NCBI GenBank assembly: GCA_006386115.1
Contig: VFIW01000117.1
Span: 62,001 to 126,000, forward strand
Source of the DNA: Globisporangium splendens
Lineage: Eukaryota; Oomycota; Peronosporomycetes; Pythiales; Pythiaceae
Direction: 5' to 3'
Length of the DNA stretch: 64,000 nt
Part shown: positions 1 through 64,000 of the stretch, piece after piece
Layout: each line of letters begins with the position of its first letter
How positions within the stretch are numbered: position 1 is the first letter of the stretch
Translations under genes and position numbers: made by a program
Notes under the pieces: generated by a model
Told to the model about the DNA's origin: nothing
Databases searched by the model: none
The model's input: only the letters and a program-made list of their open reading frames with translations

Positions 1-1
1 T

Positions 2-115
2 GACGATGACAAGACGCTGAAGTGCATGCCTGCGGTCACGACGACGGAGCCAGCGATGCCGACTCTAGCGCCAACGTACCGCAGAGGCTTGAATATCAGG
101 ATTGGTCACTTCTAA
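2..115 (+). CDS. 3' end of an open frame entering from the left edge
   Basis: An open frame runs from the first bases of the window to a TAA at 113-115 (38 codons). It is rich in Thr, Pro and Ala and ends in a short basic stretch. No domain can be recognised in so short a piece. It could be the C-terminus of a gene whose body lies outside the window, or simply a chance open frame. The following 130 bases hold nothing that I recognise. Confidence 0.25.
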   Translation, partial: DDDKTLKCMPAVTTTEPAMPTLAPTYRRGLNIRIGHF

Positions 116-249
116 AGTTAATAAACAATCTATCTGTCCGCATGATACTCCGCCAACCGCATCTACCATTTTCACAATGAGCACAAAACAATAGAGAGTT
201 GCTTTTGGTGGCACCCGACATAGGGCAGAGGCTTCCTACCCTTACCTAG

Positions 250-939
250 CATTTGCTATATCCTTATATTTCCGAACAGGTCGTTCTCACGCGCTGCAAG
301 GATAGGGATAGAACGACACTGTGCTTAAGGACTTCTTTTTTGCGAGGTGCGGCCGCAGCACTGCGCTGCCGATGCTGCTGCGTCTGTTATCACCTCTGCT
401 CGATTCAGCGGTATGCTTCTTGTAACCCGCAGGTTGTTTTGTCGGTGACTTGGATTTTGTTGATACTGCTGCGACTGAAGTTGAGGGAGCAGTTGCTACC
501 GTGGCTGAACCTGCTTGAACTAGTGCTGGGTGGTGTCGATGTAGGAGAAGGAACGCGGCTGGTATCGGCATTCGCTGAGTTGTGAGCTGATACTGGAGCT
601 GCTGGTGTTGTTGTATCCACATAACGCAAGCCCATTTCCAGACCACGCGCCTTACTTCTTTTGCACACAGTAGAGCGTGTGAAACACAAACGCACTTTGT
701 TTTGTCGAGAGCACGATGTCGCCCGTGACATTTGCGCCGTGCAGCGTGAGTTTGCCGTCCGTGATCGAGACCGCGACGCCGTCCATTGAGACGTCCACCT
801 CCACACCTGCGCATTACACAAACACGCATGTACATAGCAAGATGAGGTAGCGCCACGTAGTGCGAGCAGTGTATGCGCATTTATATCGACGCTTGAACGC
901 ACACTCAGCGGCCGCACCTTCAAGCATGAGAGCCATCAT
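250..939 (-). pseudogene. Inverted, truncated copy of the 5' half of the PHD gene
   Basis: Read on the minus strand this repeats the start of the gene at 1139. Both have a short first exon ending in the residues GAAA-x-CAFKRR, an almost identical stretch of about 100 bases that is probably intron 1, and a second exon with a VEVDV start and an L(T/S)LHG-like core. A Ser/Thr/Pro/Lys-rich segment follows (KPS/KRPAA against TKQPAG, NRRSS in both). The copy loses similarity shortly after its NRRSS stretch, meets a TGA near 287 and has no PHD finger. The ATG at 939 is kept, so a short protein is conceivable. The better reading is a decayed partial duplicate, standing head to head with the intact gene about 200 bp away. 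Confidence 0.75.
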
Positions 940-1138
940 TTTGCCTCCATGTTGCTTGTGCCATGACGATCTTGACTTGAAGTGAGTTGAGAGATTTCAT
1001 TGGGCAAAATCGCGACAAAGATACTCAGATGTTTTTATCCAATTATGCTTTTTGGAGTCATTTTATCCAATGAAGTCGCTTTATGGTCACACTGTGAAAA
1101 GAAAAGTCACATCACAAGCTGAGCAGTAAGGCATCAAG
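940..1138. promoter_or_regulatory. Shared divergent upstream region of the PHD gene and its inverted copy
   Basis: This 199-bp spacer separates two ATGs that point outward. It contains two direct copies of TTTTATCCAAT (about 1034 and 1063), each with a CCAAT core, 29 bases apart. The location suggests promoter elements; no initiator element was identified with confidence. Confidence 0.4.
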
Positions 1139-2801
1139 ATGGCGACGCTCCTGTATGAAGGTGCAGCCGCTGTGTGCGCGTTTAAGCGTCGATATAAATG
1201 CGTATACACTGCTCGCACTACGTGGCGCTACCTCATCTTGCTATGTACATGCGTGTTTGTGTAATGCGCAGGTGTGGAGGTGGACGTCCCAATGGACCTC
1301 CAGGGCATCGCGTTTTTGATCTCGCAGGGCAGACTCACGCTCCACTGCGTCAACTTCACGGGCGACGTCGTGCTCTCGAAGAAGCAGCGTACGTTGCGAA
1401 GTACCTCTGTTTAGTGCTATCATTGCGGATGAGACCATGGCGGTATGATGGACTCATGTGCGCATGTGTGTGCCTCTGTGGATCGATTGTAGGAGTAGCA
1501 ATGGCAACAGCTCCAGTGCCAGTAGCTCCAACGCCGACGACAAGCGCACCAGCGGCATCTGAGACCAATAGAGCTCCTACTTCTGCGCCCGAAGCGCCAG
1601 TTGCAAGTGTGAATCCGCCAGTCGTAGTGCGAACTTCAGAAGCTTCTGGAGTACCCCCAACAGCAGTTCCAGTATCAACAACAGCAAAATCCAAACCTTC
1701 ACTGTCGACAAAGCGTCCTGCGGCTTCCAAGAAGCGTGCTGCGGAGCAAAGCAGAAGTGATGGCAACCGCAGAAGTAGCACCGGCAGTAGCAGCGGTGCG
1801 GCTCCCGCACCTCCCAAGAAGAGGTTGCTCCCGACAATATCGACCTTTCGCTCGGATCCGTACAGGATGAGGCAAGCCGCTCTACGTGAGCTGTCCAATC
1901 CACACGATGATGGAGACAGCGATGAGAACGATAGCAACCAAGTAGAAACCGCAAAGTCTACGAGTACGGCAACAGTGCCTCGTCCTGGACCCCAAGGAAT
2001 CACTAAAGTGGAGCCGTCTGTCGCACCGAGACAGGCTGAGGGACGACACAATACACCAACGGCATTAACCACAGCAATCGCAGCTGCAACACCTACAAGC
2101 GCAGCCGAGGGGCTGACGCCGGTCGACTTTGCGACGTGCTACTTGATCTCGGTCATCACGCGCGAAATGGCCGCATCGCCTCATCAGCCGACCGAGGACC
2201 TGTGCTTTTTCTGCCGAGACGGCGGCGTGCTCATCGAGTGCGACTGGCGTGTACACAACCACAAAGGCCGACCGAGTTGTCCAAAGGTCTACCATGAAGG
2301 TAAGCATGTTTGTCTCTCTCCGTATGTGTTTTCATGTGTGGTGGCGCTGTGTAATTAACTTTTTTTTCCTTGCTTGTTTGTTGTTTATAATCAGCCTGCT
2401 TGGGGTTCAAAGTGCCAGAGGGTGTGACGTGGAGATGCCCGCGCCATAGTTGCAAGACATGTGGGGTTCCAGCCACATATTCGTGTCGATTTTGCATCTT
2501 GTCATACTGTGAGGTACGAGATGCCACCGTGGGTTATCGAGAGTTGCTATATCGAATGGCATATAGACATGAGTGCGTGGCTAACGTTTATATATTCGAT
2601 CGCTGATCGTAGGACCATCTCCCGCGCGACATCAAGAAAATCGGCCGCGCGTCGCGGGAGCTCGTGGGTTCCACGTACATTCTTTGTGGAAAGTGCGAAC
2701 ACGACGCGCAGCTGGCGCTCGAAGCCGGCAAACTGCAGCCGCACATGCACGCGCTCGTACAGCGTCCGCCGTCCGGCAGAGATCGCTTAATCACTCGATA
2801 A
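1139..2801 (+). CDS. NSD-like PHD/C5HCH zinc-finger protein (no SET domain)
   Basis: Multi-exon gene. The ATG at 1139 opens a short exon that probably splices to about 1272. A second intron lies at about 1390-1491, and later introns are 2300-2394 and 2514-2612. The stop is at 2799-2801. The N-terminal half after the second exon is low complexity (Ala, Pro, Ser, Thr, Lys). The C-terminal part is a PHD finger (CFFCRDGG-x-LIECDW, CPKVYHE, CLGFKVP) running directly into a Cys/His module (WRCPRHSCKTCG, SCRFC, SYCEDH). This is the layout of the last PHD finger plus C5HCH domain of NSD histone methyltransferases, which binds histone tails or partner proteins. There is no SET domain, so I infer a chromatin reader or adaptor. 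A paralogue with the same C-terminal module lies at 50273-52660. The exact first two splice sites are uncertain. Confidence 0.8.
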
Positions 2802-2866
2802 AGAAAGAAAAGCTGGGACGAATTATTCAAAGAGAGGTATGGAAAATGTATAGAAAACGTGGACGG

Positions 2867-2880
2867 TCTCAAATACTTCG
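2867..2880. repeat. Target-site duplication, left copy (LINE copy A)
   Basis: TCTCAAATACTTCG here is repeated exactly at 5779-5792, directly flanking the retroelement. A perfect 14-bp direct repeat is the usual length class for LINE target-site duplications. Confidence 0.85.
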
Positions 2881-5778
2881 CAATGGGGTGAGGTATATTT
2901 AGCTTCATCGTCGTGACCTACAATATCCATTCTCCTAACTACTCTTCATTACGTATTTCATCTAGGAGTGTAAATGTGTCTATTGCGAGGATTGCAATAG
3001 ATCGCTTCTGAATGCTAAATAATCTTGGACCAGGATGGCATGTTCTCTTGGTCCTATGTGAGGCTGCCTTTTGTTGTCCAATGACCTTGGGTCTTCCGAA
3101 CTTCGCATAAGCCAATGCATGACGTCGTTGTCAAGATCCTGGGTGAGATTGTTGAAAGCAGCTCGATGAGTTGGGAAGTGAGCCTGCGTTGAGGCTCTGG
3201 TGTCCATGGCTAGGTTGGCGGCTGAGTCCGCCATCTTGTTGAAGGCACGGTAGTGATGGTACCATCCTCTGATGTCGATGCAATCCGCGAGTCGTCGACT
3301 TGTCTGGTATAAACGTGCCAATCGGTGCTGTCGAGGGTACCGATGCATTCGCTGTTGGGAGATAATGAGTGCACTGTCTCCAATCACGTACAACGGTTCG
3401 AAGTGACTGCGTTGGGCTTCTCGTAGTCCATGTATGAGACCCCAGTACTCGGCAAAGTTGTTGGTCGTGTCCTTCCTGGTGTAGGCCATGCTCACGGTCC
3501 AAATTAACCTGGCTGTGTGCGAGTCCTTATGGACACGCACGATAATGGATCCAGTCCCTCCTGGTCCTGGATTGCCGCGTGATCCACCATCGAAAAACAA
3601 CAGGTAAACGCCGCGAGTATCACTTGGAGTCAAGGGGATGGCGTCTGTTTGGCTGAGAAAGCAGTCGACATATGCCTTGAGAACTGCCGCAACCGTGTGA
3701 CCGTCCGAGTCTCTAGCTTGCGCTTCAGCGAGTCGTGTGAGGTTTTGCATTCCTGCCTCTAATCTGGTCATCATGATCGCCATCTCAGAAGTCGATTTGA
3801 TTGGATCCGAATCCATGCATCGCAGATGCGCACACCAAATGGCATGTATGAGCGACGCGCTCATATATCGCCACAGCATGTGTGCGACGGAATAGAGGTG
3901 ATCTTGGAGATGTTCATTGGAGCACTTGTGTCCGATAATGCGTCTCTTGATCGTGGTCCATGCATGCCTTGGAGTATCTGGTAGATCCAGACTGAAGATC
4001 CAGATTGCGGGGTCGTGACCGGGAGTGATTCCGATCTTCGCCCATAGCGCATAAAAGTAGTTCCACACCAGTTTGGCTTTCGGACACTCCCGGAATAGAT
4101 GTTGAACAGAAGATTGGACAACTTGGGAGCATTCAGGATTCGAGCAGGACAGATCAGCTTTCTCATAGTTCCACATGGAGAGTCGGTTGGCTTTCAGCCG
4201 GAGAAGAGTCTGGGCTGTATAAGCAGTAATCCCTGGGATGTTGTGTAATTCGCTCCACTGGATTAATTGCAGTCCTGGCCACAGAGATCCTGCTGTTTGG
4301 ACAGCTTTGTTGACTGCTGCATCTCGAGTATCTTTGCCAATTTGTGTCCTCGTTGCTGCAACTTGTTGCCGATAGAAAGATCTGGTCGTATTGTATCGCC
4401 CGTTGCTACCCCATAGTTGCACGATTCTTGTGAAGCGTGGATGTGCATGGAACGACACCTTCTGCCCGTTCAAGTCTCTTGTTGCCATGACGTCACAGTC
4501 CATTGCGGAGTGAACTGTATTCGTAGCTTTGACTAGGGTCGTGTCGACGTGGGTCAGAGTTGCTTCACTGGTGTGCAGATGCCATTCGTGGTTGTAATGA
4601 CGTTGCCCGTTGTACAGCCGAAGCACATTTGCTTGCTGTGGTCGATACAGAAGCTGTGGGAAGTTGGGTACCAACGTAGCACATAACCGCTCGAGCGCTC
4701 GAATAGACGGCCGGGAGAATCCGGAGATTCCACACGTTGGGATGAAGTTAAGCACTCCTGGTCTTATCCACTCCCATCGAAGTATGTCACCCAGTTGTGT
4801 TGTTCCAACTGATAATGATGTGTGAGCAAGTTTGTAAGGGGAGCCGTTGGAATCAAGAAGCCACCCATCTGCAGTCGAGGTCATGTATGGCAGCCATTCT
4901 GCACAGAATGTCCCGCGTAGCTTTCGTCCTTCAGCGATGATACCTGGAAGTCTGTCAGACATTTTAGAGCTGAGGTCGATCTGGAACACATCGCCGTCCC
5001 ATTGAGTCTGCACAATTGTCGACTTGAAGTGCTCGTAACACCAACGTACATTATCACGTTCTCTGGGATCATAGGGTCGAGAATGGAGCGACGCACATAA
5101 TGCTGCGCCAGTTGTCCACATGTTATCACGAAGCTGGGATGGCCGCCTTGGAATTGCATCGAGCGGCGTGATGTACGTCGAAGAAGCCCTTGTGTTGTGC
5201 AGCAAGATTTCCCCGATGACCTGATCGATGTGATAGGTAGTGATTGCCCATCTGGAGACTGCTGTGGCACTCATCGTCATCAGCTCAGTTCTGATGTTGG
5301 GTACTGACAAGCCTCCATTCATTTTTTTGAGCTCAGCTTGTTCTTCCTTCATCCACGGTTTCGCAGGCTTACCATTCCTTGAGCCCCAGACAAATTGTTT
5401 CACTAGGTCGTGTAGCTGATTGACAATAGCCGTAGAGGACCAGGAGTGCCTGGCCACGTAAAGCACTTTGGGTATGATGACGGCACTGGCAATTGCTGCG
5501 CGTTGGGCGACAGAGTGAGTTTTGAGACGCGCAAGTCGAAGTCTGACACGTAAGGCTTGGATGCACTTGGACCAGTTACTTGCATTCGAAGGCGTTTGTC
5601 CGACTTGGATACCGAGGTAGCGGCAATGTTCCTCACGTTGTAGCACATGAATGTCACTGACTGACTCTTCGGTGGAGCTATATTCCTTGTTCAGCGGTAA
5701 TACTGCAGATTTGTGCCGATTGACTCGAAGCCCAAAAGCTGCTCCATATTTGTCCAGGATTGCAAACACGGCATTAGA
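2881..5778 (-). mobile_element. 5'-truncated LINE retrotransposon copy A
   Basis: About 2.9 kb of a non-LTR retrotransposon in minus orientation, flanked by a perfect 14-bp duplication. Its 5' end is cut inside the reverse transcriptase region, so the RT catalytic core and any ORF1/endonuclease are absent. The 3' UTR (2881-2979) is shared with copy B at 6946-7037, up to the sequence TACCTCACC. Copy A has no obvious poly-A tail. The element inserted just downstream of the PHD gene stop codon. Confidence 0.9.
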
Positions 5779-5784
5779 TCTCAA
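2980..5784 (-). CDS. C-terminal part of a LINE polyprotein: RT thumb, zf-RVT, RNase H
   Basis: A single open frame of about 934 codons. It begins in the region just after the RT palm (GLRVNRHKSAV, then CRYLGIQVG, typical of the RT C-terminal segment). A zf-RVT-like segment follows near residues 540-580 (CSNPECSQVV, HLFRECP). A type-I RNase H domain occupies about residues 720-870, with the expected acidic residues in LLFFDGGSRGNPG, NNFAEYWGL, VIGDSALII and NKMADSAAN. The intact frame indicates a fairly recent insertion. It cannot be autonomous because the RT active site is missing. The first methionine lies at the truncation point, so it is not a natural start. Confidence 0.85.
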   Translation of the reverse strand: MRSNAVFAILDKYGAAFGLRVNRHKSAVLPLNKEYSSTEESVSDIHVLQREEHCRYLGIQVGQTPSNASNWSKCIQALRVRLRLARLKTHSVAQRAAIASAVIIPKVLYVARHSWSSTAIVNQLHDLVKQFVWGSRNGKPAKPWMKEEQAELKKMNGGLSVPNIRTELMTMSATAVSRWAITTYHIDQVIGEILLHNTRASSTYITPLDAIPRRPSQLRDNMWTTGAALCASLHSRPYDPRERDNVRWCYEHFKSTIVQTQWDGDVFQIDLSSKMSDRLPGIIAEGRKLRGTFCAEWLPYMTSTADGWLLDSNGSPYKLAHTSLSVGTTQLGDILRWEWIRPGVLNFIPTCGISGFSRPSIRALERLCATLVPNFPQLLYRPQQANVLRLYNGQRHYNHEWHLHTSEATLTHVDTTLVKATNTVHSAMDCDVMATRDLNGQKVSFHAHPRFTRIVQLWGSNGRYNTTRSFYRQQVAATRTQIGKDTRDAAVNKAVQTAGSLWPGLQLIQWSELHNIPGITAYTAQTLLRLKANRLSMWNYEKADLSCSNPECSQVVQSSVQHLFRECPKAKLVWNYFYALWAKIGITPGHDPAIWIFSLDLPDTPRHAWTTIKRRIIGHKCSNEHLQDHLYSVAHMLWRYMSASLIHAIWCAHLRCMDSDPIKSTSEMAIMMTRLEAGMQNLTRLAEAQARDSDGHTVAAVLKAYVDCFLSQTDAIPLTPSDTRGVYLLFFDGGSRGNPGPGGTGSIIVRVHKDSHTARLIWTVSMAYTRKDTTNNFAEYWGLIHGLREAQRSHFEPLYVIGDSALIISQQRMHRYPRQHRLARLYQTSRRLADCIDIRGWYHHYRAFNKMADSAANLAMDTRASTQAHFPTHRAAFNNLTQDLDNDVMHWLMRSSEDPRSLDNKRQPHIGPREHAILVQDYLAFRSDLLQSSQ

Positions 5785-5792
5785 ATACTTCG
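5779..5792. repeat. Target-site duplication, right copy (LINE copy A)
   Basis: Exact match to 2867-2880. It marks the 5' end of copy A, which is truncated inside the reverse transcriptase frame. Confidence 0.85.
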
Positions 5793-6422
5793 TTTTAATC
5801 GAAAGTTAACGAATCCACAAGCGATCTTCTACCAGGTGTGCGAGTACAGTTTCGACGTGTCTTTGGCGCTTGAGGCAACGTAATGGGGTCAAATCCCCTC
5901 CGATTTCTTTCTACTTGACGCTCAAAATATTGACACACGACTCGTGTGCTTTCAGATTGCAGGATGTCTCTCGCCAGTAGACATGAAACTCCTCCATGGA
6001 GGCAAGACCAGCAGCTCGTATGGATGGCAGTGGTGTCAAGTTGAAGCCCCGGCTATCATTACACACAGCAGCTTTTTCCATGTCGCACCCTACAAGGATG
6101 GCGGAGAAGCGAGTTTTCTAAACTGCACGCACACAGTCGCCAATACTTTCTCTTGGCGACCGTTCTGACCAGTCGCACGTAGCATCAAAGTGACGACAAG
6201 CAGACAGGTGCAAGTCTCACGTAACGAGACAGCAGCACATAATGTATACACTAGTTGCTTTATGAACGAGTGTCGCCACATGCACTCGGCAACATGCAAA
6301 GTGCCTGAGAAACTGAGAGACTGGAGGCTAGTCAGAGCCTCAATTGTGCTGAAACCTCTCGCGTTGTCTACTATTCTAGACAGAGCGCAGACATGTGTCA
6401 ATCTGAACTGGAGGCGTTAAAC
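5793..6422. other. Spacer between the two LINE copies
   Basis: No convincing gene. If copy A and one target-site copy are removed, 2805-2880 joins 5793-5870 in an uninterrupted frame ending with TAA near 5882. This may be the tail of an older gene or chance. The GGTCAAATCCCC near 5887 resembles a tRNA B box, but no cloverleaf could be folded around it. Confidence 0.4.
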
Positions 6423-6436
6423 AACTGCAACAGCGT
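6423..6436. repeat. Target-site duplication, left copy (LINE copy B)
   Basis: AACTGCAACAGCGT, matching AACTGCAAAAGCGT at 7060-7073 with one mismatch. Confidence 0.75.
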
Positions 6437-6945
6437 TGGCCTATAGCAGGAAGCACACAACCAACAACTTTGCCGAGTACTGGGGTCTCATACACGGACT
6501 CCGAGAAGCCCAACGCAGTCACTTTGAACCGTTGTACGTGATTGGAGACAGTGCACTCATTATCTCCCAACAGCGAATGCATCGGTCCCCTCGACAGCAC
6601 CGATTGGCACGTTTATACCAGACAAGTCGACGACTCGCGGATTGCATCGACATCCGAGGATGGTACCATCACTACCGTGCCTTCAACAAGATGGCGGACT
6701 CAGCCGCCAACCTAGCCATGGACACCAGAACCTCAACGCAGGTCCACTTCCCAACTCATCGAGCTGCTTTCAACAATCTCACCCAGGATCTTGACAACGA
6801 CGTCATGCATTGGCTTATGCGAAGTTCGGAAGACCCAAGGTCATTGGACAACAAAAGGCAGCCTCACATAGGACCAAGAGAACATGCCATCCTGGTCCAA
6901 GATTATTTAGCATTCAGAAGTGATCTATTGCAATCCGCGCTATAG
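6436..6945 (+). pseudogene. RNase H fragment of LINE copy B
   Basis: An open frame of about 169 codons that is nearly identical to the C-terminus of the copy A protein. Visible differences are few, for example HRSPRQ against HRYPRQ, RTSTQVH against RASTQAH, and QSAL against QSSQ at the end. It lacks the first catalytic Asp of RNase H and everything upstream, so it is a dead fragment. Confidence 0.85.
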
Positions 6946-7059
6946 ACACATTTACACTCCTAGATGAAATACGTAATGAAGATTAGGTAGGAGAATGGAT
7001 ATTGTAGGTCACGACGATGAAGCTAAATATACCTCACCTTATTAAGATAAAGAATAAAG
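6437..7059 (+). mobile_element. Strongly 5'-truncated LINE copy B
   Basis: The last part of the same LINE family as copy A, in the opposite orientation. The shared sequence starts inside RNase H (NNFAEYWGL) and runs through the stop and 3' UTR to TACCTCACC at about 7037. It then ends in an A-rich tail of TAAGATAAAGAATAAAG type (7038-7059). The 14-bp flanking duplication has one mismatch. Copy A lacks this tail, which suggests variable 3' ends in the family. Confidence 0.88.
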
Positions 7060-7073
7060 AACTGCAAAAGCGT
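7060..7073. repeat. Target-site duplication, right copy (LINE copy B)
   Basis: AACTGCAAAAGCGT directly follows the A-rich tail of copy B and pairs with 6423-6436. Confidence 0.75.
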
Positions 7074-7768
7074 CCTGCTCTCCGCCTCCACATCCTTAAT
7101 ACTCGCCTGACCCTTCAAAATGAGGTACTTGGTGGTTTCTGTGCTTGATTTGCATGTGTTTGTCATTATTTACATGCCCGTCCCCCATCAAGCAGCAACC
7201 TCAAGCTGTGAAGAGCCTTGGTTTGCTTGACTTCAATGACGCGTCTGAGCCACAGGATCAAGACCTAAAAATTCAGCAGTCCCTTTGCCTTCCCCTGCTT
7301 CTGGAAGCAGTAAACTCCAGTGGGTGCACTTCTTGGTAAAAACCAGCCGTCAAGAAAAGACATATCCCTCTTTATCACTGCTTCATCGAGACAAAGTTGT
7401 GTCACATTTGCATATCCATAATTTGCTCATACCCTTCTTGTGATGAATAAAAGCTTTATAAGCGATGGTCTCACTGCTCACTCAGACCATCATCAACAGG
7501 CGCTGCAACCTTCTTCTTCACCTTTCGTTTACATACACAAAGATGCTTCACAATGGAACCTTCGTGCACGACATAATCGCCACTGTCCTCTGTTTATGAG
7601 GTCACCTGCTGTCCAGAAGGCGGAAGAAAATCACCCACTGTTCATCTCTGCCGTCCTCTGTCGTCTTGCTTCCTCTTGTCCACCGTGAGCTGGTCAGCCC
7701 CGAGCTCATTCTCCAATTTGGTTCGTCCCGCCAAGTTACCTTCTCAACCGCTTCTCCAAAGTCCAAGT
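7074..7768. other. Upstream region of the SOD gene with possible decayed minus-strand coding
   Basis: No intact gene. On the minus strand several short frames look protein-like: DEQWVIFFRLLDS near 7620, DSGDYVVHEG near 7580, HWSLLLPEAG near 7320, and TKYLILKGQA near 7120. They are separated by stops and frame changes. They may be exons or remnants of an older gene whose 3' end (stop near 6405) was split by LINE copy B. Confidence 0.3.
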
Positions 7769-8473
7769 ATGTTCTCCGGAAAGACGCTCATCGTGATGCT
7801 CGCTGCGTTTGCGGGCGTGACGTCGGGCCAGACGTTCGTGTACGAGTTCGACCCGCAGTGGGCCGGCGGCGTCAAGGGCGCCATCAAAGTCAACTACCCG
7901 TCGCCCACCAACTACCCCACCAAGGCCGACATCAGCGCCAACCTCGACTTCAGCCAAGTCGACGTCGCGGCACTCAAAAAGCTCGACGGCAACTGCACGA
8001 CCGAGCCCACCGAGTACAAATGGCACATCCATGTCAAGTGGAACTCGACCAAGTCGTCCGACTCGTTCGCGCAGTGCTCCAAGGCCGCCACGAGCAACCA
8101 CTACGACCCGCTCTACGCGTGCGGTCCCAACTCCGAGTTCGCCGAGACGCCGGCGTGTCTGCCCAAGATCGCGTCGTACGCGTGCTCGCCCGCCAACTAT
8201 CTCGCCAATCCGGGCGTGTGCGAGAAGGGCGACCTGGCCGGCAAGCTCGGCGACTTCAAGCTCGATTCCCACAAGCAGGTCTCGGGCCATTGGACGGACG
8301 ACCACTACCCACTCGTGTCGGAGAACACGCCGCAGTGGAACATCATCCTGCACGCCGTATGCGACAACAAGGCCACGCCGCGCCTGGCGTGTGCTCTGGG
8401 CAAGCGCAGAGGCAACAACGGCGGCAAGACTCCGCCTACGCCTGCTCCAACACACGTCAAGAACGCGTGCTAG
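7769..8473 (+). CDS. Secreted Cu-only superoxide dismutase
   Basis: A single-exon gene of 235 residues. I chose the ATG at 7769 over an upstream in-frame one because it opens a clear signal peptide (MFSGKTLIVMLAAFAGVTSG). The mature part has the Cu-binding pattern of Cu/Zn SOD: HIH in KWHIHVKW, a further His in HYDP, and HAVCDN near the C-terminal end, followed by RLACA with the disulfide cysteine. The segment CEKGDLAGKLG matches the motif of fungal/oomycete Cu-only SODs, in which the zinc-ligand His of Cu/Zn SOD is gone and a Glu is present. It should convert superoxide to peroxide outside the cell. The C-terminal tail is Lys/Asn/Pro-rich and ends in Cys. Confidence 0.85.
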   Translation: MFSGKTLIVMLAAFAGVTSGQTFVYEFDPQWAGGVKGAIKVNYPSPTNYPTKADISANLDFSQVDVAALKKLDGNCTTEPTEYKWHIHVKWNSTKSSDSFAQCSKAATSNHYDPLYACGPNSEFAETPACLPKIASYACSPANYLANPGVCEKGDLAGKLGDFKLDSHKQVSGHWTDDHYPLVSENTPQWNIILHAVCDNKATPRLACALGKRRGNNGGKTPPTPAPTHVKNAC

Positions 8474-9549
8474 ATATGAAACGCGTAGAAGCACTTTGTA
8501 TGTGAATATTCTTCGAGCGCACATCTACCTTTCTCTGTGTACGCGAAACATGAAACTTGTTTTTGATGGCGTGTAAATTGAGTAGAGAGCTATTAACCTC
8601 GTTGCCTTCGGTAGGAACCTTCTAAACAGTCCTTTGACAGGCAACGATGTCTCGTGCATGTGGACACCATCTCAATACTTTGTGTTGCCGTCTCGTCACT
8701 TGCGACTAGGTAGATTCCTTTTGGTTGGTTTAGAAATTCTCTCTTCCATATTTGTAGGGTGCTTTATGGCAATGACCCCAGCTTCAACATAGCATTACGT
8801 CCATACGTGAGAGACATTCTTCGAGCGGAAACCTGAAACACAAGAGTCTCTTGTCACTACGAACGTACAACGTAGAAAAAAGCTTGCAGAGATCGGCGGA
8901 ATTTAATCCTTTTCGAGGCGACAAGTCGAAACTCGCTCACAAAATTTGTAGATTTCAACACCGGCTGGTAACATTGGTCACGAATTCCTGTCGTCTTGAG
9001 TGCTCGTCCAGTCTTCTTCCGTTATCGAGTGATTAAGCGACTACTGCCGGATGCTGCTGGTCGCAGCATGCGCGCGCGTGTGTCACATTATGCAAGTGTG
9101 GCAATATAGCAAATGAGCGCACGCACCTCACAATGTGAAATGATACAGAAACGGCGCGTCCATGTGGCCTGACCTTCACACATGCAGCAGCGGCAATGCT
9201 GGCGAGCGCATGTCCACGTGGGATTCCTGCGAACTTCGTATCTGAAGCTTCAATGCGAACTTTACAAGACCGCGTTGACTTTTTTTGCATAAGTCGACAG
9301 TTGCTAACACTTCGTATTTAACAACTTTTTCAGATGCAACACGGCTGAAGTTGCCCAAAACGGTAAATATTGTTGCTCGTTGGTTATGCACAAAAAAAGA
9401 GCGAAAGCGTGCTTGCTCCTAAAAATGCTGCTCTCTCTCTCTCTTTCTCTCTTTATTCGCTCGCTCGCTCTCGTGTCGTTCAAAAACGTCTACAACTGGA
9501 CTCCGTCACTATAACTCTACATGCGCGTCTGTCTCCGCCATTCGCTAGC
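8474..9549. other. Intergenic region, no gene seen
   Basis: About 1.1 kb between the 3' ends of two convergent genes. It holds a CT-rich simple repeat near 9430-9452 and no open frame with protein-like composition. Confidence 0.6.
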
Positions 9550-10314
9550 TCAGGCCATCTTGCCCGCCTGAGAATTCATGTTACTGCCCTTCATAAAGCT
9601 GCTGGGCGGCGGCAGCGTCAGGTTCGCGGGTGTGGCGCTGGATCGGAAACTGTCGAGTTTGCCTGGCAGCTGCTGCGTCAGGAAGCTGATCGGCGGCAGG
9701 CGGCCGCCCGTGGGTGTGCCTGGGAATGCGCCGCCACTGCTGCTATTCGCGTCCGCCATCGTCTGCTGCACACGCGAGTGGTTGTGCAGATGGTACGGAT
9801 TCAGGAACGCGCCGTCGAGCTGGTGCTCCCCTCCCTGGAGGTCGTATGCTGCTCTATCGATGTCCATGGGCGACGCGGGCGTGGACGGCGCGTCACTGCT
9901 CGACACGTCAGACGCGTTCGAGCAAATCGAGTGGCGTGGCCCTCTGCGGTTGCCGCCGATGGGAGTCGACGCACTGCCGCCGACGAGCACGCCCATGCCC
10001 ATGCTGCCTAACTTGGCACGCCGCGCGACGCTGACCATGCGGTGCTTGCGGTCGGACTTGCGCTGGTGCTCGTTCTGTCGGATGCGGTGGAAGTGGCAGA
10101 GCGTGTGCAGCTGGCCGTTGCGCTTCGTGGCGCGCGGATTCGAGCACTTGCCGGACTTGTACTTGCAATGCTGCGCCGAGCTGCGTGGCGACGCCAGCGG
10201 TCCGCAGGACGAGGCGTTGGTGGCCGTCGCGGCCGCGGCGCTGGTGTAATGCGCCAGCATCTCCTTCGTGTTCGCGCGGTGCTTGAATGCTTGCGGCTGC
10301 TCCATATCGTGCAT
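9550..10314 (-). CDS. Protein with an oomycete-type Cys/His basic motif
   Basis: Single-exon frame of 254 residues from the ATG at 10314 (MHDMEQPQ). Upstream in-frame codons are Phe/Leu-rich and lie in likely 5' UTR. Residues about 49-95 form a compact basic motif: CKYKSGKCSNPRATKRNG, then LHTLCHFHRIRQNEHQ and RKSDRKHRM. I know related Cys-Cys-Cys-His-rich motifs from many predicted oomycete proteins, and none has a function I can name. The spacing of Cys and His could bind zinc and the charge could favour nucleic acid. The rest is low complexity, with SSSDAPSTPASP and a Pro-rich C-terminal half. A regulatory role is only an inference. Confidence 0.7.
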   Translation of the reverse strand: MHDMEQPQAFKHRANTKEMLAHYTSAAAATATNASSCGPLASPRSSAQHCKYKSGKCSNPRATKRNGQLHTLCHFHRIRQNEHQRKSDRKHRMVSVARRAKLGSMGMGVLVGGSASTPIGGNRRGPRHSICSNASDVSSSDAPSTPASPMDIDRAAYDLQGGEHQLDGAFLNPYHLHNHSRVQQTMADANSSSGGAFPGTPTGGRLPPISFLTQQLPGKLDSFRSSATPANLTLPPPSSFMKGSNMNSQAGKMA

Positions 10315-12490
10315 ATTCGGTGCGGTGTGTCTCTGTCTATGCGCGTGGTCTCTCTTTATAAAAGAGAGCGATTCTGCACGTGCGGGTGGGAGTGCAAAAG
10401 CGAATCTGAGTCGCTCGTTATGGAGATGGCATGTGCTCCGAGAGGTTGGGAGAAAGAACGAAAATAAAGAAGAAATGGTTGCACAATGGAGCAAGGGGGT
10501 GAAGAACATATACAAAGGGGTCGGCGAGTTCTTTCCACATAACAAACAAACTATCTATTTGATTGCATATGAGTGAGCGCGATCGCAAATATACCAAGAG
10601 CAGAAAAATATGGAAAGAATCGCGGGGGAAGCCTGAGCGAACGAAAATAGAAAGAAACACAAAAGCAACAAAAAGAGCAGAAAGGGCGCAGAATAGGAGG
10701 CCACGTCAGTGTGGTACAGGGAGTCAGGAATGCAGAGCAGCCCCTCTCGAATCGCATACGCGCAGAATCGACACGCGCTCGCACTTGAAGTTTGTATGAT
10801 CGTAGAGTTTTTTTGTTTTGTTTTTTTCACACTTTTGCACTCCGACGTCGATCAGCCGAATGGCTCATTTGATCAATTCACAAGGGTAAAGAGCTGTGCA
10901 AAGGTTTCCTCAATACTTCACATTGAAGTATGACATTTCTGTGAAAGGGTGTGTGCTAACCCTCTTGAAGTAGATGTTATTCAACTCATCGGGTTGAAGC
11001 GGGTATGGACAGACTGAGGTGAGCAGTCAGACTGCACCATCTTATGAGTGCAGCTGGCGTCCCACTCTCGCGCACGACCCGCATCGTCGTGCCATGAACA
11101 CGACAGCTGAGTCCATAAAGAACCCAAGAGCTGCTCGTTTGTGTGAGCGAGACGGGGCTTCTCTCATCAAAAGACTACAGTAAACCATTTCATATCCATA
11201 TCATTCGGTGCTTGCCATTGAAAGTTGAGTATTACAGATATGCCATGCATTACGCATAAAGAAAGACAGTCAATAAGAAATGAGTGGGTTGGTTTATTCG
11301 GAAAGAAAAAAAGACAGCAAACTGCGCAGAACCCTCAAAAAGCGCATGCCCTATTGAACAGAATAAACTAGTAAATATGCGTAGCGAGAGGTTTGCAGTC
11401 AAAAAGTGTAGCTTGTCGAAAGGACGCGAAGGCTCTCTTGCTCTTTTTTGCGTCTCTCCCTCGTGCACTGAGCCCATTTCGTTTGATTATTCTTTTTCGT
11501 TTATTTCGCATTCTCGTGGTTTCGCTGCACCAGCACGCTGTCGTCGCGTCGCAAAAGTTCAAGTTCACCATTGTGCATTCCTTTGTATGCATACATTATA
11601 TATATGTACAAAAGAGCGTGTCCATGTACGAGCATAAAGTACACATGGATCCCCTTGAGACGGAATGTGGAAAAAAGAAACGTAATCGCATGTACATGGA
11701 GGTGAGTTCAGTTCAATGCAGTTCGTTTGGTCCCATGGAATGGATCCCTTCGCTATATGCCAACCGTCTCCTTCTTATTCGCACATGTGTAACGCACCTT
11801 TACGAAGAGCTCGCTTGAAGCGCTACACTTCATGTTGAAGAGCTCTCTCCCTGTGGATGCTTCTATCATGTGTCTCTATTTTCCGTAACACGCTGGTCAC
11901 TTGCTCATGCTCTGTTCTTGTTTCTTTCGCGCTTGCGCGCATGTTCTTTATGAAGCCATCAAATGTATCTCTTTCTCTGTATCCTGCAAATACGTAAAGA
12001 GAAATACATCAACAAGCATCAACAGACGCCTCTCCGCGCGCAAAAGGTCACACAGGTGTGCAGATATGCAAGCCTGTGGTGTCCCCGAAAATACACAAAA
12101 GGAAAGAAATAAAGAACAAGAGCGAAAAGAAAGAAGGTGGTGCGAAAAGTGTAGCTTAGGCTGCTATATCCTTATTAATAAATAGAGAAAATAGATGCAT
12201 TCGAAAAAGAGAAGGCGTTTTCTCTTTTTCGCATGTACATTCTCCGCCGCTCTTTTCACTTCCACGTCAATAAATAAAGCGTCATCTTTATATTTATACC
12301 AGAATGGATGGGGTCGTTTATGAAGAGCTGCAGCCACGCATCTGTTCTTTGTCTTTCTCAAGCGGAGAGAACGCAGCAGACATCGTCGTCATCCTTACAG
12401 ACTGCTCTCCATATACTTGTTTCCATGTACGCATAGTGTACACATGACGGAGCTGCCGCACGAGAGCTGTGCTGCTATGGCGTGACCAAT
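10315..12490. other. Long intergenic region (2.2 kb), no gene seen
   Basis: Both strands carry only short frames of A/T- or Lys/Phe-rich composition. It is A-rich near 10560-10700 and 12100-12200. A perfect small inverted repeat lies at 10913-10931. It includes the 5' flank of the leftward gene ending at 10314 and of the rightward exchanger gene. Confidence 0.55.
10913..10931. repeat. Perfect 8-bp inverted repeat with 3-base loop
   Basis: ATACTTCA, then CAT, then TGAAGTAT. It could be a small hairpin or a palindromic protein-binding site. It lies about 600 bp upstream of the gene ending at 10314. Confidence 0.5.
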
Positions 12491-12493
12491 CAG

Positions 12494-14120
12494 GTGCAGC
12501 TCTTGTTCTACTTTTCGCTCTTTCTCTTCTGCTGCTCGCGGCTGTGCTCCCGAGCAACAAGGTGGTGTACCACTGGCACTCCAAGTACGTCCCGGAGGCC
12601 GCAGGTTCGTTGTCTTCATTCTCATATATGCATTTTATATAATGACTCGTCTGAGTTGTGTGCTTTGATAAAACTATGCCGGCTCTGGGGTCCAGCACCA
12701 TCGCCAAGTCGGCAAGTAGTTTGCATATGTGTATAAAGTAAGCTACACAGCTAAAAGTCTCACGTGGCATTTCGTATTTGGAAAAACACATCTTATGACG
12801 TCTGACGCAAACACGTTTTTCGTGATCCTCCTGCCGCCCATTATCTTCAACTCGGGTACCCAAGTTCGCTCTCTACATGTCAATTATCGCTACACCAGTG
12901 TCTCGAGCCTCTCGGTATATATGAAAATACGTCAAAATGTGCAGGTTGCACGAAGAAGCGCTGCTTTTTCTTTGAGAACCTGCGCAGCATCCTGTCGTTC
13001 GCGATCCTGGGCACGTCCATCTCGAATCTCGTCGTCGGCATCCCGCTCTTCATCGCCCGACGCATCGGACTCAGCGTGCGGCTCTCGATCGCCGAGTGCC
13101 TCATCTTTGGCGCGCTCATCAGCACCACAGTGCAATAAATAGCTGCTTTCTTATACAAAGACGAACGAATATGGATTTCTGACCCTTAACATGCGTGATT
13201 TGAGGATCCGGTGTCAACGCTCGCGACCTTTCAGGAGCTCGACGTGGACCTGACGCTGTTCTACGTCGTGTTTGAAGAGAGCGTGCTCAACGACGCCGGC
13301 TCCATCGTGCTCTTCACGACGTTCTCCAAGTTCATCGGCTACACGTACACGCTGAGAGCTGATTCATTTCATTGTTCTTTATGTGCATAGTTGCTCGCGC
13401 ATCTTCCACTCGCTTGTGCATTCGCTGACGAGCGGCTACCACGTGGATCTGATCATCTGCACCGTGCTGTTTTGCTTCCTCGGCCGTGCCGCGCACGTAT
13501 ATCCGATCTCGCGATTCCTCAACAAACGGCTCGCCGAGCCGCTGTCCATGAACCAGCAGCACGTGCTCTGGTTCAGCGGTCTGCGCGGCGCCGTCGCGTG
13601 CGCTTTGGTCTCGTCATTCCCAGGCGAACACCGCGAGGTGCGCAGTTCTTCACCTAGGTTTATTGCCTTTTGCTCGTATGGACTGAGCCTAATTTCGAGT
13701 GATCTGTGCCTGGATATGCATTTAGGACATTGTGGCGACGACGATGGCGATCGTACTGCTGACGGTGTTTTGCATGGGCGACGGCACGATCTCGATGTTC
13801 GAGCGGCTGCAGATCGCGCTCGACAAGAGTGTGCGTCCCATGGACCGCATGAAGCTACTGCAGTACGACGCGACGTACGTTTTCTTTATAGATTTGCATA
13901 TATACGTACTTTCCATAATCCATGTCACCGCTTGCCTGCGCTGCTTCCTGTAATGGCGTAGACGATCGTCATCGCATGGGGTTCTCACCTTGAACGAGTG
14001 AAGTCTCCCTCGGTGGTCAGTTCTATCATCGAAAGAAACAAACAGACTTCAACTTCCGCGCAAGTGCACTCAGCACCGCCAGAAAGCAGCACCAGTGACG
14101 TGTCACCCGTGCGCGGATGA
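12494..14120 (+). CDS. Na+/H+ exchanger (NHE family), 5' end uncertain
   Basis: Spliced membrane antiporter of the NHE/CPA1 family. A hydrophobic first segment (ALVLLFALSLLLLAAV) near 12500 leads to the family signature FFVILLPPIIFNSG (about 12815-12857). After an intron, FFFENLRSILSFAILGTS and ECLIFGALISTT follow. After another intron comes DPVSTLATF, with the ion-site region FEESVLNDAGSIVLF. Later there is the conserved GLRGAVACALV, then MAIVLLTVFCMGD. Introns include about 12857-12951, 13129-13206 and 13648-13727. The C-terminus depends on the last splice: the frame can end near 14000 or at the TGA at 14118-14120. The N-terminal exon(s) and the exon between about 12603 and 12800 could not be resolved. 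The family exchanges Na+ or K+ for protons across plasma or endosomal membranes. Confidence 0.75.
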
Positions 14121-14896
14121 TGACGCAGCGCCATTGAAGTTGCGCGCACAGTGGGAGGGAGGAAAGCACACACAACACCGTGAGCAGCTTCAGAAGAAGA
14201 AAGGGAAACGCAAGCGCAGTGGACAGAAAGACTGAAGATTCCTATTACTGTATCTGACGTAATGGAGGCTCTCAATGCTCCTGTCGTAGCCATTCGTTCT
14301 CGTGTCGTGGGGAAAATGACGCGACATCACACCGTGAGAGAGAGAATGCTTGACACGCTGACAGGCAAACTGACACGGACGGCGCGTCACCTATGTGGTG
14401 AATGATGCGTGCTTCAAGTCAACAGAGTGTGCGTATACTGTATACTGTCCCAAAAATCACTGTTTGGTTCTGTGTGCAAAACGACAGATCATGTGTATAC
14501 TGCCGTAAATACTTCCTACCTTGTTCTCAAACGCTGCGATATTTATCATCCGTGCATTGGTTCCGCATTTCCGTTTCCACTTCCATCCCACCTTGTTTTG
14601 GTAACACAATGTCGTCTCTAGCATCTGTATTCACTGTACCAGTGCAGTTTTCCCCATCACGCATCCATTATTATCGAGTCACAGTCCTTTTCGACGTGGC
14701 TCTGGCACCACCGTCCGCGCTTCCGACGCGAGGTACATGCGCGTTCCTTCTTCCCCCTTCTCTCTATGTAAATATATGCGCTCACCTCTGTGTGTGTGTG
14801 TGTATGTGCGTATATGCTCTCTATCTGTCTGTCTGTCTGCGCGGCGTCGCCCCTGTACTCGAATCAGTCCCTACGCATAGACACACAGCACAGAAG
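14121..14896. other. Intergenic region, 5' flank of the EEP gene
   Basis: No gene seen. It contains a short GT/TG-rich run (14788-14806) and a TCTG tandem (about 14826-14840) shortly before the ATG at 14897, probably 5' UTR or promoter sequence. Confidence 0.5.
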
Positions 14897-16355
14897 ATGC
14901 TGGAGCTGGTGCGGCGGCGCGCGGTCCCGCGCACGCTGTCGCTGATGACGTTCAACGTGCTGGCGCCGTGCTACTTTCGCCACGGCGGGCGCGTGGAGAG
15001 CGACGACCGCACGGCGTTCCTGTCGCGCGCGCAGGCGCTGATCCACGCCATCCAGCGCGAGCGCTGCGACCTCGTCTGCCTCCAGGAGTACTGGTTCAAC
15101 CGCGAGTACCAGGCCACGTTCCGGCGGGCGTTCTACCTGTCGCACTACATCCACACGCTCAAGCGGCCAGGTATTTAACGTCTATAGAGAGAATGCGGAT
15201 GTGTGCGTATATGGAGCTTACATATACATGGGGATTATGTGCAGGCGATAAAGAGGACGGTCTGGCGATCTTTGTGGAGAAGAACAAGTACGAGATCCAC
15301 CACGTGCAGCACATCGACTTTGAAGCCGACCAGGCGGGCGACCGCGTCGCGCTGCTCATGCACGTCGCCACCAAGTGGAACCGCCACGACGTACCGCTCG
15401 CGCAACGCGTACGCTTTATAATGAAATCTCTCTATCGGTTGCACATATCGTATAACTTTACTGACGACGCTTGTGTCTCTATGTGTGCGCATTTTGGCAG
15501 TCGTTCTTGGTGATCAATTCGCATTTGACGTTCCCACACTGCCAGATGTACAAGGACATGCGGCTGGACCAGATCAAGGTCGTGCTCGAGTCCGTTCGCG
15601 ACTATGTCACGCGCGAAAGCCTCGAGAATGTGCCCGTGGTACGCTCTTTTGTCGTTTCTCCTTGCCATAAGCAGTCTAAGCGCATTGCATGCTAACACCA
15701 TGCGCTTTTTTGATATACGTAGCTGATGTGTGGCGATTTCAATGATTTCAATGACCCAGTGCACTCGCTGGTGATGAAAAGCGGGTATGCGAGCGTGTTT
15801 GCGCACCTCCACGGCCGCGAAGCCAAGATCACGCACTGCAACCACAACAATCGCGAAGTCGGGGTCGATTTCATCTTTGCGTCGCATGTCCAAGGCAGAA
15901 ACAGCAGACCCAGTAGCAACAGCAGCGTTTTGACGACAAGACGACGCGCTAGTGAGCTCGTGGTAGAGTCCCCAGACCCCAAAGGCACCGGCCGGAGTAC
16001 CATGCGCGCCGTCATTGAAGAAGAGGAAGAAGTGAAAGCAGTAGATCCACGTGAGGCTAGCAGCTCATTGACAGACACGAGTCTGCAACTGGTGCCGCGC
16101 ACGTGCCACTTGTCGCCGCGCAACCTCACGGACGAGACGCGTCTGAAGCGGCCGCGATTTGGGCACGACTGGCGCAAAGTGCAGCCTCCTTTACAGCACG
16201 ACGACAACACCGAAAATGATGAAGACCAGCAGCAGCTTTATGACGAGGACGCGCTCGTGGATTACTGGTGCATGGTGTCAGACCATCGGCCGCTCGTGGC
16301 CATGTTTGACGTGCTGTCGCCTTCACCGACGGCCTCGCGCCTCATTTTGCCGTGA
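14897..16355 (+). CDS. Endonuclease/exonuclease/phosphatase-family protein
   Basis: Four exons: 14897-15170, 15245-15408, 15501-15638 and 15723-16355. Junctions are GT-AG and keep frame. EEP-fold motifs appear in order: MTFNVLAPCYF (Asn), CDLVCLQEYWF (metal-binding Glu), LVINSHLTFP, LMCGDFNDFN (Asp and Asn), VDFIFAS, and the catalytic SDHRPLVAMF near the C-terminus. This is the arrangement of Mg-dependent phosphodiesterases such as CCR4/Angel/nocturnin and related neutral sphingomyelinase-like enzymes. The substrate cannot be told from sequence. Between VDFIFAS and YWCMVSDH lies an extra segment of roughly 120 residues, acidic and low complexity (EEEEEV, DDNTENDEDQQQ), which is unusual for the fold. 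No signal peptide is seen. Confidence 0.85.
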
Positions 16356-16605
16356 GAGTTTGGGAATAAGCGAGAGCGGAGTTTTGGGAGAGCGACATCG
16401 TCATTGAAAACGAGAAAGCTACAGCTACAGCAACGAGAGCAAAATAAAGAGCGAGAAGAAGGGAGATAAAGGGGGCTCCCTTGTGGTAATTTAAACGGAA
16501 AAGAAACGCGTAGAGTTTTGTCGAAAGCAAAGAGGTGTGTACGCGTGAGGGTCTCTATGATATTGTGGTGTGTGAATCTGTTGTTGTCTGTAGGCACCGG
16601 ATGAC

Positions 16606-19600
16606 TCAGAATGGCGTGACATATGGATCCAGAGTGTGCCTGTAGGACGAGACATCGCGGAGCGCGTGCAGCAACTCGCGTTGTGCGGCTTCGGCATCTG
16701 CGAGCGCCGCGGCGACGTACTGCTCCTTCCAGATGCGGAACGATCTTCGCAGCAGCACACTGAGCAGCTTCTGAGCCATTGCGCGAGCGACCGCGACGTC
16801 AGCACTGCGACCAGAGCGCGCCATCGTCAGCGGTACAAGTCCTCGACCTCGTTGTCGTTGCCGCGTTCGAGTCACGAGCAGCGACTTCAAGTTGTCGAAT
16901 GCGTGACGAAGCCGCCGTTTGCGGAAATGGCGATGAATCAAGAGCAGCATCCTGAACGCGGACACTTTCTGCTCGATGACAAACGCCTGTTGCAAGTGGT
17001 GCATCTCTTCGAGCGCCATCAAGAGCATACTCCCAGCAAATTGCACTCGGGGAAGCCGCCAGGGCATCGCGCGGAATGGGATCGTCGCGAGCGTCGGGGA
17101 AATGGCCTGTGTGTGCGCAAACCAGATCCAGAGTGCGTGCCGCTGCACACGCAAATGCTGGTGACGTACACTTTGGATCAGCATCGTGAACGCTGCGAGG
17201 TGAACGCGTTTCCTGCGAAGCATCAACTTCGAGGTGATCTTACGCTGCATGCATTGCCAGCGTGTCGACTGCACTCTGCGGTGATACTCGTTGAAGCTGC
17301 AGTACCACACGCGAGGAATCTCAGGAGCTTCTCGTAGCTTTCTTGCTTTTCTTGCCGGCTTCAATGACGTCTGGATGCAGAGCACGGGGTGAATTCGATT
17401 ATGATACGACTTCAATTGTCTGCGCCAGGCCACAAAGTGTCGTCGCAAGACATTGTACCTCGATTGAAGCTCCTGACTCACGAGCTCTCGCTCGTGACGC
17501 CGCGCAGTGCGTGCTTTCCAGTGCGCGTAGCAACCATGCACAAGTCATTTGTCGTGGTGCTTTGTGACCAAGGTAAGCAGCACTTGAGTGCGCTTTCTCG
17601 ACTTGCGCTGGTGACAGACACAAATTTCGAGCAAAAGAGCCCGAGGTTACGCTGTCGTAGCTCCTGGATGCGGTTCTTTTATACCATGGTCTCCACAAGC
17701 AGCGACTCGTTTCTCGTCGTCAACGTGTCAACCTTGTCACGCTGTTGCTCGGATTCGATGGCAAAGAGCACGACGCGTTCACGCTCCACTTCGAGAGATG
17801 CATGGCGCACAAAGCGATGCCATGTGCTCCATGCCGCGTGAAGCGTGCGATGCGCTCGCGATGTGAAGATCCGATGGTACATGAAGGTCTTGATATCGCG
17901 GCATCGCTGCGCGTCCGCAGCCCAGGCTTCAAAACAAATGGATAGCGTTCGCTGGGTCCGCGTTTGCTGCCATTTGCAGAGCAGCCTCAATGTCGCTTTG
18001 CGTGTGTTGATGAACATTTTCCAGTGCGTTACCACGCTGTGCAGCCTACGGCGCTCGTATCGTCGTTGGGTGACGGCCATGAACCGCTTCATGGTCTTTT
18101 TCGCGTCCCAGAGCAGCTTCCAGCTCGCGAAAATAGCACTTAGGCATGTTTGTTGCCGTCTTCTTAGCATGATTGCGATAGTTTTGAGCACGTGCTGCTT
18201 CTTTTGCTGCCGCAGCGCGTTCTGAGCTGAAAGCACGACGGCCATCGATGCGCGGTGCGACTTCACCTCATAAAACTGAAACTGAAGCTTTTTGAACCAT
18301 TTGCGAAGTTGCCAGACACGGAGAATCGCCCCCAGACAATGTAAAAGCGTCTTCCGACGCTGTTCTGTTAGCACGAGCGCCTTCCACGTGTGAAGCACGC
18401 GTGTCATGACCTTGCGGCCACTGCCTCGACGGTAATTTTGCCAGAGCAGCGCCACAGTTCTCTTCACACGAGTATACTGGAGCCACATTTGAAAGACTGA
18501 GGTAGCGAGTCGAAAGTTGCGAGTTGCCGTGAACTGCGTCATGTTGGTTTGGAGCACGCGCTTCTTCTCGTGAAGGAACGAACGCCATTGCGTGAAGCAG
18601 GACGCCAGACACGGCCGCGTCCACGCTGTGTGCATCATCATGGCGACTCGCTTGGCGTTCGCGGCTTGACTGCGCTGGAGCTCCTGCTTGGCACGTAGAA
18701 GCTGGTCGTGGTGTCCAACCTTGAGCGCTTGGTATCGCCACTGGTGGAGAGCTGAGCGCAGCTCCAAACGCCGTTTGCGACTCATGGCATGGTTTAGAAT
18801 GGTCATTCGCTGCGTCCGACGTGTGGAAACTGATTGCCAGGCTGCAAAGCACTGCTTTGTTAGCCTGGTCGAATCGATGCGCTGATTTATCGTCATCCAG
18901 TGCCTCAACAAGTGCCGCAGACACATCTTGTGCTGCACGAATGTGCACCATTGAATAAACGCATGTCGCTGACAGTGCTTAGAGTGACGGCGAGCCACCA
19001 GATTGACCAGAATGTGGTCAAACCGTGCGCTGGCATCTTGCTGCTTGATCGCGAGTATTGCGCCAGTACTTGCGAGCTGGTGTTGGCGCTTCCACTTGTG
19101 CCATGCAACACGCAGCGCCCAGCATCCTAGCATTTGAAATACCTTGCCACAGCCGCCAATGCCTTGGCTACGGTGCATGAGCTGGCTTTGCAGCCGTCGC
19201 CTGCATTAAGGAGCTTCTGGTGCACGAAAACACGATCCAGCGTCTCAAATCGGAGCTGTAGCTCGCGGTACGACGTCCACTTCCGCCAGACCGAGCGTCG
19301 TACAAGCTGTAAGCGTACTTGGATTACTTTGTGGATCCGCTGGCGTCTCACTTTCCGAGCCTTTGCCATCCGAGACCATGCAGCAAAGTATCCTTTCAGC
19401 GACTTGGATATCCACAGTGTCCGCATCAGTTGGACACTGCGCTCTTGCGACCGATCAAGCAGGATCTGACTCACAGTCGCGTGCAGGTAGAACGCGTGGT
19501 GTCTCGCAACGCGCTCCCATTGCTGGAACCCACGCCGCAATGCCTGTTTATCGATTTGAAGCAGCCATTTACGCACCACGCACTTCTTCTGGTGCTGCTG

Positions 19601-22337
19601 AGGGAGAAACTCATGCCGCTATCGCGTAAAGCAGGCCGCAAGGCAAATCCACGCCGTCGTTGCAGAAAACGCGTATACTGCTGCTTCCGTCGCTGTGTGT
19701 CTCGAGTGCATTGGCGCCAACAGTAAAAAGTATTTGCCACCAAGTGCCGTGCTGTCGTGTGCCTGACGATCTTGTTGACCTGCTGGTGCGCTTGGGCTTT
19801 CACTGTGAGCACTGCCGTTGAGTGGACGGTGAGCTTCACCCAGCGGATCCACTTGGCACGCAACAAGCACTGCTGGCCAGTCATTCGCTTCAAGATACGT
19901 TCAAGTGCCCGACGGCGCTGCATCGCTAATGCCGCAAACTTTGTCCACTTGCTGAAGACCTGGTGCTTTGTGCGAATATGACGTCTTGCCATGCTTGAGA
20001 TGGTGGCATTCTGGTGTTGTCCACGCTGGTTTCGCAGCCATTTCCACGCAGTAAACGCCAATTGCAACCTTTTCTTCTGCATTCTGGCGTGCATAGTTGC
20101 CAGCAAAAGCTGGTTCTGGTGATGTCGAGAGCGCAATCTGTGGGTCACAAAGCGCTGCCAGGTGCTCCAAATCCTCTCCAGCAAATCATTTATGTTTCGC
20201 TTGCGCCGCTTTTCGGTCGACACTATCAGATTATGCCGCCGCTGCCACTTGTGCAGCACCTGACGCTGCCAGGTCAACACGATTCGTCGGTACAAGAACA
20301 GCTTAAACGCAGCATTGCACGCGCGTTTCTTGTCCTGGTACCCTCGCCAGAGCGCAAAGTACAAGTATTTGCGCTGCACACTCCAGCGCAGCTGGACATT
20401 GCGCCTCGTGAACTGGCACCAGTGCGCAAACACAAGATCCATTTGCTGATGCTTGCGGTTTGCCGCACATGCGCGACGAATCAACGCCAGATGCCTGGCA
20501 TTTCGCTCCCACTGCGCAAACCTGTGTCTCACTAAGTGAGACGCTCGCAATGCAATGAGTTTGCGCAGAGCAATGCGTCGCAACCTCTCGGTTTTGACCA
20601 CGAGCGCTCAATTCCGGACCACTCGACGCAGAAAGCGGTCTCGCCATGCATCGCGCAGCAGCAGCGCGCACTGGAGTTGATACCGGCGACGCAATTTGTC
20701 CATACGCGATTGCATTTTTTGGAATGTCACCTCCTGCGATTGCATCATCGCAGTCATCTCGTGGGTCTCGCATTGCAGGAGCACGTGGTGCTCGTCCAGC
20801 AGGATCTCCTGGCGCCAGCGTCCCCAGCTTTGCAGCAGGTACACGCGTCGGAGGCGACTCACAAGTGCTTCAAGTCTCCTCCGTTTTGCGACTTCGCGTC
20901 GCACATGACGCACAAATGCCTGGAAGCAAGTGCTGACGATAATTCTGTGTGTCCGTGCCTGGATTTTGCAGAAAGCGCTCTTGCACGAGCGCGTTGCCTT
21001 GTGAGTCGTGCCCATGCGACGAAATATCGTCGTTTGACCCGCGAGCGATGTTGCCCACGACGGAACCGGAGCGCTATCTGGTCGTGCAGCTTTCGCTGTC
21101 GAAGTTGCCACATCCACGCCGCAAAGCACGCGGCAAGCTGTCGTTGTTGTCTCCACTCCATGCATTTCTGCGCCTCGAGTGCTGCAAACTGCCGCTGTCG
21201 TTGCTCCTGTGTTGTGTACGACGCGTGGATCTCCTTGAGTGCGGCGTCCTAGTGCGGCGAGTACACCACTTTCTCCTCTTCGAGCGCGACATGTGCTGTT
21301 CTCAGCGCTTCCGTCCACTCGAGCGCACATCGTTCGACGCATTTCAAGCGAAGCCGCGTCAGGAATTGCTGCAAAACCTTGCGTCGCTGTCGCTTCAGGA
21401 TTTGATGGAGCGTGTGGCGTCGCTGCGTGTGGCGTCGCTGCGTGCCGCGTCTTACGCGAGTTGACCAGACCTGGAACACTCGATTAACACGACGATGCTA
21501 TATTTCTTGAAAAATGGACGTGTGTCGTAGCTTTATCTGAACTTTGTGCTTCCAGGTACGAAACGCGCGCCGCCAGCGCTGTGTCGTGACCCACGTGGCT
21601 GCGATGGTCTCCTGCTTCTTCGCGAGTGTCCACTGCGACTTCCACGCAAAGAAGCTCACGCGCTTGCGCTCGATCCTTCGCTTGAAGCGCAAACGGAAGC
21701 ACTCGTCGTACAGATAGTCGGTCGGGAAGCCAAAGCAGTAGTCGTCCATTGCTGCTGCTGCTGCTGTAGGTGACGGCACCCGGAGAAACGCCGATGTCGC
21801 TGCTGTAGTCGCGGTCGCAATGCTGCTGGCAGTGCACAAAGGGGACACGCTTGCACCGACGTCGCATATACGCACGCGGCGTTGCCATCGATTCCGCGCT
21901 GTCTGCAGGCGCAGTTGATGAATGCGTGTCCCAATGCGCATCAATCGCACACGCACTGCTCGCTGTCGCGCAGCAAACTGCTTCAGCACCTGGAATACGC
22001 CACGCTTCCTACGAAGCGCTCGCCGCTGCTGTAACCTATGCACACTCTGCTCGACGAATCGTTTGTGCTGCTGCATGAGCTGTTGCGCGAGCGAGTCGCG
22101 CTCGCTGATCACCTTGTGGAGCTGCGATTCCTGCACGTACGAGCGCTTGGCGGCCTTGCCAGCGACGCTCTTGTTCACCCCGACGATCGCGAGCAGGTCC
22201 TTGACCTTGGCCTCGTACGCACACACGCCGGCAGTGCGCGCCTCGGCGATCTTGGCGGTGCGCGAGAGCTGCCACCGGAGCCCGCGCTCGAGCTGCGTCA
22301 GCACCGCCTCCTTCACATGCACGCAGTCGTCGGCCAT
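16606..22337 (-). CDS. Giant Sfi1-like Trp-repeat protein
   Basis: One long gene starting at the ATG at 22337 (MADDCVHVKEAV) and ending at 16606. It is read through several open segments in different frames (22337-21498, 21479-21249, about 21200-20608, 20601-19471, 19579-19127, 19178-17679, 17541-16606). Short introns could join them; I resolved one only roughly, near 21550-21475. Throughout, helical units with a pattern F/A-x-x-W recur, for example AFRTWKHKV, CFAAWMWQL, YFVAWARLT, CFAAWQSV, ALHQWRYQAL, VFQMWLQYT and SCFTQWRSFL. This is the Sfi1 repeat pattern, in which each unit of a long helix binds a centrin. I therefore infer a basal-body/centrosome scaffold. The protein is very rich in Arg, His and Gln. 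Some frame changes could also be lesions. Confidence 0.8.
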
Positions 22338-23063
22338 GGCGACAGCTCCAGAGCATCCACGAAGGGCAACTGGATGTGGTTGCGTGGGGGTGTCCGAAAC
22401 AGATTGACGGCGTCAAAGAGTCCGCCTTGTCATTCGTGGCATTTTAGAGAAACGCCCACCTCACTTGACAAATCTGCGACGTGTGACGAGGCGAAGAGCT
22501 CTTTCGGTACAGAAAAGGGACGGTATCAGAAGAATGATTCATCAAGTATCAGGAAGGGAGGGAGGGATGGATGGACGCATGCAAAAGCAAACGCAAGAGC
22601 ACGAGAAGGAGAAGGAGAGACTGACTGGCGTATGGCTGTATGCATGGCATAGCAGCCTCTCTTTTGTGTCCTCCGAAGTAATTGGCACGACGATGTCCAG
22701 CGGCCGTCTCCAGGATTATCCATAAACCAGTCGCAATAATATGCATGCTGGAATGGTTGGCGCACACTTTGAATTCGTGCAAACTCGTCGGGTACGTAGT
22801 TGCCCCCGAACAGCTACCATGCAGCATTGCAAGGCGCTCCAAGACGTCAATTTCTACTTGTTGTCGTTCTCTCAATCCTCAGCATTTCTAAATTCACACA
22901 CTTTTTTCATTTTTTTTGTATTGCATCACCATGTTTTCCTCGGCTATTTGGAAAATCTTCCTAACCTCACTTTCATTTTCTCTCGTTTTGATTCCTGCGG
23001 TTGTCTGGTGCACGCGGGTTTTGTTTAAATTGATTCTTCTGATGTCCAAAAGCCTAAAAAGAC
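22338..23063. other. Upstream region of the Sfi1-like gene
   Basis: 726 bp between two minus-strand genes. It holds the promoter/5' UTR of the Sfi1-like gene and the 3' flank of the kinase gene. There are G/A-rich and T-rich stretches (22555-22620 and 22900-23000), with no gene. Confidence 0.5.
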
Positions 23064-26000
23064 TTACACGCCAGACATTGACAGTGACGACGGTCGACCC
23101 ACGAAACTGAAGCCATCAAACTCGTTCTTGCCGCCGCCGTTCGTGTTCATCAGCACACTCGCTTCGCGGTCCCGCGCCGTGATCTCATTGTTATGACGTG
23201 GCGCGTAGTGTGTGTCAAGCTTGCCGACGCCCGGGTTGAATGGCGGCGAGATCTTCTTCTCCAGCAGGTCTCGCCAGTTGATCTCGTCAAAGAACGGGTG
23301 GTTCAGCACTTCGTCAGCGCCGCCTCGGCCACTGCCCAGTCGCTGCATTGGGTCACGAGTCAGCAACTGCATAACAAGAGAGAAAGAGCAGACACGACAC
23401 GTTTCGTTAGCACACAAACAGAAGCACCATTAGATCCAGACAAACAAAACGTGCACGCACCCCACGAATTAGCGAGATCGCCGCGTCCGAGAAGGCCGGA
23501 GAGAATGTGACCCACTCCTGCTTCAGGATCGTCTGGAACATGATATCGCGGTTGCGGTGGTAGTATGGCGGCTTGCCGCCAATCATTTCGTAGAGCAAGA
23601 TGCCAAACGACCACCAATCAGCGGCCTTGCCGTACGTGTTGCCCTTGAGCAACTCGGGGGCGATGTACGCCGCCGTGCCACAGAACGTCGTCGCACCCTT
23701 CAGGTCCGAGACGCCGATCTTCGAGAGACCAAAGTCCGTAATGCGAACGTGGCCCTCGTGGTCCATCAGCACATTCTCAAGCTTCGCATCGCGGTAGATA
23801 ATATTCACACTGTGTAAGTGGGCAATCGCTGCACCGACTTCTGCGGCGTAGAACCGAGCCCAGTCCTCTGGGAATTTTCGACGTCGGCGAAGGTGGAACG
23901 CCAACGAGCCACCGCTGAGGTAGTCCATCACGAGATACAGCTTCGACTGACTCTGGAACGCGTAATGGAGCTTCACAATGAACGGGTGCGAGATCTCCGT
24001 GAGGATGCGGCGCTCGGCCATCGTCGTGTTCACAAGCCCCGATGACACGACGTGCTGCTTCTTCAGCACTTTCATCGCGTAGCATTCGTCCTTGTGCGGC
24101 GCCGTGAGCTTGCGGCACAAAAACACTTTGCCGAAGCCGCCCTGACCCACAACCTTCAAGAGGTCGAAATCCTTGTCCGTGACCGCGTGGCGACTGCGTT
24201 CTGTGTCCTTGCTCGACGTACTCGATGACGCCGTGCTGCTGCCACCTGGCGACGCACTTCGCTTTGGGATGGGTTTCGGCAGGTAATAGTTTGGCTTTCC
24301 CTTTTCATCCGTGGTAGCCAATGTGTTCGTGGCAGCAGCAGCCGCTGGTTTCTCGTCTGCATCGCCCGTCGAGAGGTCGCTGTTCTCATTCGCATCAGTC
24401 TCGCCCAAAATCACAATGTTCGAGTGGCGCCGTTGCTTGTTGTTGCTGCTCGGTTTCGCAGTCTTGCGCACCTTGCGGAGCTCAGCGCGCACATATCGGA
24501 CGACGGCTGTCATGCCTGTTCGATCTGGATTCGCGCCGACAAACGCAAACGCTGGGTCTTCCGATTTCTCCAGCATCTTTGGATTGCTTTCTGGTTCAAT
24601 CGTGTTCTCAGGCATGTACCCGATCGAGAGACACACACAGCCGACGCGTGCTTGCGAGTCCACGATCTGTCCACCAAGCGGCTCAAACGAGGCCTCCCAG
24701 TTGATTGATCGGCTGCCCAGCAGTTCGCGAATACCAAAGCTCTCGCTCGGATCAATCTCGTGCTTCGACTCGATGAACGCAATGCGGTGGATCTTTTCGC
24801 GTGCGCTTGTCTCGTAGGTTTCCAGGATCGACTTCACGAGCGCGCCACCACGTGCGAACGCGATGATCGACACTTGGCCCTTGCACTTGCTCACGAATTT
24901 CTCCCACACAAACAGCACGTGCTCCTTGGGCGTCGACGAGTTGGGGATCGGCACCTCGCGCTCAAAGCCACCGGCTTCGTACACCACGACCGAGTTGGAG
25001 AACGGGTTGCACACAACCACGCCGTAGCCTTCCTCCTGCGCGCGGCTGAAATACCGCGTCATCGACCACTTGTGGTCCACGGTTGTGGTTTGGTCGCTCG
25101 CATCATGCCGCCAGAGACCAAGCGGGCCAGAGTCTGAGATAAACATGATCACCTTCTTCGCACTCGCGTACGCCATGGAGCTGTAGAAGCGACACCGCAC
25201 AGGCGCGTCGGCCGATGGGATGAACTGCGGCGTGAAGTCCAGCTCCCGTTCCATGAAATGGTACAGATCCTTCTTGGACGAGCGCTCGCTCATGCGGACC
25301 GAGGAACGATTATCGGCGCGGTGTGCGGTCGATTTCGGCACTTCTTCGAGCAATGCAATGCCGCCCATATCGAGTTCGAGCGAATCGACCGAGCTCTTGC
25401 GCTCCCGGGAATCTTCTTCGTGCTTGGATTCGTCCTCTTCTTCGCCCTTGGCGTACGCCATCGGAGGAGGCTTCGTCGGCAGTTTCGTCTCGTTGTCGTC
25501 GTCGTCGCTGCTCGACTCGGCCGCCAACATGCTCAGTGTCTTGCGACGGCCCATGTTGCCCATGTGGACGCCAGACGCACGACTCGACTTGCGCTCTGGC
25601 ACTGGCACAGGTTGCGGCTCGGCCTTCGATTCTTCGTCAGAATCGCCGCCAAACGACGTGAAACTCGAATTCTTCGTCTCGCCATCTTCCACGATCGCGA
25701 AGTTTGGCGTGAGCGTCTGCCGCGTTGGCTTCTCCGAGTCGCGTTTCTTCTGGTTGTTGTTTTTATTTCTCGACGCCGGTGGTGTCGGTGGCTTCGGAAC
25801 CACCTTCGGGGATGGTGGCGGCGAGTCCGAATGCTCATAGGTCTCGACCGAAATTGGTTCTGGGGTTTTTGGACGAGGAGCTACAGGAGACGCTGGCGCT
25901 GGCATCGTGGCAATGGGCGAAATCGCTGGCTTCGTCCCCCCCTCTTGCTCCATTACATCGTCCACGTTCTCAGCAGCCTGGACTTGCAGCATCGATGGCT

Positions 26001-27813
26001 CAGCAGCCTTGCTGGTGTTTTTCGCATTCGTGGCTCGTGATGGGAATTGGCCATCGCGGTCGCCAATGTCAACACCTTCGGGCGTCTGCATCACGGCGAG
26101 AAGCAGCGTCCGCGCGCCTTCCGACAAGGCCTCGAGCTCGTCGAACGCGTTGTCGTCGTCCAGTTCCGGGTCGTCCTGCGAATCCATGCCGTCCCCGACC
26201 GACGATCGGTCGCCATGATTCCGGCGCGCATTGTTCTCGCCGACCGTCGTGCCCCGCAAGTTGTGGCCACACGCACCACAGAAACGCGAGCCCGTGAGCA
26301 CGGCATTACAGTTCGGGCAGCGCTTCTTCTCCACGTGCGGCTCCTCGACGACCGCCGTCAGCTTGCGCAGCGCATTCATCCATTTGTTGCGCTCACGGTC
26401 GTTGTCGGCGTACACGTAGTACGGCACCTGCTCGCTGGTCATAAACATAAACCCAAACGGCTCGCCATCCCACTTCTGCACGTCTTCGACCGCGACTTCG
26501 GCGAGCGGCTTTCCCTTGGCGCTATTCGCGAGATCGTAGTCCGAGTAGTACGAAATCAGGTTGCCACGCAGGATGAAGTACCGTTTCTTCCAGCTCTTCC
26601 GCTTGTGGCCCTGCTTCGTGAGGTACCCAGCGCAGGAGACTGGTTCAGGCGCCGTTGTATTCGATCGCTTCACCGTCTGCAGCCACTTCTGCTGCTCACC
26701 CACGGTGTCCGTACTCGCGTAGAACACGTTACCCGTTGACGTCTGGAACATCAGTCCGTTCGGCTCGCCATCCCACGGCGCAACACTCCGCACTTCGACC
26801 TCAGCGATCGCCGACTGATTCTCACGATACGCGCTCTGATCTGCATAGTGTCGCAGCGACGTACCGTTCAGCACGTAGTACGCCATGCGCTGGCTGGGCA
26901 CCAAGTGGCCGCGGCGCGTGAGGTACCCTTCACAGCTCACTTCTTCCGGTTCCACGACAAACTCCTTCAGCGCACGCAGCCATTTCGAGCGCTCGGCCTC
27001 AGACGCAGCGTACACGTAGTATGGGATCTGCTTGGTCGTGTAAAACATGAACCCGTGCGCTTCACCGGACCAGGGCGCGACTTTCGCGACCGTGACGCTG
27101 CCATACTTCTTGTTTTTCTCTTCGCCGGAAAAATACTCGAGCACGTCGCCGCGGAGCACAAAGTACCGCGTCTTCCAGTTCGTGAACACGTGGCCGCGTT
27201 TCGTGAGAAAGCCCTCGCATTTGATCTCCATGGAGGCACCCTCCGGGATCGTCGACGGCGACTCTTTCTCTCGACTCAACATAAACGTCTCGCGGGAGAA
27301 AATGCTACGTCGCGAGCTCGATCGGCGATGGCCCGGCGTCGTCGCTTGGCCGTTGTTGTTGTAACTGCTGCCATTGAACTGATTGTTCGACGACGACGAG
27401 CCCATGGGCGTGGTGGAAAACGACGTCGGTCCAAGCGAATTGCCGTGCGAGTACGACGCCTCGGACGCTTGGCTCATGGCGGCAAGGCTGGGGTTCGACG
27501 ACGGACGCGCGAGACCATTCAGGCCGCCGCTCGTGCTCCCGGCACTCATCGGGGCTGGCGGAATGTGAATCCCCTGCGGCGGATGCTGCGGGGGCGCCGG
27601 CGGAGGCGCGCGGTTGAAGAAACTGCCTCGCGACATGCGGCTTGTCTGCCGGTCGTTGCTGCGCACCGAGGGTGCGCCCGTGACGAAATCGTAGCCCGCA
27701 GACGAGGAGCGACGGAACGACTCGCGCAACGCATAGGACGTGGGCGACGTGACCTGGATCTCTTCCTCGTCCTCGAACTGCTGCTGCGGCTGCTGCGGGT
27801 GGTGCGCGCTCAT
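23064..27813 (-). CDS. Three PH domains, zinc ribbon, Arb2 domain and AGC kinase in one protein
   Basis: Two exons: 27813-23461 and 23366-23064. The donor follows IRG and the acceptor precedes LLTRDPMQRLG. The ATG at 27813 (MSAHHPQQ) is the first true ATG of the frame. Domains are: a Ser/Asn-rich N-terminus; three PH domains (about 200-295, 300-395 and 400-495; each starts CEGFL/CEGYL/CAGYL-T, has WK-x-RYF in two, and ends with a W-x-x-AL type helix); a zinc ribbon near 500-520 (CPNCNAVL, FCGACG); an acidic low-complexity linker; an Arb2-like alpha/beta-hydrolase domain (about 845-1110: EEGYGVVVCNP, EHVLFVWEKF, IIAFARGGALV); then an AGC kinase (about 1213 onward: GQGGFGKVF, YAMKVLKK, YRDAKLENVL, TDFGLSK, YIAPELL). 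It ends with an FDGFSFVG tail. It is probably a lipid-recruited Ser/Thr kinase. The Arb2 insertion is the odd part. Confidence 0.9.
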
Positions 27814-28061
27814 CGTACAAGCATTCAGTGGCACTGCGGTCCACTTGGTCTCAACTACGAAGAGCTCACTACAGATACGGTTAAAAAAGATTTATCGAAA
27901 TGGCCTGCGCATGCACCACCATAGAGAGAGAAGAGAGACAGAAGAGTCAGCGAAAAAACCAAAATTTCAGCGCTCCCCATGACAGAAAACGATCCCATCT
28001 GACGCATGAGGAGACAAGCGAACAAGCGAATACAATAAATAAAAAGCGATATCCAGATACA

Positions 28062-28085
28062 AACACACACACACACACACACACA
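28062..28085. repeat. CA dinucleotide microsatellite
   Basis: Uninterrupted AC repeat of about eleven to twelve units, 250 bp upstream of the kinase ATG. Confidence 0.9.
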
Positions 28086-28590
28086 TACAAACTACATGAA
28101 AGGGAAGGAGCCTTCCGTGTGCGGGTTCATCATGCAAGAGCCGTTTCCTTACGATGCGAAGACAGAAAATGGATCTCGCTATCTCCGGCACATGCACCCA
28201 CCCGCACATTCCCCTCTATCCATCTAGTTGCCTCCATTCGTATCGCATTCATTCACTCATATACACGAGAAGCCCCCAGCCTTCTCTCTCTCTCACATGC
28301 CGCCAACATCAAGAGCTACGTACGTACCCGAGAAGCTCCCCAGACGGCGTGGGACTCTTTGCACAAGGCGCAACTGACTGAAGGGCGGCGGAAGCACAAG
28401 GAAGAGGAAGACTGTTGAGTATGCTCTCGTTCTCTCTCTCCGCTTGCTCTTCTTCTCTCTCACACTCGCTCACCTGCGCGTGTGTGTGTGTGTGTTTCTC
28501 TTTCGGCTCACTTCCTTCCTGCTTCTCGTTCTTTCTTTCAGTATGGGGGCTGAAAGAGGGGGAGACAAGGCTCGTCGCGCGCCGCACCCC

Positions 28591-29155
28591 AATGCAATGC
28601 AATAAAACAAATCACCCCCTCGTTCTTCTCTTCCTCCTCCTCCTCCTCCTTCTCATTTCCAGCAATGCAATATATTGTGGGTGCAGATGTCATCTGGATG
28701 CAGAAGTCCAGCAATGCAATACATATTGAACGGGTTGTTGGGGTGGCTGCAAACAATGCAATGTATTCTGTTGTAGACTTAGTCTACTTACGAAGAAACT
28801 GAGGAGTTGAATGTGAGCAATGCAATAAACATTGCGTTTGTTGACTTAATGGAGCATCGCTGATTTACAGTACTGTTGAAATAGCTTCCTGTTGCTGGTT
28901 CACTGACTGTTTTCGATTCAAACTGTCTGCAGTAAACTTCATACTGCAGCACAGAAGTGGAAGCTCCAGTGAGAAGGTGACGGAGCGCAGTCACCCAAAA
29001 AGTAAAACTATGGAGCAGCTCAGCTACACACAATACAATGTGCAACACGCCGTGTTACTGCAATATATTGTGTCGTCACTTGCGACCACAACACTCGAAA
29101 AATCGTCCAACAACAGCATTGGCCACGTGGAAGCACCACAATACACAATGCAATT
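28591..29155. repeat. Cluster of GCAATGCAATA-like repeats
   Basis: Copies begin at about 28591 (AATGCAATGCAATA), 28661 (AGCAATGCAATATATTG), 28711 (GCAATGCAATACATATTG), 28753 (ACAATGCAATGTATT) and 28816 (AGCAATGCAATAAACATTG). Weaker forms lie at 29028, 29058 and 29138. Several run into CAAT-n-ATTG inverted repeats. The two copies at 28659 and 28708 share TCCAGCAATGCAATA. Confidence 0.7.
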
Positions 29156-29325
29156 GCTGTAGCCCACAAAGTCAACATCCTGTGCCGCTCAACAATCACT
29201 GTATGTCGAGGAAACTGCAGTAAAGTCGACAGCATTGTGGCGTGCTGCACATGTCGCATGCGCTTGTCGTAGCCAGGATGCTTCGAACGAAAATACTAAT
29301 GGCATGGCACACACACGAGGAAGAG

Positions 29326-32243
29326 CTACGCGCACGCCGTCGTGAAGCACGCGATGGAGCAGTTGTAGTACACGCGCGGCTGCGCGATTCCAGTCCCCTC
29401 GCAGTCGCTCGTTGCGGCAAAGGGTCCCGTGCACACGTGCGAGTTCACGTCGGCCTCGTAGCCCGGGTCGCACGTCAGCGCGTGGCCATTCTGCTGGATC
29501 GCGATGTTCGAGTTGCCGCAGCCTGTGCTACCGACGCCTGTGCATGGACCAGAGCACGTCGCCGTGTACGTGTGCTTGGTGTACTTGCACCTGCGCGTGA
29601 GGATCTGCCATCTCGCGAAAGATGAAGACGGCAGCTCGATGATCTGGTTGGGCGTGACCACGTGGAACGCGACGTACACGTCGATGACCGAATTGAAAAA
29701 TGCTGAAGACGTCGCCGCGAGCTCGATGGTTTCGCTCGGTTGCACCACGATTTGCCTCGATGTGGCGTCGGTCCACGCGACTCCGGAGCCTGCGACCCGA
29801 ATCTTGGCAAAGTTGGCGTGCAACGAGCAGCAGCCCGAGCACTGCGTGTACGTGAACGGCGCTGAATCGCCATAAAGCGCGCCAATGCGACCAGTGCCTG
29901 ATGGACATTGAGGCGCGCCGATTATTTTGGCGATGATCGGGATGTCGAAGCCCGTGATGGGCACCACGTACTGTGTCGCGAGGTTTTGCGCCAACGTTTG
30001 CGGGATCGTAAACGGCGTCACTGTTCGGATTAATGGAGATGCGTCGTCGTAGTTGGTGCCATGTGCATTTTCAATGAGGTAGCTTGTTCCAGCAAGCGGA
30101 TGAGGACCACTGCTGCTGGTAGGGAAATGGTAGACGAGGTTGCCCTGGATCACTGCTTGGTGGACGCCAACGGCCATGATCGCAGCGGAATGCGCAACGC
30201 GGCGGCCAAAGTGATGGATCTGGTTGAACGACACGTTCGCATTGCGTGAGTACAGCAATTTGCTCAAGACGGGAGTTGCCCACGCGTTGCGGCGGAACGC
30301 TCGCCGTGCGAGGATCGCGATGCCGTTGGAGCCGACGAACGAGATGTTGTTGTTCGCGAGGCGCACGCGGTCGCTCTCCCCCGACACGACGATGGCATTG
30401 CCGCCGATTTTCTCAAACGTGCAGTGCTCGATCACGATGCTGTCCACAGTCTCGAAAAACACCGCGGCGATGCGCGCCATTGGCCATTCCGAGCCAGGAA
30501 TTCGTTCATTTGTCCATGAAAGACATTAAATAGCAGGTGCAAACGTGAAGCAGCATGACAGCAAGACAAGTTATAAGCACAGACATACTTACACACATCG
30601 GTATGCCGAAGCTACGTGCCAGAAAACACGAGATGGCGAAACTGCAAATGCGAGGCTTTGGTTCGCGAATCTGTCTCCAGTAGCGACGACGACGCATGAG
30701 CAGCTTGGATGAACTGGTTGTCTCGGGATCCGCTTACCCGAACAAGTTGGCGCAGCACAGGGATCTCGAGCGCCATGGCAGCCATCGTCGCTGGCGTTGC
30801 CGAGGCTGAATCCAGTGGAATCACGTACAGACACTTTGTGGTAGCATCAAAGAACCACTCGCCTGGCGAATCCAGCTCCTGAAACACGTTTTCGACTCGA
30901 AACGATGCACTTGTTTGACTCGTTGCGGTGCTTGCGAGTTCATGCTCGAACGTCTCGAACGAGAGCTCAGTACCACCTGCGCCAGCGCGAATCTGGCCTT
31001 CGTTCCCTATGATCTTCACTGATTCGACGGAATAAAACAAATTCGCAGCCTCCGAGCTGTTTGGATGCACTTCCAGCACCATGCTCTGTGGGTTCGTCCA
31101 TTGCGAGGCTTTCGATGAGAACGTCGCGGGATCAAAGAATACCTTGTCGGGATTCTCAACTTTGCTTGCTGGAGCATACGAGCAATTGAATAGTCCACGA
31201 AGCGGGGACGCGACGGGATCTGAAATCGCAAAGCAGTTTGGAAAACCTGCTCGTGGGTATGGAACATTGTCGACGTACAGTGTCGAGAACGAGAATTGGG
31301 TATCGGGAGAGACTGGTGCTGGAAGGAACGGCGTGAGATCGGCTTGGAAGATCTTGAGCGTTTGTTGCGTGACCCCACTACCGACGGTGAGTGCTCGAGA
31401 CAAAGTCCACGTCGATATGGAGCTTGCAGGGATCAGTGTAGAGCCAGAAAGCGTCACTTTCTCGCACTCTTTACAGGAAAGCGTGCAGACCTCGACGCAA
31501 TCTTCCTCTTTCCGCAAGTCTTTGCCAAAGAGATGCGTAAACTTATTGTGAAACGTTTCCGAGTACGTTTTTCGCTCCAGTTGTAGTGCACACGCGCGCA
31601 TACACCCGATAACACAGGACGCGAGTGGACTAGCGTAGCACGTGTGCCCCACACCGTTTTTGTCGACGCAGACGTCGCCAATGTCCATGTTTTCCACCTG
31701 TGGCGGCGCGATCGGTTGCTTGAGTAGTGAATTGCTGGTGACATTGATCCCCATCTGAAGGAACGGGTCCACGGGTCCTGTCCTGGTCGTTTTGTCGCCA
31801 ACGCCATTCCAAAGCAGCCGTGGTGGAGTCGCTAGATGGGAGCGGTAGGGAAACCCAAGAACCGAGGTCGCTGCATTCTCCACGGCTGGATCGCAATATG
31901 CCTGATACGTCACGGGAGCTTGTGCTGAGAGTCCAGAGTCGTCAGCACCAAACTCCAAGGTCTCTGCTAGCGCGTATCGTCCCGCACAGAGAAACATGTT
32001 GACCGGCGCGTTGGCATTCGCTGGTTTCTGCTTTTGCACTTGCACCTCTTGTTTGGCCCGCGCTAGTGTCTGGAATGGCTTGGCAAAGCTCCCGTCGTTT
32101 GCCGTGTCACTTCCTGTGGGCGACACATACAAGTTCACGGGTGCGATGATGGCTTGAACGGAGACTCCTACGAGTCCTCCGATGAGCCACAGCCATACAA
32201 TTGCGGCATACAGTGTCGTCATGACCCGCGTTATCGTCATCAT
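29326..32243 (-). CDS. Secreted right-handed beta-helix protein
   Basis: Two long reading blocks, 32243-30612 and about 30510-29326. The preferred start is MMTITR at 32243, which gives a signal sequence (AAIVWLWLIGGLVGVSVQA). An ATG further upstream in the same frame would bury it. Directly after it comes NLYVSPTGSD with GSFAKPFQTLARA, the typical entry to right-handed beta-helix repeat proteins. A Cys-rich segment follows. The second block has beta-helix coils (IEHCTFEKIGGNAIVV, VRLANNNISFVG, NVSFNQIHHFG) and a Cys-rich C-terminus. Such proteins bind or cleave polysaccharides, and I cannot name the activity. The junction between the blocks is unusual: coding similarity seems to resume at WTNERIPG without an AG acceptor before it. 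Confidence 0.75.
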
Positions 32244-32448
32244 GCACCTTTGTGAGAACTCTGTAAACCTGAATGCTGGTGCCTGGGTAGCACGTGAGTC
32301 CTTCCAATCATGGATGTATTGTGTATATTCAGCGCAAGAAAAGACACCGCAGTTGGAAATAGATCTCAACCTGCGCGCAAACCGACGCACTCACTGATTA
32401 CATCTCTCCTTACGATGCGTGGATCTTGATTTTTTGCCGCAAGTGCCA

Positions 32449-33646
32449 TTACGCGTCGTCGTTGTTCGCTTGTGTCTTTGCGAGCGCGAGAATCGTGAAG
32501 CGCACTTCGCCTTCATCTCGCGCCATGAACTTTTGAATCACCGCACAAGCATCCTGCACAATACAAATGCAATAAGGAGTTAGAGGTACTCTGGTGAAGC
32601 ACCGACGAAGGTGTGAAGCATGATTTGAAACTCACCTTGAGCAGGTTTTCTTGTGTGGTTGGTCCATGGTTAATGGGAAACTTTTTGCGTCCATCGAGTT
32701 CATACAAATGCCCACCGACGTGGCTAATGCATGCAAAATGGAGGCATACCAACAACTCAATGGGTCAGTACCAATATGGCCACTCCATCCCCAGGCTCTT
32801 TGTCTCTTACCTGAAGCAGATGAAATGCGTATTGATGGGGTCATCTACACTCTCCAGTTGCTCGGATTGGCCAGCGTCGGCGGCACTGCTGTGCGTTTCT
32901 TCCAGCTAACGCATCATCATAAAGCACAGAAACAGGCTTTAGTATCCAGTAAATAAAACCACCATCACATCCTTATACGATGACTATTCCCTCAAATACC
33001 TCGTTGTCGTTTTCCAAAAATTCCGCGATCTCGTCGGGCGTCTTCGTCTCGGTCTTGTTGAACAGCTTGCCCAAATAGCTCGATGGGTCTGCGAATGAAA
33101 CAAAACGATACAATGCCTTAATCAAAAGCACCCACCCACCAGTGCTGGGTACAACACAATCGCAAGTGCGGCGTACCGAGCGTGATATGCTGGCGCATGT
33201 TCCCGATCGCGTGCAGGATCCCAATCGTGCCGCACGCGTTCCCAACGGTTTGGTGCATGTAGTACACGGAGTCGGACACCACTTGGCCATCGCGCAGGAT
33301 CTTTCCTTCCTCCTCCTTCGCAAACGCTTCGGTCTACATCCGCAATGCGCACAAAGCAAAGTAAGTACTACATCTACTACACTGAGCACATGTATATATA
33401 TAGACACAAAAATCACAGCGCAAAGGGGGAAACATATCAACGTACATGTGGCTTGATCGGGAAGAGCATGATGACGCCGAGCACGGGCGTGGGCACCATC
33501 TCGAGCGCCCAGTCCTCGGTGCTGAGCACGTCGCAGAAGCTGAACTCGGCCGTGGGGAAGCCCATCTGCTGCACGTACGTGTTCATCACCGCGGGGTTCG
33601 ACTCGAGGGGGAACCACCGCTTGCCACCATCGCCGTTGTCGCTCAT
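32449..33646 (-). CDS. Ubiquitin C-terminal hydrolase, UCH family (UCHL3-like)
   Basis: Six exons: 33646-33446, 33333-33178 (approximately), 33088-33000, about 32917-32812, about 32734-32638 and about 32553-32449. The start is [15 protein letters not shown]. All features of peptidase family C12 are present: the oxyanion Gln and catalytic Cys in [20 protein letters not shown], the catalytic His in [21 protein letters not shown] with the following Asp, and the C-terminal helix [18 protein letters not shown]. The length (about 230 residues) matches UCHL3. It should release small adducts from the ubiquitin or NEDD8 C-terminus in the cytosol. The loop exon between LENDNE and HFICF is acidic and variable, as in the family. 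Confidence 0.93.
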
Positions 33647-33932
33647 GTTGCCTGTTGCCTTCTTGTTTCTTTTTGGGGAAAGCACACCTTGTGAAAAAAG
33701 TTCAACCCAGATCCATCTGACCGAATAGAAGTCCGGGGTGCAACATACCGGTATTTGCATATAAATATCAAGTACAATCAATCGTTACGCATCAAGAGGA
33801 TACTGGCAAATAGAAGACCGATGTGTATTTGATCTAATTCAGCGTCTGCCACACTATATATCGCCCTAAATTAGCGTTATCGAGGGATGTTGGCCACTGC
33901 CTATATCAGGCGCACATCTTGCAGGTTGCAAG

Positions 33933-35384
33933 TTACAGCTCATGCTGGGCGAGGCAGGTGAGGATGGCGCGACCCCAGAAGGCTTCGACAGCCTCGAGGA
34001 CGTCGGCCGCCACGACCTGCGCGGTCTTGCGGTTCGCGACGACGAGCACTGCCGCCGTGGCGACGATCGAGCCGCGACTGCGCTGCGCCAAGTCCAACCT
34101 GTAGGACACGGGAAGGAAGAGAGACGCAGGTCATCCATCATAAGGCACACACGTTCGATGGAAACAATGTGAGGAGACACGTACAAATGGAAGGTCTCCA
34201 TCTCGAGCGTGTGCAGGTCGGGGTACTTTGCGATGAGGTTCTCCGCGGCCTTTTCGTTGCGGTCGTCAAACGCCGAGTTGATGCGTCCTGGGGGATGCTA
34301 TAGTCAGTATATTGCGTGTGTAAGGCTTGATGGACAACAATCACGAATTGAAGTACCTTGCGAGCTGTAGAAGGAGCACGCGGTCGCGTTGAGTCCGTTG
34401 TACACGCCGAGCTTGTGGCGATCGGCTGATGCCGCGACGGCGGGGATGGCTTGCAGTTCCTGGAGCTGACCTTCCATGATTTTGAGCAGCTACCAAGAGA
34501 ACAGCAAGAAATCGAGGTAAGCGACGATGTCCTTTTGATGAAGATGCTTTCTCCTGGTCAGTATTGTGGACCATACCGAGGTGGACAATGGTGCCGATGC
34601 AGGCATGATGCGCGACACGCGGTAGCACTTTTCCTCCTCCTGCTCGTCAAAGAATGCGTCCGGGTCGCGCACAATGGACACGGACCCCGTGCCGCTGACC
34701 ACGACGCTGCCCGGGACGACCTCCTCCTTGAGTCCGCCGCACGTGCCAAAGCGGATGACCGCCATGGGACCTTCCACGATCGCACGGGTCTCGCGCACCA
34801 CAAAGTCCATGTTGGACGTTCCCTTATAAAAACAAACAACATATGGGTCAGCGTTATGCATTACCACCTGAGCATTTCGTAAGCGATTTCGTACCATTCC
34901 CGTAGCGATGATGGAGACCGGAACGCCGTGTATCTCGCCCGTGAATGTCGTGAACCCGCGAGACGACTCGTACGTTGCAAACGCGCCATTGTCGAGCAAT
35001 GCCGCAAGCAACCGTGCGCGATCGAGGCTCCCCACCGACACAATGCGGTTCGCCACTAACACACACACACACATACGCATAAGCAAGTCAGTCGATTGCA
35101 TTAGCCACCGCACACTCAAGTTGCAATTTCGCACCTTCGCCGGCTTTGACGCCGAGATGCAACACCGTGCCGTCCGCGTGCTTGGGCATCGCGTTCGTGT
35201 TCTGGTACAACATGGCGGTCCTGTCTTGCTCTTGCGCTCTTCTCTCCAAGTGGTTAAATGAGAACTGGGGCACGACGGCATCTGAGTCCCTTCCAGGGGA
35301 GGATGGGGCTCGTCCACTCGGAGGATGCATCGTAAGCAGCGCCTGTATGACCAGAGGAGACCTTCTCAGTGCGTCCATCTTCAT
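33933..35384 (-). CDS. Uridine phosphorylase
   Basis: Spliced gene from the ATG at 35384 (MKMDALRRS) to the TAA at 33933. Recognisable segments in order are: VLHLGVKAGEG; VANRIVSVGSLDRARLL; FTTFTGEIHGVPVSIIATGMG; MAVIRFGTCGGL (phosphate/ribose site region); PGSVVVSGTGSVSIVRDPDAFF; LGVYNGLNATACSFYSSQ; and HTLEMETFHLY, where the EME pair is the ribose-binding signature. At least six exons are separated by introns of about 50-80 nt; a CA run (about 35058-35071) sits in one of them. The family cleaves uridine with phosphate to uracil and ribose-1-phosphate in pyrimidine salvage. The C-terminus ends in a hydrophobic helix (ILTCLAQHEL). Confidence 0.9.
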
Positions 35385-35472
35385 CAGCCCCCTTTCCTAA
35401 TTATAGCTTCACAGTGCACATGGTCGAGTGTGTTGCCTACATCGTGTCAAGTTTGAGTAATAGGACCCTTAT

Positions 35473-38400
35473 TTGGTATTGAGCCCATCATTCCCTCTTA
35501 TAATTGCTTTGCGTGACATCCTCGTATTTGAGAGGGTATGCAGAATGATGGTAGATACTTTGAGTGGCATCGTTTCAAGATCTTTTTCATCCATTTTCGA
35601 AAAGCTGCTCAAGGAGACACTCGGACAGCGCTCTCTCGCTGTTTGCGCACATCTGCTGCATCTCGCCCAGCATCCAAACTGCACACACACAGCTCCAATG
35701 GCGTCTGCTTCATTGCCACCACCATCGACACAGCCGTGCGCGTTCCTGTCGTGGGATGCTGCGCTCGGGCGGCGCATCTGTCCATTGGTGACGTTTGGCG
35801 GGCGTGACCCAGTCACACTTACGAGCCGCCTTGTGTGCGTTACCCCGCCGCTCGCAGACCGCGAAGAACTCTCGAATGCGTCCGATGTACGTGGTGCCGT
35901 GGCGCTGGTTGTTCGCGACGGATGCTCGTTTGCGCAGAAGGCGAGACGCATCCAGGCAGCAGGCGCGATTGCGATGATCATTGCTAATAATGTGCGAGAA
36001 GAACCGTTCGCTGCGTTCACAATGAGGGAATCCGAAGACGAAGCCACATTGGGCAACCAGGACGTACCGATCACGATCCCATGCGTGATGATGTGTCTGT
36101 ATGACGTGCGCGAGTTGTTCAAACAGTATCCCCCGTCTGTGCAAACTGGGATCATGACGCTTGAGGTCATGGACACAGCAAAGAGTGACGTTGACCAGAT
36201 CATCCAGGAATGCAAACGGCAACGGCGGCACGCCATTCAACAGCACGATAGCGCGGGCGACTCGAGTAGCGACGTTGGTGGTGGATGGATAAAAAGGAAA
36301 CCTCCTCGATTATGAAACTCCTTGATCCACAAACACTCTCGAAAAGTCAAAGACAAAACTCGCCTAGAGTCGCATTCCAACAAGCTACTGATCCAGCAGT
36401 CGCGAGTGCAAATCCATTGAGGAATAGTGTTCGTGTTGGCAGCGATATTCCAGCAGATTCAGCACCACTCACTGCGGCACATCCGTCAAAGGAGGAATCG
36501 AAGACAATCGTCAAGTCTCCACTCTTCGCATTCGTCCAGTGGTCTTCAGATGCGAGCTTTTATCAATGCCACTACGCTCCACTGCCCGATTTCTGCCTGG
36601 CAGGGAACAATACGATTTACGAGGGCACGCTTGTTGCATGCGATCCGATCTTAGCTGACGAGCCGCAATTACGGAATGCTCATGATCTATCGAATGCGAC
36701 CGCGCTCGTGAAGCGAGGCGCGTGCACTTTTTCCGCCAAACTAGAACGGATTCAGCGCTGCGGAGCTGTTGCTGCGGTCGTCGGGAATGACGACGTGAAG
36801 AATCCTGATGCAGCATTCGTGACGAGCGTCGATAAAACCAAAGTCGATCACGTCACGATTCCGTCGGTGACGGTCTCTGTCAATGTTTTCGATCAGCTTG
36901 TGGTGGAGAAAGCCTCGTACGTTCGAATCCTGTGCTTCTCGGGTGATTCGGCAGCCGCGTCCATGCTAAATACTGGGATTTCGATTTCGTTGGCCGAGGT
37001 GCCGATGCCGAGCGGTGCCGGAGGAAGCGAAGAAGACGACGTGCTTCGGCAATTCCACGAGGCGTGTCGACAGGGAGACCATGGTGGCCGTCAGCGAATC
37101 CTCGACGAAAACTGTAGTGATGATTTGGAAAAACGAGAGCTCGTGAAACGACTGGACGTCAATCACCTCACGTCGCTACACCACGCGTGTGTAGGCGGCA
37201 GTGAGCTTGTTAATTCGTCTCGGTGCGTCCGTCGATACCATGGATACCGCGATGCAGACGCCACTCCATGCCGCGTGTCTCCACGGCCATTCGAGTTGTG
37301 TCCGACGACTTGTGCAAGCTGGAGCTGTGCAACCAGCAGTGGGCGACATTGGCTCGATGACAATGAAGCAGAACATTGGTGGATCGACGCCGCTTCACTA
37401 CGCTGCTGCTGCGGGGAGTACGGATTGTTTAGAGATTCTTCTCACCGCGAATGCTCGCGTCGACGGCGATGGCAAGTACTTGTTCGAAGGTGTGAGCGTC
37501 GTGGATAACGACGGCGCGACTCCACTGCACATCGCATGTCGAAGCGCGCACACCGACTGCTCAATGTACCTCATTGCGGCGAGTGCAGACTTGGATGCTG
37601 TCGATAAGAGTGGATATACTCCGTTGCGGATCTGTTGTGAAATGGTCGACGATCCGGAATTCGAAACAGCCTCGTTGCACGTGATTGAGAAGTTGGTGTC
37701 AGCTGGAGCGACGATGCGATAGCAACACGACGAGCAGGGTGCCCTCGACTCGAACAGCTTGTTTCTCGATCATATTGAGTCCAAGACCCTGAAGCGGGAG
37801 CTCGAAGTCATGTATCTAAGGCACGAAGCCCAGCTTTCCCAGCGTCGATACGATAGTGCACAGCAGGAGAACAGTATTCTGAAAGCGCAAATCTCCCAAT
37901 TGCAGATCGAGATGAAGCAACTCACGCAACAAAATGCGCTCGCCTTGAAAACGGATGCGGTGCGGATCAACTCGATTCAGACGCAACAGGCTCAGATCGA
38001 GCAATTGCATGTCCACATGAAGACCATTCTCCAGCTCTTGCAGTCACAAAATGAAGGCGGCATCCTTCCTTCTGAGACCGCTGTGGTACCATTTCACGTG
38101 GCTCATGCTAATCCGCTGCCAGGCACTGGCACGATTCTAACTGCTAGTACTGCCTATCGCCCCGAAGAAGAAACGTTAGCCCAAGAAGAAGCGTTGGTCC
38201 GTGACCTTGGGAGAAAGTTTTGTCGGGAAAAGAAGTTCACCATAACCGAGATGTACTTCGAGAAATCGCTCGAGCTGTTCCCACTTCCTGGTGTGCAGCG
38301 ACTCGTGCAGCAGGCCAGAAGACTTCGTCGAGACGCTGAGCAACGCAAGAAATCGTCGGCAGCGTCTTGCTTGAGCGAGAAGCGCATTCTTGGTAAATCG

Positions 38401-39401
38401 AAACTTATCGAGGAATTCCGAAAGTCACTTGTCAAATCCAACGCCCCCGAGAATGTGCGTCAATCGATCGAGCGCGAAGTCAGCAAGTTGGACTCGCTGC
38501 AAGAAGGGTCTTCGGAATTCGAGATGGCGCAGAAATGGATCGAATGACTCGTGATGCTGCCGTGGGGAGACCCGTTCTCGGGGCTACAAAATGCTGAATT
38601 CTATTTGTCGAACCCGGACATTTTCCAGCAAATCAATGCACTTGAAGAGGAAGAACGACGCCGTCACTTGGACCTTGCAGCGCGTACGATCCAACGCGCA
38701 TTCCACGAGCACTACTCGAGCCACATGCTTCGTCGATCGATCGCACCCGCGTGTATCCAATCTGCGGTTCGCGGCTTCCTTGTGCGTCGAGCCAAGCACA
38801 TCTTGCAGCAACAGCGCTATGATGACGAGAGCCAACGAAGCCGATCGGGTGGCTTTGAGGTTGGTACCGGTGGCTGTACCGGCACCCAAGAAAGCGCGAT
38901 CGTTCCTCCTGTAGGCTATTCGAGTCGCGTAGATCCGGCAGCTCTCACGAGGTTGCGTTGCAGAAACAGCAAGGTTGTCGCCGATGCTCACTTTATCCAA
39001 CCCCCCACGATCCGAGGACAAAACTGCATTCGCCGAGTGGCTCGCCATTTCATGTGCTCCAGCTATTACGCACGGTACCAACGGGTAAAATGGACTTGAG
39101 TAGTGCGCTCACTTCCTCTCCTGGAAGCAGCAGTGACCTGTACTTTGTGTGGAGTCGATGGGGGGATGACAACACGAACAGCAAAAGCTGTCAGTGCATC
39201 CTAAGTGGACCGTACGAGCGACTCGGCCCAGCGCAGCAGCGCTACGAGCGCGTTTTCCGAGAGCAGCACCAAAAGCAGTTTGTCGTCGCCCCACCACTCA
39301 TAGGAGACTCACCAGCAATGCCCCTGTATTTCAGCGACAACCCGAGCGGCGTGCAAGACTCATCTGGTTCGCGCGTCCAGCTATCTACGCTACCGGCTTA
39401 A
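35473..39401 (+). pseudogene. Decayed modular gene: PA-PA-ankyrin-coiled coil-Lon-like helix-IQ-WGR
   Basis: Five consecutive open pieces read as one ancestral protein. Piece 1 (35473-36315) has a protease-associated domain (LVVRDGCSFAQKARRIQAAGA). The frame shifts near 36285-36315 to piece 2 (to about 37205), which has a second PA domain (LVKRGACTFSAKLERIQRCGA) and the start of ankyrin repeats. The frame shifts again near 37205 into further ankyrin repeats (TPLHAACLHGHS, STPLHYAAAAGS, TPLHIACRSAH). An in-frame TAG at 37720-37722 precedes a coiled coil. An in-frame TGA at 38545-38547 falls between KWIE and LVMLPWGDPF, where Lon-type helices carry Trp. IQ-like helices follow (ARTIQRAFHEHY, PACIQSAVRGFLVRRA). 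A last shift near 39050-39090 leads to a WGR-like domain (YFVWSRWG, GPYERLGPAQQ). With several lesions it is very probably non-functional. Confidence 0.75.
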
Positions 39402-39489
39402 TCTGGTCGTAGGAGTAGAGAGAAAAGCTCTCCGTGTTTCCTGTGGAGCACTTTCCAGCAAATTACATCTGTCGAGCAAGTGGATTAGT

Positions 39490-41797
39490 TTAGCCAAGAC
39501 TTGTCGACGTTATGTAAAGTACCTGAGTACGGAGGTACTCGCCTAAAACAATATTAGATTCGTTAATGGATGCTGATTGATCCGAAGAGTTCCCACTTCT
39601 GCGTCGAGCCCCACCGGCCGGGCTCAGACGAATGGGCTTTTCTACTGAGAACTGTGCAGCAGAGAAGTTGGACGTCGATTTGAATGGACGAATCGACTTG
39701 CTGGGCACTTTGTTTTCTTTGTCACCGTCGTCATACTCGATGTCGTACGTTCCGTCGGAGTGTGCGCGTGAGATAGTTCCTTTGAAGCACTTGTCCTTGC
39801 CCATATACAGTGCTTCAATACGCGCGCCAACTCGGTATGATTGGCCCGAGTCATTGCCAGTTGAAGTTGACCGAGAAAACTCTCTGTCGTCGACTTTCAT
39901 GGACGTCTTTGGCAATGACAGGATAAGTTCTGCGGCCACTCCAGTTTCCTTCTCGCCATCGTCATAGTCGATGTCGTATGTTCCATTCAGCCGGCATCGT
40001 GAAATGACACCAGGGTAAAACTTGTTCTTCCCCTTGTACTGTGCTTCGACCTTTTGACCCATTGTGAACTTCTTTTTTGGCACAGCCTCGCTTTCGCTGC
40101 TATCGTTAACTGGTTTCTTGGGCTTGGCAGGACTGGAAGCTTTCAAGCGTATAAGGTCGGCCGCAACGCCAGTTTCCTTCTCACCGTCGTCGTAATCTAT
40201 GTCATACATCCCGTTCAATCGGCATCTTGCTATGACGCCAGGGTACAATTTTTCTTTCCCTTTACACTTTGCCTCAACCTTCTGGACCACTGAGAACTTC
40301 TTCTTCCGATCGTCTTCGCTGGTTTCTTCGCTGGTGAGTGACTTCTTGGGTGGAGATGATGACGCTCTTGGGTGGATAAGGCTCACAGCCACAGCGCTTT
40401 CTTTTTCTCCGTCATCGTACTCAATGTCGCAGCTGCCGTTAAGACGGCACCGAGCAATGGTTGCAGGAGAATGCTTATCTTTGCCTTTGCCTTTAGCCTC
40501 GATTTCTTCTCCCTGTTTGTATTTCTTGGCAGGAGCTGCTGACGAATTATCAGTTGACGAGTCCATTATAGGCTTTTTCACTCCACTCACCGGGCGTTTT
40601 GGACGTATCGGTTCGTCTTCGCTTTGGACAAGATGCTTAGCTTTGATTGGAGACTTGCTCGTCCGAAGGCGGATATTGCTATTAGGCACATGCTTCTCTA
40701 AATCTCCGCTGTCGCTCTCGACGTCACAAGTGCCGTCAAGATGTGCGCTGGGAATCTTCCCGCTGACACACCTGGAAGATCCTTTCAGCTTGTACTCGAC
40801 TCTTTGGCCTTTTGCAAACGTGGCTTCTGACGTTGAACCTTCGTCCTCCTTACTAGGCTGTTTAGCTTCCACTTTGGAGCTCGGAGCTGGTTTCTTCGGG
40901 CTCTTCGGTTTGGGTTTCCCGATGAATTTTGACCGAACGTGCAACTCTACTTCGTTGTCGTCGTACTCGATATCGTACGAGCCGTCTGTACGGCACTTCT
41001 TGATAACACCATCAAAAAACCTCTCCCCTCCCTGAAACCTCGCTTCAATTCGATCTCCAGGGACAAACTTTGGCCCTGATTCCTCATCTGAAGATGCAGC
41101 AGAGCTTTTGCTCGTGCTTTTCTTCTCAGAAAGGCTCTCTGCTCTTACGACTTGAGCACGAGGTACTTCAATAATACCCTCACCTTCAACGTGCTTCTCG
41201 TACTGGCCATTATCAAATTCAATATCATACGTACCATCCGAACGCACTCGAGTAATCACACCGACTTGGTAGTTTCGTTCCCCGAGCGGGATGGCTTGGA
41301 TTTCTTCACCTTTTTGGAAGAAGACTCTCTTCACGCCTCTCGTTCGACTGCGGCTGGACGATTTGGACCGCCTTTCCGACTTTCGCCTCGCACTCCGAGA
41401 CGGTCGTCTGCTCCTGTCCGATGAATCGGAGCCTGACGACGAAGATGAGCTGGAAGATGACGATGACCTAGATGCCGAGTATTTGAGTTTAGACTTGTGA
41501 TTCTTCGAAGCTCTGGTTGTTTTTTGTTGTTGGCATTCAGTAACCGCCCGCACATTTCACATTCTTCCATGTCGTAATTGTTGTCAAACTTGCAATGCGG
41601 GCACTTTATGAACCCTGCGCCATTCCTTCCGGTCGTGGCTTCGAAGTCTCGCATATTTCGTAATGTGTGATCCAGTCTTCAATTTGCTGATGAGAGCAAA
41701 CTCGACAAATCCAACCGTGGCGCGGAAGTGGTGCGACGATGTCTGGACTAGATGCAGCATGATCAACAAAGCTGCCTCTGCGAGCGATGGCCGGCAC
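39490..41797 (-). CDS. Zinc-finger protein with seven Tudor-like repeats
   Basis: The main frame, 41553-39490, has an SR-like Ser/Arg-rich N-terminus. Seven repeats of about 45 residues follow, with spacers of 15-50. Each reads roughly G-x-x-IEA-x-x-x-G-x-x-x-(F/Y)-x-G-x-I-x-R-x-R-x-(D/N)-G-(T/S)-YDI-(E/D)-YDDG-(E/D)-KE-x-x-V. Repeats 5 and 6 are nearly identical (YPGVIARCRLNG and YPGVISRCRLNG). This is the Tudor/Agenet-like pattern for methylated-peptide or chromatin reading. Two other frames just upstream carry zinc-finger-like segments: WICRVCSHQQIEDWITHYEIC (41797-41606) and KCPHCKFDN with CEMCGRLL (41654-41520). They overlap in three different frames, so very short introns or two frameshifts must lie at about 41610 and 41540. 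The true start was not found. Confidence 0.7.
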
Positions 41798-43472
41798 AGC
41801 GATCGGAGGGTGAAAAGAACGCCCGTAGCTCTCTTGAGATGCTTGCAGATTTCTTTAAGCACACATTGGTTTAGACCACACCGGGTGTTAGTTCGCCAGC
41901 ACGCAGAAGAGCATCACATACAAAAAGATAACTTTTCGCAGTCCCGCAGAATCGAGGCAAACACTGTGCGTGGAATAAATCCTGATCGATGGATAGCTTC
42001 GATCACGCTCATCGTTACTACACGTTAACGACACCTGTGATGGGGAGCGTCGTCGTCTTCTGCTTCTTTTTCGACTGTCGGAAGAAAGAAGCCCCACACA
42101 CAAAAATCGCAACCGACAGCATTTGCGCGGATGATATTTAAAGCCTTCGCACCGCATCTGTTTCATCTTCCATGTCGAGCGGCTTAATTTAGCCGCAGGT
42201 GGTTTCAGCAGATGTGGTTGGCGTGCGCGTCAACTGCATCTGATTAACACGCGCACGGTTTCCGAATGGAGTGTCAAGACGGCAACGATATCACGGGACG
42301 AGCGTGTCGAGACGGTAACGAAAGTGGGGGCAAGCGTCTCGAGACGAAAAAGCGGAAGTGATTGCATGTGCGATTCTGCTGTGACGATTCCGCATTTTGG
42401 GCGGGCATTCGGTTGGCTGTTCCGCATTTCGGCAGGGTTTGGATGTTGTACAAAGGTCGCGGGGACTTCGTTGAATTGTTCCGATAATACGTGAAGCAAA
42501 CGATCATTTACGGAATGAAGACGTATTATTTACGAGCGTGGATTTGCGAAATGCTCATGGACCAACATGAAACAGCGTACAGCATTTCTTTGACAGCAGA
42601 AAGTAGGAACTGCATGTCCGTACCTTCTGATGACATAGGTGGGCTTGTTTTGTGCAACCAAATGCGAGCTTGATCATGTGCACCACGTCCCGCCACGTTC
42701 CCTCCCTCCCGCAGCTTACAAATGCATCATCATCCGTCCCATGCCGAGGTAATCAGTCGCAGGTGGGGACCACCAGCGGTCGGTATCCAGTCGACCATGC
42801 GTGTGTCTGCAACGACGCTCAACTGAAGCCTGAACAAAAAAACAAAACCTTCCCAGCTTCAACTTTGACCGCCAGTGAGGATGGGGATGCGTACTGCATC
42901 GCGTTTCTGAAGAAATAAATCAGTGCCGAGACTGTGAGCGTGTTTCTTTTTTCCAAGCGAATGCGAATCTGATGCGCTCTCTATAGCACTCTCCTCTTTA
43001 TTGCCATGAACCACGCTACTTAGACTAAAAAGGCATCCTTTGTATTCACGCTCTCTTTCTCTCTGCTTCGTAGTGCGACGGAACAAAAATGCGGGCAGAA
43101 ATCAACAAAACCGGTTCTAAAAGGACAGCAAAGCTGCCCGTTTATGTCGTCTGCGCCATCTGCAAACTTCAGAAACCTGTCGAATAGCCTACACCATCCA
43201 AGCACCAATTGTCTATGGCCCTTTTCTGTCTCTCGGACCTTGAAGTTGTGAATAAAACCTCGCTTTTTGCTACATGATGCGCGCACGTGACCAGCACAGG
43301 GCCCTCTATTTGGAGTTTGGCCCTCTATTAGGCGCAGGAGAGCGTCATCAGATGATTTGCGAGGGGGCCAAAATGCGGCATGGTGGTCCCGCCCCAACCG
43401 CTCATTCTTATATTTCCCTTCAAGCGCGCAAGCCCCAAGCAGCAGCCAAAGCAATTAGCCGAGAAGAAGACA
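41798..43472. other. Intergenic region, no gene seen
   Basis: 1.7 kb between the 5' ends of two divergent genes. A small open frame on the minus strand (ATG near 42010, MSVIEAIHRSGF) could be an upstream exon of the Tudor-like gene, without firm support. The remainder is unremarkable. Confidence 0.45.
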
Positions 43473-44561
43473 ATGGCCACCAGCAAGAGATTCGCAGGAG
43501 TGCGTTGCTGACGCACAAACGCGCGAGATGCAACGACAGACATGGCTAACGCATGTGTTTGTATCTTTTTTTCTTTGTGACGCCAGGTGGAATTGGGCGG
43601 CACGTCGTGGCTCCTGGCCATCGCCATCGACACGCCGACGAATATCGTCGCGCAGACCAAGATCGACACGACGACGCCAAAGGAGACGCTCGACGCGGCC
43701 ATCGCGTGGCTCAAGACCCAGACCTTCGATTCCATCGGTGCGTTTGTTAGCGTCATACAGACGAGTTGATGCCGCTTGCTGGATTGGTTTGCTCATTCGA
43801 ATGCTTGCATGCACTTTGATGATATCTCTGTAGGCATTGCGTCATTTGGTCCAATTGACCTGAACCGCTCGAGCCCAACGTACGGCTACATCACAAGCAC
43901 GCCAAAGCCAGACTGGGGCAACACGGAGATCGTCGGCGTGTTCGAGCGCGCATTCCCAGGCGTGCCAATCGGTTTTGAGACCGATGTGAACGCGCCAGCG
44001 CTCTACGAAGTGAACCACGGCGGCCACGGCGACATCACAAGCGCGTGCTACATCACTGTCGGCACGGGTGTCGGTATCGGTGTTGCGCTCGGCGGCAAGG
44101 CGGTGCACGGCCACATGCACCCAGAAGGCGGTCACGTGTTCGTGCCACGAGCGCCTGCGGATATCGAGGCAGGCTTTGAAGGCGTTTGCCCATTCCACGG
44201 CGCCTGTGTCGAGGGCATGGTCGCGTCGCCATCCATCGCGGCGCGCACGGATCTCGACCGTCGCGACGTGCACACGCTCAAGGACGACGACCCGATCTGG
44301 GACACGATCGCGCACTACTTGGCGTACGCGTGCATGAACCTGACGCTCATGGTGTCGCCGGAAGTGATCGTGATCGGCGGCGGCATCTCCAAGCGCGAGA
44401 AGCTCTTCGTCTTGATCCGCGAAAAGTTTGAGAAGTTCCTCAACCACTACGTGACATACCCACCCGTGGAGTCGTACATCCGTCCATCGTTCCACCCGGA
44501 CATCGGTCTCGTGAGCTCCATCGAACTTGCGCGCCTCACGCTCTTGGAGCAGCAAAAGTAA
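43473..44561 (+). CDS. ROK-family sugar kinase (fructokinase-like)
   Basis: Three exons: 43473-43499, 43587-43737 and 43834-44561, all joined in frame with GT-AG. The ATG begins MATSKRFAG and the next exon continues VELGGTSWLLAIAIDTP, the ROK N-terminal phosphate-binding motif. Further signatures are GIASFGPIDL, ETDVNAPALYE (catalytic Asp region), ITVGTGVGIGVALGG, and EGGHVFVPR with CPFHGACVEGMVASPS. The last is the His/Cys zinc site characteristic of ROK fructokinases. The tail has VIVIGGGISKRE. The length of about 300 residues is normal. It should phosphorylate fructose (or mannose/glucose) with ATP in the cytosol. The family is mainly bacterial, so horizontal origin is plausible but not shown. 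Confidence 0.92.
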
Positions 44562-44787
44562 GGAAAGACAAGTGGTCGTGTGTTTAGTTGATTTTAGTAG
44601 TATACGTGCATATGTAGCAGCGTCTTTGCCTCTATTGCTTTGTGTGCTTGAAGCTTTTCCTTGTTTCCAAGCGCATAATGTGCCCATTGCGCTATTATAA
44701 ACCCATGAAACCAGCACAAGACGCCGACGCTTCTAGGGGGGTTCTAAAGCCATTAAAGCGCCATTAACCACGCATCCGAGCGCCACA

Positions 44788-45921
44788 ATGGCGGCACAGA
44801 CGACGCTGCAGTGGCCGCATCTCTTCCCCCCCATCTCCTTCAGGAAATCAAGTGGCAGCAACAAGAGACGCGCCTCGTCTGGGCATTAACTTGGTGCGCG
44901 CCAATGCGCCGGCAACTTCAATCGCGCTCCTGCAGCATGTCACAAACGGAGACGCAGACAGCAATGCTCTCTGTATCCAGCAGGATCTGAGCCACTTCGG
45001 CATCGCGGGCGTCGTCTGGAACTGCGTACGTCCGTCTCCATTTCCTTATGGCTTAGGCACTGTCTGATGTCGCTGGGTGTGTACCCATCTGTGGGTATTA
45101 GGCACGCGCGCTCATCCATTATTTCCAGACGAACAGGCAGTTGCTCGCAAACAAGCGCGTCGTTGAACTTGATGCGGGCACGGGTGCCGTGGGGCTCGCT
45201 CTCGCATTGCTCCATTCTGGTGATGATCACAGTGTGGACGCGCTCGTGCTGATGGACCTGGAGGCCGCCGTGCCGCTCACGACGCGCAACATGCACGCGG
45301 CGACCCATGAGCACCCAAGAGTCTGCGCCATGCTCGCGCGAGGCGCCATCGCCACACAAGCGTACTGCTGGTAAAGCGCATAACGATGCGAGAGTGTTTC
45401 CATTGCCATTGGGTATGAGAACTGACCGCATATGATGCCTTTTTTTAGGGGCGACGATGTGGCCAACACCCCGTTGCATGGCTTCGCCAACGTCGTGGTC
45501 GCCTCCGATTGTCTGTATGAGCCATCGCTGTATGGGGATCTGCTCAAGTCGCTGCTCGCGCTCACAGATAGATCGGCCATCAAGGAGGTTGACGACAAAG
45601 AGCCCATTGCGCCTGTCACGTTTCTCGCGTACAAGCAACGGATACCCGAGTATGTAGCCATTGACATGAGACCAAAGGCTCCTTCTTTAGGCTAATCACA
45701 TTGTGTCGCCCTTGCTTGTGGTGCCTTTGGATAGACGTGAGCGGGTCTTCTTTGAATCTGCGGCTACGTTTTTCGACATCTCTGTGGAAGCAGTGGACGG
45801 CACTGCGTGCGAGGCGATCCAGCGCGACACCATCTACATTTGCAGACTGGAGCGACGACGAGAACCAGAGAACGCATGCGCTGGAGATGACAGCAAAGGC
45901 GCTGTGGCGGGAAGCTGTTGA
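44788..45921 (+). CDS. METTL21/FAM86-like SAM-dependent methyltransferase
   Basis: Four exons: 44788-45025, 45129-45370, 45449-45649 and 45735-45921. The later three junctions are clean. Motif I is VVELDAGTGAVGLALALL (Asp where most relatives have Gly). The post-I acidic strand is ALVLMDLEAAVPL. Motif II/III is FANVVVASDCLYEPSLYGDLLKSLLAL, followed by VTFLAYKQRIPER and RVFFESAATFFDIS. This is the seven-beta-strand family 16 pattern of protein-lysine methyltransferases. The likely start MAAQTTLQWPHLFPP is in a different frame from the conserved continuation ATRDAPRLGINL, and a run of seven C (44825-44832) lies between them. Either the start is elsewhere or this tract carries a one-base change. 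Confidence 0.75.
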
Positions 45922-46146
45922 TACCCCAGTTTCTGTGGAAAAGGACGACAAAATACACAAATGCAAGAGCAGTACACTCTCGCCTGCATAGAAACACACG
46001 CTGAGAACCACTTCGCATCCCCATATATTCAAAACAAACGCCACTGTCGCGTCCACACCATTCTCTTTCTTTCTGCTTCGCCTCACTATTATTGCTGCTT
46101 GATGTGTCCTCTTCACCGAGACACTTGCACTCTCTATGTTGGACGC

Positions 46147-48135
46147 TCACAGCTTGAGATAGCTCACGACTTCTTTGTCGAAACAGGACTTTAGGAAGCT
46201 GTCCCCATTGATGATCTTGGTCGTCGCCACAATAATATCATACGGACCTAAAGAGAGAAAGAAAAGCAAAGACGAATAGAATCATCAGACAACCCATATT
46301 CACTCGCACATTCTCAGGGCAAAATCAAAGCACGTACATTCTGGTTGACGCGACACGTGACGAAGCGCGGCGATCTCCATGTACGTCACACCGCCCAGGA
46401 AATACACGAGCATCACCTTCCGCTCGTCGCCACCAAAGTTGTCGAGCTTGGCCGCCGATGCCGCCACAGGGTCGTCCGCTTGGCTCGACGACGACGAGGA
46501 GGTCTGCGAGATCTCAGCCGATGGGCCAGGCAACTGGCGCAGCGCTTCCTGGATCGTGCTCCAGCCTCGCGGCTTTGTCGCGCTCTCCACGATACGCACT
46601 GACAGCGGTGCGTATCCTGGCGCGTGACCAGAGCTCACGTACGAAATGTCGCGCGGGTTCCGTGGATCCACGTCTTCATTGATCAAGCGGAACGACTTGC
46701 GCGCAATGGAGAAGCCACTCGATTCCGTCCAGAGCGTATCACGACGGCGCAGGAACCCTGCCTTCTCGAGGCTGTTGAGCGCCATCATGATCTCAAAGCC
46801 GTACGTCTGCACGAGCTCGCGACGGATATGGTCAAAGTTCTTGGCCTTGATGCCGCCGTTCGCGACGGATTGCAGGCAAAACTGGCGCAGCACGCTCAAG
46901 ATCGGCTCTTGGAAGCCCACGCGCTCCTCGAGCTGGTCAAAGATCGTCTCACCCATCAGCATCGCATGCTCAGCGACCTTAAGATCGCGGAACGACTTGT
47001 TGTCCGTCGTCTTCTTGATCAATTCCGCGAGGTTGATGTGCTGCTGCAGCGACTGGTAGTTCTGCTTGAGTCCCGGGATACGCTTGACGAATTCGCGGAT
47101 CTCACTAATCGACGCGTCGCGGTTCTTGCGGAATTCATCGTATCGTTCACGGATATCGTGTGCTTGTTGCTGGAGGTTCATACCAAGACGTTCAACGTGG
47201 TAGTCGCGCACTTCAGCGTACAGCTTGTCGTTCGAGTTCAACGGGATCGAGACCTGCTTGCCGCTGTTGCTGTTCGCGTTGGCGCTCTCGTCTTCGGCAA
47301 TGAGTTCAGCGTCGACGCTGATGAAGCCGTTGTTGATACCGATGATCTCATCGAGCAGCCCTTCGTACGTCATCGGCGTGCACATGGGCGTCGCAAGATC
47401 CACATTGCGGTCGATCAGCACCAGCGTATCGATCTCCGGGTCCAGCACACCGATCGGGTTGCCCGCGACCTCCTGCTCGCGCTTGAAGTGCGCCATCATC
47501 TCCCAGATCATCTTGGACATCGTGCCCTTGTATTTGACGTGCGGGATCATGCCGAAGATTGTCTGCAGCTTGATGATCGACGACGAGATCGTGTGCAGGT
47601 TCGTCTTGTCGTTGTCCACGAAGAGCTCCTTGAAGCACGACTCGAGCTCGAGCGTCAGGATATCGTCGTCGAACGGGATGAGATCCAGTTTGTATTCGCC
47701 AATACTCACGCTACCAAACACGCCCTCTTTCTTCAAAATCTCGTCGCACACGAGCGTGCGGCGGCTCACAAAGTAGAGATGGAAGCGCTTCTTACTGCCC
47801 GTGGGCTGCGGCGCATTCGGATCCGCGCCCAGATCACGGATGTACTTGGCGACGTACCGCATCGCGCGGATGGACGGCCGCACGAGGAAGAGCACGAACT
47901 CGCAGCTCGTCTTGATGGTCTTGCCGAACGAGTGCGGCTCGCGTACGCCGTGGTCCTTGAGCACGGCCGTGCCGTCCACGAGCACGTGGTTGAGCGGCCC
48001 GTTGAGCTCCGGGTCCAGCACGAAGCAGATGTCCTTGCCGATCGAGTCCAGGATCGAGAAGAGCTCGCGCCGCGCGTCCTCGCGCAGCACCGCGAGGTTC
48101 AGCACGCCGTTCTCGAGGGTGCTCGCCTTCGACAT
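46147..48135 (-). CDS. VPS33: VPS33, Sec1/Munc18-family subunit of HOPS/CORVET
   Basis: Two exons: 48135-46338 and 46247-46147. The junction restores RQPE-C-PYDIIVATTKIINGDSFL. The protein of about 630 residues begins MSKASTLENGVLNLAVLRE. It shows Sec1-family hallmarks: DTLVLIDRNVDLATPMCTPMTYEGLLDEIIGI, the KVMLVYFLGGVTYMEIAALR segment and the C-terminal TTKIINGDSF, which is typical of VPS33 rather than of Sec1 or VPS45. It binds SNARE bundles and drives late endosome/vacuole fusion within the class C Vps complex. A low-complexity Ser run (SQTSSSSSSQADD) interrupts domain 3a. It shares a 226-bp divergent upstream region with NDUFAF7. Confidence 0.93.
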
Positions 48136-48361
48136 CTTCCTTGCTAATTTGTTCTTGCATCATCATGCCATGCTTCCCCCTTGTCCTTCCGGGTCGGGTT
48201 TATACTCTGACTCAAAAACCCATACACCCGAATCGTTCTTTAATACTGTCTATTTGTATTGAAGTGGGTTCGGGTTTTACAATATGGGTGGGTTGCAAAG
48301 AGTTGAGACTGGCTCGGCCTGCTTGATGGGATCAGTTTAGCTGCTGGCCGACAGACACAGG
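48136..48361. promoter_or_regulatory. Divergent promoter region of VPS33 and NDUFAF7
   Basis: Only 226 bp separate the two outward-pointing ATGs, so both promoters must fit here or overlap the genes. It contains CCCATACA and its approximate inverse (TATGGGTGGG, 48282-48291), and pyrimidine-rich stretches near the VPS33 start. No TATA-like element is obvious. Confidence 0.55.
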
Positions 48362-49913
48362 ATGATGACCATGATGCAGATGATGCGCGGTGGCCGCGCA
48401 TCGGCAGCGGTGCGCACTGCGCTGCAGCGACACAGCGTCACGCGCGCGCTCAGCACAGGCGCAGACGAAGCCGCTGTACTCACGCGCGAGTACATCTACG
48501 GCGCGCTGTATGCGAAGGACAGCGGGTACTTTACGACGCAGGACCGCGAAGTGCTGCACGCGCCGCCCGAGAGCATCGACTTCACGAACCTCTGGGGCGC
48601 GTTCGACTACCGCCGCGAGGTCGCGTCGCTGTACAAGGAGAAGAAAGAGGCGTGGCTCACGCCCGTGGAAGTGTTTGCGCCATACTACTCGCATGCGATC
48701 GCCAAGTACATGCTCAACTCGCCATTTTTCCACAAGCACATGACGATCTACGAGATTGGCGGCGGCGCAGGCACGAATGCGCTGCATATCCTGAACTACC
48801 TCAAGGTGGGTTTGCGTCCAATAAGGCAGAGGTGGTGGAACGTGGACAGCACTTTGCTGATGTGTGTGTGTGTGTGTGTAATTTGCGGTTTGTGATTGCA
48901 GGACAACGCGCCGGATGTGTACTTGAAGACCAAGTACACACTGATCGAGATCAGTCCGGTGATGGCCGAGCGCCAGCGCCAGCGCGTCATGACCGCGCAC
49001 CCACAGCAATGCACGGTGCTCAACACGGACATCCTGACGTTCGCGGATGAGCACGAGCCCGTGCACGAGCAGTGCTTCTTTCTCGCCATGGAGGTGCTCG
49101 ACAACCTGCCGCACGACAAAGTGACACTCCAGAACGGCAAGTGGTACGAATCGATCGTGCGCATGCGCATGCTCGCTGGTGACGCTAACGACGCCAAGGC
49201 GCAGAGCAAACTCGAGTTGGTCGAAGACCTGCGGCCCGTGGACGATCTGCTGATCCGTCAGACGATGCGCTTGTTTGGCTGCGAGTTGCCGCTGACGGTG
49301 CAGTACAAACTCAACAATTCGTTTGCGCGCAAGGTGCGCAATCTGGTCGGTAAGCACGAAAAGGAGCTCCACTCGGCATTCATCCCCACGGGCGCCATGC
49401 AGCTGCTCAACACGCTGCGTGCGTCGTTCCCGCGCCACCACATGATCGCCGCAGATTTTGACTCGCTACCAGCGCCAAACCTGGACCCAAAGTCGCCGAT
49501 CAAGGCGCTGCACCACCCGCTGAGCATGACGGCGACCTCCACCGGCACGTTGTGCGCAGCCAATGCACCGCTCGTAGCGTCCAAGACGTCAGGTGCGCAT
49601 ATGACAATATTATTGAGCTGTTATTCATGAGAGTCTGACGTTTTTTGTATGTGTTTTTGCTATTGCAGGCATGACGGAAGACCATGATACGTACCTGGTC
49701 GAAGGCGGTGTGGCCGACATTTTCTTCGCGACGGACTTTGCGAAACTCAAGAAAGCGTACTGCACGACGCTCACGCGCAAACCTGACGAGGTGTCGGTAG
49801 TCAAGTCGGGAGCTTTTCTCAAGGAGTTTGCGGACCTGAATCGCACCAAGACGATCACGGGGTACAACCCATTGCTGGAAGATTACTCCAACACCAGCTT
49901 CCTCTTGTCCTAG
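48362..49913 (+). CDS. NDUFAF7: NDUFAF7/MidA-type arginine methyltransferase, mitochondrial
   Basis: Three exons: 48362-48805, 48902-49592 and 49669-49913. The N-terminus is Met/Arg/Ala-rich without acidic residues for about 35 residues (RGGRASAAVRTALQRHSV), as expected for a mitochondrial presequence. Family signatures are YIYGALYAKDSGYF, TIYEIGGGAGTNALHIL (SAM site), TLIEISPVMAERQRQR, FFLAMEVLDNLPHDKV and ADFDSLP, then VEGGVADIFFATDF near the end. NDUFAF7 dimethylates an arginine of the NDUFS2 subunit during complex I assembly. The first intron ends after a TG dinucleotide run (about 48860-48877). Its length (about 460 residues) is normal. Confidence 0.9.
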
Positions 49914-50272
49914 ACGGCAGATTAGGTCTCACAGAGACACACAGATAATAGACAAAAACGATCTTGGACCAACGAGCGAATCGAAAGAAATCGGACAAGC
50001 CAACGACAATAACGAGAGCTTTTCTTCGACGTAACTTTGAAGACGACTTTCGTAAACCTGTTGGGTCGAGATATGGCTCGCGACCGACTGAGCGGCAGCA
50101 GCTGGTACAGCAGTACTGGATCGGCAAATGCAGCACCATGAAGCTCTACACGTTTGAAATTCTGCATTCTTGCTGAATACGGTCGCTCTTTCTGGCTGAA
50201 TCGCTGGCTTGGACGCATTTACTTGACTCATTGCAACTTGGAATGGAGTTCTATCGTCCACTTGTGTGTGAG

Positions 50273-52660
50273 CTACTTGACCGCACGCTTTGGTGGCGAA
50301 CGGAAAATGAGCACGTGGGTCTTTGCGGCGAGCGTGCCTTGCTCAAGTGCGCGCTGCGCGTGCTCTTCGCAGTTTTCACACAATATATAGGTTGAATCAG
50401 GTATTTCATTGGATGCAGGGCCAAGTGTCTTGACGCCTTCTGGAACGTGCTCCTATTTTTCACAGTAAAATGCAACAACGTCAACAAAATATCCGCATGC
50501 AACAGACAGCAGACTATCACGTACCGAGCAGTAGGATGTAACACAAAAACGACACGACGACTTCGCAATGATGCCACACGTCTGACAACGGTGACGCGGG
50601 CATTTCCACAGAAAATTCTCCGGTACTTTGTACCCCAAGCACTCTGCATTTTGACACAAACATCACCAAATCACAAAACGATCAGTTTCCTGCCATTTTT
50701 CCATTGTACAAGCAAGAGCTACGTTACCTTCATGATACACTTTCGGGCATTTTGCACCCTTGGAGTCGTCTCCGGGCCAGTCGCACTCGATCAGTTCGCC
50801 ACCATCCTTGCAACAGAAGCACACATCCTCGGATTCGTCCTCTGGTGGTGCCTTTGAGTGCTCGCGATTCGTCAAAAACTGGAAATAGTTGGCGGCATAA
50901 TCCACCGACGCCGTCGTCATCTCTTCCATCTCGTTCGACGACGCGACGGATTGGCTCGAATCGTTTTCGTCCGTGATTTCCAGGCGTCGTTTGCGATTCC
51001 GCTTGACCTTGTCGTCCACTTCGGGTCTCGTCGCGGCTGACGGCGCACCTGGTATTGACGGAGGTCCATTCGACTGCACAGCGTCGTTATCCCTATAAGA
51101 AACGAAAACTCAACAAATTAGCCACGCATCCCCAATGCAACTCTATGTGGCACAGCTGGTTTTACTCTGTGTTAAATGGCGTGCAGTTGGGGCAATGCCA
51201 CTCCCTCGTGCGCCAGACTGATTGAGTCTATCGCCCATACAACAACAAAATGAGGCAATGAGAAAACAGTAAGCATAAGCATTCCTCTCAGTTGAAAGCG
51301 TAAGGAACCTTACCCTTGCTTTCCCCACAAGCTTGTGGAGACACGCCGTACAATACGAGCACGGACATTGCGGATGCGCACACTTCTTGAGGGCATGACC
51401 AAGCGATTTCTCTGTCTCGGAGCAAAGGCTGCACACGGCGACAGGGGCTCCGTGAACGGGGGTGCCTTGGTATTTGACGCGTCGTCGCAGCACTTGCTCC
51501 ATGCACACCATGCAGATGTACACTTCGTGTCCTTTGGCGTCCTACACGTCACAAACCAAGAGCATGAGCACGACGTCAGTCGTTGTGTGCATCTTTGCTG
51601 CGTCCTAGTCAACTACACAGCATATTATCAAAAAATGACGTACCTGAAGCACAAATGGGTGCTTTGAAAACTGTTTGATGGACTGCGCTTGTTTGGTTTT
51701 GCACAAGATGCAGATCGTATTGGGATCCAGCAGCACAGCGCGCGCAACTTTGCTGGCGCCGCGCGCGCTTCCACTCGCACCAGCCGCTCGGTTGAGCGCG
51801 CCGCCGTCCCTCGTTGGTGTCGCCAGGTCTCGCAACACCTGTTGTCCACTGGTCGATCGCATGTTGCTGGCTGTCCGGTTTTTCTGAACCGATCGGGACG
51901 TCGCGTTGCCCTGTGTCCGCGACATCGGACGACTTGCGTTCGTTGAGCCGCGTAGCTCTTCGCGCGACACCAGCACACGGCTGTGCGGAGATGGAGCGAC
52001 TTTATTGCGATCGCTACGCATGATCTCTTCTTTCACATTCTTCTTCTTCGCCTTCTCGGCCGCGTCCAGCTCGTGCTGGATCTCGACTTCCATCAAGACC
52101 GACTTTTCCAGCAGCGCCATGCGCTGGATCCGACGACACGCATGCACCGTGCGTTCAAACATCTCGTACTCGACGCTCGAGCGAAACTGAAAGCAGTAGC
52201 ATATGCGCGTCACCTGCGCCGCGCCGCCGTGTACCTGGCGTCCGATCATGGGATCCCACGGCGCGATCATCGGGCGCTTGACCATAGGCGTCAATGGTTG
52301 TTCCTGTTGTTGCTGTTGGGCATATCCACTGCCAGCATGATCCTGCGGCAACGGCGTTTTCTGCCGCGGGAGTGTCGCGACCCACAGTGCCGAGTTCGCC
52401 TCGCGCTGCAGCGATACACTCGCGCAGCGCGCCACTTGTAGCACGCGCGAGGACACGGCGTCGGTCACGAGCAGCTTCTCGTCGACCGCGAGCGCCGAAG
52501 ACTCGCTCTGTTGGCACCCGCGCAGCGCATTGCAGCTTGCAGAGGCGGCGCTTGAGGCCAGCGCGAGCTGCACGTCCGGAGCCACGACGCGGAACAGCTT
52601 GAGGCTCTCGGACTCGGCCTCCGCGAGCTTGAGCAGCACGCCGCGGAAGCCCATCGCCAT
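50273..52660 (-). CDS. NSD-like PHD/C5HCH protein, second copy
   Basis: Five exons: 52660-51644, 51541 to about 51310, 51092-50728, 50643-50525 and 50452-50273. The start is MAMGFRGVLLKLAE; the second ATG two codons on is equally possible. The N-terminal 340 residues form an uncharacterised region ending in ICILCKTKQAQ. Exon 2 adds VYICMVCMEQVLRR and CSLCSETE with CAHPQCPCSYCTACL, a Cys-rich zinc-binding segment. Exons 3-5 carry the PHD finger (CFCCKDGGELIECDW, CPKVYHEECLGYKVP) and the C5HCH module (WKCPRHRCQTCG, SCRFC, SYCSEH, YILCENCEEHAQ). The last three exons have the same intron positions as the gene at 1139-2801, so the two are paralogues. No SET domain is present. It is probably a chromatin reader. 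The exon 2 donor is uncertain: a consensus GTAAGG would break the frame, and GTTCCT keeps it. Confidence 0.82.
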
Positions 52661-53293
52661 CCTCCTTCCCGTGCTTTTTCCCTTGATGCTCAGAGGTCCT
52701 GCAGTTCTTTGGATGCGGCAACAGGCAATTGTGTATTGCGATGTATCGTCTTAAGTACGAATACAGAGCTTACCCCGTTAGAGTGACTAGGGATGTTCTA
52801 TATTTTGTGGAAGGAGTGGCACTAAAGTGAACAAATGCACAGCTGCACAGCAAAATGGAGCATGATGATGGATAGTGACTGCCGTATAACGAGTGCACAG
52901 CTCCCATATATGACGCTGTTGTACCCTTCTGTAAGTGGTAGCAATGTGCGTGTACATATACAGCTGAGATGTTGTGCGGAAGGGAGGGGACGATCGGTTG
53001 GCCAGCAGCCTCAAACGTCGCGACTCGCAATGCGCAAACGGATCTTTTGCGAGGTTGAAGCGACACTTGCAGACGCAACCCGCAAGCGCCTTGTTTTGAT
53101 TCAACTGATTTCTACAGGGTACTTGTTTTCGAAGAGTGTTTTTGTAGTTATATCCATTCCACTCAACCGGATTAGGACACTATATTTATTTATAGAGTTT
53201 GCGAGCGAACGGAGCAAGAGCAAAAAGCATGCGAGCCTGAAAGGTCATTCCTGCAAAGGCAGCGCATTCACTAGCATTTTGTATCAGGCAAAT
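52661..53293. other. Intergenic region, no gene seen
   Basis: 633 bp between divergently oriented genes, so both promoters lie here. There are AT-rich stretches before the ATG at 53294 (about 53110-53210) and no convincing frame. Confidence 0.5.
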
Positions 53294-53922
53294 ATGTCGA
53301 AGAACGTCAAGGCCGCAACGCTGCAGCAGGTGAACGAGTTCCTCGCGAGCGACCGCGCGACGGAAGAGAAGGTGGACCGCTTGGTCAACTTCCTCGCCGA
53401 CGAGATCGACGAGATCGACGCCCTGGACGACAGCGAGCAGCAGGTGCTGCTCTCGCAGGCGCAAGTGGGGACCCCGTCGCGCAGGAGATCGAAAATACCA
53501 AAGCCCAGCAGGAAGAGCTCTTGAAGAAGCCCGGCGGTAGTACGCTCCTTGAGGAAGACGCCGCGGCGATGGAGGAGGATGTGGCCGCGTTCCTTGCAGA
53601 CACGGAGCAGCGCCACAAGGACGATAAGGAGCATAAGAAGGATGACAAGGTCGCCTCGGAACTTGGCAGAAACTCCGGGGCGCACGTCGATCACGCGCCA
53701 AAGGCGCTTGCGCTGGAAGCCACAACGGAAACTCAGCAGCAGTTGCCATCCGCGATCACGTTGAGCTCACAGCAAGAGAGCACAGTGCCGCACATGATTT
53801 TTGGTGGTGCGTTCCTGCTCGTGGCGGCTGTGCTCCTGACGGCCATGACCAAGCGCGCACGTGCGCCAGCCAAGCCCCACGCGAGCAAGGACGACGCGTA
53901 CGCCTACTACCTGCATCAGTAA
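53294..53922 (+). CDS. Small tail-anchored coiled-coil protein with an apparent frameshift
   Basis: The ATG at 53294 opens MSKNVKAATLQQVNEFLASD, a charged helical segment ending with DDSEQQVLLSQAQ. In this frame a stop comes at about 53524. The good continuation, GDPVAQEIENTKAQQEELL, is in another frame and begins about 53470. It then runs on to the TAA at 53922 through acidic coiled coil (LLEEDAAAMEEDVAAFLAD), a Lys/Asp stretch and one C-terminal hydrophobic segment (MIFGGAFLLVAAVLLTAM), followed by basic residues. That is the layout of a tail-anchored membrane protein. No intron with GT-AG fits at the junction, so a one-base change in the GTGGGG stretch is likely. The family is not known to me. 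Confidence 0.55.
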
Positions 53923-54127
53923 AGGAAAAGGGAAGCATTTTCCAAGTGGCCAGACGCGCTTCTTTTCTCAAGCCACAAACCTTTTATTACCATATAGAAA
54001 TATCCCGGTGATAGTGGCCACGCTCAATATGAAAGCGCACGTCATAAAAGCGTGAGAAAAGAGGAGTCTACTTGATGAACGTTGTCGTCGGCTGTTGATC
54101 ATCGTTGTCCGTTGATCGTGGCTTTGT

Positions 54128-56511
54128 TTATATCCACTTGACCATGAGCGACGCATTTTCGAGCTTCTTGTCCGAGAACGACGCCGTGTCGCTGAACTCA
54201 ACCGCAGCCGGCGGGAACGCCGTTCGAAGCTCGAATGCACGGCCGCGTGCTTCAGGAATCTACACACGCAATGCCGACGTTGTTAACAATTATGACATTG
54301 GCAATAGGGGAGAGCAAAACTCCGAGAGTGTACCTGTTCCTTGACAAACACCCAAAGCTTGGACATAGGATCCGATTTCAAGAAGCGACGCGTGAGTCGC
54401 GAGCCATCGGGTGCGCGGATCTGGACCCGCGTCACATCCGGCGTGCCATCTATACACACAACTGAGAGCGTCAGCAAGGGCGGTGGTGTTTATCTTTAGT
54501 ATGCAAAGCGCACCAGCAGGTTCAGGGTCCAATGTCTCCAGGACTTCTTCTTCTTCTTCTTCTTCTTGGTCTTCATCCTCCTCATCGTCTTCTTCATACT
54601 CCTCCTTTAATTCTTCCATGCCCGAGTCGTCTCCGTTTTGCAACGAGGCTGCAATGGCAGCAGCCAACTGAGCATCTTCCGACGCATCCTCAATGTTTGT
54701 ACTTCGTGCCTACGTCACACAACACATTTGCCGAACAACAAGAGAATTAAACACGTCAGCTAGCGGCATCTAGTGCAACAAATGGAAGGTGTGGTGGACG
54801 TACCGCAGGCTCTGGCGCGCTGGTTCCAGCATCCTCCATCGGGTATGTACAACAGAAATCCGACACTGAGCGCCACAAACGCGAAACTCACAAGTTAGTC
54901 TCTCTTGTCCTCTCCAATGCCGTCATGACCACCCTTTCAACGTACGTTTTTCCGTCATATCTTGGGGTTCGAGGAATCCCGTCCACTTCTGCACGATCTC
55001 GCCCGACCGCGGGTCAATGATCACGATCACTGGGAGACTTTCACGATCGATTTGGTAGAGCGTGCAGAACTTCTTGCCGTGCTCTGACGCCCAATAGTTC
55101 TGCTCAAACACACATAGAGTCACGCTCAGTATGAGCACAGGACGCAGTGCAACAAGTGACGCACAAGGACAGACGAACCTGCCAAAACACAAAGCCACTC
55201 GCGACGAGGTTCTGCACGACATCGTCCGACCACGTGTCGCGATTGAGCATGTGGCTCGCAAACACGATCTCGTCCTGGATGTTCACGAGCAGCCACTTGT
55301 TCTCGTTTTTCGCGTGCATGCGCGCCTACGTTGCATTGTTTTCACGCAAACAAGACACAAGTGAGCACGAGCCGAACAACTGGGAAAACACCACTTAAAC
55401 ATATAGAGACTCACATCCGCGTATGTGCCTTGGTACATGATCGCGACGGGCGGCTGGAAAAGCGCGCTCAGGTCTCGCGCACGGCTGGACGAATCGTCTC
55501 CAACACTGGGACCTGCACCACCACATTCGATAGCAAACATACCGCACACAAATGAGTCTGTTAATTTGTGTTTGTATCAGCATACACGCATGAAAAGTTT
55601 TCGCACCAAATGCAGACGAGATGCCCGGCATTTCCGACGCCGCGTTAATCGCAGCGATGCTCTCGGCCGCGAAATCACGGTACTGATCATGTATTCTGCG
55701 CAACGGCACTGTTGCAAGAATCCAACAACAACCATCATAAGTTCGCCATCAGGCACGTTCGCACCAACAACAATGCTCGTATCTGTTGCGGTCCAACAGA
55801 GGAAAAGATACCCAAATGGCCACTTACTTCCTTCAAAATTAGCGCCGACAAGTCGCTGGCGCTTCGATGGATCTGGTGCGCGCACCTCGCTAAACACACA
55901 CATCATAGACAATATACATGCAAACGCACGTGCACAAATATTAGTAAAAACAAAACAACGGGGGCATTCAAATAAGCGTTGTATTGGCATAATACGCACT
56001 CGTCGCCGTAGCTGCCTCCCATGGCTGGAGCTGGAGGTGGGAAATCGGAGCCACCGGCACCGCCTCCAAACCCTTGGCCTCCACTTTCCATGTACAAGTT
56101 CACCTACAAAACCAGCAAGCACGAGCCAAAGCAGCAAAGCCGTAAGCAATCACTCCACAATAAAAGAGCGCACATCCGACGATAGCAAACGCCAACGCAC
56201 CGCTTCATCCAGTTTCCAGTTCGTCAGCTACATATACACAAAGACTCACACAAGATACAGTCAGTTCCCGTATTGTTCACGCACAAAGGGAGAAGAGAGG
56301 CGTAAGGGGCAAGCGATGCTAACTGAGCGAGCTTCGTACCTCCAAGAATTGCAGCGCGCTCGCGGATTCGGCCCCCGTGATGCTCATAAACCTGCCATCA
56401 CACACAGGCACACATACAGAGACTGGTCAACAGACACACCGTCTGACAGAGAGCGAGAAGCACGAGACGGCGCACGTACGAAGCGAGCGCTTCCTGGTTG
56501 ATCTCCGCCAT
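54128..56511 (-). CDS. UBA-UAS-UBX protein, p97/Cdc48 adaptor (UBXN7-like)
   Basis: About ten short exons with introns of 50-100 nt. It starts at the ATG at 56511 (MAEINQEALASF). Exons 1-4 give a UBA domain (FMSITGAESASALQFLE, LTNWKLDEAVNLYMESGG). A Gly/Pro-rich linker follows. The UAS thioredoxin-like domain then spans about 55480-54940 (LSALFQPPVAIMYQGTY, WLLVNIQDEIVFASHMLNRD, FWQNYWASEHGKKF, LPVIVIIDPRSGE). A run of acidic residues is encoded by GAA/GAG repeats (about 54545-54610). The UBX domain ends the protein (RVQIRAPDGSRLTRRFLKSD, then AFPPAAVEF). It should link ubiquitinated clients to Cdc48/p97. The stop is TAA at 54128-54130. Confidence 0.88.
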
Positions 56512-57377
56512 CTCCCTCTTCTCTCGTTGTCGGCAACTTCCCGTTTGGCGTAGCTCCTCGCGCTTTCTTCGCAGATGATCGCGTTATCCTCTTGAGGAGA
56601 TGCACTGGCTGTACCGCCAACCCTCTTTCCACGAATAGTGGAGGGTGTGCGCATGCTGTTAAACGAGTTTTAGGGTACATTCAAGATCAGTATTTTATGA
56701 GATTTTAGGTGTCGTAAGCAAGGTTACCTATCTATTTACGAACTGCATATGTTTGCCAATGTAAGTTACAAGAACTGAATGTAAATTACAGCTGATTGTA
56801 AAGTTCAGGGTTTTAATAGAAAAGCCGATTTCCACGGCCAAGATCGAGTTTTATCCAGCTTCTGCTTTTCACCCCTACAAAGAATGAGTCCACTTCCGAT
56901 GGACAGTCACGCAGTGGCCACTCAATACTGAAGTTCGCTTGCAGCTCTTAGGATAGAGATCGCAATTGCCTCTTGCTGCACTCAAACGCGTTAAATCCAA
57001 CGAGGTGACACAATTGAAAGTTTCCCGCTCTCCAGGCGAAGACTTGATCGAGGGCGGCACCACCGAACATCAAGAATGCCTGCAACATGTGCGTAGAGAA
57101 AGAGGTCGATGGGTCCTTGTCCTAAACTACGGCTTAACCACGATCCACGTGCAGATCTGTTGGTAAAACTTCCTCAAGATCTGGTTCGTCGAGTAGAACT
57201 GTGTAGTTGCTACATTTAGCACTACGCGGTTTAAAGAGCATTGCAATGAGAAAAAGCTTATAAACTCGAGACAAACCTGGAAACAAAACGAAGCATAGAT
57301 TCAAGTGCAATGCAGGATAACAAGGCATTTTAATAAAGAAGATAGATCGCAATCCGCTAATAACCCAGCTATCTTTC
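56512..57377. other. Intergenic region, no gene seen
   Basis: 0.87 kb between two minus-strand genes. It is AT-rich around 56690-56830 and holds the 5' flank of the UBXN7-like gene and the 3' flank of the GTPase gene. Short frames show no protein-like features. Confidence 0.5.
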
Positions 57378-60300
57378 TCAGCCGATCAGCCTCTTGATCT
57401 GGTCTTTGATCTCTTGAAGCGAGTGGTTGTATGAAGACGGAATTGCCGTGCAGGCTTTGTAGCAACCACTAGATTCTCGTACGAGATCGTCTTGGTATCT
57501 CATAAAGATGTACTCGCGAAGGGGAAGCGGGCGCTTGACCACGGGGAGTTTCCAGTCGGGGAAGATCACATGAAAATCTGAAAACTTGATCCACTTGTCC
57601 TCTCTGAGAAACCTTCTCTTTTCTTTGACTTGTACCGCACAGCTTCGATGATCGAGCTCCTTCGTAGTGAATTCGTGGCAACCACGAAGTCCACTTGGCT
57701 GGTGGTAGCTGTCGTGACACTTGTCAAATTCGGAACCTTCGTGCCCATAGTACTCGGTACAAGGACACCTGCACATTGGACATGGCTCACCGCAACGAGG
57801 TGTAATTCCGTCAACTGCTCCATACCCACGGTCCATAATATAGCTCACCACGTCAGGAACCAAATCGCTCGTGCTGAAATCGTTGACCGGGGACAGCACA
57901 GATAGAGCTTCAAGAGCAGCTTTGCGGACATTTGGAAGAGAGTTGTCTGCGATTTTTGCGAATATCGCTTCTGATTGACTGTCACACGCGGCGTTCTCAT
58001 CGTTTTCGTCTGGGATGTTCTCCAGCAGACAATTTGAGGAGCCAGACAACAACGAGTCAACGAGGCTGGACCTCAAACTGAGCAAAAATGTCTTCGATCT
58101 GTCTTGAGGAGCGCCATACGCCTTGTCGGCTGCAGTAACGATGCATTTCTGGATTGATGAGACGAAATTCTCCAGGAACGAAACAAGAGTTCGGTCGATT
58201 TCTGAACGGATGAGGGCTGCAATGATTTGATTATAATGGTCCTTGGGGTCTTGAATCTTTCGCATCATATCCTCATAGTCACCATTTTCGATGAGTGCAA
58301 GCAGCGACATGTCTACGTGAGCTTGCATGACGTCAGGATCACTAACCCAGCGCCTGTGCTTTAGCTGCTGGCCAATATACACAGTCAGATCTTGCCGAAA
58401 TCCCTTGACGAGGTTGCACTGCAACCAACTTGTAACAGTGGTCACAAGGAAATCAGCGCCTTGATAGCCTTGACTGAGAGCAAAAAAGTAGGTCTTCATA
58501 GATTCTTCGCACGTTCGAAATTTCACAGACACGCTGTTACTTTCGTCCCACTTCCTCTGAATGACCTTGAGCTCCTCACAAAGCACTTTGTACAGCAAGT
58601 CGTACACCTTTTGCTTGAGGCAGACTCCAACTGCCATCGTGTCTTCTGCCTCAAACAGCATTGCGCTTGCCATTTCGAAGCAGTCCACAACAACCTTGTC
58701 ACTGTATCTCTTTACTGTTGATATGGTCAATTGCACCCGCGATATGATCTCGTACTGCAACTGGGCTTCCTTTTCATCCTTGTCCTTCTCGGTAGTTGAT
58801 GACCCACGGAACGCCTGCCACGCCAGTTTTTTAAGCTTACTTTTCACTGAGTTGAAGTCCATCCAGCTGCCTTCGCCATCGTCATCGAATGATTGCGCTG
58901 AGTACTCGTAATCTGGTTGTGGAATTGAGTTCAGCATCTGTGTGCGCACTTCATAGATCTTCCTTTGCACGTCTTTGTGGAACGGAGGGTGTTCTTCATT
59001 TGCTTCGCTCACAAGACGACTGAAGATCTTTTCAAACAACTGGTTCAGTTCATCGTGTGAGATGCACTTGTTCCTTTTGCCACTTCGGAAAAGCGCATTC
59101 GCCTCGGTTCTCAACTTGCTCTTGTACACCTCTACAAAGTTGTCATACAGAAAAACAACGTTGATTTGATCCTGCACCATGCGAAACCAGTGCTCCTTTT
59201 GGTTGAACTTCATCCGGTTCCAGTTGTTAAACGTCTCTGTTCGCCATTTGGTAAAATGTGGATCATTCAGAAGCTTTTTCATCTGCAGGTCGAGCACGGA
59301 GAGATGCTGGAGAATCGATACACGCATTTTGCTGTGATATTTCTCCACTATAGCGGAAACATCTTGTGTTTGCAATGAACCTTGGACGGTGTCTCCTGCG
59401 GCAGCTGGGCTGGCGTGAGTACTCTCTCGAACTTCTTTGCAGATAGTGTCAAATGACTCAGCATAATGCGATGACAGCTTTTGGCAGAGTGTACTGAACT
59501 CTCGCATCAGTAGGTCGTAGTTCGATTTCTCAAAAGCTTCTTTGAAATTCAAATTGAAGTTGGAGTGCTGAATGCAATCCCACACCAACGTCAGGTAATC
59601 CTTGAACTGTACGAAGGAGCGCGGATTCCATTGCTTTTCCTCACAGACTCGCTCGTGAAGATGCTCCCGAAATGCACATAGCCGGCGACCAAACTCAGGC
59701 ACTGGGATATCGTGCGGAGCAAACGACTGGGCTTTGATCGTGCCCAGCATTCGGACGTCGCTTTGATCTTCATTGTTGATATCAACATTCAAGCTCTGGA
59801 AATACGCAGTTGAGCTGTCTGTAGTTGTACCAGAAATACCGGAAAGCGCACGGCGGCGTGTTTCCTCGACTATGCTGGCGTTTGTATTCAGCTGACGAAC
59901 CAGCATGTGCACGATGTTTTCCATTTTGCTTCGCTCAGCGAGGTCGATCTGGTTGAATGTGAAGAAGAGCTTGGACGGAAGCCGGCCGCCGTGCTGATAA
60001 GCAAGCTCCGAGTCGAGGTGCACTGACAAAACGATCGGAAGGATTTCGTTAATTGTGTCCGTTGACTCACCCTTGGTGAGAACGACCGTCGCATCCGCTG
60101 GGAGCACAGCTAGTGTCGCCATTCGATTGTCGCGCCATACGCTGTCGTCACGACCAACATATTCTGGAGCTCGAACACCTTCCGTATCCATCAGAATGAT
60201 GTAGTCGTATTTTTTGCGATCCTCGCACTTCAGTAGCTGCATGCTGACACCCCGCGTACAGCGTGATACGCTGGTACGCAATCGAACCCCAAACATGTAG

Positions 60301-62138
60301 TTCAGCAACGTCGATTTTCCCGACGACTGGACACCCATCACTGACAGAACCTGCACTTTAGCACCGGGTAACTTCGAGTCCAATGAGTTCAAAACCCCTT
60401 GGATCCACTTCATGTTCACCATCGCTGCATCGCCGTCCATCAATTCCAATGAAAAGCCGTCGAGAAGATGCTGAGCAGCCATGTCTGCGAGATGTGATCT
60501 GTTGTTCGGATCTGCCGCATACAGGTGCGACAATTCTCTCCAAAGATGCTCCATCCCAAGTACCGCCAGGTTCCAAGCTTCCACGGTGTCGTCGATCCTC
60601 TCCCGATTAGGTTTGCTGTCCTTAAATTGGTACTGCTCCAGAGCGGCGCGATAATCGGATCGTTTCATGTCAGCAGTGTCTTCGCAACTCACAGAGATCC
60701 ATCGCTCAAAATCCAGCAGCCCAGCAACACGAATCTCAGCATCCTTTCCGCTAAGGATCGACTCAAAAAGAGTAATAACGGCATGATGTCCAACTTTCCC
60801 AGCAGCGACCTTTCTCGCGTTTTGACACTTCTCAATTTCGTCCTGCAGCGTTTGCCTCTTGGTGACATCCATCTCATGCAGTTGCTTAATACGCAAGCAC
60901 GATTCATCGGCAAAATGACGCTGGAGGATCAACACTTCACTGCGCAATGCAGAGATATCAATACCGTTGAGCACGTTACCGAAATCAAACCTTCCCAAGT
61001 AGTCCGCTCCGATAATGCCCAAGGTATCAATGCTACCAAGAGGCACCCGAGTCGTATTGCTGTTGCTGAGTTCAATTTCTTCCAGCAAATACTCGGAGAT
61101 TCGCAACGCAGACGTCTTGCTCGTGCATCTCAAAGACACCACAAAGGCGGGCTCGTCTTGCTCTCGAATGTCATTTTGGTCAGTATTACCGCAAGCCCAT
61201 TTTAAAAGTATGCCGCGCTTCATGTCTATCTTGGTGCGCAGGAAGCCACGGCTATCCATATCCACATCTGCAATCACGGCATCTGCAAACTCTTGGATGA
61301 GGTGTAGAAATGGCGTATAGTCACCAATTACGTGCAACACCATCACTGGAGCAAACGTGTTGTTGGTTTTGTCGTGCAGAAAGCCCCAGCCAAGCTCGGC
61401 TATAGGCGCAAATCCTGTCGATTTTGTACTATAGTCACGGTCCAGACAGTAAAACGAGTTCACGTGAAAAATGCTGCTGATCCAGTCTTTTGCTCCGCTT
61501 CGATCTTCGGACCTCTCGGACACCACTGCGACCCGCATGTACGAGCAATCGCGCGCAAGACAGGCAGTCACAGAGTTGTCACCATTGTGAGCAACCACGG
61601 TATCAACGAGCTCAAGGCTTGTAGTTTGCGCATGGAAGCCTGTTTCCTCATCCTCATTCGTTATTGGGGTGATAAATGGGACAAGGAAACGCCGGTCCAG
61701 CAGAAGCCGCGCGATCTCTGACTGAGCCGGAACACTTAATGACGATTGTAGTTTGATCATTGCATCATACACGCTTGGGTGCAGGAGAGCTGAGCTGGCT
61801 CGACTGCGTGCTGCACCACGGGAGACACGTCCACCGCTTTCCTGGCCTTGAGACTCACCGGGTAATCGAGAGTAGAGCTCGCTGGGGATGTCTAGGCGGT
61901 GCTTAATGACGTAGAGAAGCTTAGCCTGTAGACTTTCGCTGTGTTTTGGCCGCGGCTTGTCGATCAGAAGCTGACTATACGGCAGCTGGTCACTCTTTAA
62001 CATCCGTTGCTCAGCTCTAGAGATCGGGGGAATCAACCCAGGAGTTCCATTGTCGGCACGACCAGACAGCTCGGTTGGCTCCCTGTCGGAGACAATTGCT
62101 CGCGGACGCACCCACGCATCATCGGAGCAAGCAGCCAT
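57378..62138 (-). CDS. Very large GTPase, VLIG/GVIN type
   Basis: A single uninterrupted frame of 1586 codons from the ATG at 62138 (MAACSDDAWVRPR). The GTPase domain lies at about residues 595-760: P-loop VMGVQSSGKSTLLNYMFG, switch region RCTRGVSMQLL, DTEG (G3) in ILMDTEGVRAPE, and FTFNQIDLAE as the G4 candidate. A long helical region follows. The C-terminus has a Cys/His cluster (CGEPCPMCRCPC, HEGSEFDKCHDSYHQPSGL, then SCAV), which is characteristic of animal very large inducible GTPases. The N-terminal 590 residues resemble the URGCP/GVIN pre-G region (ILLKWACGNTDQND). In animals these proteins are interferon-induced or proliferation-linked; their role in oomycetes is unknown. The single-exon structure is normal for the family. 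Confidence 0.88.
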   Translation of the reverse strand: MAACSDDAWVRPRAIVSDREPTELSGRADNGTPGLIPPISRAEQRMLKSDQLPYSQLLIDKPRPKHSESLQAKLLYVIKHRLDIPSELYSRLPGESQGQESGGRVSRGAARSRASSALLHPSVYDAMIKLQSSLSVPAQSEIARLLLDRRFLVPFITPITNEDEETGFHAQTTSLELVDTVVAHNGDNSVTACLARDCSYMRVAVVSERSEDRSGAKDWISSIFHVNSFYCLDRDYSTKSTGFAPIAELGWGFLHDKTNNTFAPVMVLHVIGDYTPFLHLIQEFADAVIADVDMDSRGFLRTKIDMKRGILLKWACGNTDQNDIREQDEPAFVVSLRCTSKTSALRISEYLLEEIELSNSNTTRVPLGSIDTLGIIGADYLGRFDFGNVLNGIDISALRSEVLILQRHFADESCLRIKQLHEMDVTKRQTLQDEIEKCQNARKVAAGKVGHHAVITLFESILSGKDAEIRVAGLLDFERWISVSCEDTADMKRSDYRAALEQYQFKDSKPNRERIDDTVEAWNLAVLGMEHLWRELSHLYAADPNNRSHLADMAAQHLLDGFSLELMDGDAAMVNMKWIQGVLNSLDSKLPGAKVQVLSVMGVQSSGKSTLLNYMFGVRLRTSVSRCTRGVSMQLLKCEDRKKYDYIILMDTEGVRAPEYVGRDDSVWRDNRMATLAVLPADATVVLTKGESTDTINEILPIVLSVHLDSELAYQHGGRLPSKLFFTFNQIDLAERSKMENIVHMLVRQLNTNASIVEETRRRALSGISGTTTDSSTAYFQSLNVDINNEDQSDVRMLGTIKAQSFAPHDIPVPEFGRRLCAFREHLHERVCEEKQWNPRSFVQFKDYLTLVWDCIQHSNFNLNFKEAFEKSNYDLLMREFSTLCQKLSSHYAESFDTICKEVRESTHASPAAAGDTVQGSLQTQDVSAIVEKYHSKMRVSILQHLSVLDLQMKKLLNDPHFTKWRTETFNNWNRMKFNQKEHWFRMVQDQINVVFLYDNFVEVYKSKLRTEANALFRSGKRNKCISHDELNQLFEKIFSRLVSEANEEHPPFHKDVQRKIYEVRTQMLNSIPQPDYEYSAQSFDDDGEGSWMDFNSVKSKLKKLAWQAFRGSSTTEKDKDEKEAQLQYEIISRVQLTISTVKRYSDKVVVDCFEMASAMLFEAEDTMAVGVCLKQKVYDLLYKVLCEELKVIQRKWDESNSVSVKFRTCEESMKTYFFALSQGYQGADFLVTTVTSWLQCNLVKGFRQDLTVYIGQQLKHRRWVSDPDVMQAHVDMSLLALIENGDYEDMMRKIQDPKDHYNQIIAALIRSEIDRTLVSFLENFVSSIQKCIVTAADKAYGAPQDRSKTFLLSLRSSLVDSLLSGSSNCLLENIPDENDENAACDSQSEAIFAKIADNSLPNVRKAALEALSVLSPVNDFSTSDLVPDVVSYIMDRGYGAVDGITPRCGEPCPMCRCPCTEYYGHEGSEFDKCHDSYHQPSGLRGCHEFTTKELDHRSCAVQVKEKRRFLREDKWIKFSDFHVIFPDWKLPVVKRPLPLREYIFMRYQDDLVRESSGCYKACTAIPSSYNHSLQEIKDQIKRLIG

Positions 62139-62628
62139 GGGTGCACACGTCTCGTAATGTGTCCGGTAAATATGCTGGCGGTGCCTACTCGCGGCAGATC
62201 CAAATCGAAAGTGAGCATGCTATGCTGGCTCACAAAGAGAGAGAGAGAAAAAGCTTGTCACGCAGAATGACTCATCTCCATTGAGAAATCAGTCTCTCCT
62301 ATATAATAAACCTCATATCCTTTACAGATTAGAGAGACTATAAATTTTATCAATCTGATTATTCAGCAAATCACCAACATTCTGGCCATTGTGTCCCCAT
62401 CAGATAGATGGACACCTGGTCGACGTTGACTCGAGTCAGTCAGCTAGAAAATGCCTCATTTACAAGAGAAGCGTCGAGTCACCTTTGTCAAGAAGAGAAG
62501 GTCACAAACTCGGCACAGACAAAAGGCATGTGTGCTGGGATATGAAATCATGCAGTTGTATGAATGTGTTGTTAGCCTACTCCGGCGTTTGAACATGTAC
62601 AAAATATGCAAATTAGAAAACCATGAGT
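62139..62628. other. Intergenic region, no gene seen
   Basis: 490 bp holding the 5' flank of the very large GTPase gene and the 3' flank of the ABC transporter gene. It is AT-rich at 62290-62370. No coding signal. Confidence 0.5.
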
Positions 62629-64000
62629 CTAGCTCTTGACCACGGTCTTGGTCGTCTTGGTCGAAGTGACCTTGCGAACGGTGGTGACTCCGCCGGCGTG
62701 CGTCGTCGCCGTCGTGCTGCTACTGCTACTGCTGCTGCTAGCGCTGCTGCTGTGGTAGTAGGTTACTCGTTGCTGGCGTCGCATCACGAACACGGCGATG
62801 AAACGGAGCAGCACGAAGAATCCAATGAGCACGTACAGGTTCCAGGTCACGGCTTCTTCGCTGCTAGCGCCGCGGAACTCTTGCTCCACGTACGATCGCA
62901 CAGTGAGCTCTTCGTTCTGAGTGATGGCTGCAGGCGCGAATCGCAGTTGCTTGCAAGCCACGACGACTTCACGTTCGACGCCGTCCTCTTCAACAACGCG
63001 GCGGCAGTCACCAAACACGAGACCGACAAGGTTCGCCAGCAGGTAGTGGTATGGGAAGTATTCGATCGACCACATGATGCTCGAGAGCACCACGACGATC
63101 AGGTTCCACGCCACGCCGATGAGCGCAGCATAATCGACTCGCTTCGTCCAGTACGCGATCAAGTGGCCAGCGCTCATCTGGATCAACAGGTAGAACGCCA
63201 AGCTCAGCCAGTACGACCAGCTGTCGAACACAAACGCAGAGAAGCCCGTGATCATGAAAAACACGAACAGGAACACGAAACTGGTCACGAACGAAATGAG
63301 CACATCCACGACAGTCTGCGCAACGAAGTACCAGCGCGATTGGTACGCTTGCATCGCCACGTCACGTTCGAAGCACACCATCTCTTGCGTCGAGCTGTAC
63401 AAGACGTTTGCGAAGGACAAGAAGCCCAGCAGGAGTGACGAGAAGAACAGCGTCTGGACACCACCGTTGACGCCTTCGTACGTGTCGTACTCTACTTCTT
63501 GCTTGAAGAAGATCCAAGCGAAGAGCACGAACAGCATAAACGCGTTCACACTTCGCACACGACTGCACCAGAACGTGCGCCAGTACGAGAACGCAAAACG
63601 CTTGATCAAGAGCGTGAGTTGCAGTTGGTACGAGACCATACGGTAATGCACGACTGGGAACTCGCCCGCTGGCTTCAGCACTCCATTTCGATCCATGTGA
63701 GTCACAAGCACGCGCTTGAGCTCGCTCTCGCTGAACATCTTGACAAACTTGGCTTCCTTTTCAGCAGCGACCTTGCCACTGGCACTTGTGTGCGCAGCAG
63801 TGGCGTTCGCTCCGATGCATTCGAGAGCCCAGAGCGCAGGTGCTTTGCCGGATGGGAGCTTCTTCACACCAGGAGCGGCTTGGAGGTACTTCACCAGGTG
63901 TCTGCAGTCTGCACCAAGTTCGCCGTTGAACGCGACCTCGCCACTACGAGTGAGAAGCACCAGACGGTCAAACGAACGAAGCGCTTCAAGCGACGACGAT
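62629..64000 (-). CDS. PDR-type ABC transporter (ABCG), C-terminal half, cut by the window edge
   Basis: An open frame enters from 64000 and stops at 62629 (about 457 codons visible). It begins at the end of the second nucleotide-binding domain (SFDRLVLLTRSGEVAFNGELG, the D-loop/H-loop distal part). It continues with a linker and the second transmembrane domain of six helices (FWCSRVRSVNAFMLFVLFAWIFF, TLFFSSLLLGFLSFANVLY, QTVVDVLISFVTSFVFLFVFF, YWLSLAFYLLIQMSAGHLIAYW, IGVAWNLIVVVLSSIMWSI, LYVLIGFFVLLRFIAVFVM). The extracellular loop before the last helix is long, as in PDR proteins. The tail is Ser/Thr/Lys-rich with a homopolymeric Ser run. Full-size PDR pumps export drugs and lipids across the plasma membrane. 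Confidence 0.88.
   Translation of the reverse strand, partial: SSSLEALRSFDRLVLLTRSGEVAFNGELGADCRHLVKYLQAAPGVKKLPSGKAPALWALECIGANATAAHTSASGKVAAEKEAKFVKMFSESELKRVLVTHMDRNGVLKPAGEFPVVHYRMVSYQLQLTLLIKRFAFSYWRTFWCSRVRSVNAFMLFVLFAWIFFKQEVEYDTYEGVNGGVQTLFFSSLLLGFLSFANVLYSSTQEMVCFERDVAMQAYQSRWYFVAQTVVDVLISFVTSFVFLFVFFMITGFSAFVFDSWSYWLSLAFYLLIQMSAGHLIAYWTKRVDYAALIGVAWNLIVVVLSSIMWSIEYFPYHYLLANLVGLVFGDCRRVVEEDGVEREVVVACKQLRFAPAAITQNEELTVRSYVEQEFRGASSEEAVTWNLYVLIGFFVLLRFIAVFVMRRQQRVTYYHSSSASSSSSSSSTTATTHAGGVTTVRKVTSTKTTKTVVKS

What the first reader, a model, noticed from the sequence alone, without database searches (positions are those of the whole stretch)
23064..27813. Fusion of three PH domains, a zinc ribbon, an Arb2 domain and an AGC kinase
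Arb2-type domains occur in heterochromatin/Argonaute chaperone proteins (fission yeast Arb2, animal FAM172A) and at the end of class II histone deacetylases. I know of no described lipid-binding AGC kinase carrying one. In one polypeptide it would couple phosphoinositide sensing to a silencing-related fold, with the kinase at the C-terminus. Of all features here this is my best candidate for an undescribed system.
Basis: partly seen in the sequence, partly recalled or inferred. Interest (0 to 1): 0.75.

Follow-up and report, generated by a model that had tools for sequence, protein, structure and literature searches.

The report
Lipid-sensing oomycete kinase with Arb2 domain
This gene encodes a kinase that joins lipid-binding domains to an apparently dead enzyme domain known from gene-silencing proteins; such fusions were first reported in 2010, but here they turn out to be a family of eight related kinases, and a published relative needs the matching region to work.

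Summary
One conserved gene (exons 27813..23461 and 23366..23064, minus strand, 1551 aa) encodes three PH domains, a zinc ribbon, an Arb2 domain and an AKT-like AGC kinase. The Arb2 call is supported by Pfam PF22749, a sequence-profile match to Clr3, and a predicted fold closest to Clr3. Of 47 homologues found, all list PH and Arb2 domains and 35 list a kinase; every named one is from an oomycete.

The claim that no such kinase is described is wrong: Judelson and Ah-Fong (2010) reported Arb2-bearing AGC kinases in Phytophthora and made the same chromatin/siRNA suggestion.

Two things go further. All eight Arb2 loci found in this genome are joined to AGC kinases, with PH, FYVE, C2-FYVE or no add-ons. 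And P. sojae PsZFPK1, published as a FYVE kinase, carries an unrecognised Arb2 domain inside the N-terminal region that it needs to function. The window gene's Arb2 lacks the nucleophile serine. I read it as a dead-hydrolase interaction or dimerisation module of a phosphoinositide-regulated kinase. A silencing role is neither shown nor excluded.

The parts
23461..27813 (-). Exon 1: residues 1-1451 (PH1-3, zinc ribbon, Arb2, most of the kinase domain)
   Evidence: N-terminus fits the consensus of homologues
23367..23460 (-). 94-bp intron, GT..AG
   Evidence: the spliced protein continues ..LIRG|LLTRDP.. as in homologues P0042, P0045, P0047
23064..23366 (-). Exon 2: end of the kinase C-lobe, AGC-type tail with hydrophobic motif FDGFSF (Ser1538), stop
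26953..27219 (-). PH domain 1 (residues about 199-287), basic b1-b2 motif KRGHVFTNWKTRYF
   Evidence: motif pattern found in 27 of 48
26665..26934 (-). PH domain 2 (residues about 294-383), basic motif degenerate in the window gene
26359..26637 (-). PH domain 3 (residues about 393-485), motif KQGHKRKSWKKRYF kept in 48 of 48
   Evidence: nearest solved PH domains
26257..26331 (-). Zinc ribbon CPNC..FCGACG (residues 495-519)
   Evidence: below cut-off; kept in 47 of 48
26062..26142 (-). Short conserved motif DELEALSEGARTLLLAVMQTP (within residues 558-584), no Pfam match; possibly a helical docking segment (inference)
   Evidence: 45 of 48
24523..25272 (-). Arb2 domain, alpha/beta-hydrolase fold (residues about 848-1097; Pfam match 874-1046 = 24676-25194)
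24844..24861 (-). Nucleophile elbow AFARGG; the serine position is Ala987
   Evidence: A 37, H 5, Q 3, G 2, S 1 of 48
24193..24519 (-). Linker between Arb2 and kinase (residues about 1099-1207), predicted disordered (pLDDT under 50)
23461..24162 (-). AGC kinase domain, exon-1 part (residues 1218-1451): Lys1248, Asp1342, Asp1360, T-loop Thr1376

Best explanation
It is an AKT/PKB-like, phosphoinositide-regulated AGC kinase of oomycetes, and one of a family of at least eight Arb2-AGC kinases in this genome. Proposed working: PH1 and PH3 bind phosphoinositides and bring the protein to a membrane. A PDK1-type kinase phosphorylates the T-loop (Thr1376), and a second kinase phosphorylates the hydrophobic motif (Ser1538). 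The Arb2 domain lacks the catalytic serine; it works as a protein-binding, probably self-associating, module that the kinase needs for output, for example to hold a partner or pair two kinases. Shown here: architecture, conservation, Arb2 identity, absence of the serine, the kinase motifs, the paralogue family. Shown in print for the paralogue PsZFPK1: the T-loop Thr and the N-terminal region (which, by my comparison, contains its Arb2 domain) are needed. Inferred: lipid binding, dimerisation, any partner, the upstream kinases.
Against: The Arb2-kinase model has pTM 0.42 and pLDDT 54, so no packing or dimer is predicted. PsZFPK1 is a divergent paralogue with a FYVE-like domain in place of PH, its hydrophobic-motif residue is Ala, and the N-terminal deletion removed about 320 residues, not Arb2 alone. 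PsZFPK1-GFP looked like free GFP, strongest in the nucleus, so a nuclear role is not excluded. Lipid binding is untested; the PH1 pattern was found in only 27 of 48 (some models are truncated), and PH2 of the window gene has a degenerate motif. The ZFPK1-type and L001-type paralogues keep the nucleophile Ser (41 of 45; 34 of 37), so not all members need be dead.
Confidence: 0.55

Rival explanations
1. Silencing kinase: as in fission yeast Arb2 and FAM172A, the domain binds Argonaute or histones and brings the lipid-regulated kinase to the small-RNA or heterochromatin machinery.
For: Hda1 Arb2 binds histones (passages); FAM172A binds AGO2 (passages); this genome has Piwi-domain genes (3 matches); PsZFPK1-GFP signal was strongest in the nucleus; PMC3019232 makes the same link.
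Against: The GFP pattern equals that of free GFP. The FAM172A residue that contacts AGO2 lies in its NLS segment, which I did not look for here. The domain comes with PH, FYVE and C2 modules, which point to membranes. No silencing phenotype of such a kinase is known to me.
Confidence: 0.15
2. Arb2 is a cis-acting inhibitor that docks on its own kinase domain and is released when the PH domains bind lipid, analogous to AKT's PH-in/PH-out switch (recalled).
For: Same order, Arb2 before kinase, in all 8 paralogues.
Against: A disordered linker of about 110 residues and no confident packing (pTM 0.42). Leaving out the N-terminal region of PsZFPK1 gave loss of function, not gain.
Confidence: 0.2
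3. Arb2 is an active lipid or ester hydrolase working next to the kinase.
For: Alpha/beta-hydrolase fold; two paralogue groups keep the nucleophile Ser.
Against: In the window gene and its homologues that position is A, H, Q, G or (once) S.
Confidence: 0.04
4. Two neighbouring genes wrongly joined.
For: 12 of the 47 homologous database models list no kinase domain, such as P0002 and P0021.
Against: PH, Arb2 and most of the kinase lie in one exon here; 35 of 47 homologous models list a kinase domain; kinase residues are nearly invariant across 23 aligned sequences.
Confidence: 0.02

Closest known systems
PITG_06776 and orthologues (Judelson and Ah-Fong 2010, PMC3019232)
   Different: The sections I read mention no PH or zinc ribbon on it; whether it is the orthologue of the window gene or of a paralogue could not be tested.
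PsZFPK1 (PHYSODRAFT_345221, PMC10381902)
   Different: FYVE-like domain instead of PH, nucleophile Ser kept, hydrophobic-motif residue Ala; published without noting Arb2 (0 occurrences in the main text).
AKT/PKB
   Same: PH N-terminal of an AGC kinase with T-loop and hydrophobic motif (recalled for AKT); best solved-structure match of the kinase domain.
   Different: Three PH domains, zinc ribbon, Arb2, about 1550 aa.
Arb2 domains of Clr3 and Hda1; FAM172A
   Different: Partner is an AGC kinase, not a deacetylase or a stand-alone protein.

Membership tests
Arb2 domain family (PF22749) | Score above Pfam's curated cut-off | tested here: met
   56.2 bits for the domain piece, cut-off 26.8; 24 of 24 alignment members match at E 0.001
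Arb2 domain family (PF22749) | Fold and sequence closer to Clr3/Hda1 Arb2 than to other alpha/beta-hydrolases | tested here: met
   VIA-align ranks 1-4 are Clr3 and entries titled yeast histone deacetylase, HDAC-PC and HDAC-TC (Hda1, recalled), though ranks 4 and 5 are tied; profile hit to Clr3 E 1.1e-6. Foldseek's own list did not rank them first
Arb2 domain family (PF22749) | Homodimerisation through the arm, histone or Argonaute binding | not testable with these tools
   needs protein work
AGC kinase (AKT/PKB-like) | Catalytic Lys, Asp, DFG and the T-loop Thr before FCGT | tested here: met
   Lys1248, Asp1342, Asp1360, Thr1376; AKT2 251.7 bits
AGC kinase (AKT/PKB-like) | C-terminal tail with hydrophobic motif | tested here: inconclusive
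   FDGFSF is present, but Pfam found no family in exon 2 alone
AGC kinase (AKT/PKB-like) | PH domain that binds 3-phosphoinositides | not testable with these tools
   basic motif kept in PH3 (48 of 48) and found in PH1 of 27 of 48; binding not tested
Active alpha/beta-hydrolase | Nucleophile Ser, Asp or Cys at the elbow | tested here: not met
   Ala987; among 48: A 37, H 5, Q 3, G 2, S 1
Argonaute-chaperone / silencing proteins | Physical link to Argonaute or chromatin | not testable with these tools
   three Piwi-domain matches exist in the genome; that is no link
Published oomycete Arb2-AGC kinases | Arb2 N-terminal to an AGC kinase | tested here: met
   description in PMC3019232
Published oomycete Arb2-AGC kinases | Orthologue of PITG_06776 itself | not testable with these tools
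   its sequence was not identifiable in the results

The most novel reading that the evidence does not exclude
Oomycetes evolved a family of membrane-lipid-gated kinases that use Arb2 as the adaptor to Argonaute or histones, so that phosphoinositide signals directly phosphorylate and tune small-RNA or chromatin silencing; the window gene is the PH-domain branch of that family.
Probability: 0.1. Interest if true: 0.85.

Novelty: new variant of a known kind. Interest (0 to 1): 0.45.

Why it matters
Arb2 domains have been studied in chromatin and Argonaute proteins. Here every Arb2 locus found in the genome belongs to a kinase, which suggests the fold is a more general interaction module. It also offers a reading of a published result: the N-terminal region that PsZFPK1 needs contains an unrecognised Arb2 domain. 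That makes the domain's role in oomycete kinases directly testable.

Tried and rejected
Searching the genome with PF09757 gave nothing, and its controls were silent too, so I dropped it for PF22749. PDB sequence search with the window's Arb2 alone gave only chance matches (E 1.4 or worse); the paralogue profile was needed. The Arb2-plus-kinase model was too weak to use for packing. NCBIfam gave only kinase matches below their cut-offs. Database proteins that look like Arb2-RhoGAP fusions (P0103, P0114 and others) I take as models joined to a neighbouring RhoGAP gene, because P0114 holds the first residues of the kinase domain before its break; this was not tested further. A single origin of all 8 Arb2 kinases is not settled: 7 of 8 share a branch (89/86, not starred), the eighth (L001) stands apart, the label needs 2 changes, and one clade is not rejected (p-AU 0.088; tree of the top 30 of 92 kinase matches). 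Of the 22 tree kinases outside the 8 Arb2 loci, 8 were scanned with Pfam (single open frames) and none shows Arb2; the other 14 were not scanned, but the three Arb2 searches of the genome did not hit them. Spread beyond oomycetes was tested only by three word-based protein searches; absence elsewhere is not shown. Rows from unnamed sources could not be assigned to an organism. Not in print (library limits apply): 'Arb2 domain' gave 13 papers, of which, by the listing, only PMC3019232 puts Arb2 on kinases. PMC5990653 was seen only as a listing.

Full report
What is there. The minus strand carries a 1468-codon open frame at 23407..27813. Its last codons read into an intron: a GT..AG intron of 94 bp (23460..23367) joins residue 1451 in frame to exon 2 (23366..23064), giving 1551 aa ending in an AGC-type tail..FDGFSFVGRPSSLSMSGV. 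Pfam finds three PH domains, Arb2 (PF22749, 50.6 bits, cut-off 26.8) and a kinase (212 bits). A zinc ribbon scores below its cut-off but its pattern is kept in 47 of 48 sequences.

The Arb2 of this gene is very likely not an enzyme. The nucleophile-elbow position, between strand 141-147 and helix 150-160 of the model, is Ala987. Among 48 sequences it is A 37, H 5, Q 3, G 2, S 1. In two paralogue groups it is Ser: 41 of 45 in the PsZFPK1 group, and 34 of 37 (plus one Thr) in the L001 group; the remaining 6 did not match the search pattern. So the serine was probably lost in this branch. The Arb2 family of histone deacetylases is also described as lacking a catalytic triad (PMC11878206, passage).

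The kinase looks active and AKT-like: Lys1248, Asp1342, Asp1360, Thr1376 and Ser1538 are present (Ser1538 counted from the printed tail); the best solved relatives are AKT2 and AKT1, S6 kinases follow about 11 bits behind. Of 33 homologues with TDFGLS, 30 keep the exact T-loop and 25 the hydrophobic motif. The basic PH motif is kept in PH3 (48 of 48), found in PH1 of 27 of 48, and degenerate in PH2 of the window gene. Between zinc ribbon and Arb2 lies a short motif, LSEGARTLLLAV, kept in 45 of 48, without a Pfam match.

Distribution. The Arb2 region finds 47 proteins; all 47 list PH and Arb2 domains, 35 list a kinase domain, and 12 do not (33 carry both kinase motifs tested). All rows with an organism name are oomycetes (Pythium, Globisporangium, Phytophthora, Nothophytophthora, downy mildews, Lagenidium, Aphanomyces, Achlya, Saprolegnia; taxonomy recalled). 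The closest named one is from Globisporangium ultimum (98% over 93% of the region), so the window is probably from a Globisporangium species (inference).

A family, not a single oddity. PF22749 gives 9 matches at 8 loci in this genome. In all 8, an open frame with at least the C-terminal part of Arb2 also holds AGC kinase sequence: L001, L002 and L005 Arb2-kinase; L003, L006 and L008 Arb2-FYVE-kinase; L007 Arb2-C2-FYVE-kinase; and the window gene. FYVE is above its cut-off in L003 and L007 and below it in L006 and L008. In L005, L007 and L008 the Arb2 sequence is spread over exons; for L007 and L008 the exon pieces scanned alone score below the Arb2 cut-off (23.8 and 21.1), though the genome search places both over it (35.5 and 33.2). 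Searching with two different Arb2 pieces found 12 and 10 matches, all at the same 8 loci. No stand-alone Arb2 gene was found. Of the 14 kinase matches most like the window's, itself included, 8 are the Arb2 kinases; the six others show PX or no extra domain. A tree of 30 of the 92 kinase matches groups 7 of the 8 (89/86, not starred); one origin of all 8 is not rejected (p-AU 0.088).

What is in print. Judelson and Ah-Fong 2010 (PMC3019232; sections 8 and 9 read in full) list Arb2 on 2 AGC kinases of P. infestans, name PITG_06776, find it in P. ramorum, P. sojae and H. arabidopsidis, and link the domain to chromatin and siRNA. So the fusion is not undescribed. I could not tell which paralogue PITG_06776 is, and supplementary tables were not available.

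A published relative with genetics. P. sojae PsZFPK1 (PMC10381902; abstract in part, section 3.1 and discussion in full, other passages by search) is described as a FYVE plus kinase protein; 'Arb2' does not occur in the main text. It is protein P0062: same gene number 345221, same RRIPCS motif, and if the start is Met89 of P0062 the T-loop falls at 602 and the hydrophobic-motif Ala at 766, exactly as printed. Pfam gives it Arb2 at 55.8 bits. Its Arb2 landmarks fall at residues 126-294 in the paper's numbering, inside the 'N-terminal region (2-321 aa)' that the authors left out of one construct. That construct, like those without FYVE or the kinase, behaved like the knock-out in growth, sporangia, oospores and virulence; T602A restored slightly and T602D like the full-length gene. 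So an Arb2-containing region is needed for an Arb2-AGC kinase to work. The deletion is larger than the domain, so a need for Arb2 itself is not proven. The protein's GFP pattern was called cytoplasmic with the strongest signal in the nucleus, like free GFP, and did not change with the deletions; it does not decide between cytoplasmic and nuclear roles.

Reading. The constant part of the family is Arb2-AGC kinase; the variable part is a lipid- or membrane-type module (PH, FYVE, C2) or none. Known Arb2 domains dimerise (Hda1, Clr3, FAM172A; passages) and one binds histones. The simplest account is that Arb2 is an interaction module of the kinase, dead as an enzyme in this branch, and the PH domains are the switch. 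A silencing role is possible (three Piwi-domain matches) but has no direct support. The weak two-domain model (pTM 0.42) tells nothing about packing.

Score. The architecture is real and conserved, its core was published in 2010, and the parts I did not find in print are the family size, the PH/zinc-ribbon variant, the missing serine and the Arb2 domain of PsZFPK1. I rate interest 0.45.

Noticed in passing
window 28590-29154: The word CAATGCAAT occurs 9 times in the window (0.88 expected, 0 of 100 shuffles reach 9); 7 of the 9 lie in this 565-bp stretch about 0.8-1.3 kb upstream of the kinase start codon.
   Followed up: partly
P0007 (Aphanomyces astaci, 2041 aa): One gene model holds two successive PH-zinc ribbon-Arb2 units without a kinase, perhaps a tandem duplicate read as one gene; the second Arb2 matches both PF22749 and PF09757.
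   Followed up: no
window 57378-62138 (-): A 1586-codon frame with a URGCP-like GTPase domain (191 bits).
   Followed up: no
window 29326-30480 (-): A neighbouring frame with a right-handed beta-helix match (28.2 bits); the 543-codon frame next to it (30612-32243) has no Pfam match.
   Followed up: no
own genome C155:31923 and C38:106744; C123:389863 and C178:52312: Near-equal pairs of matches (Piwi genes; kinase loci L026/L027) suggest that some regions are present twice in the assembly, perhaps as two haplotypes.
   Followed up: no
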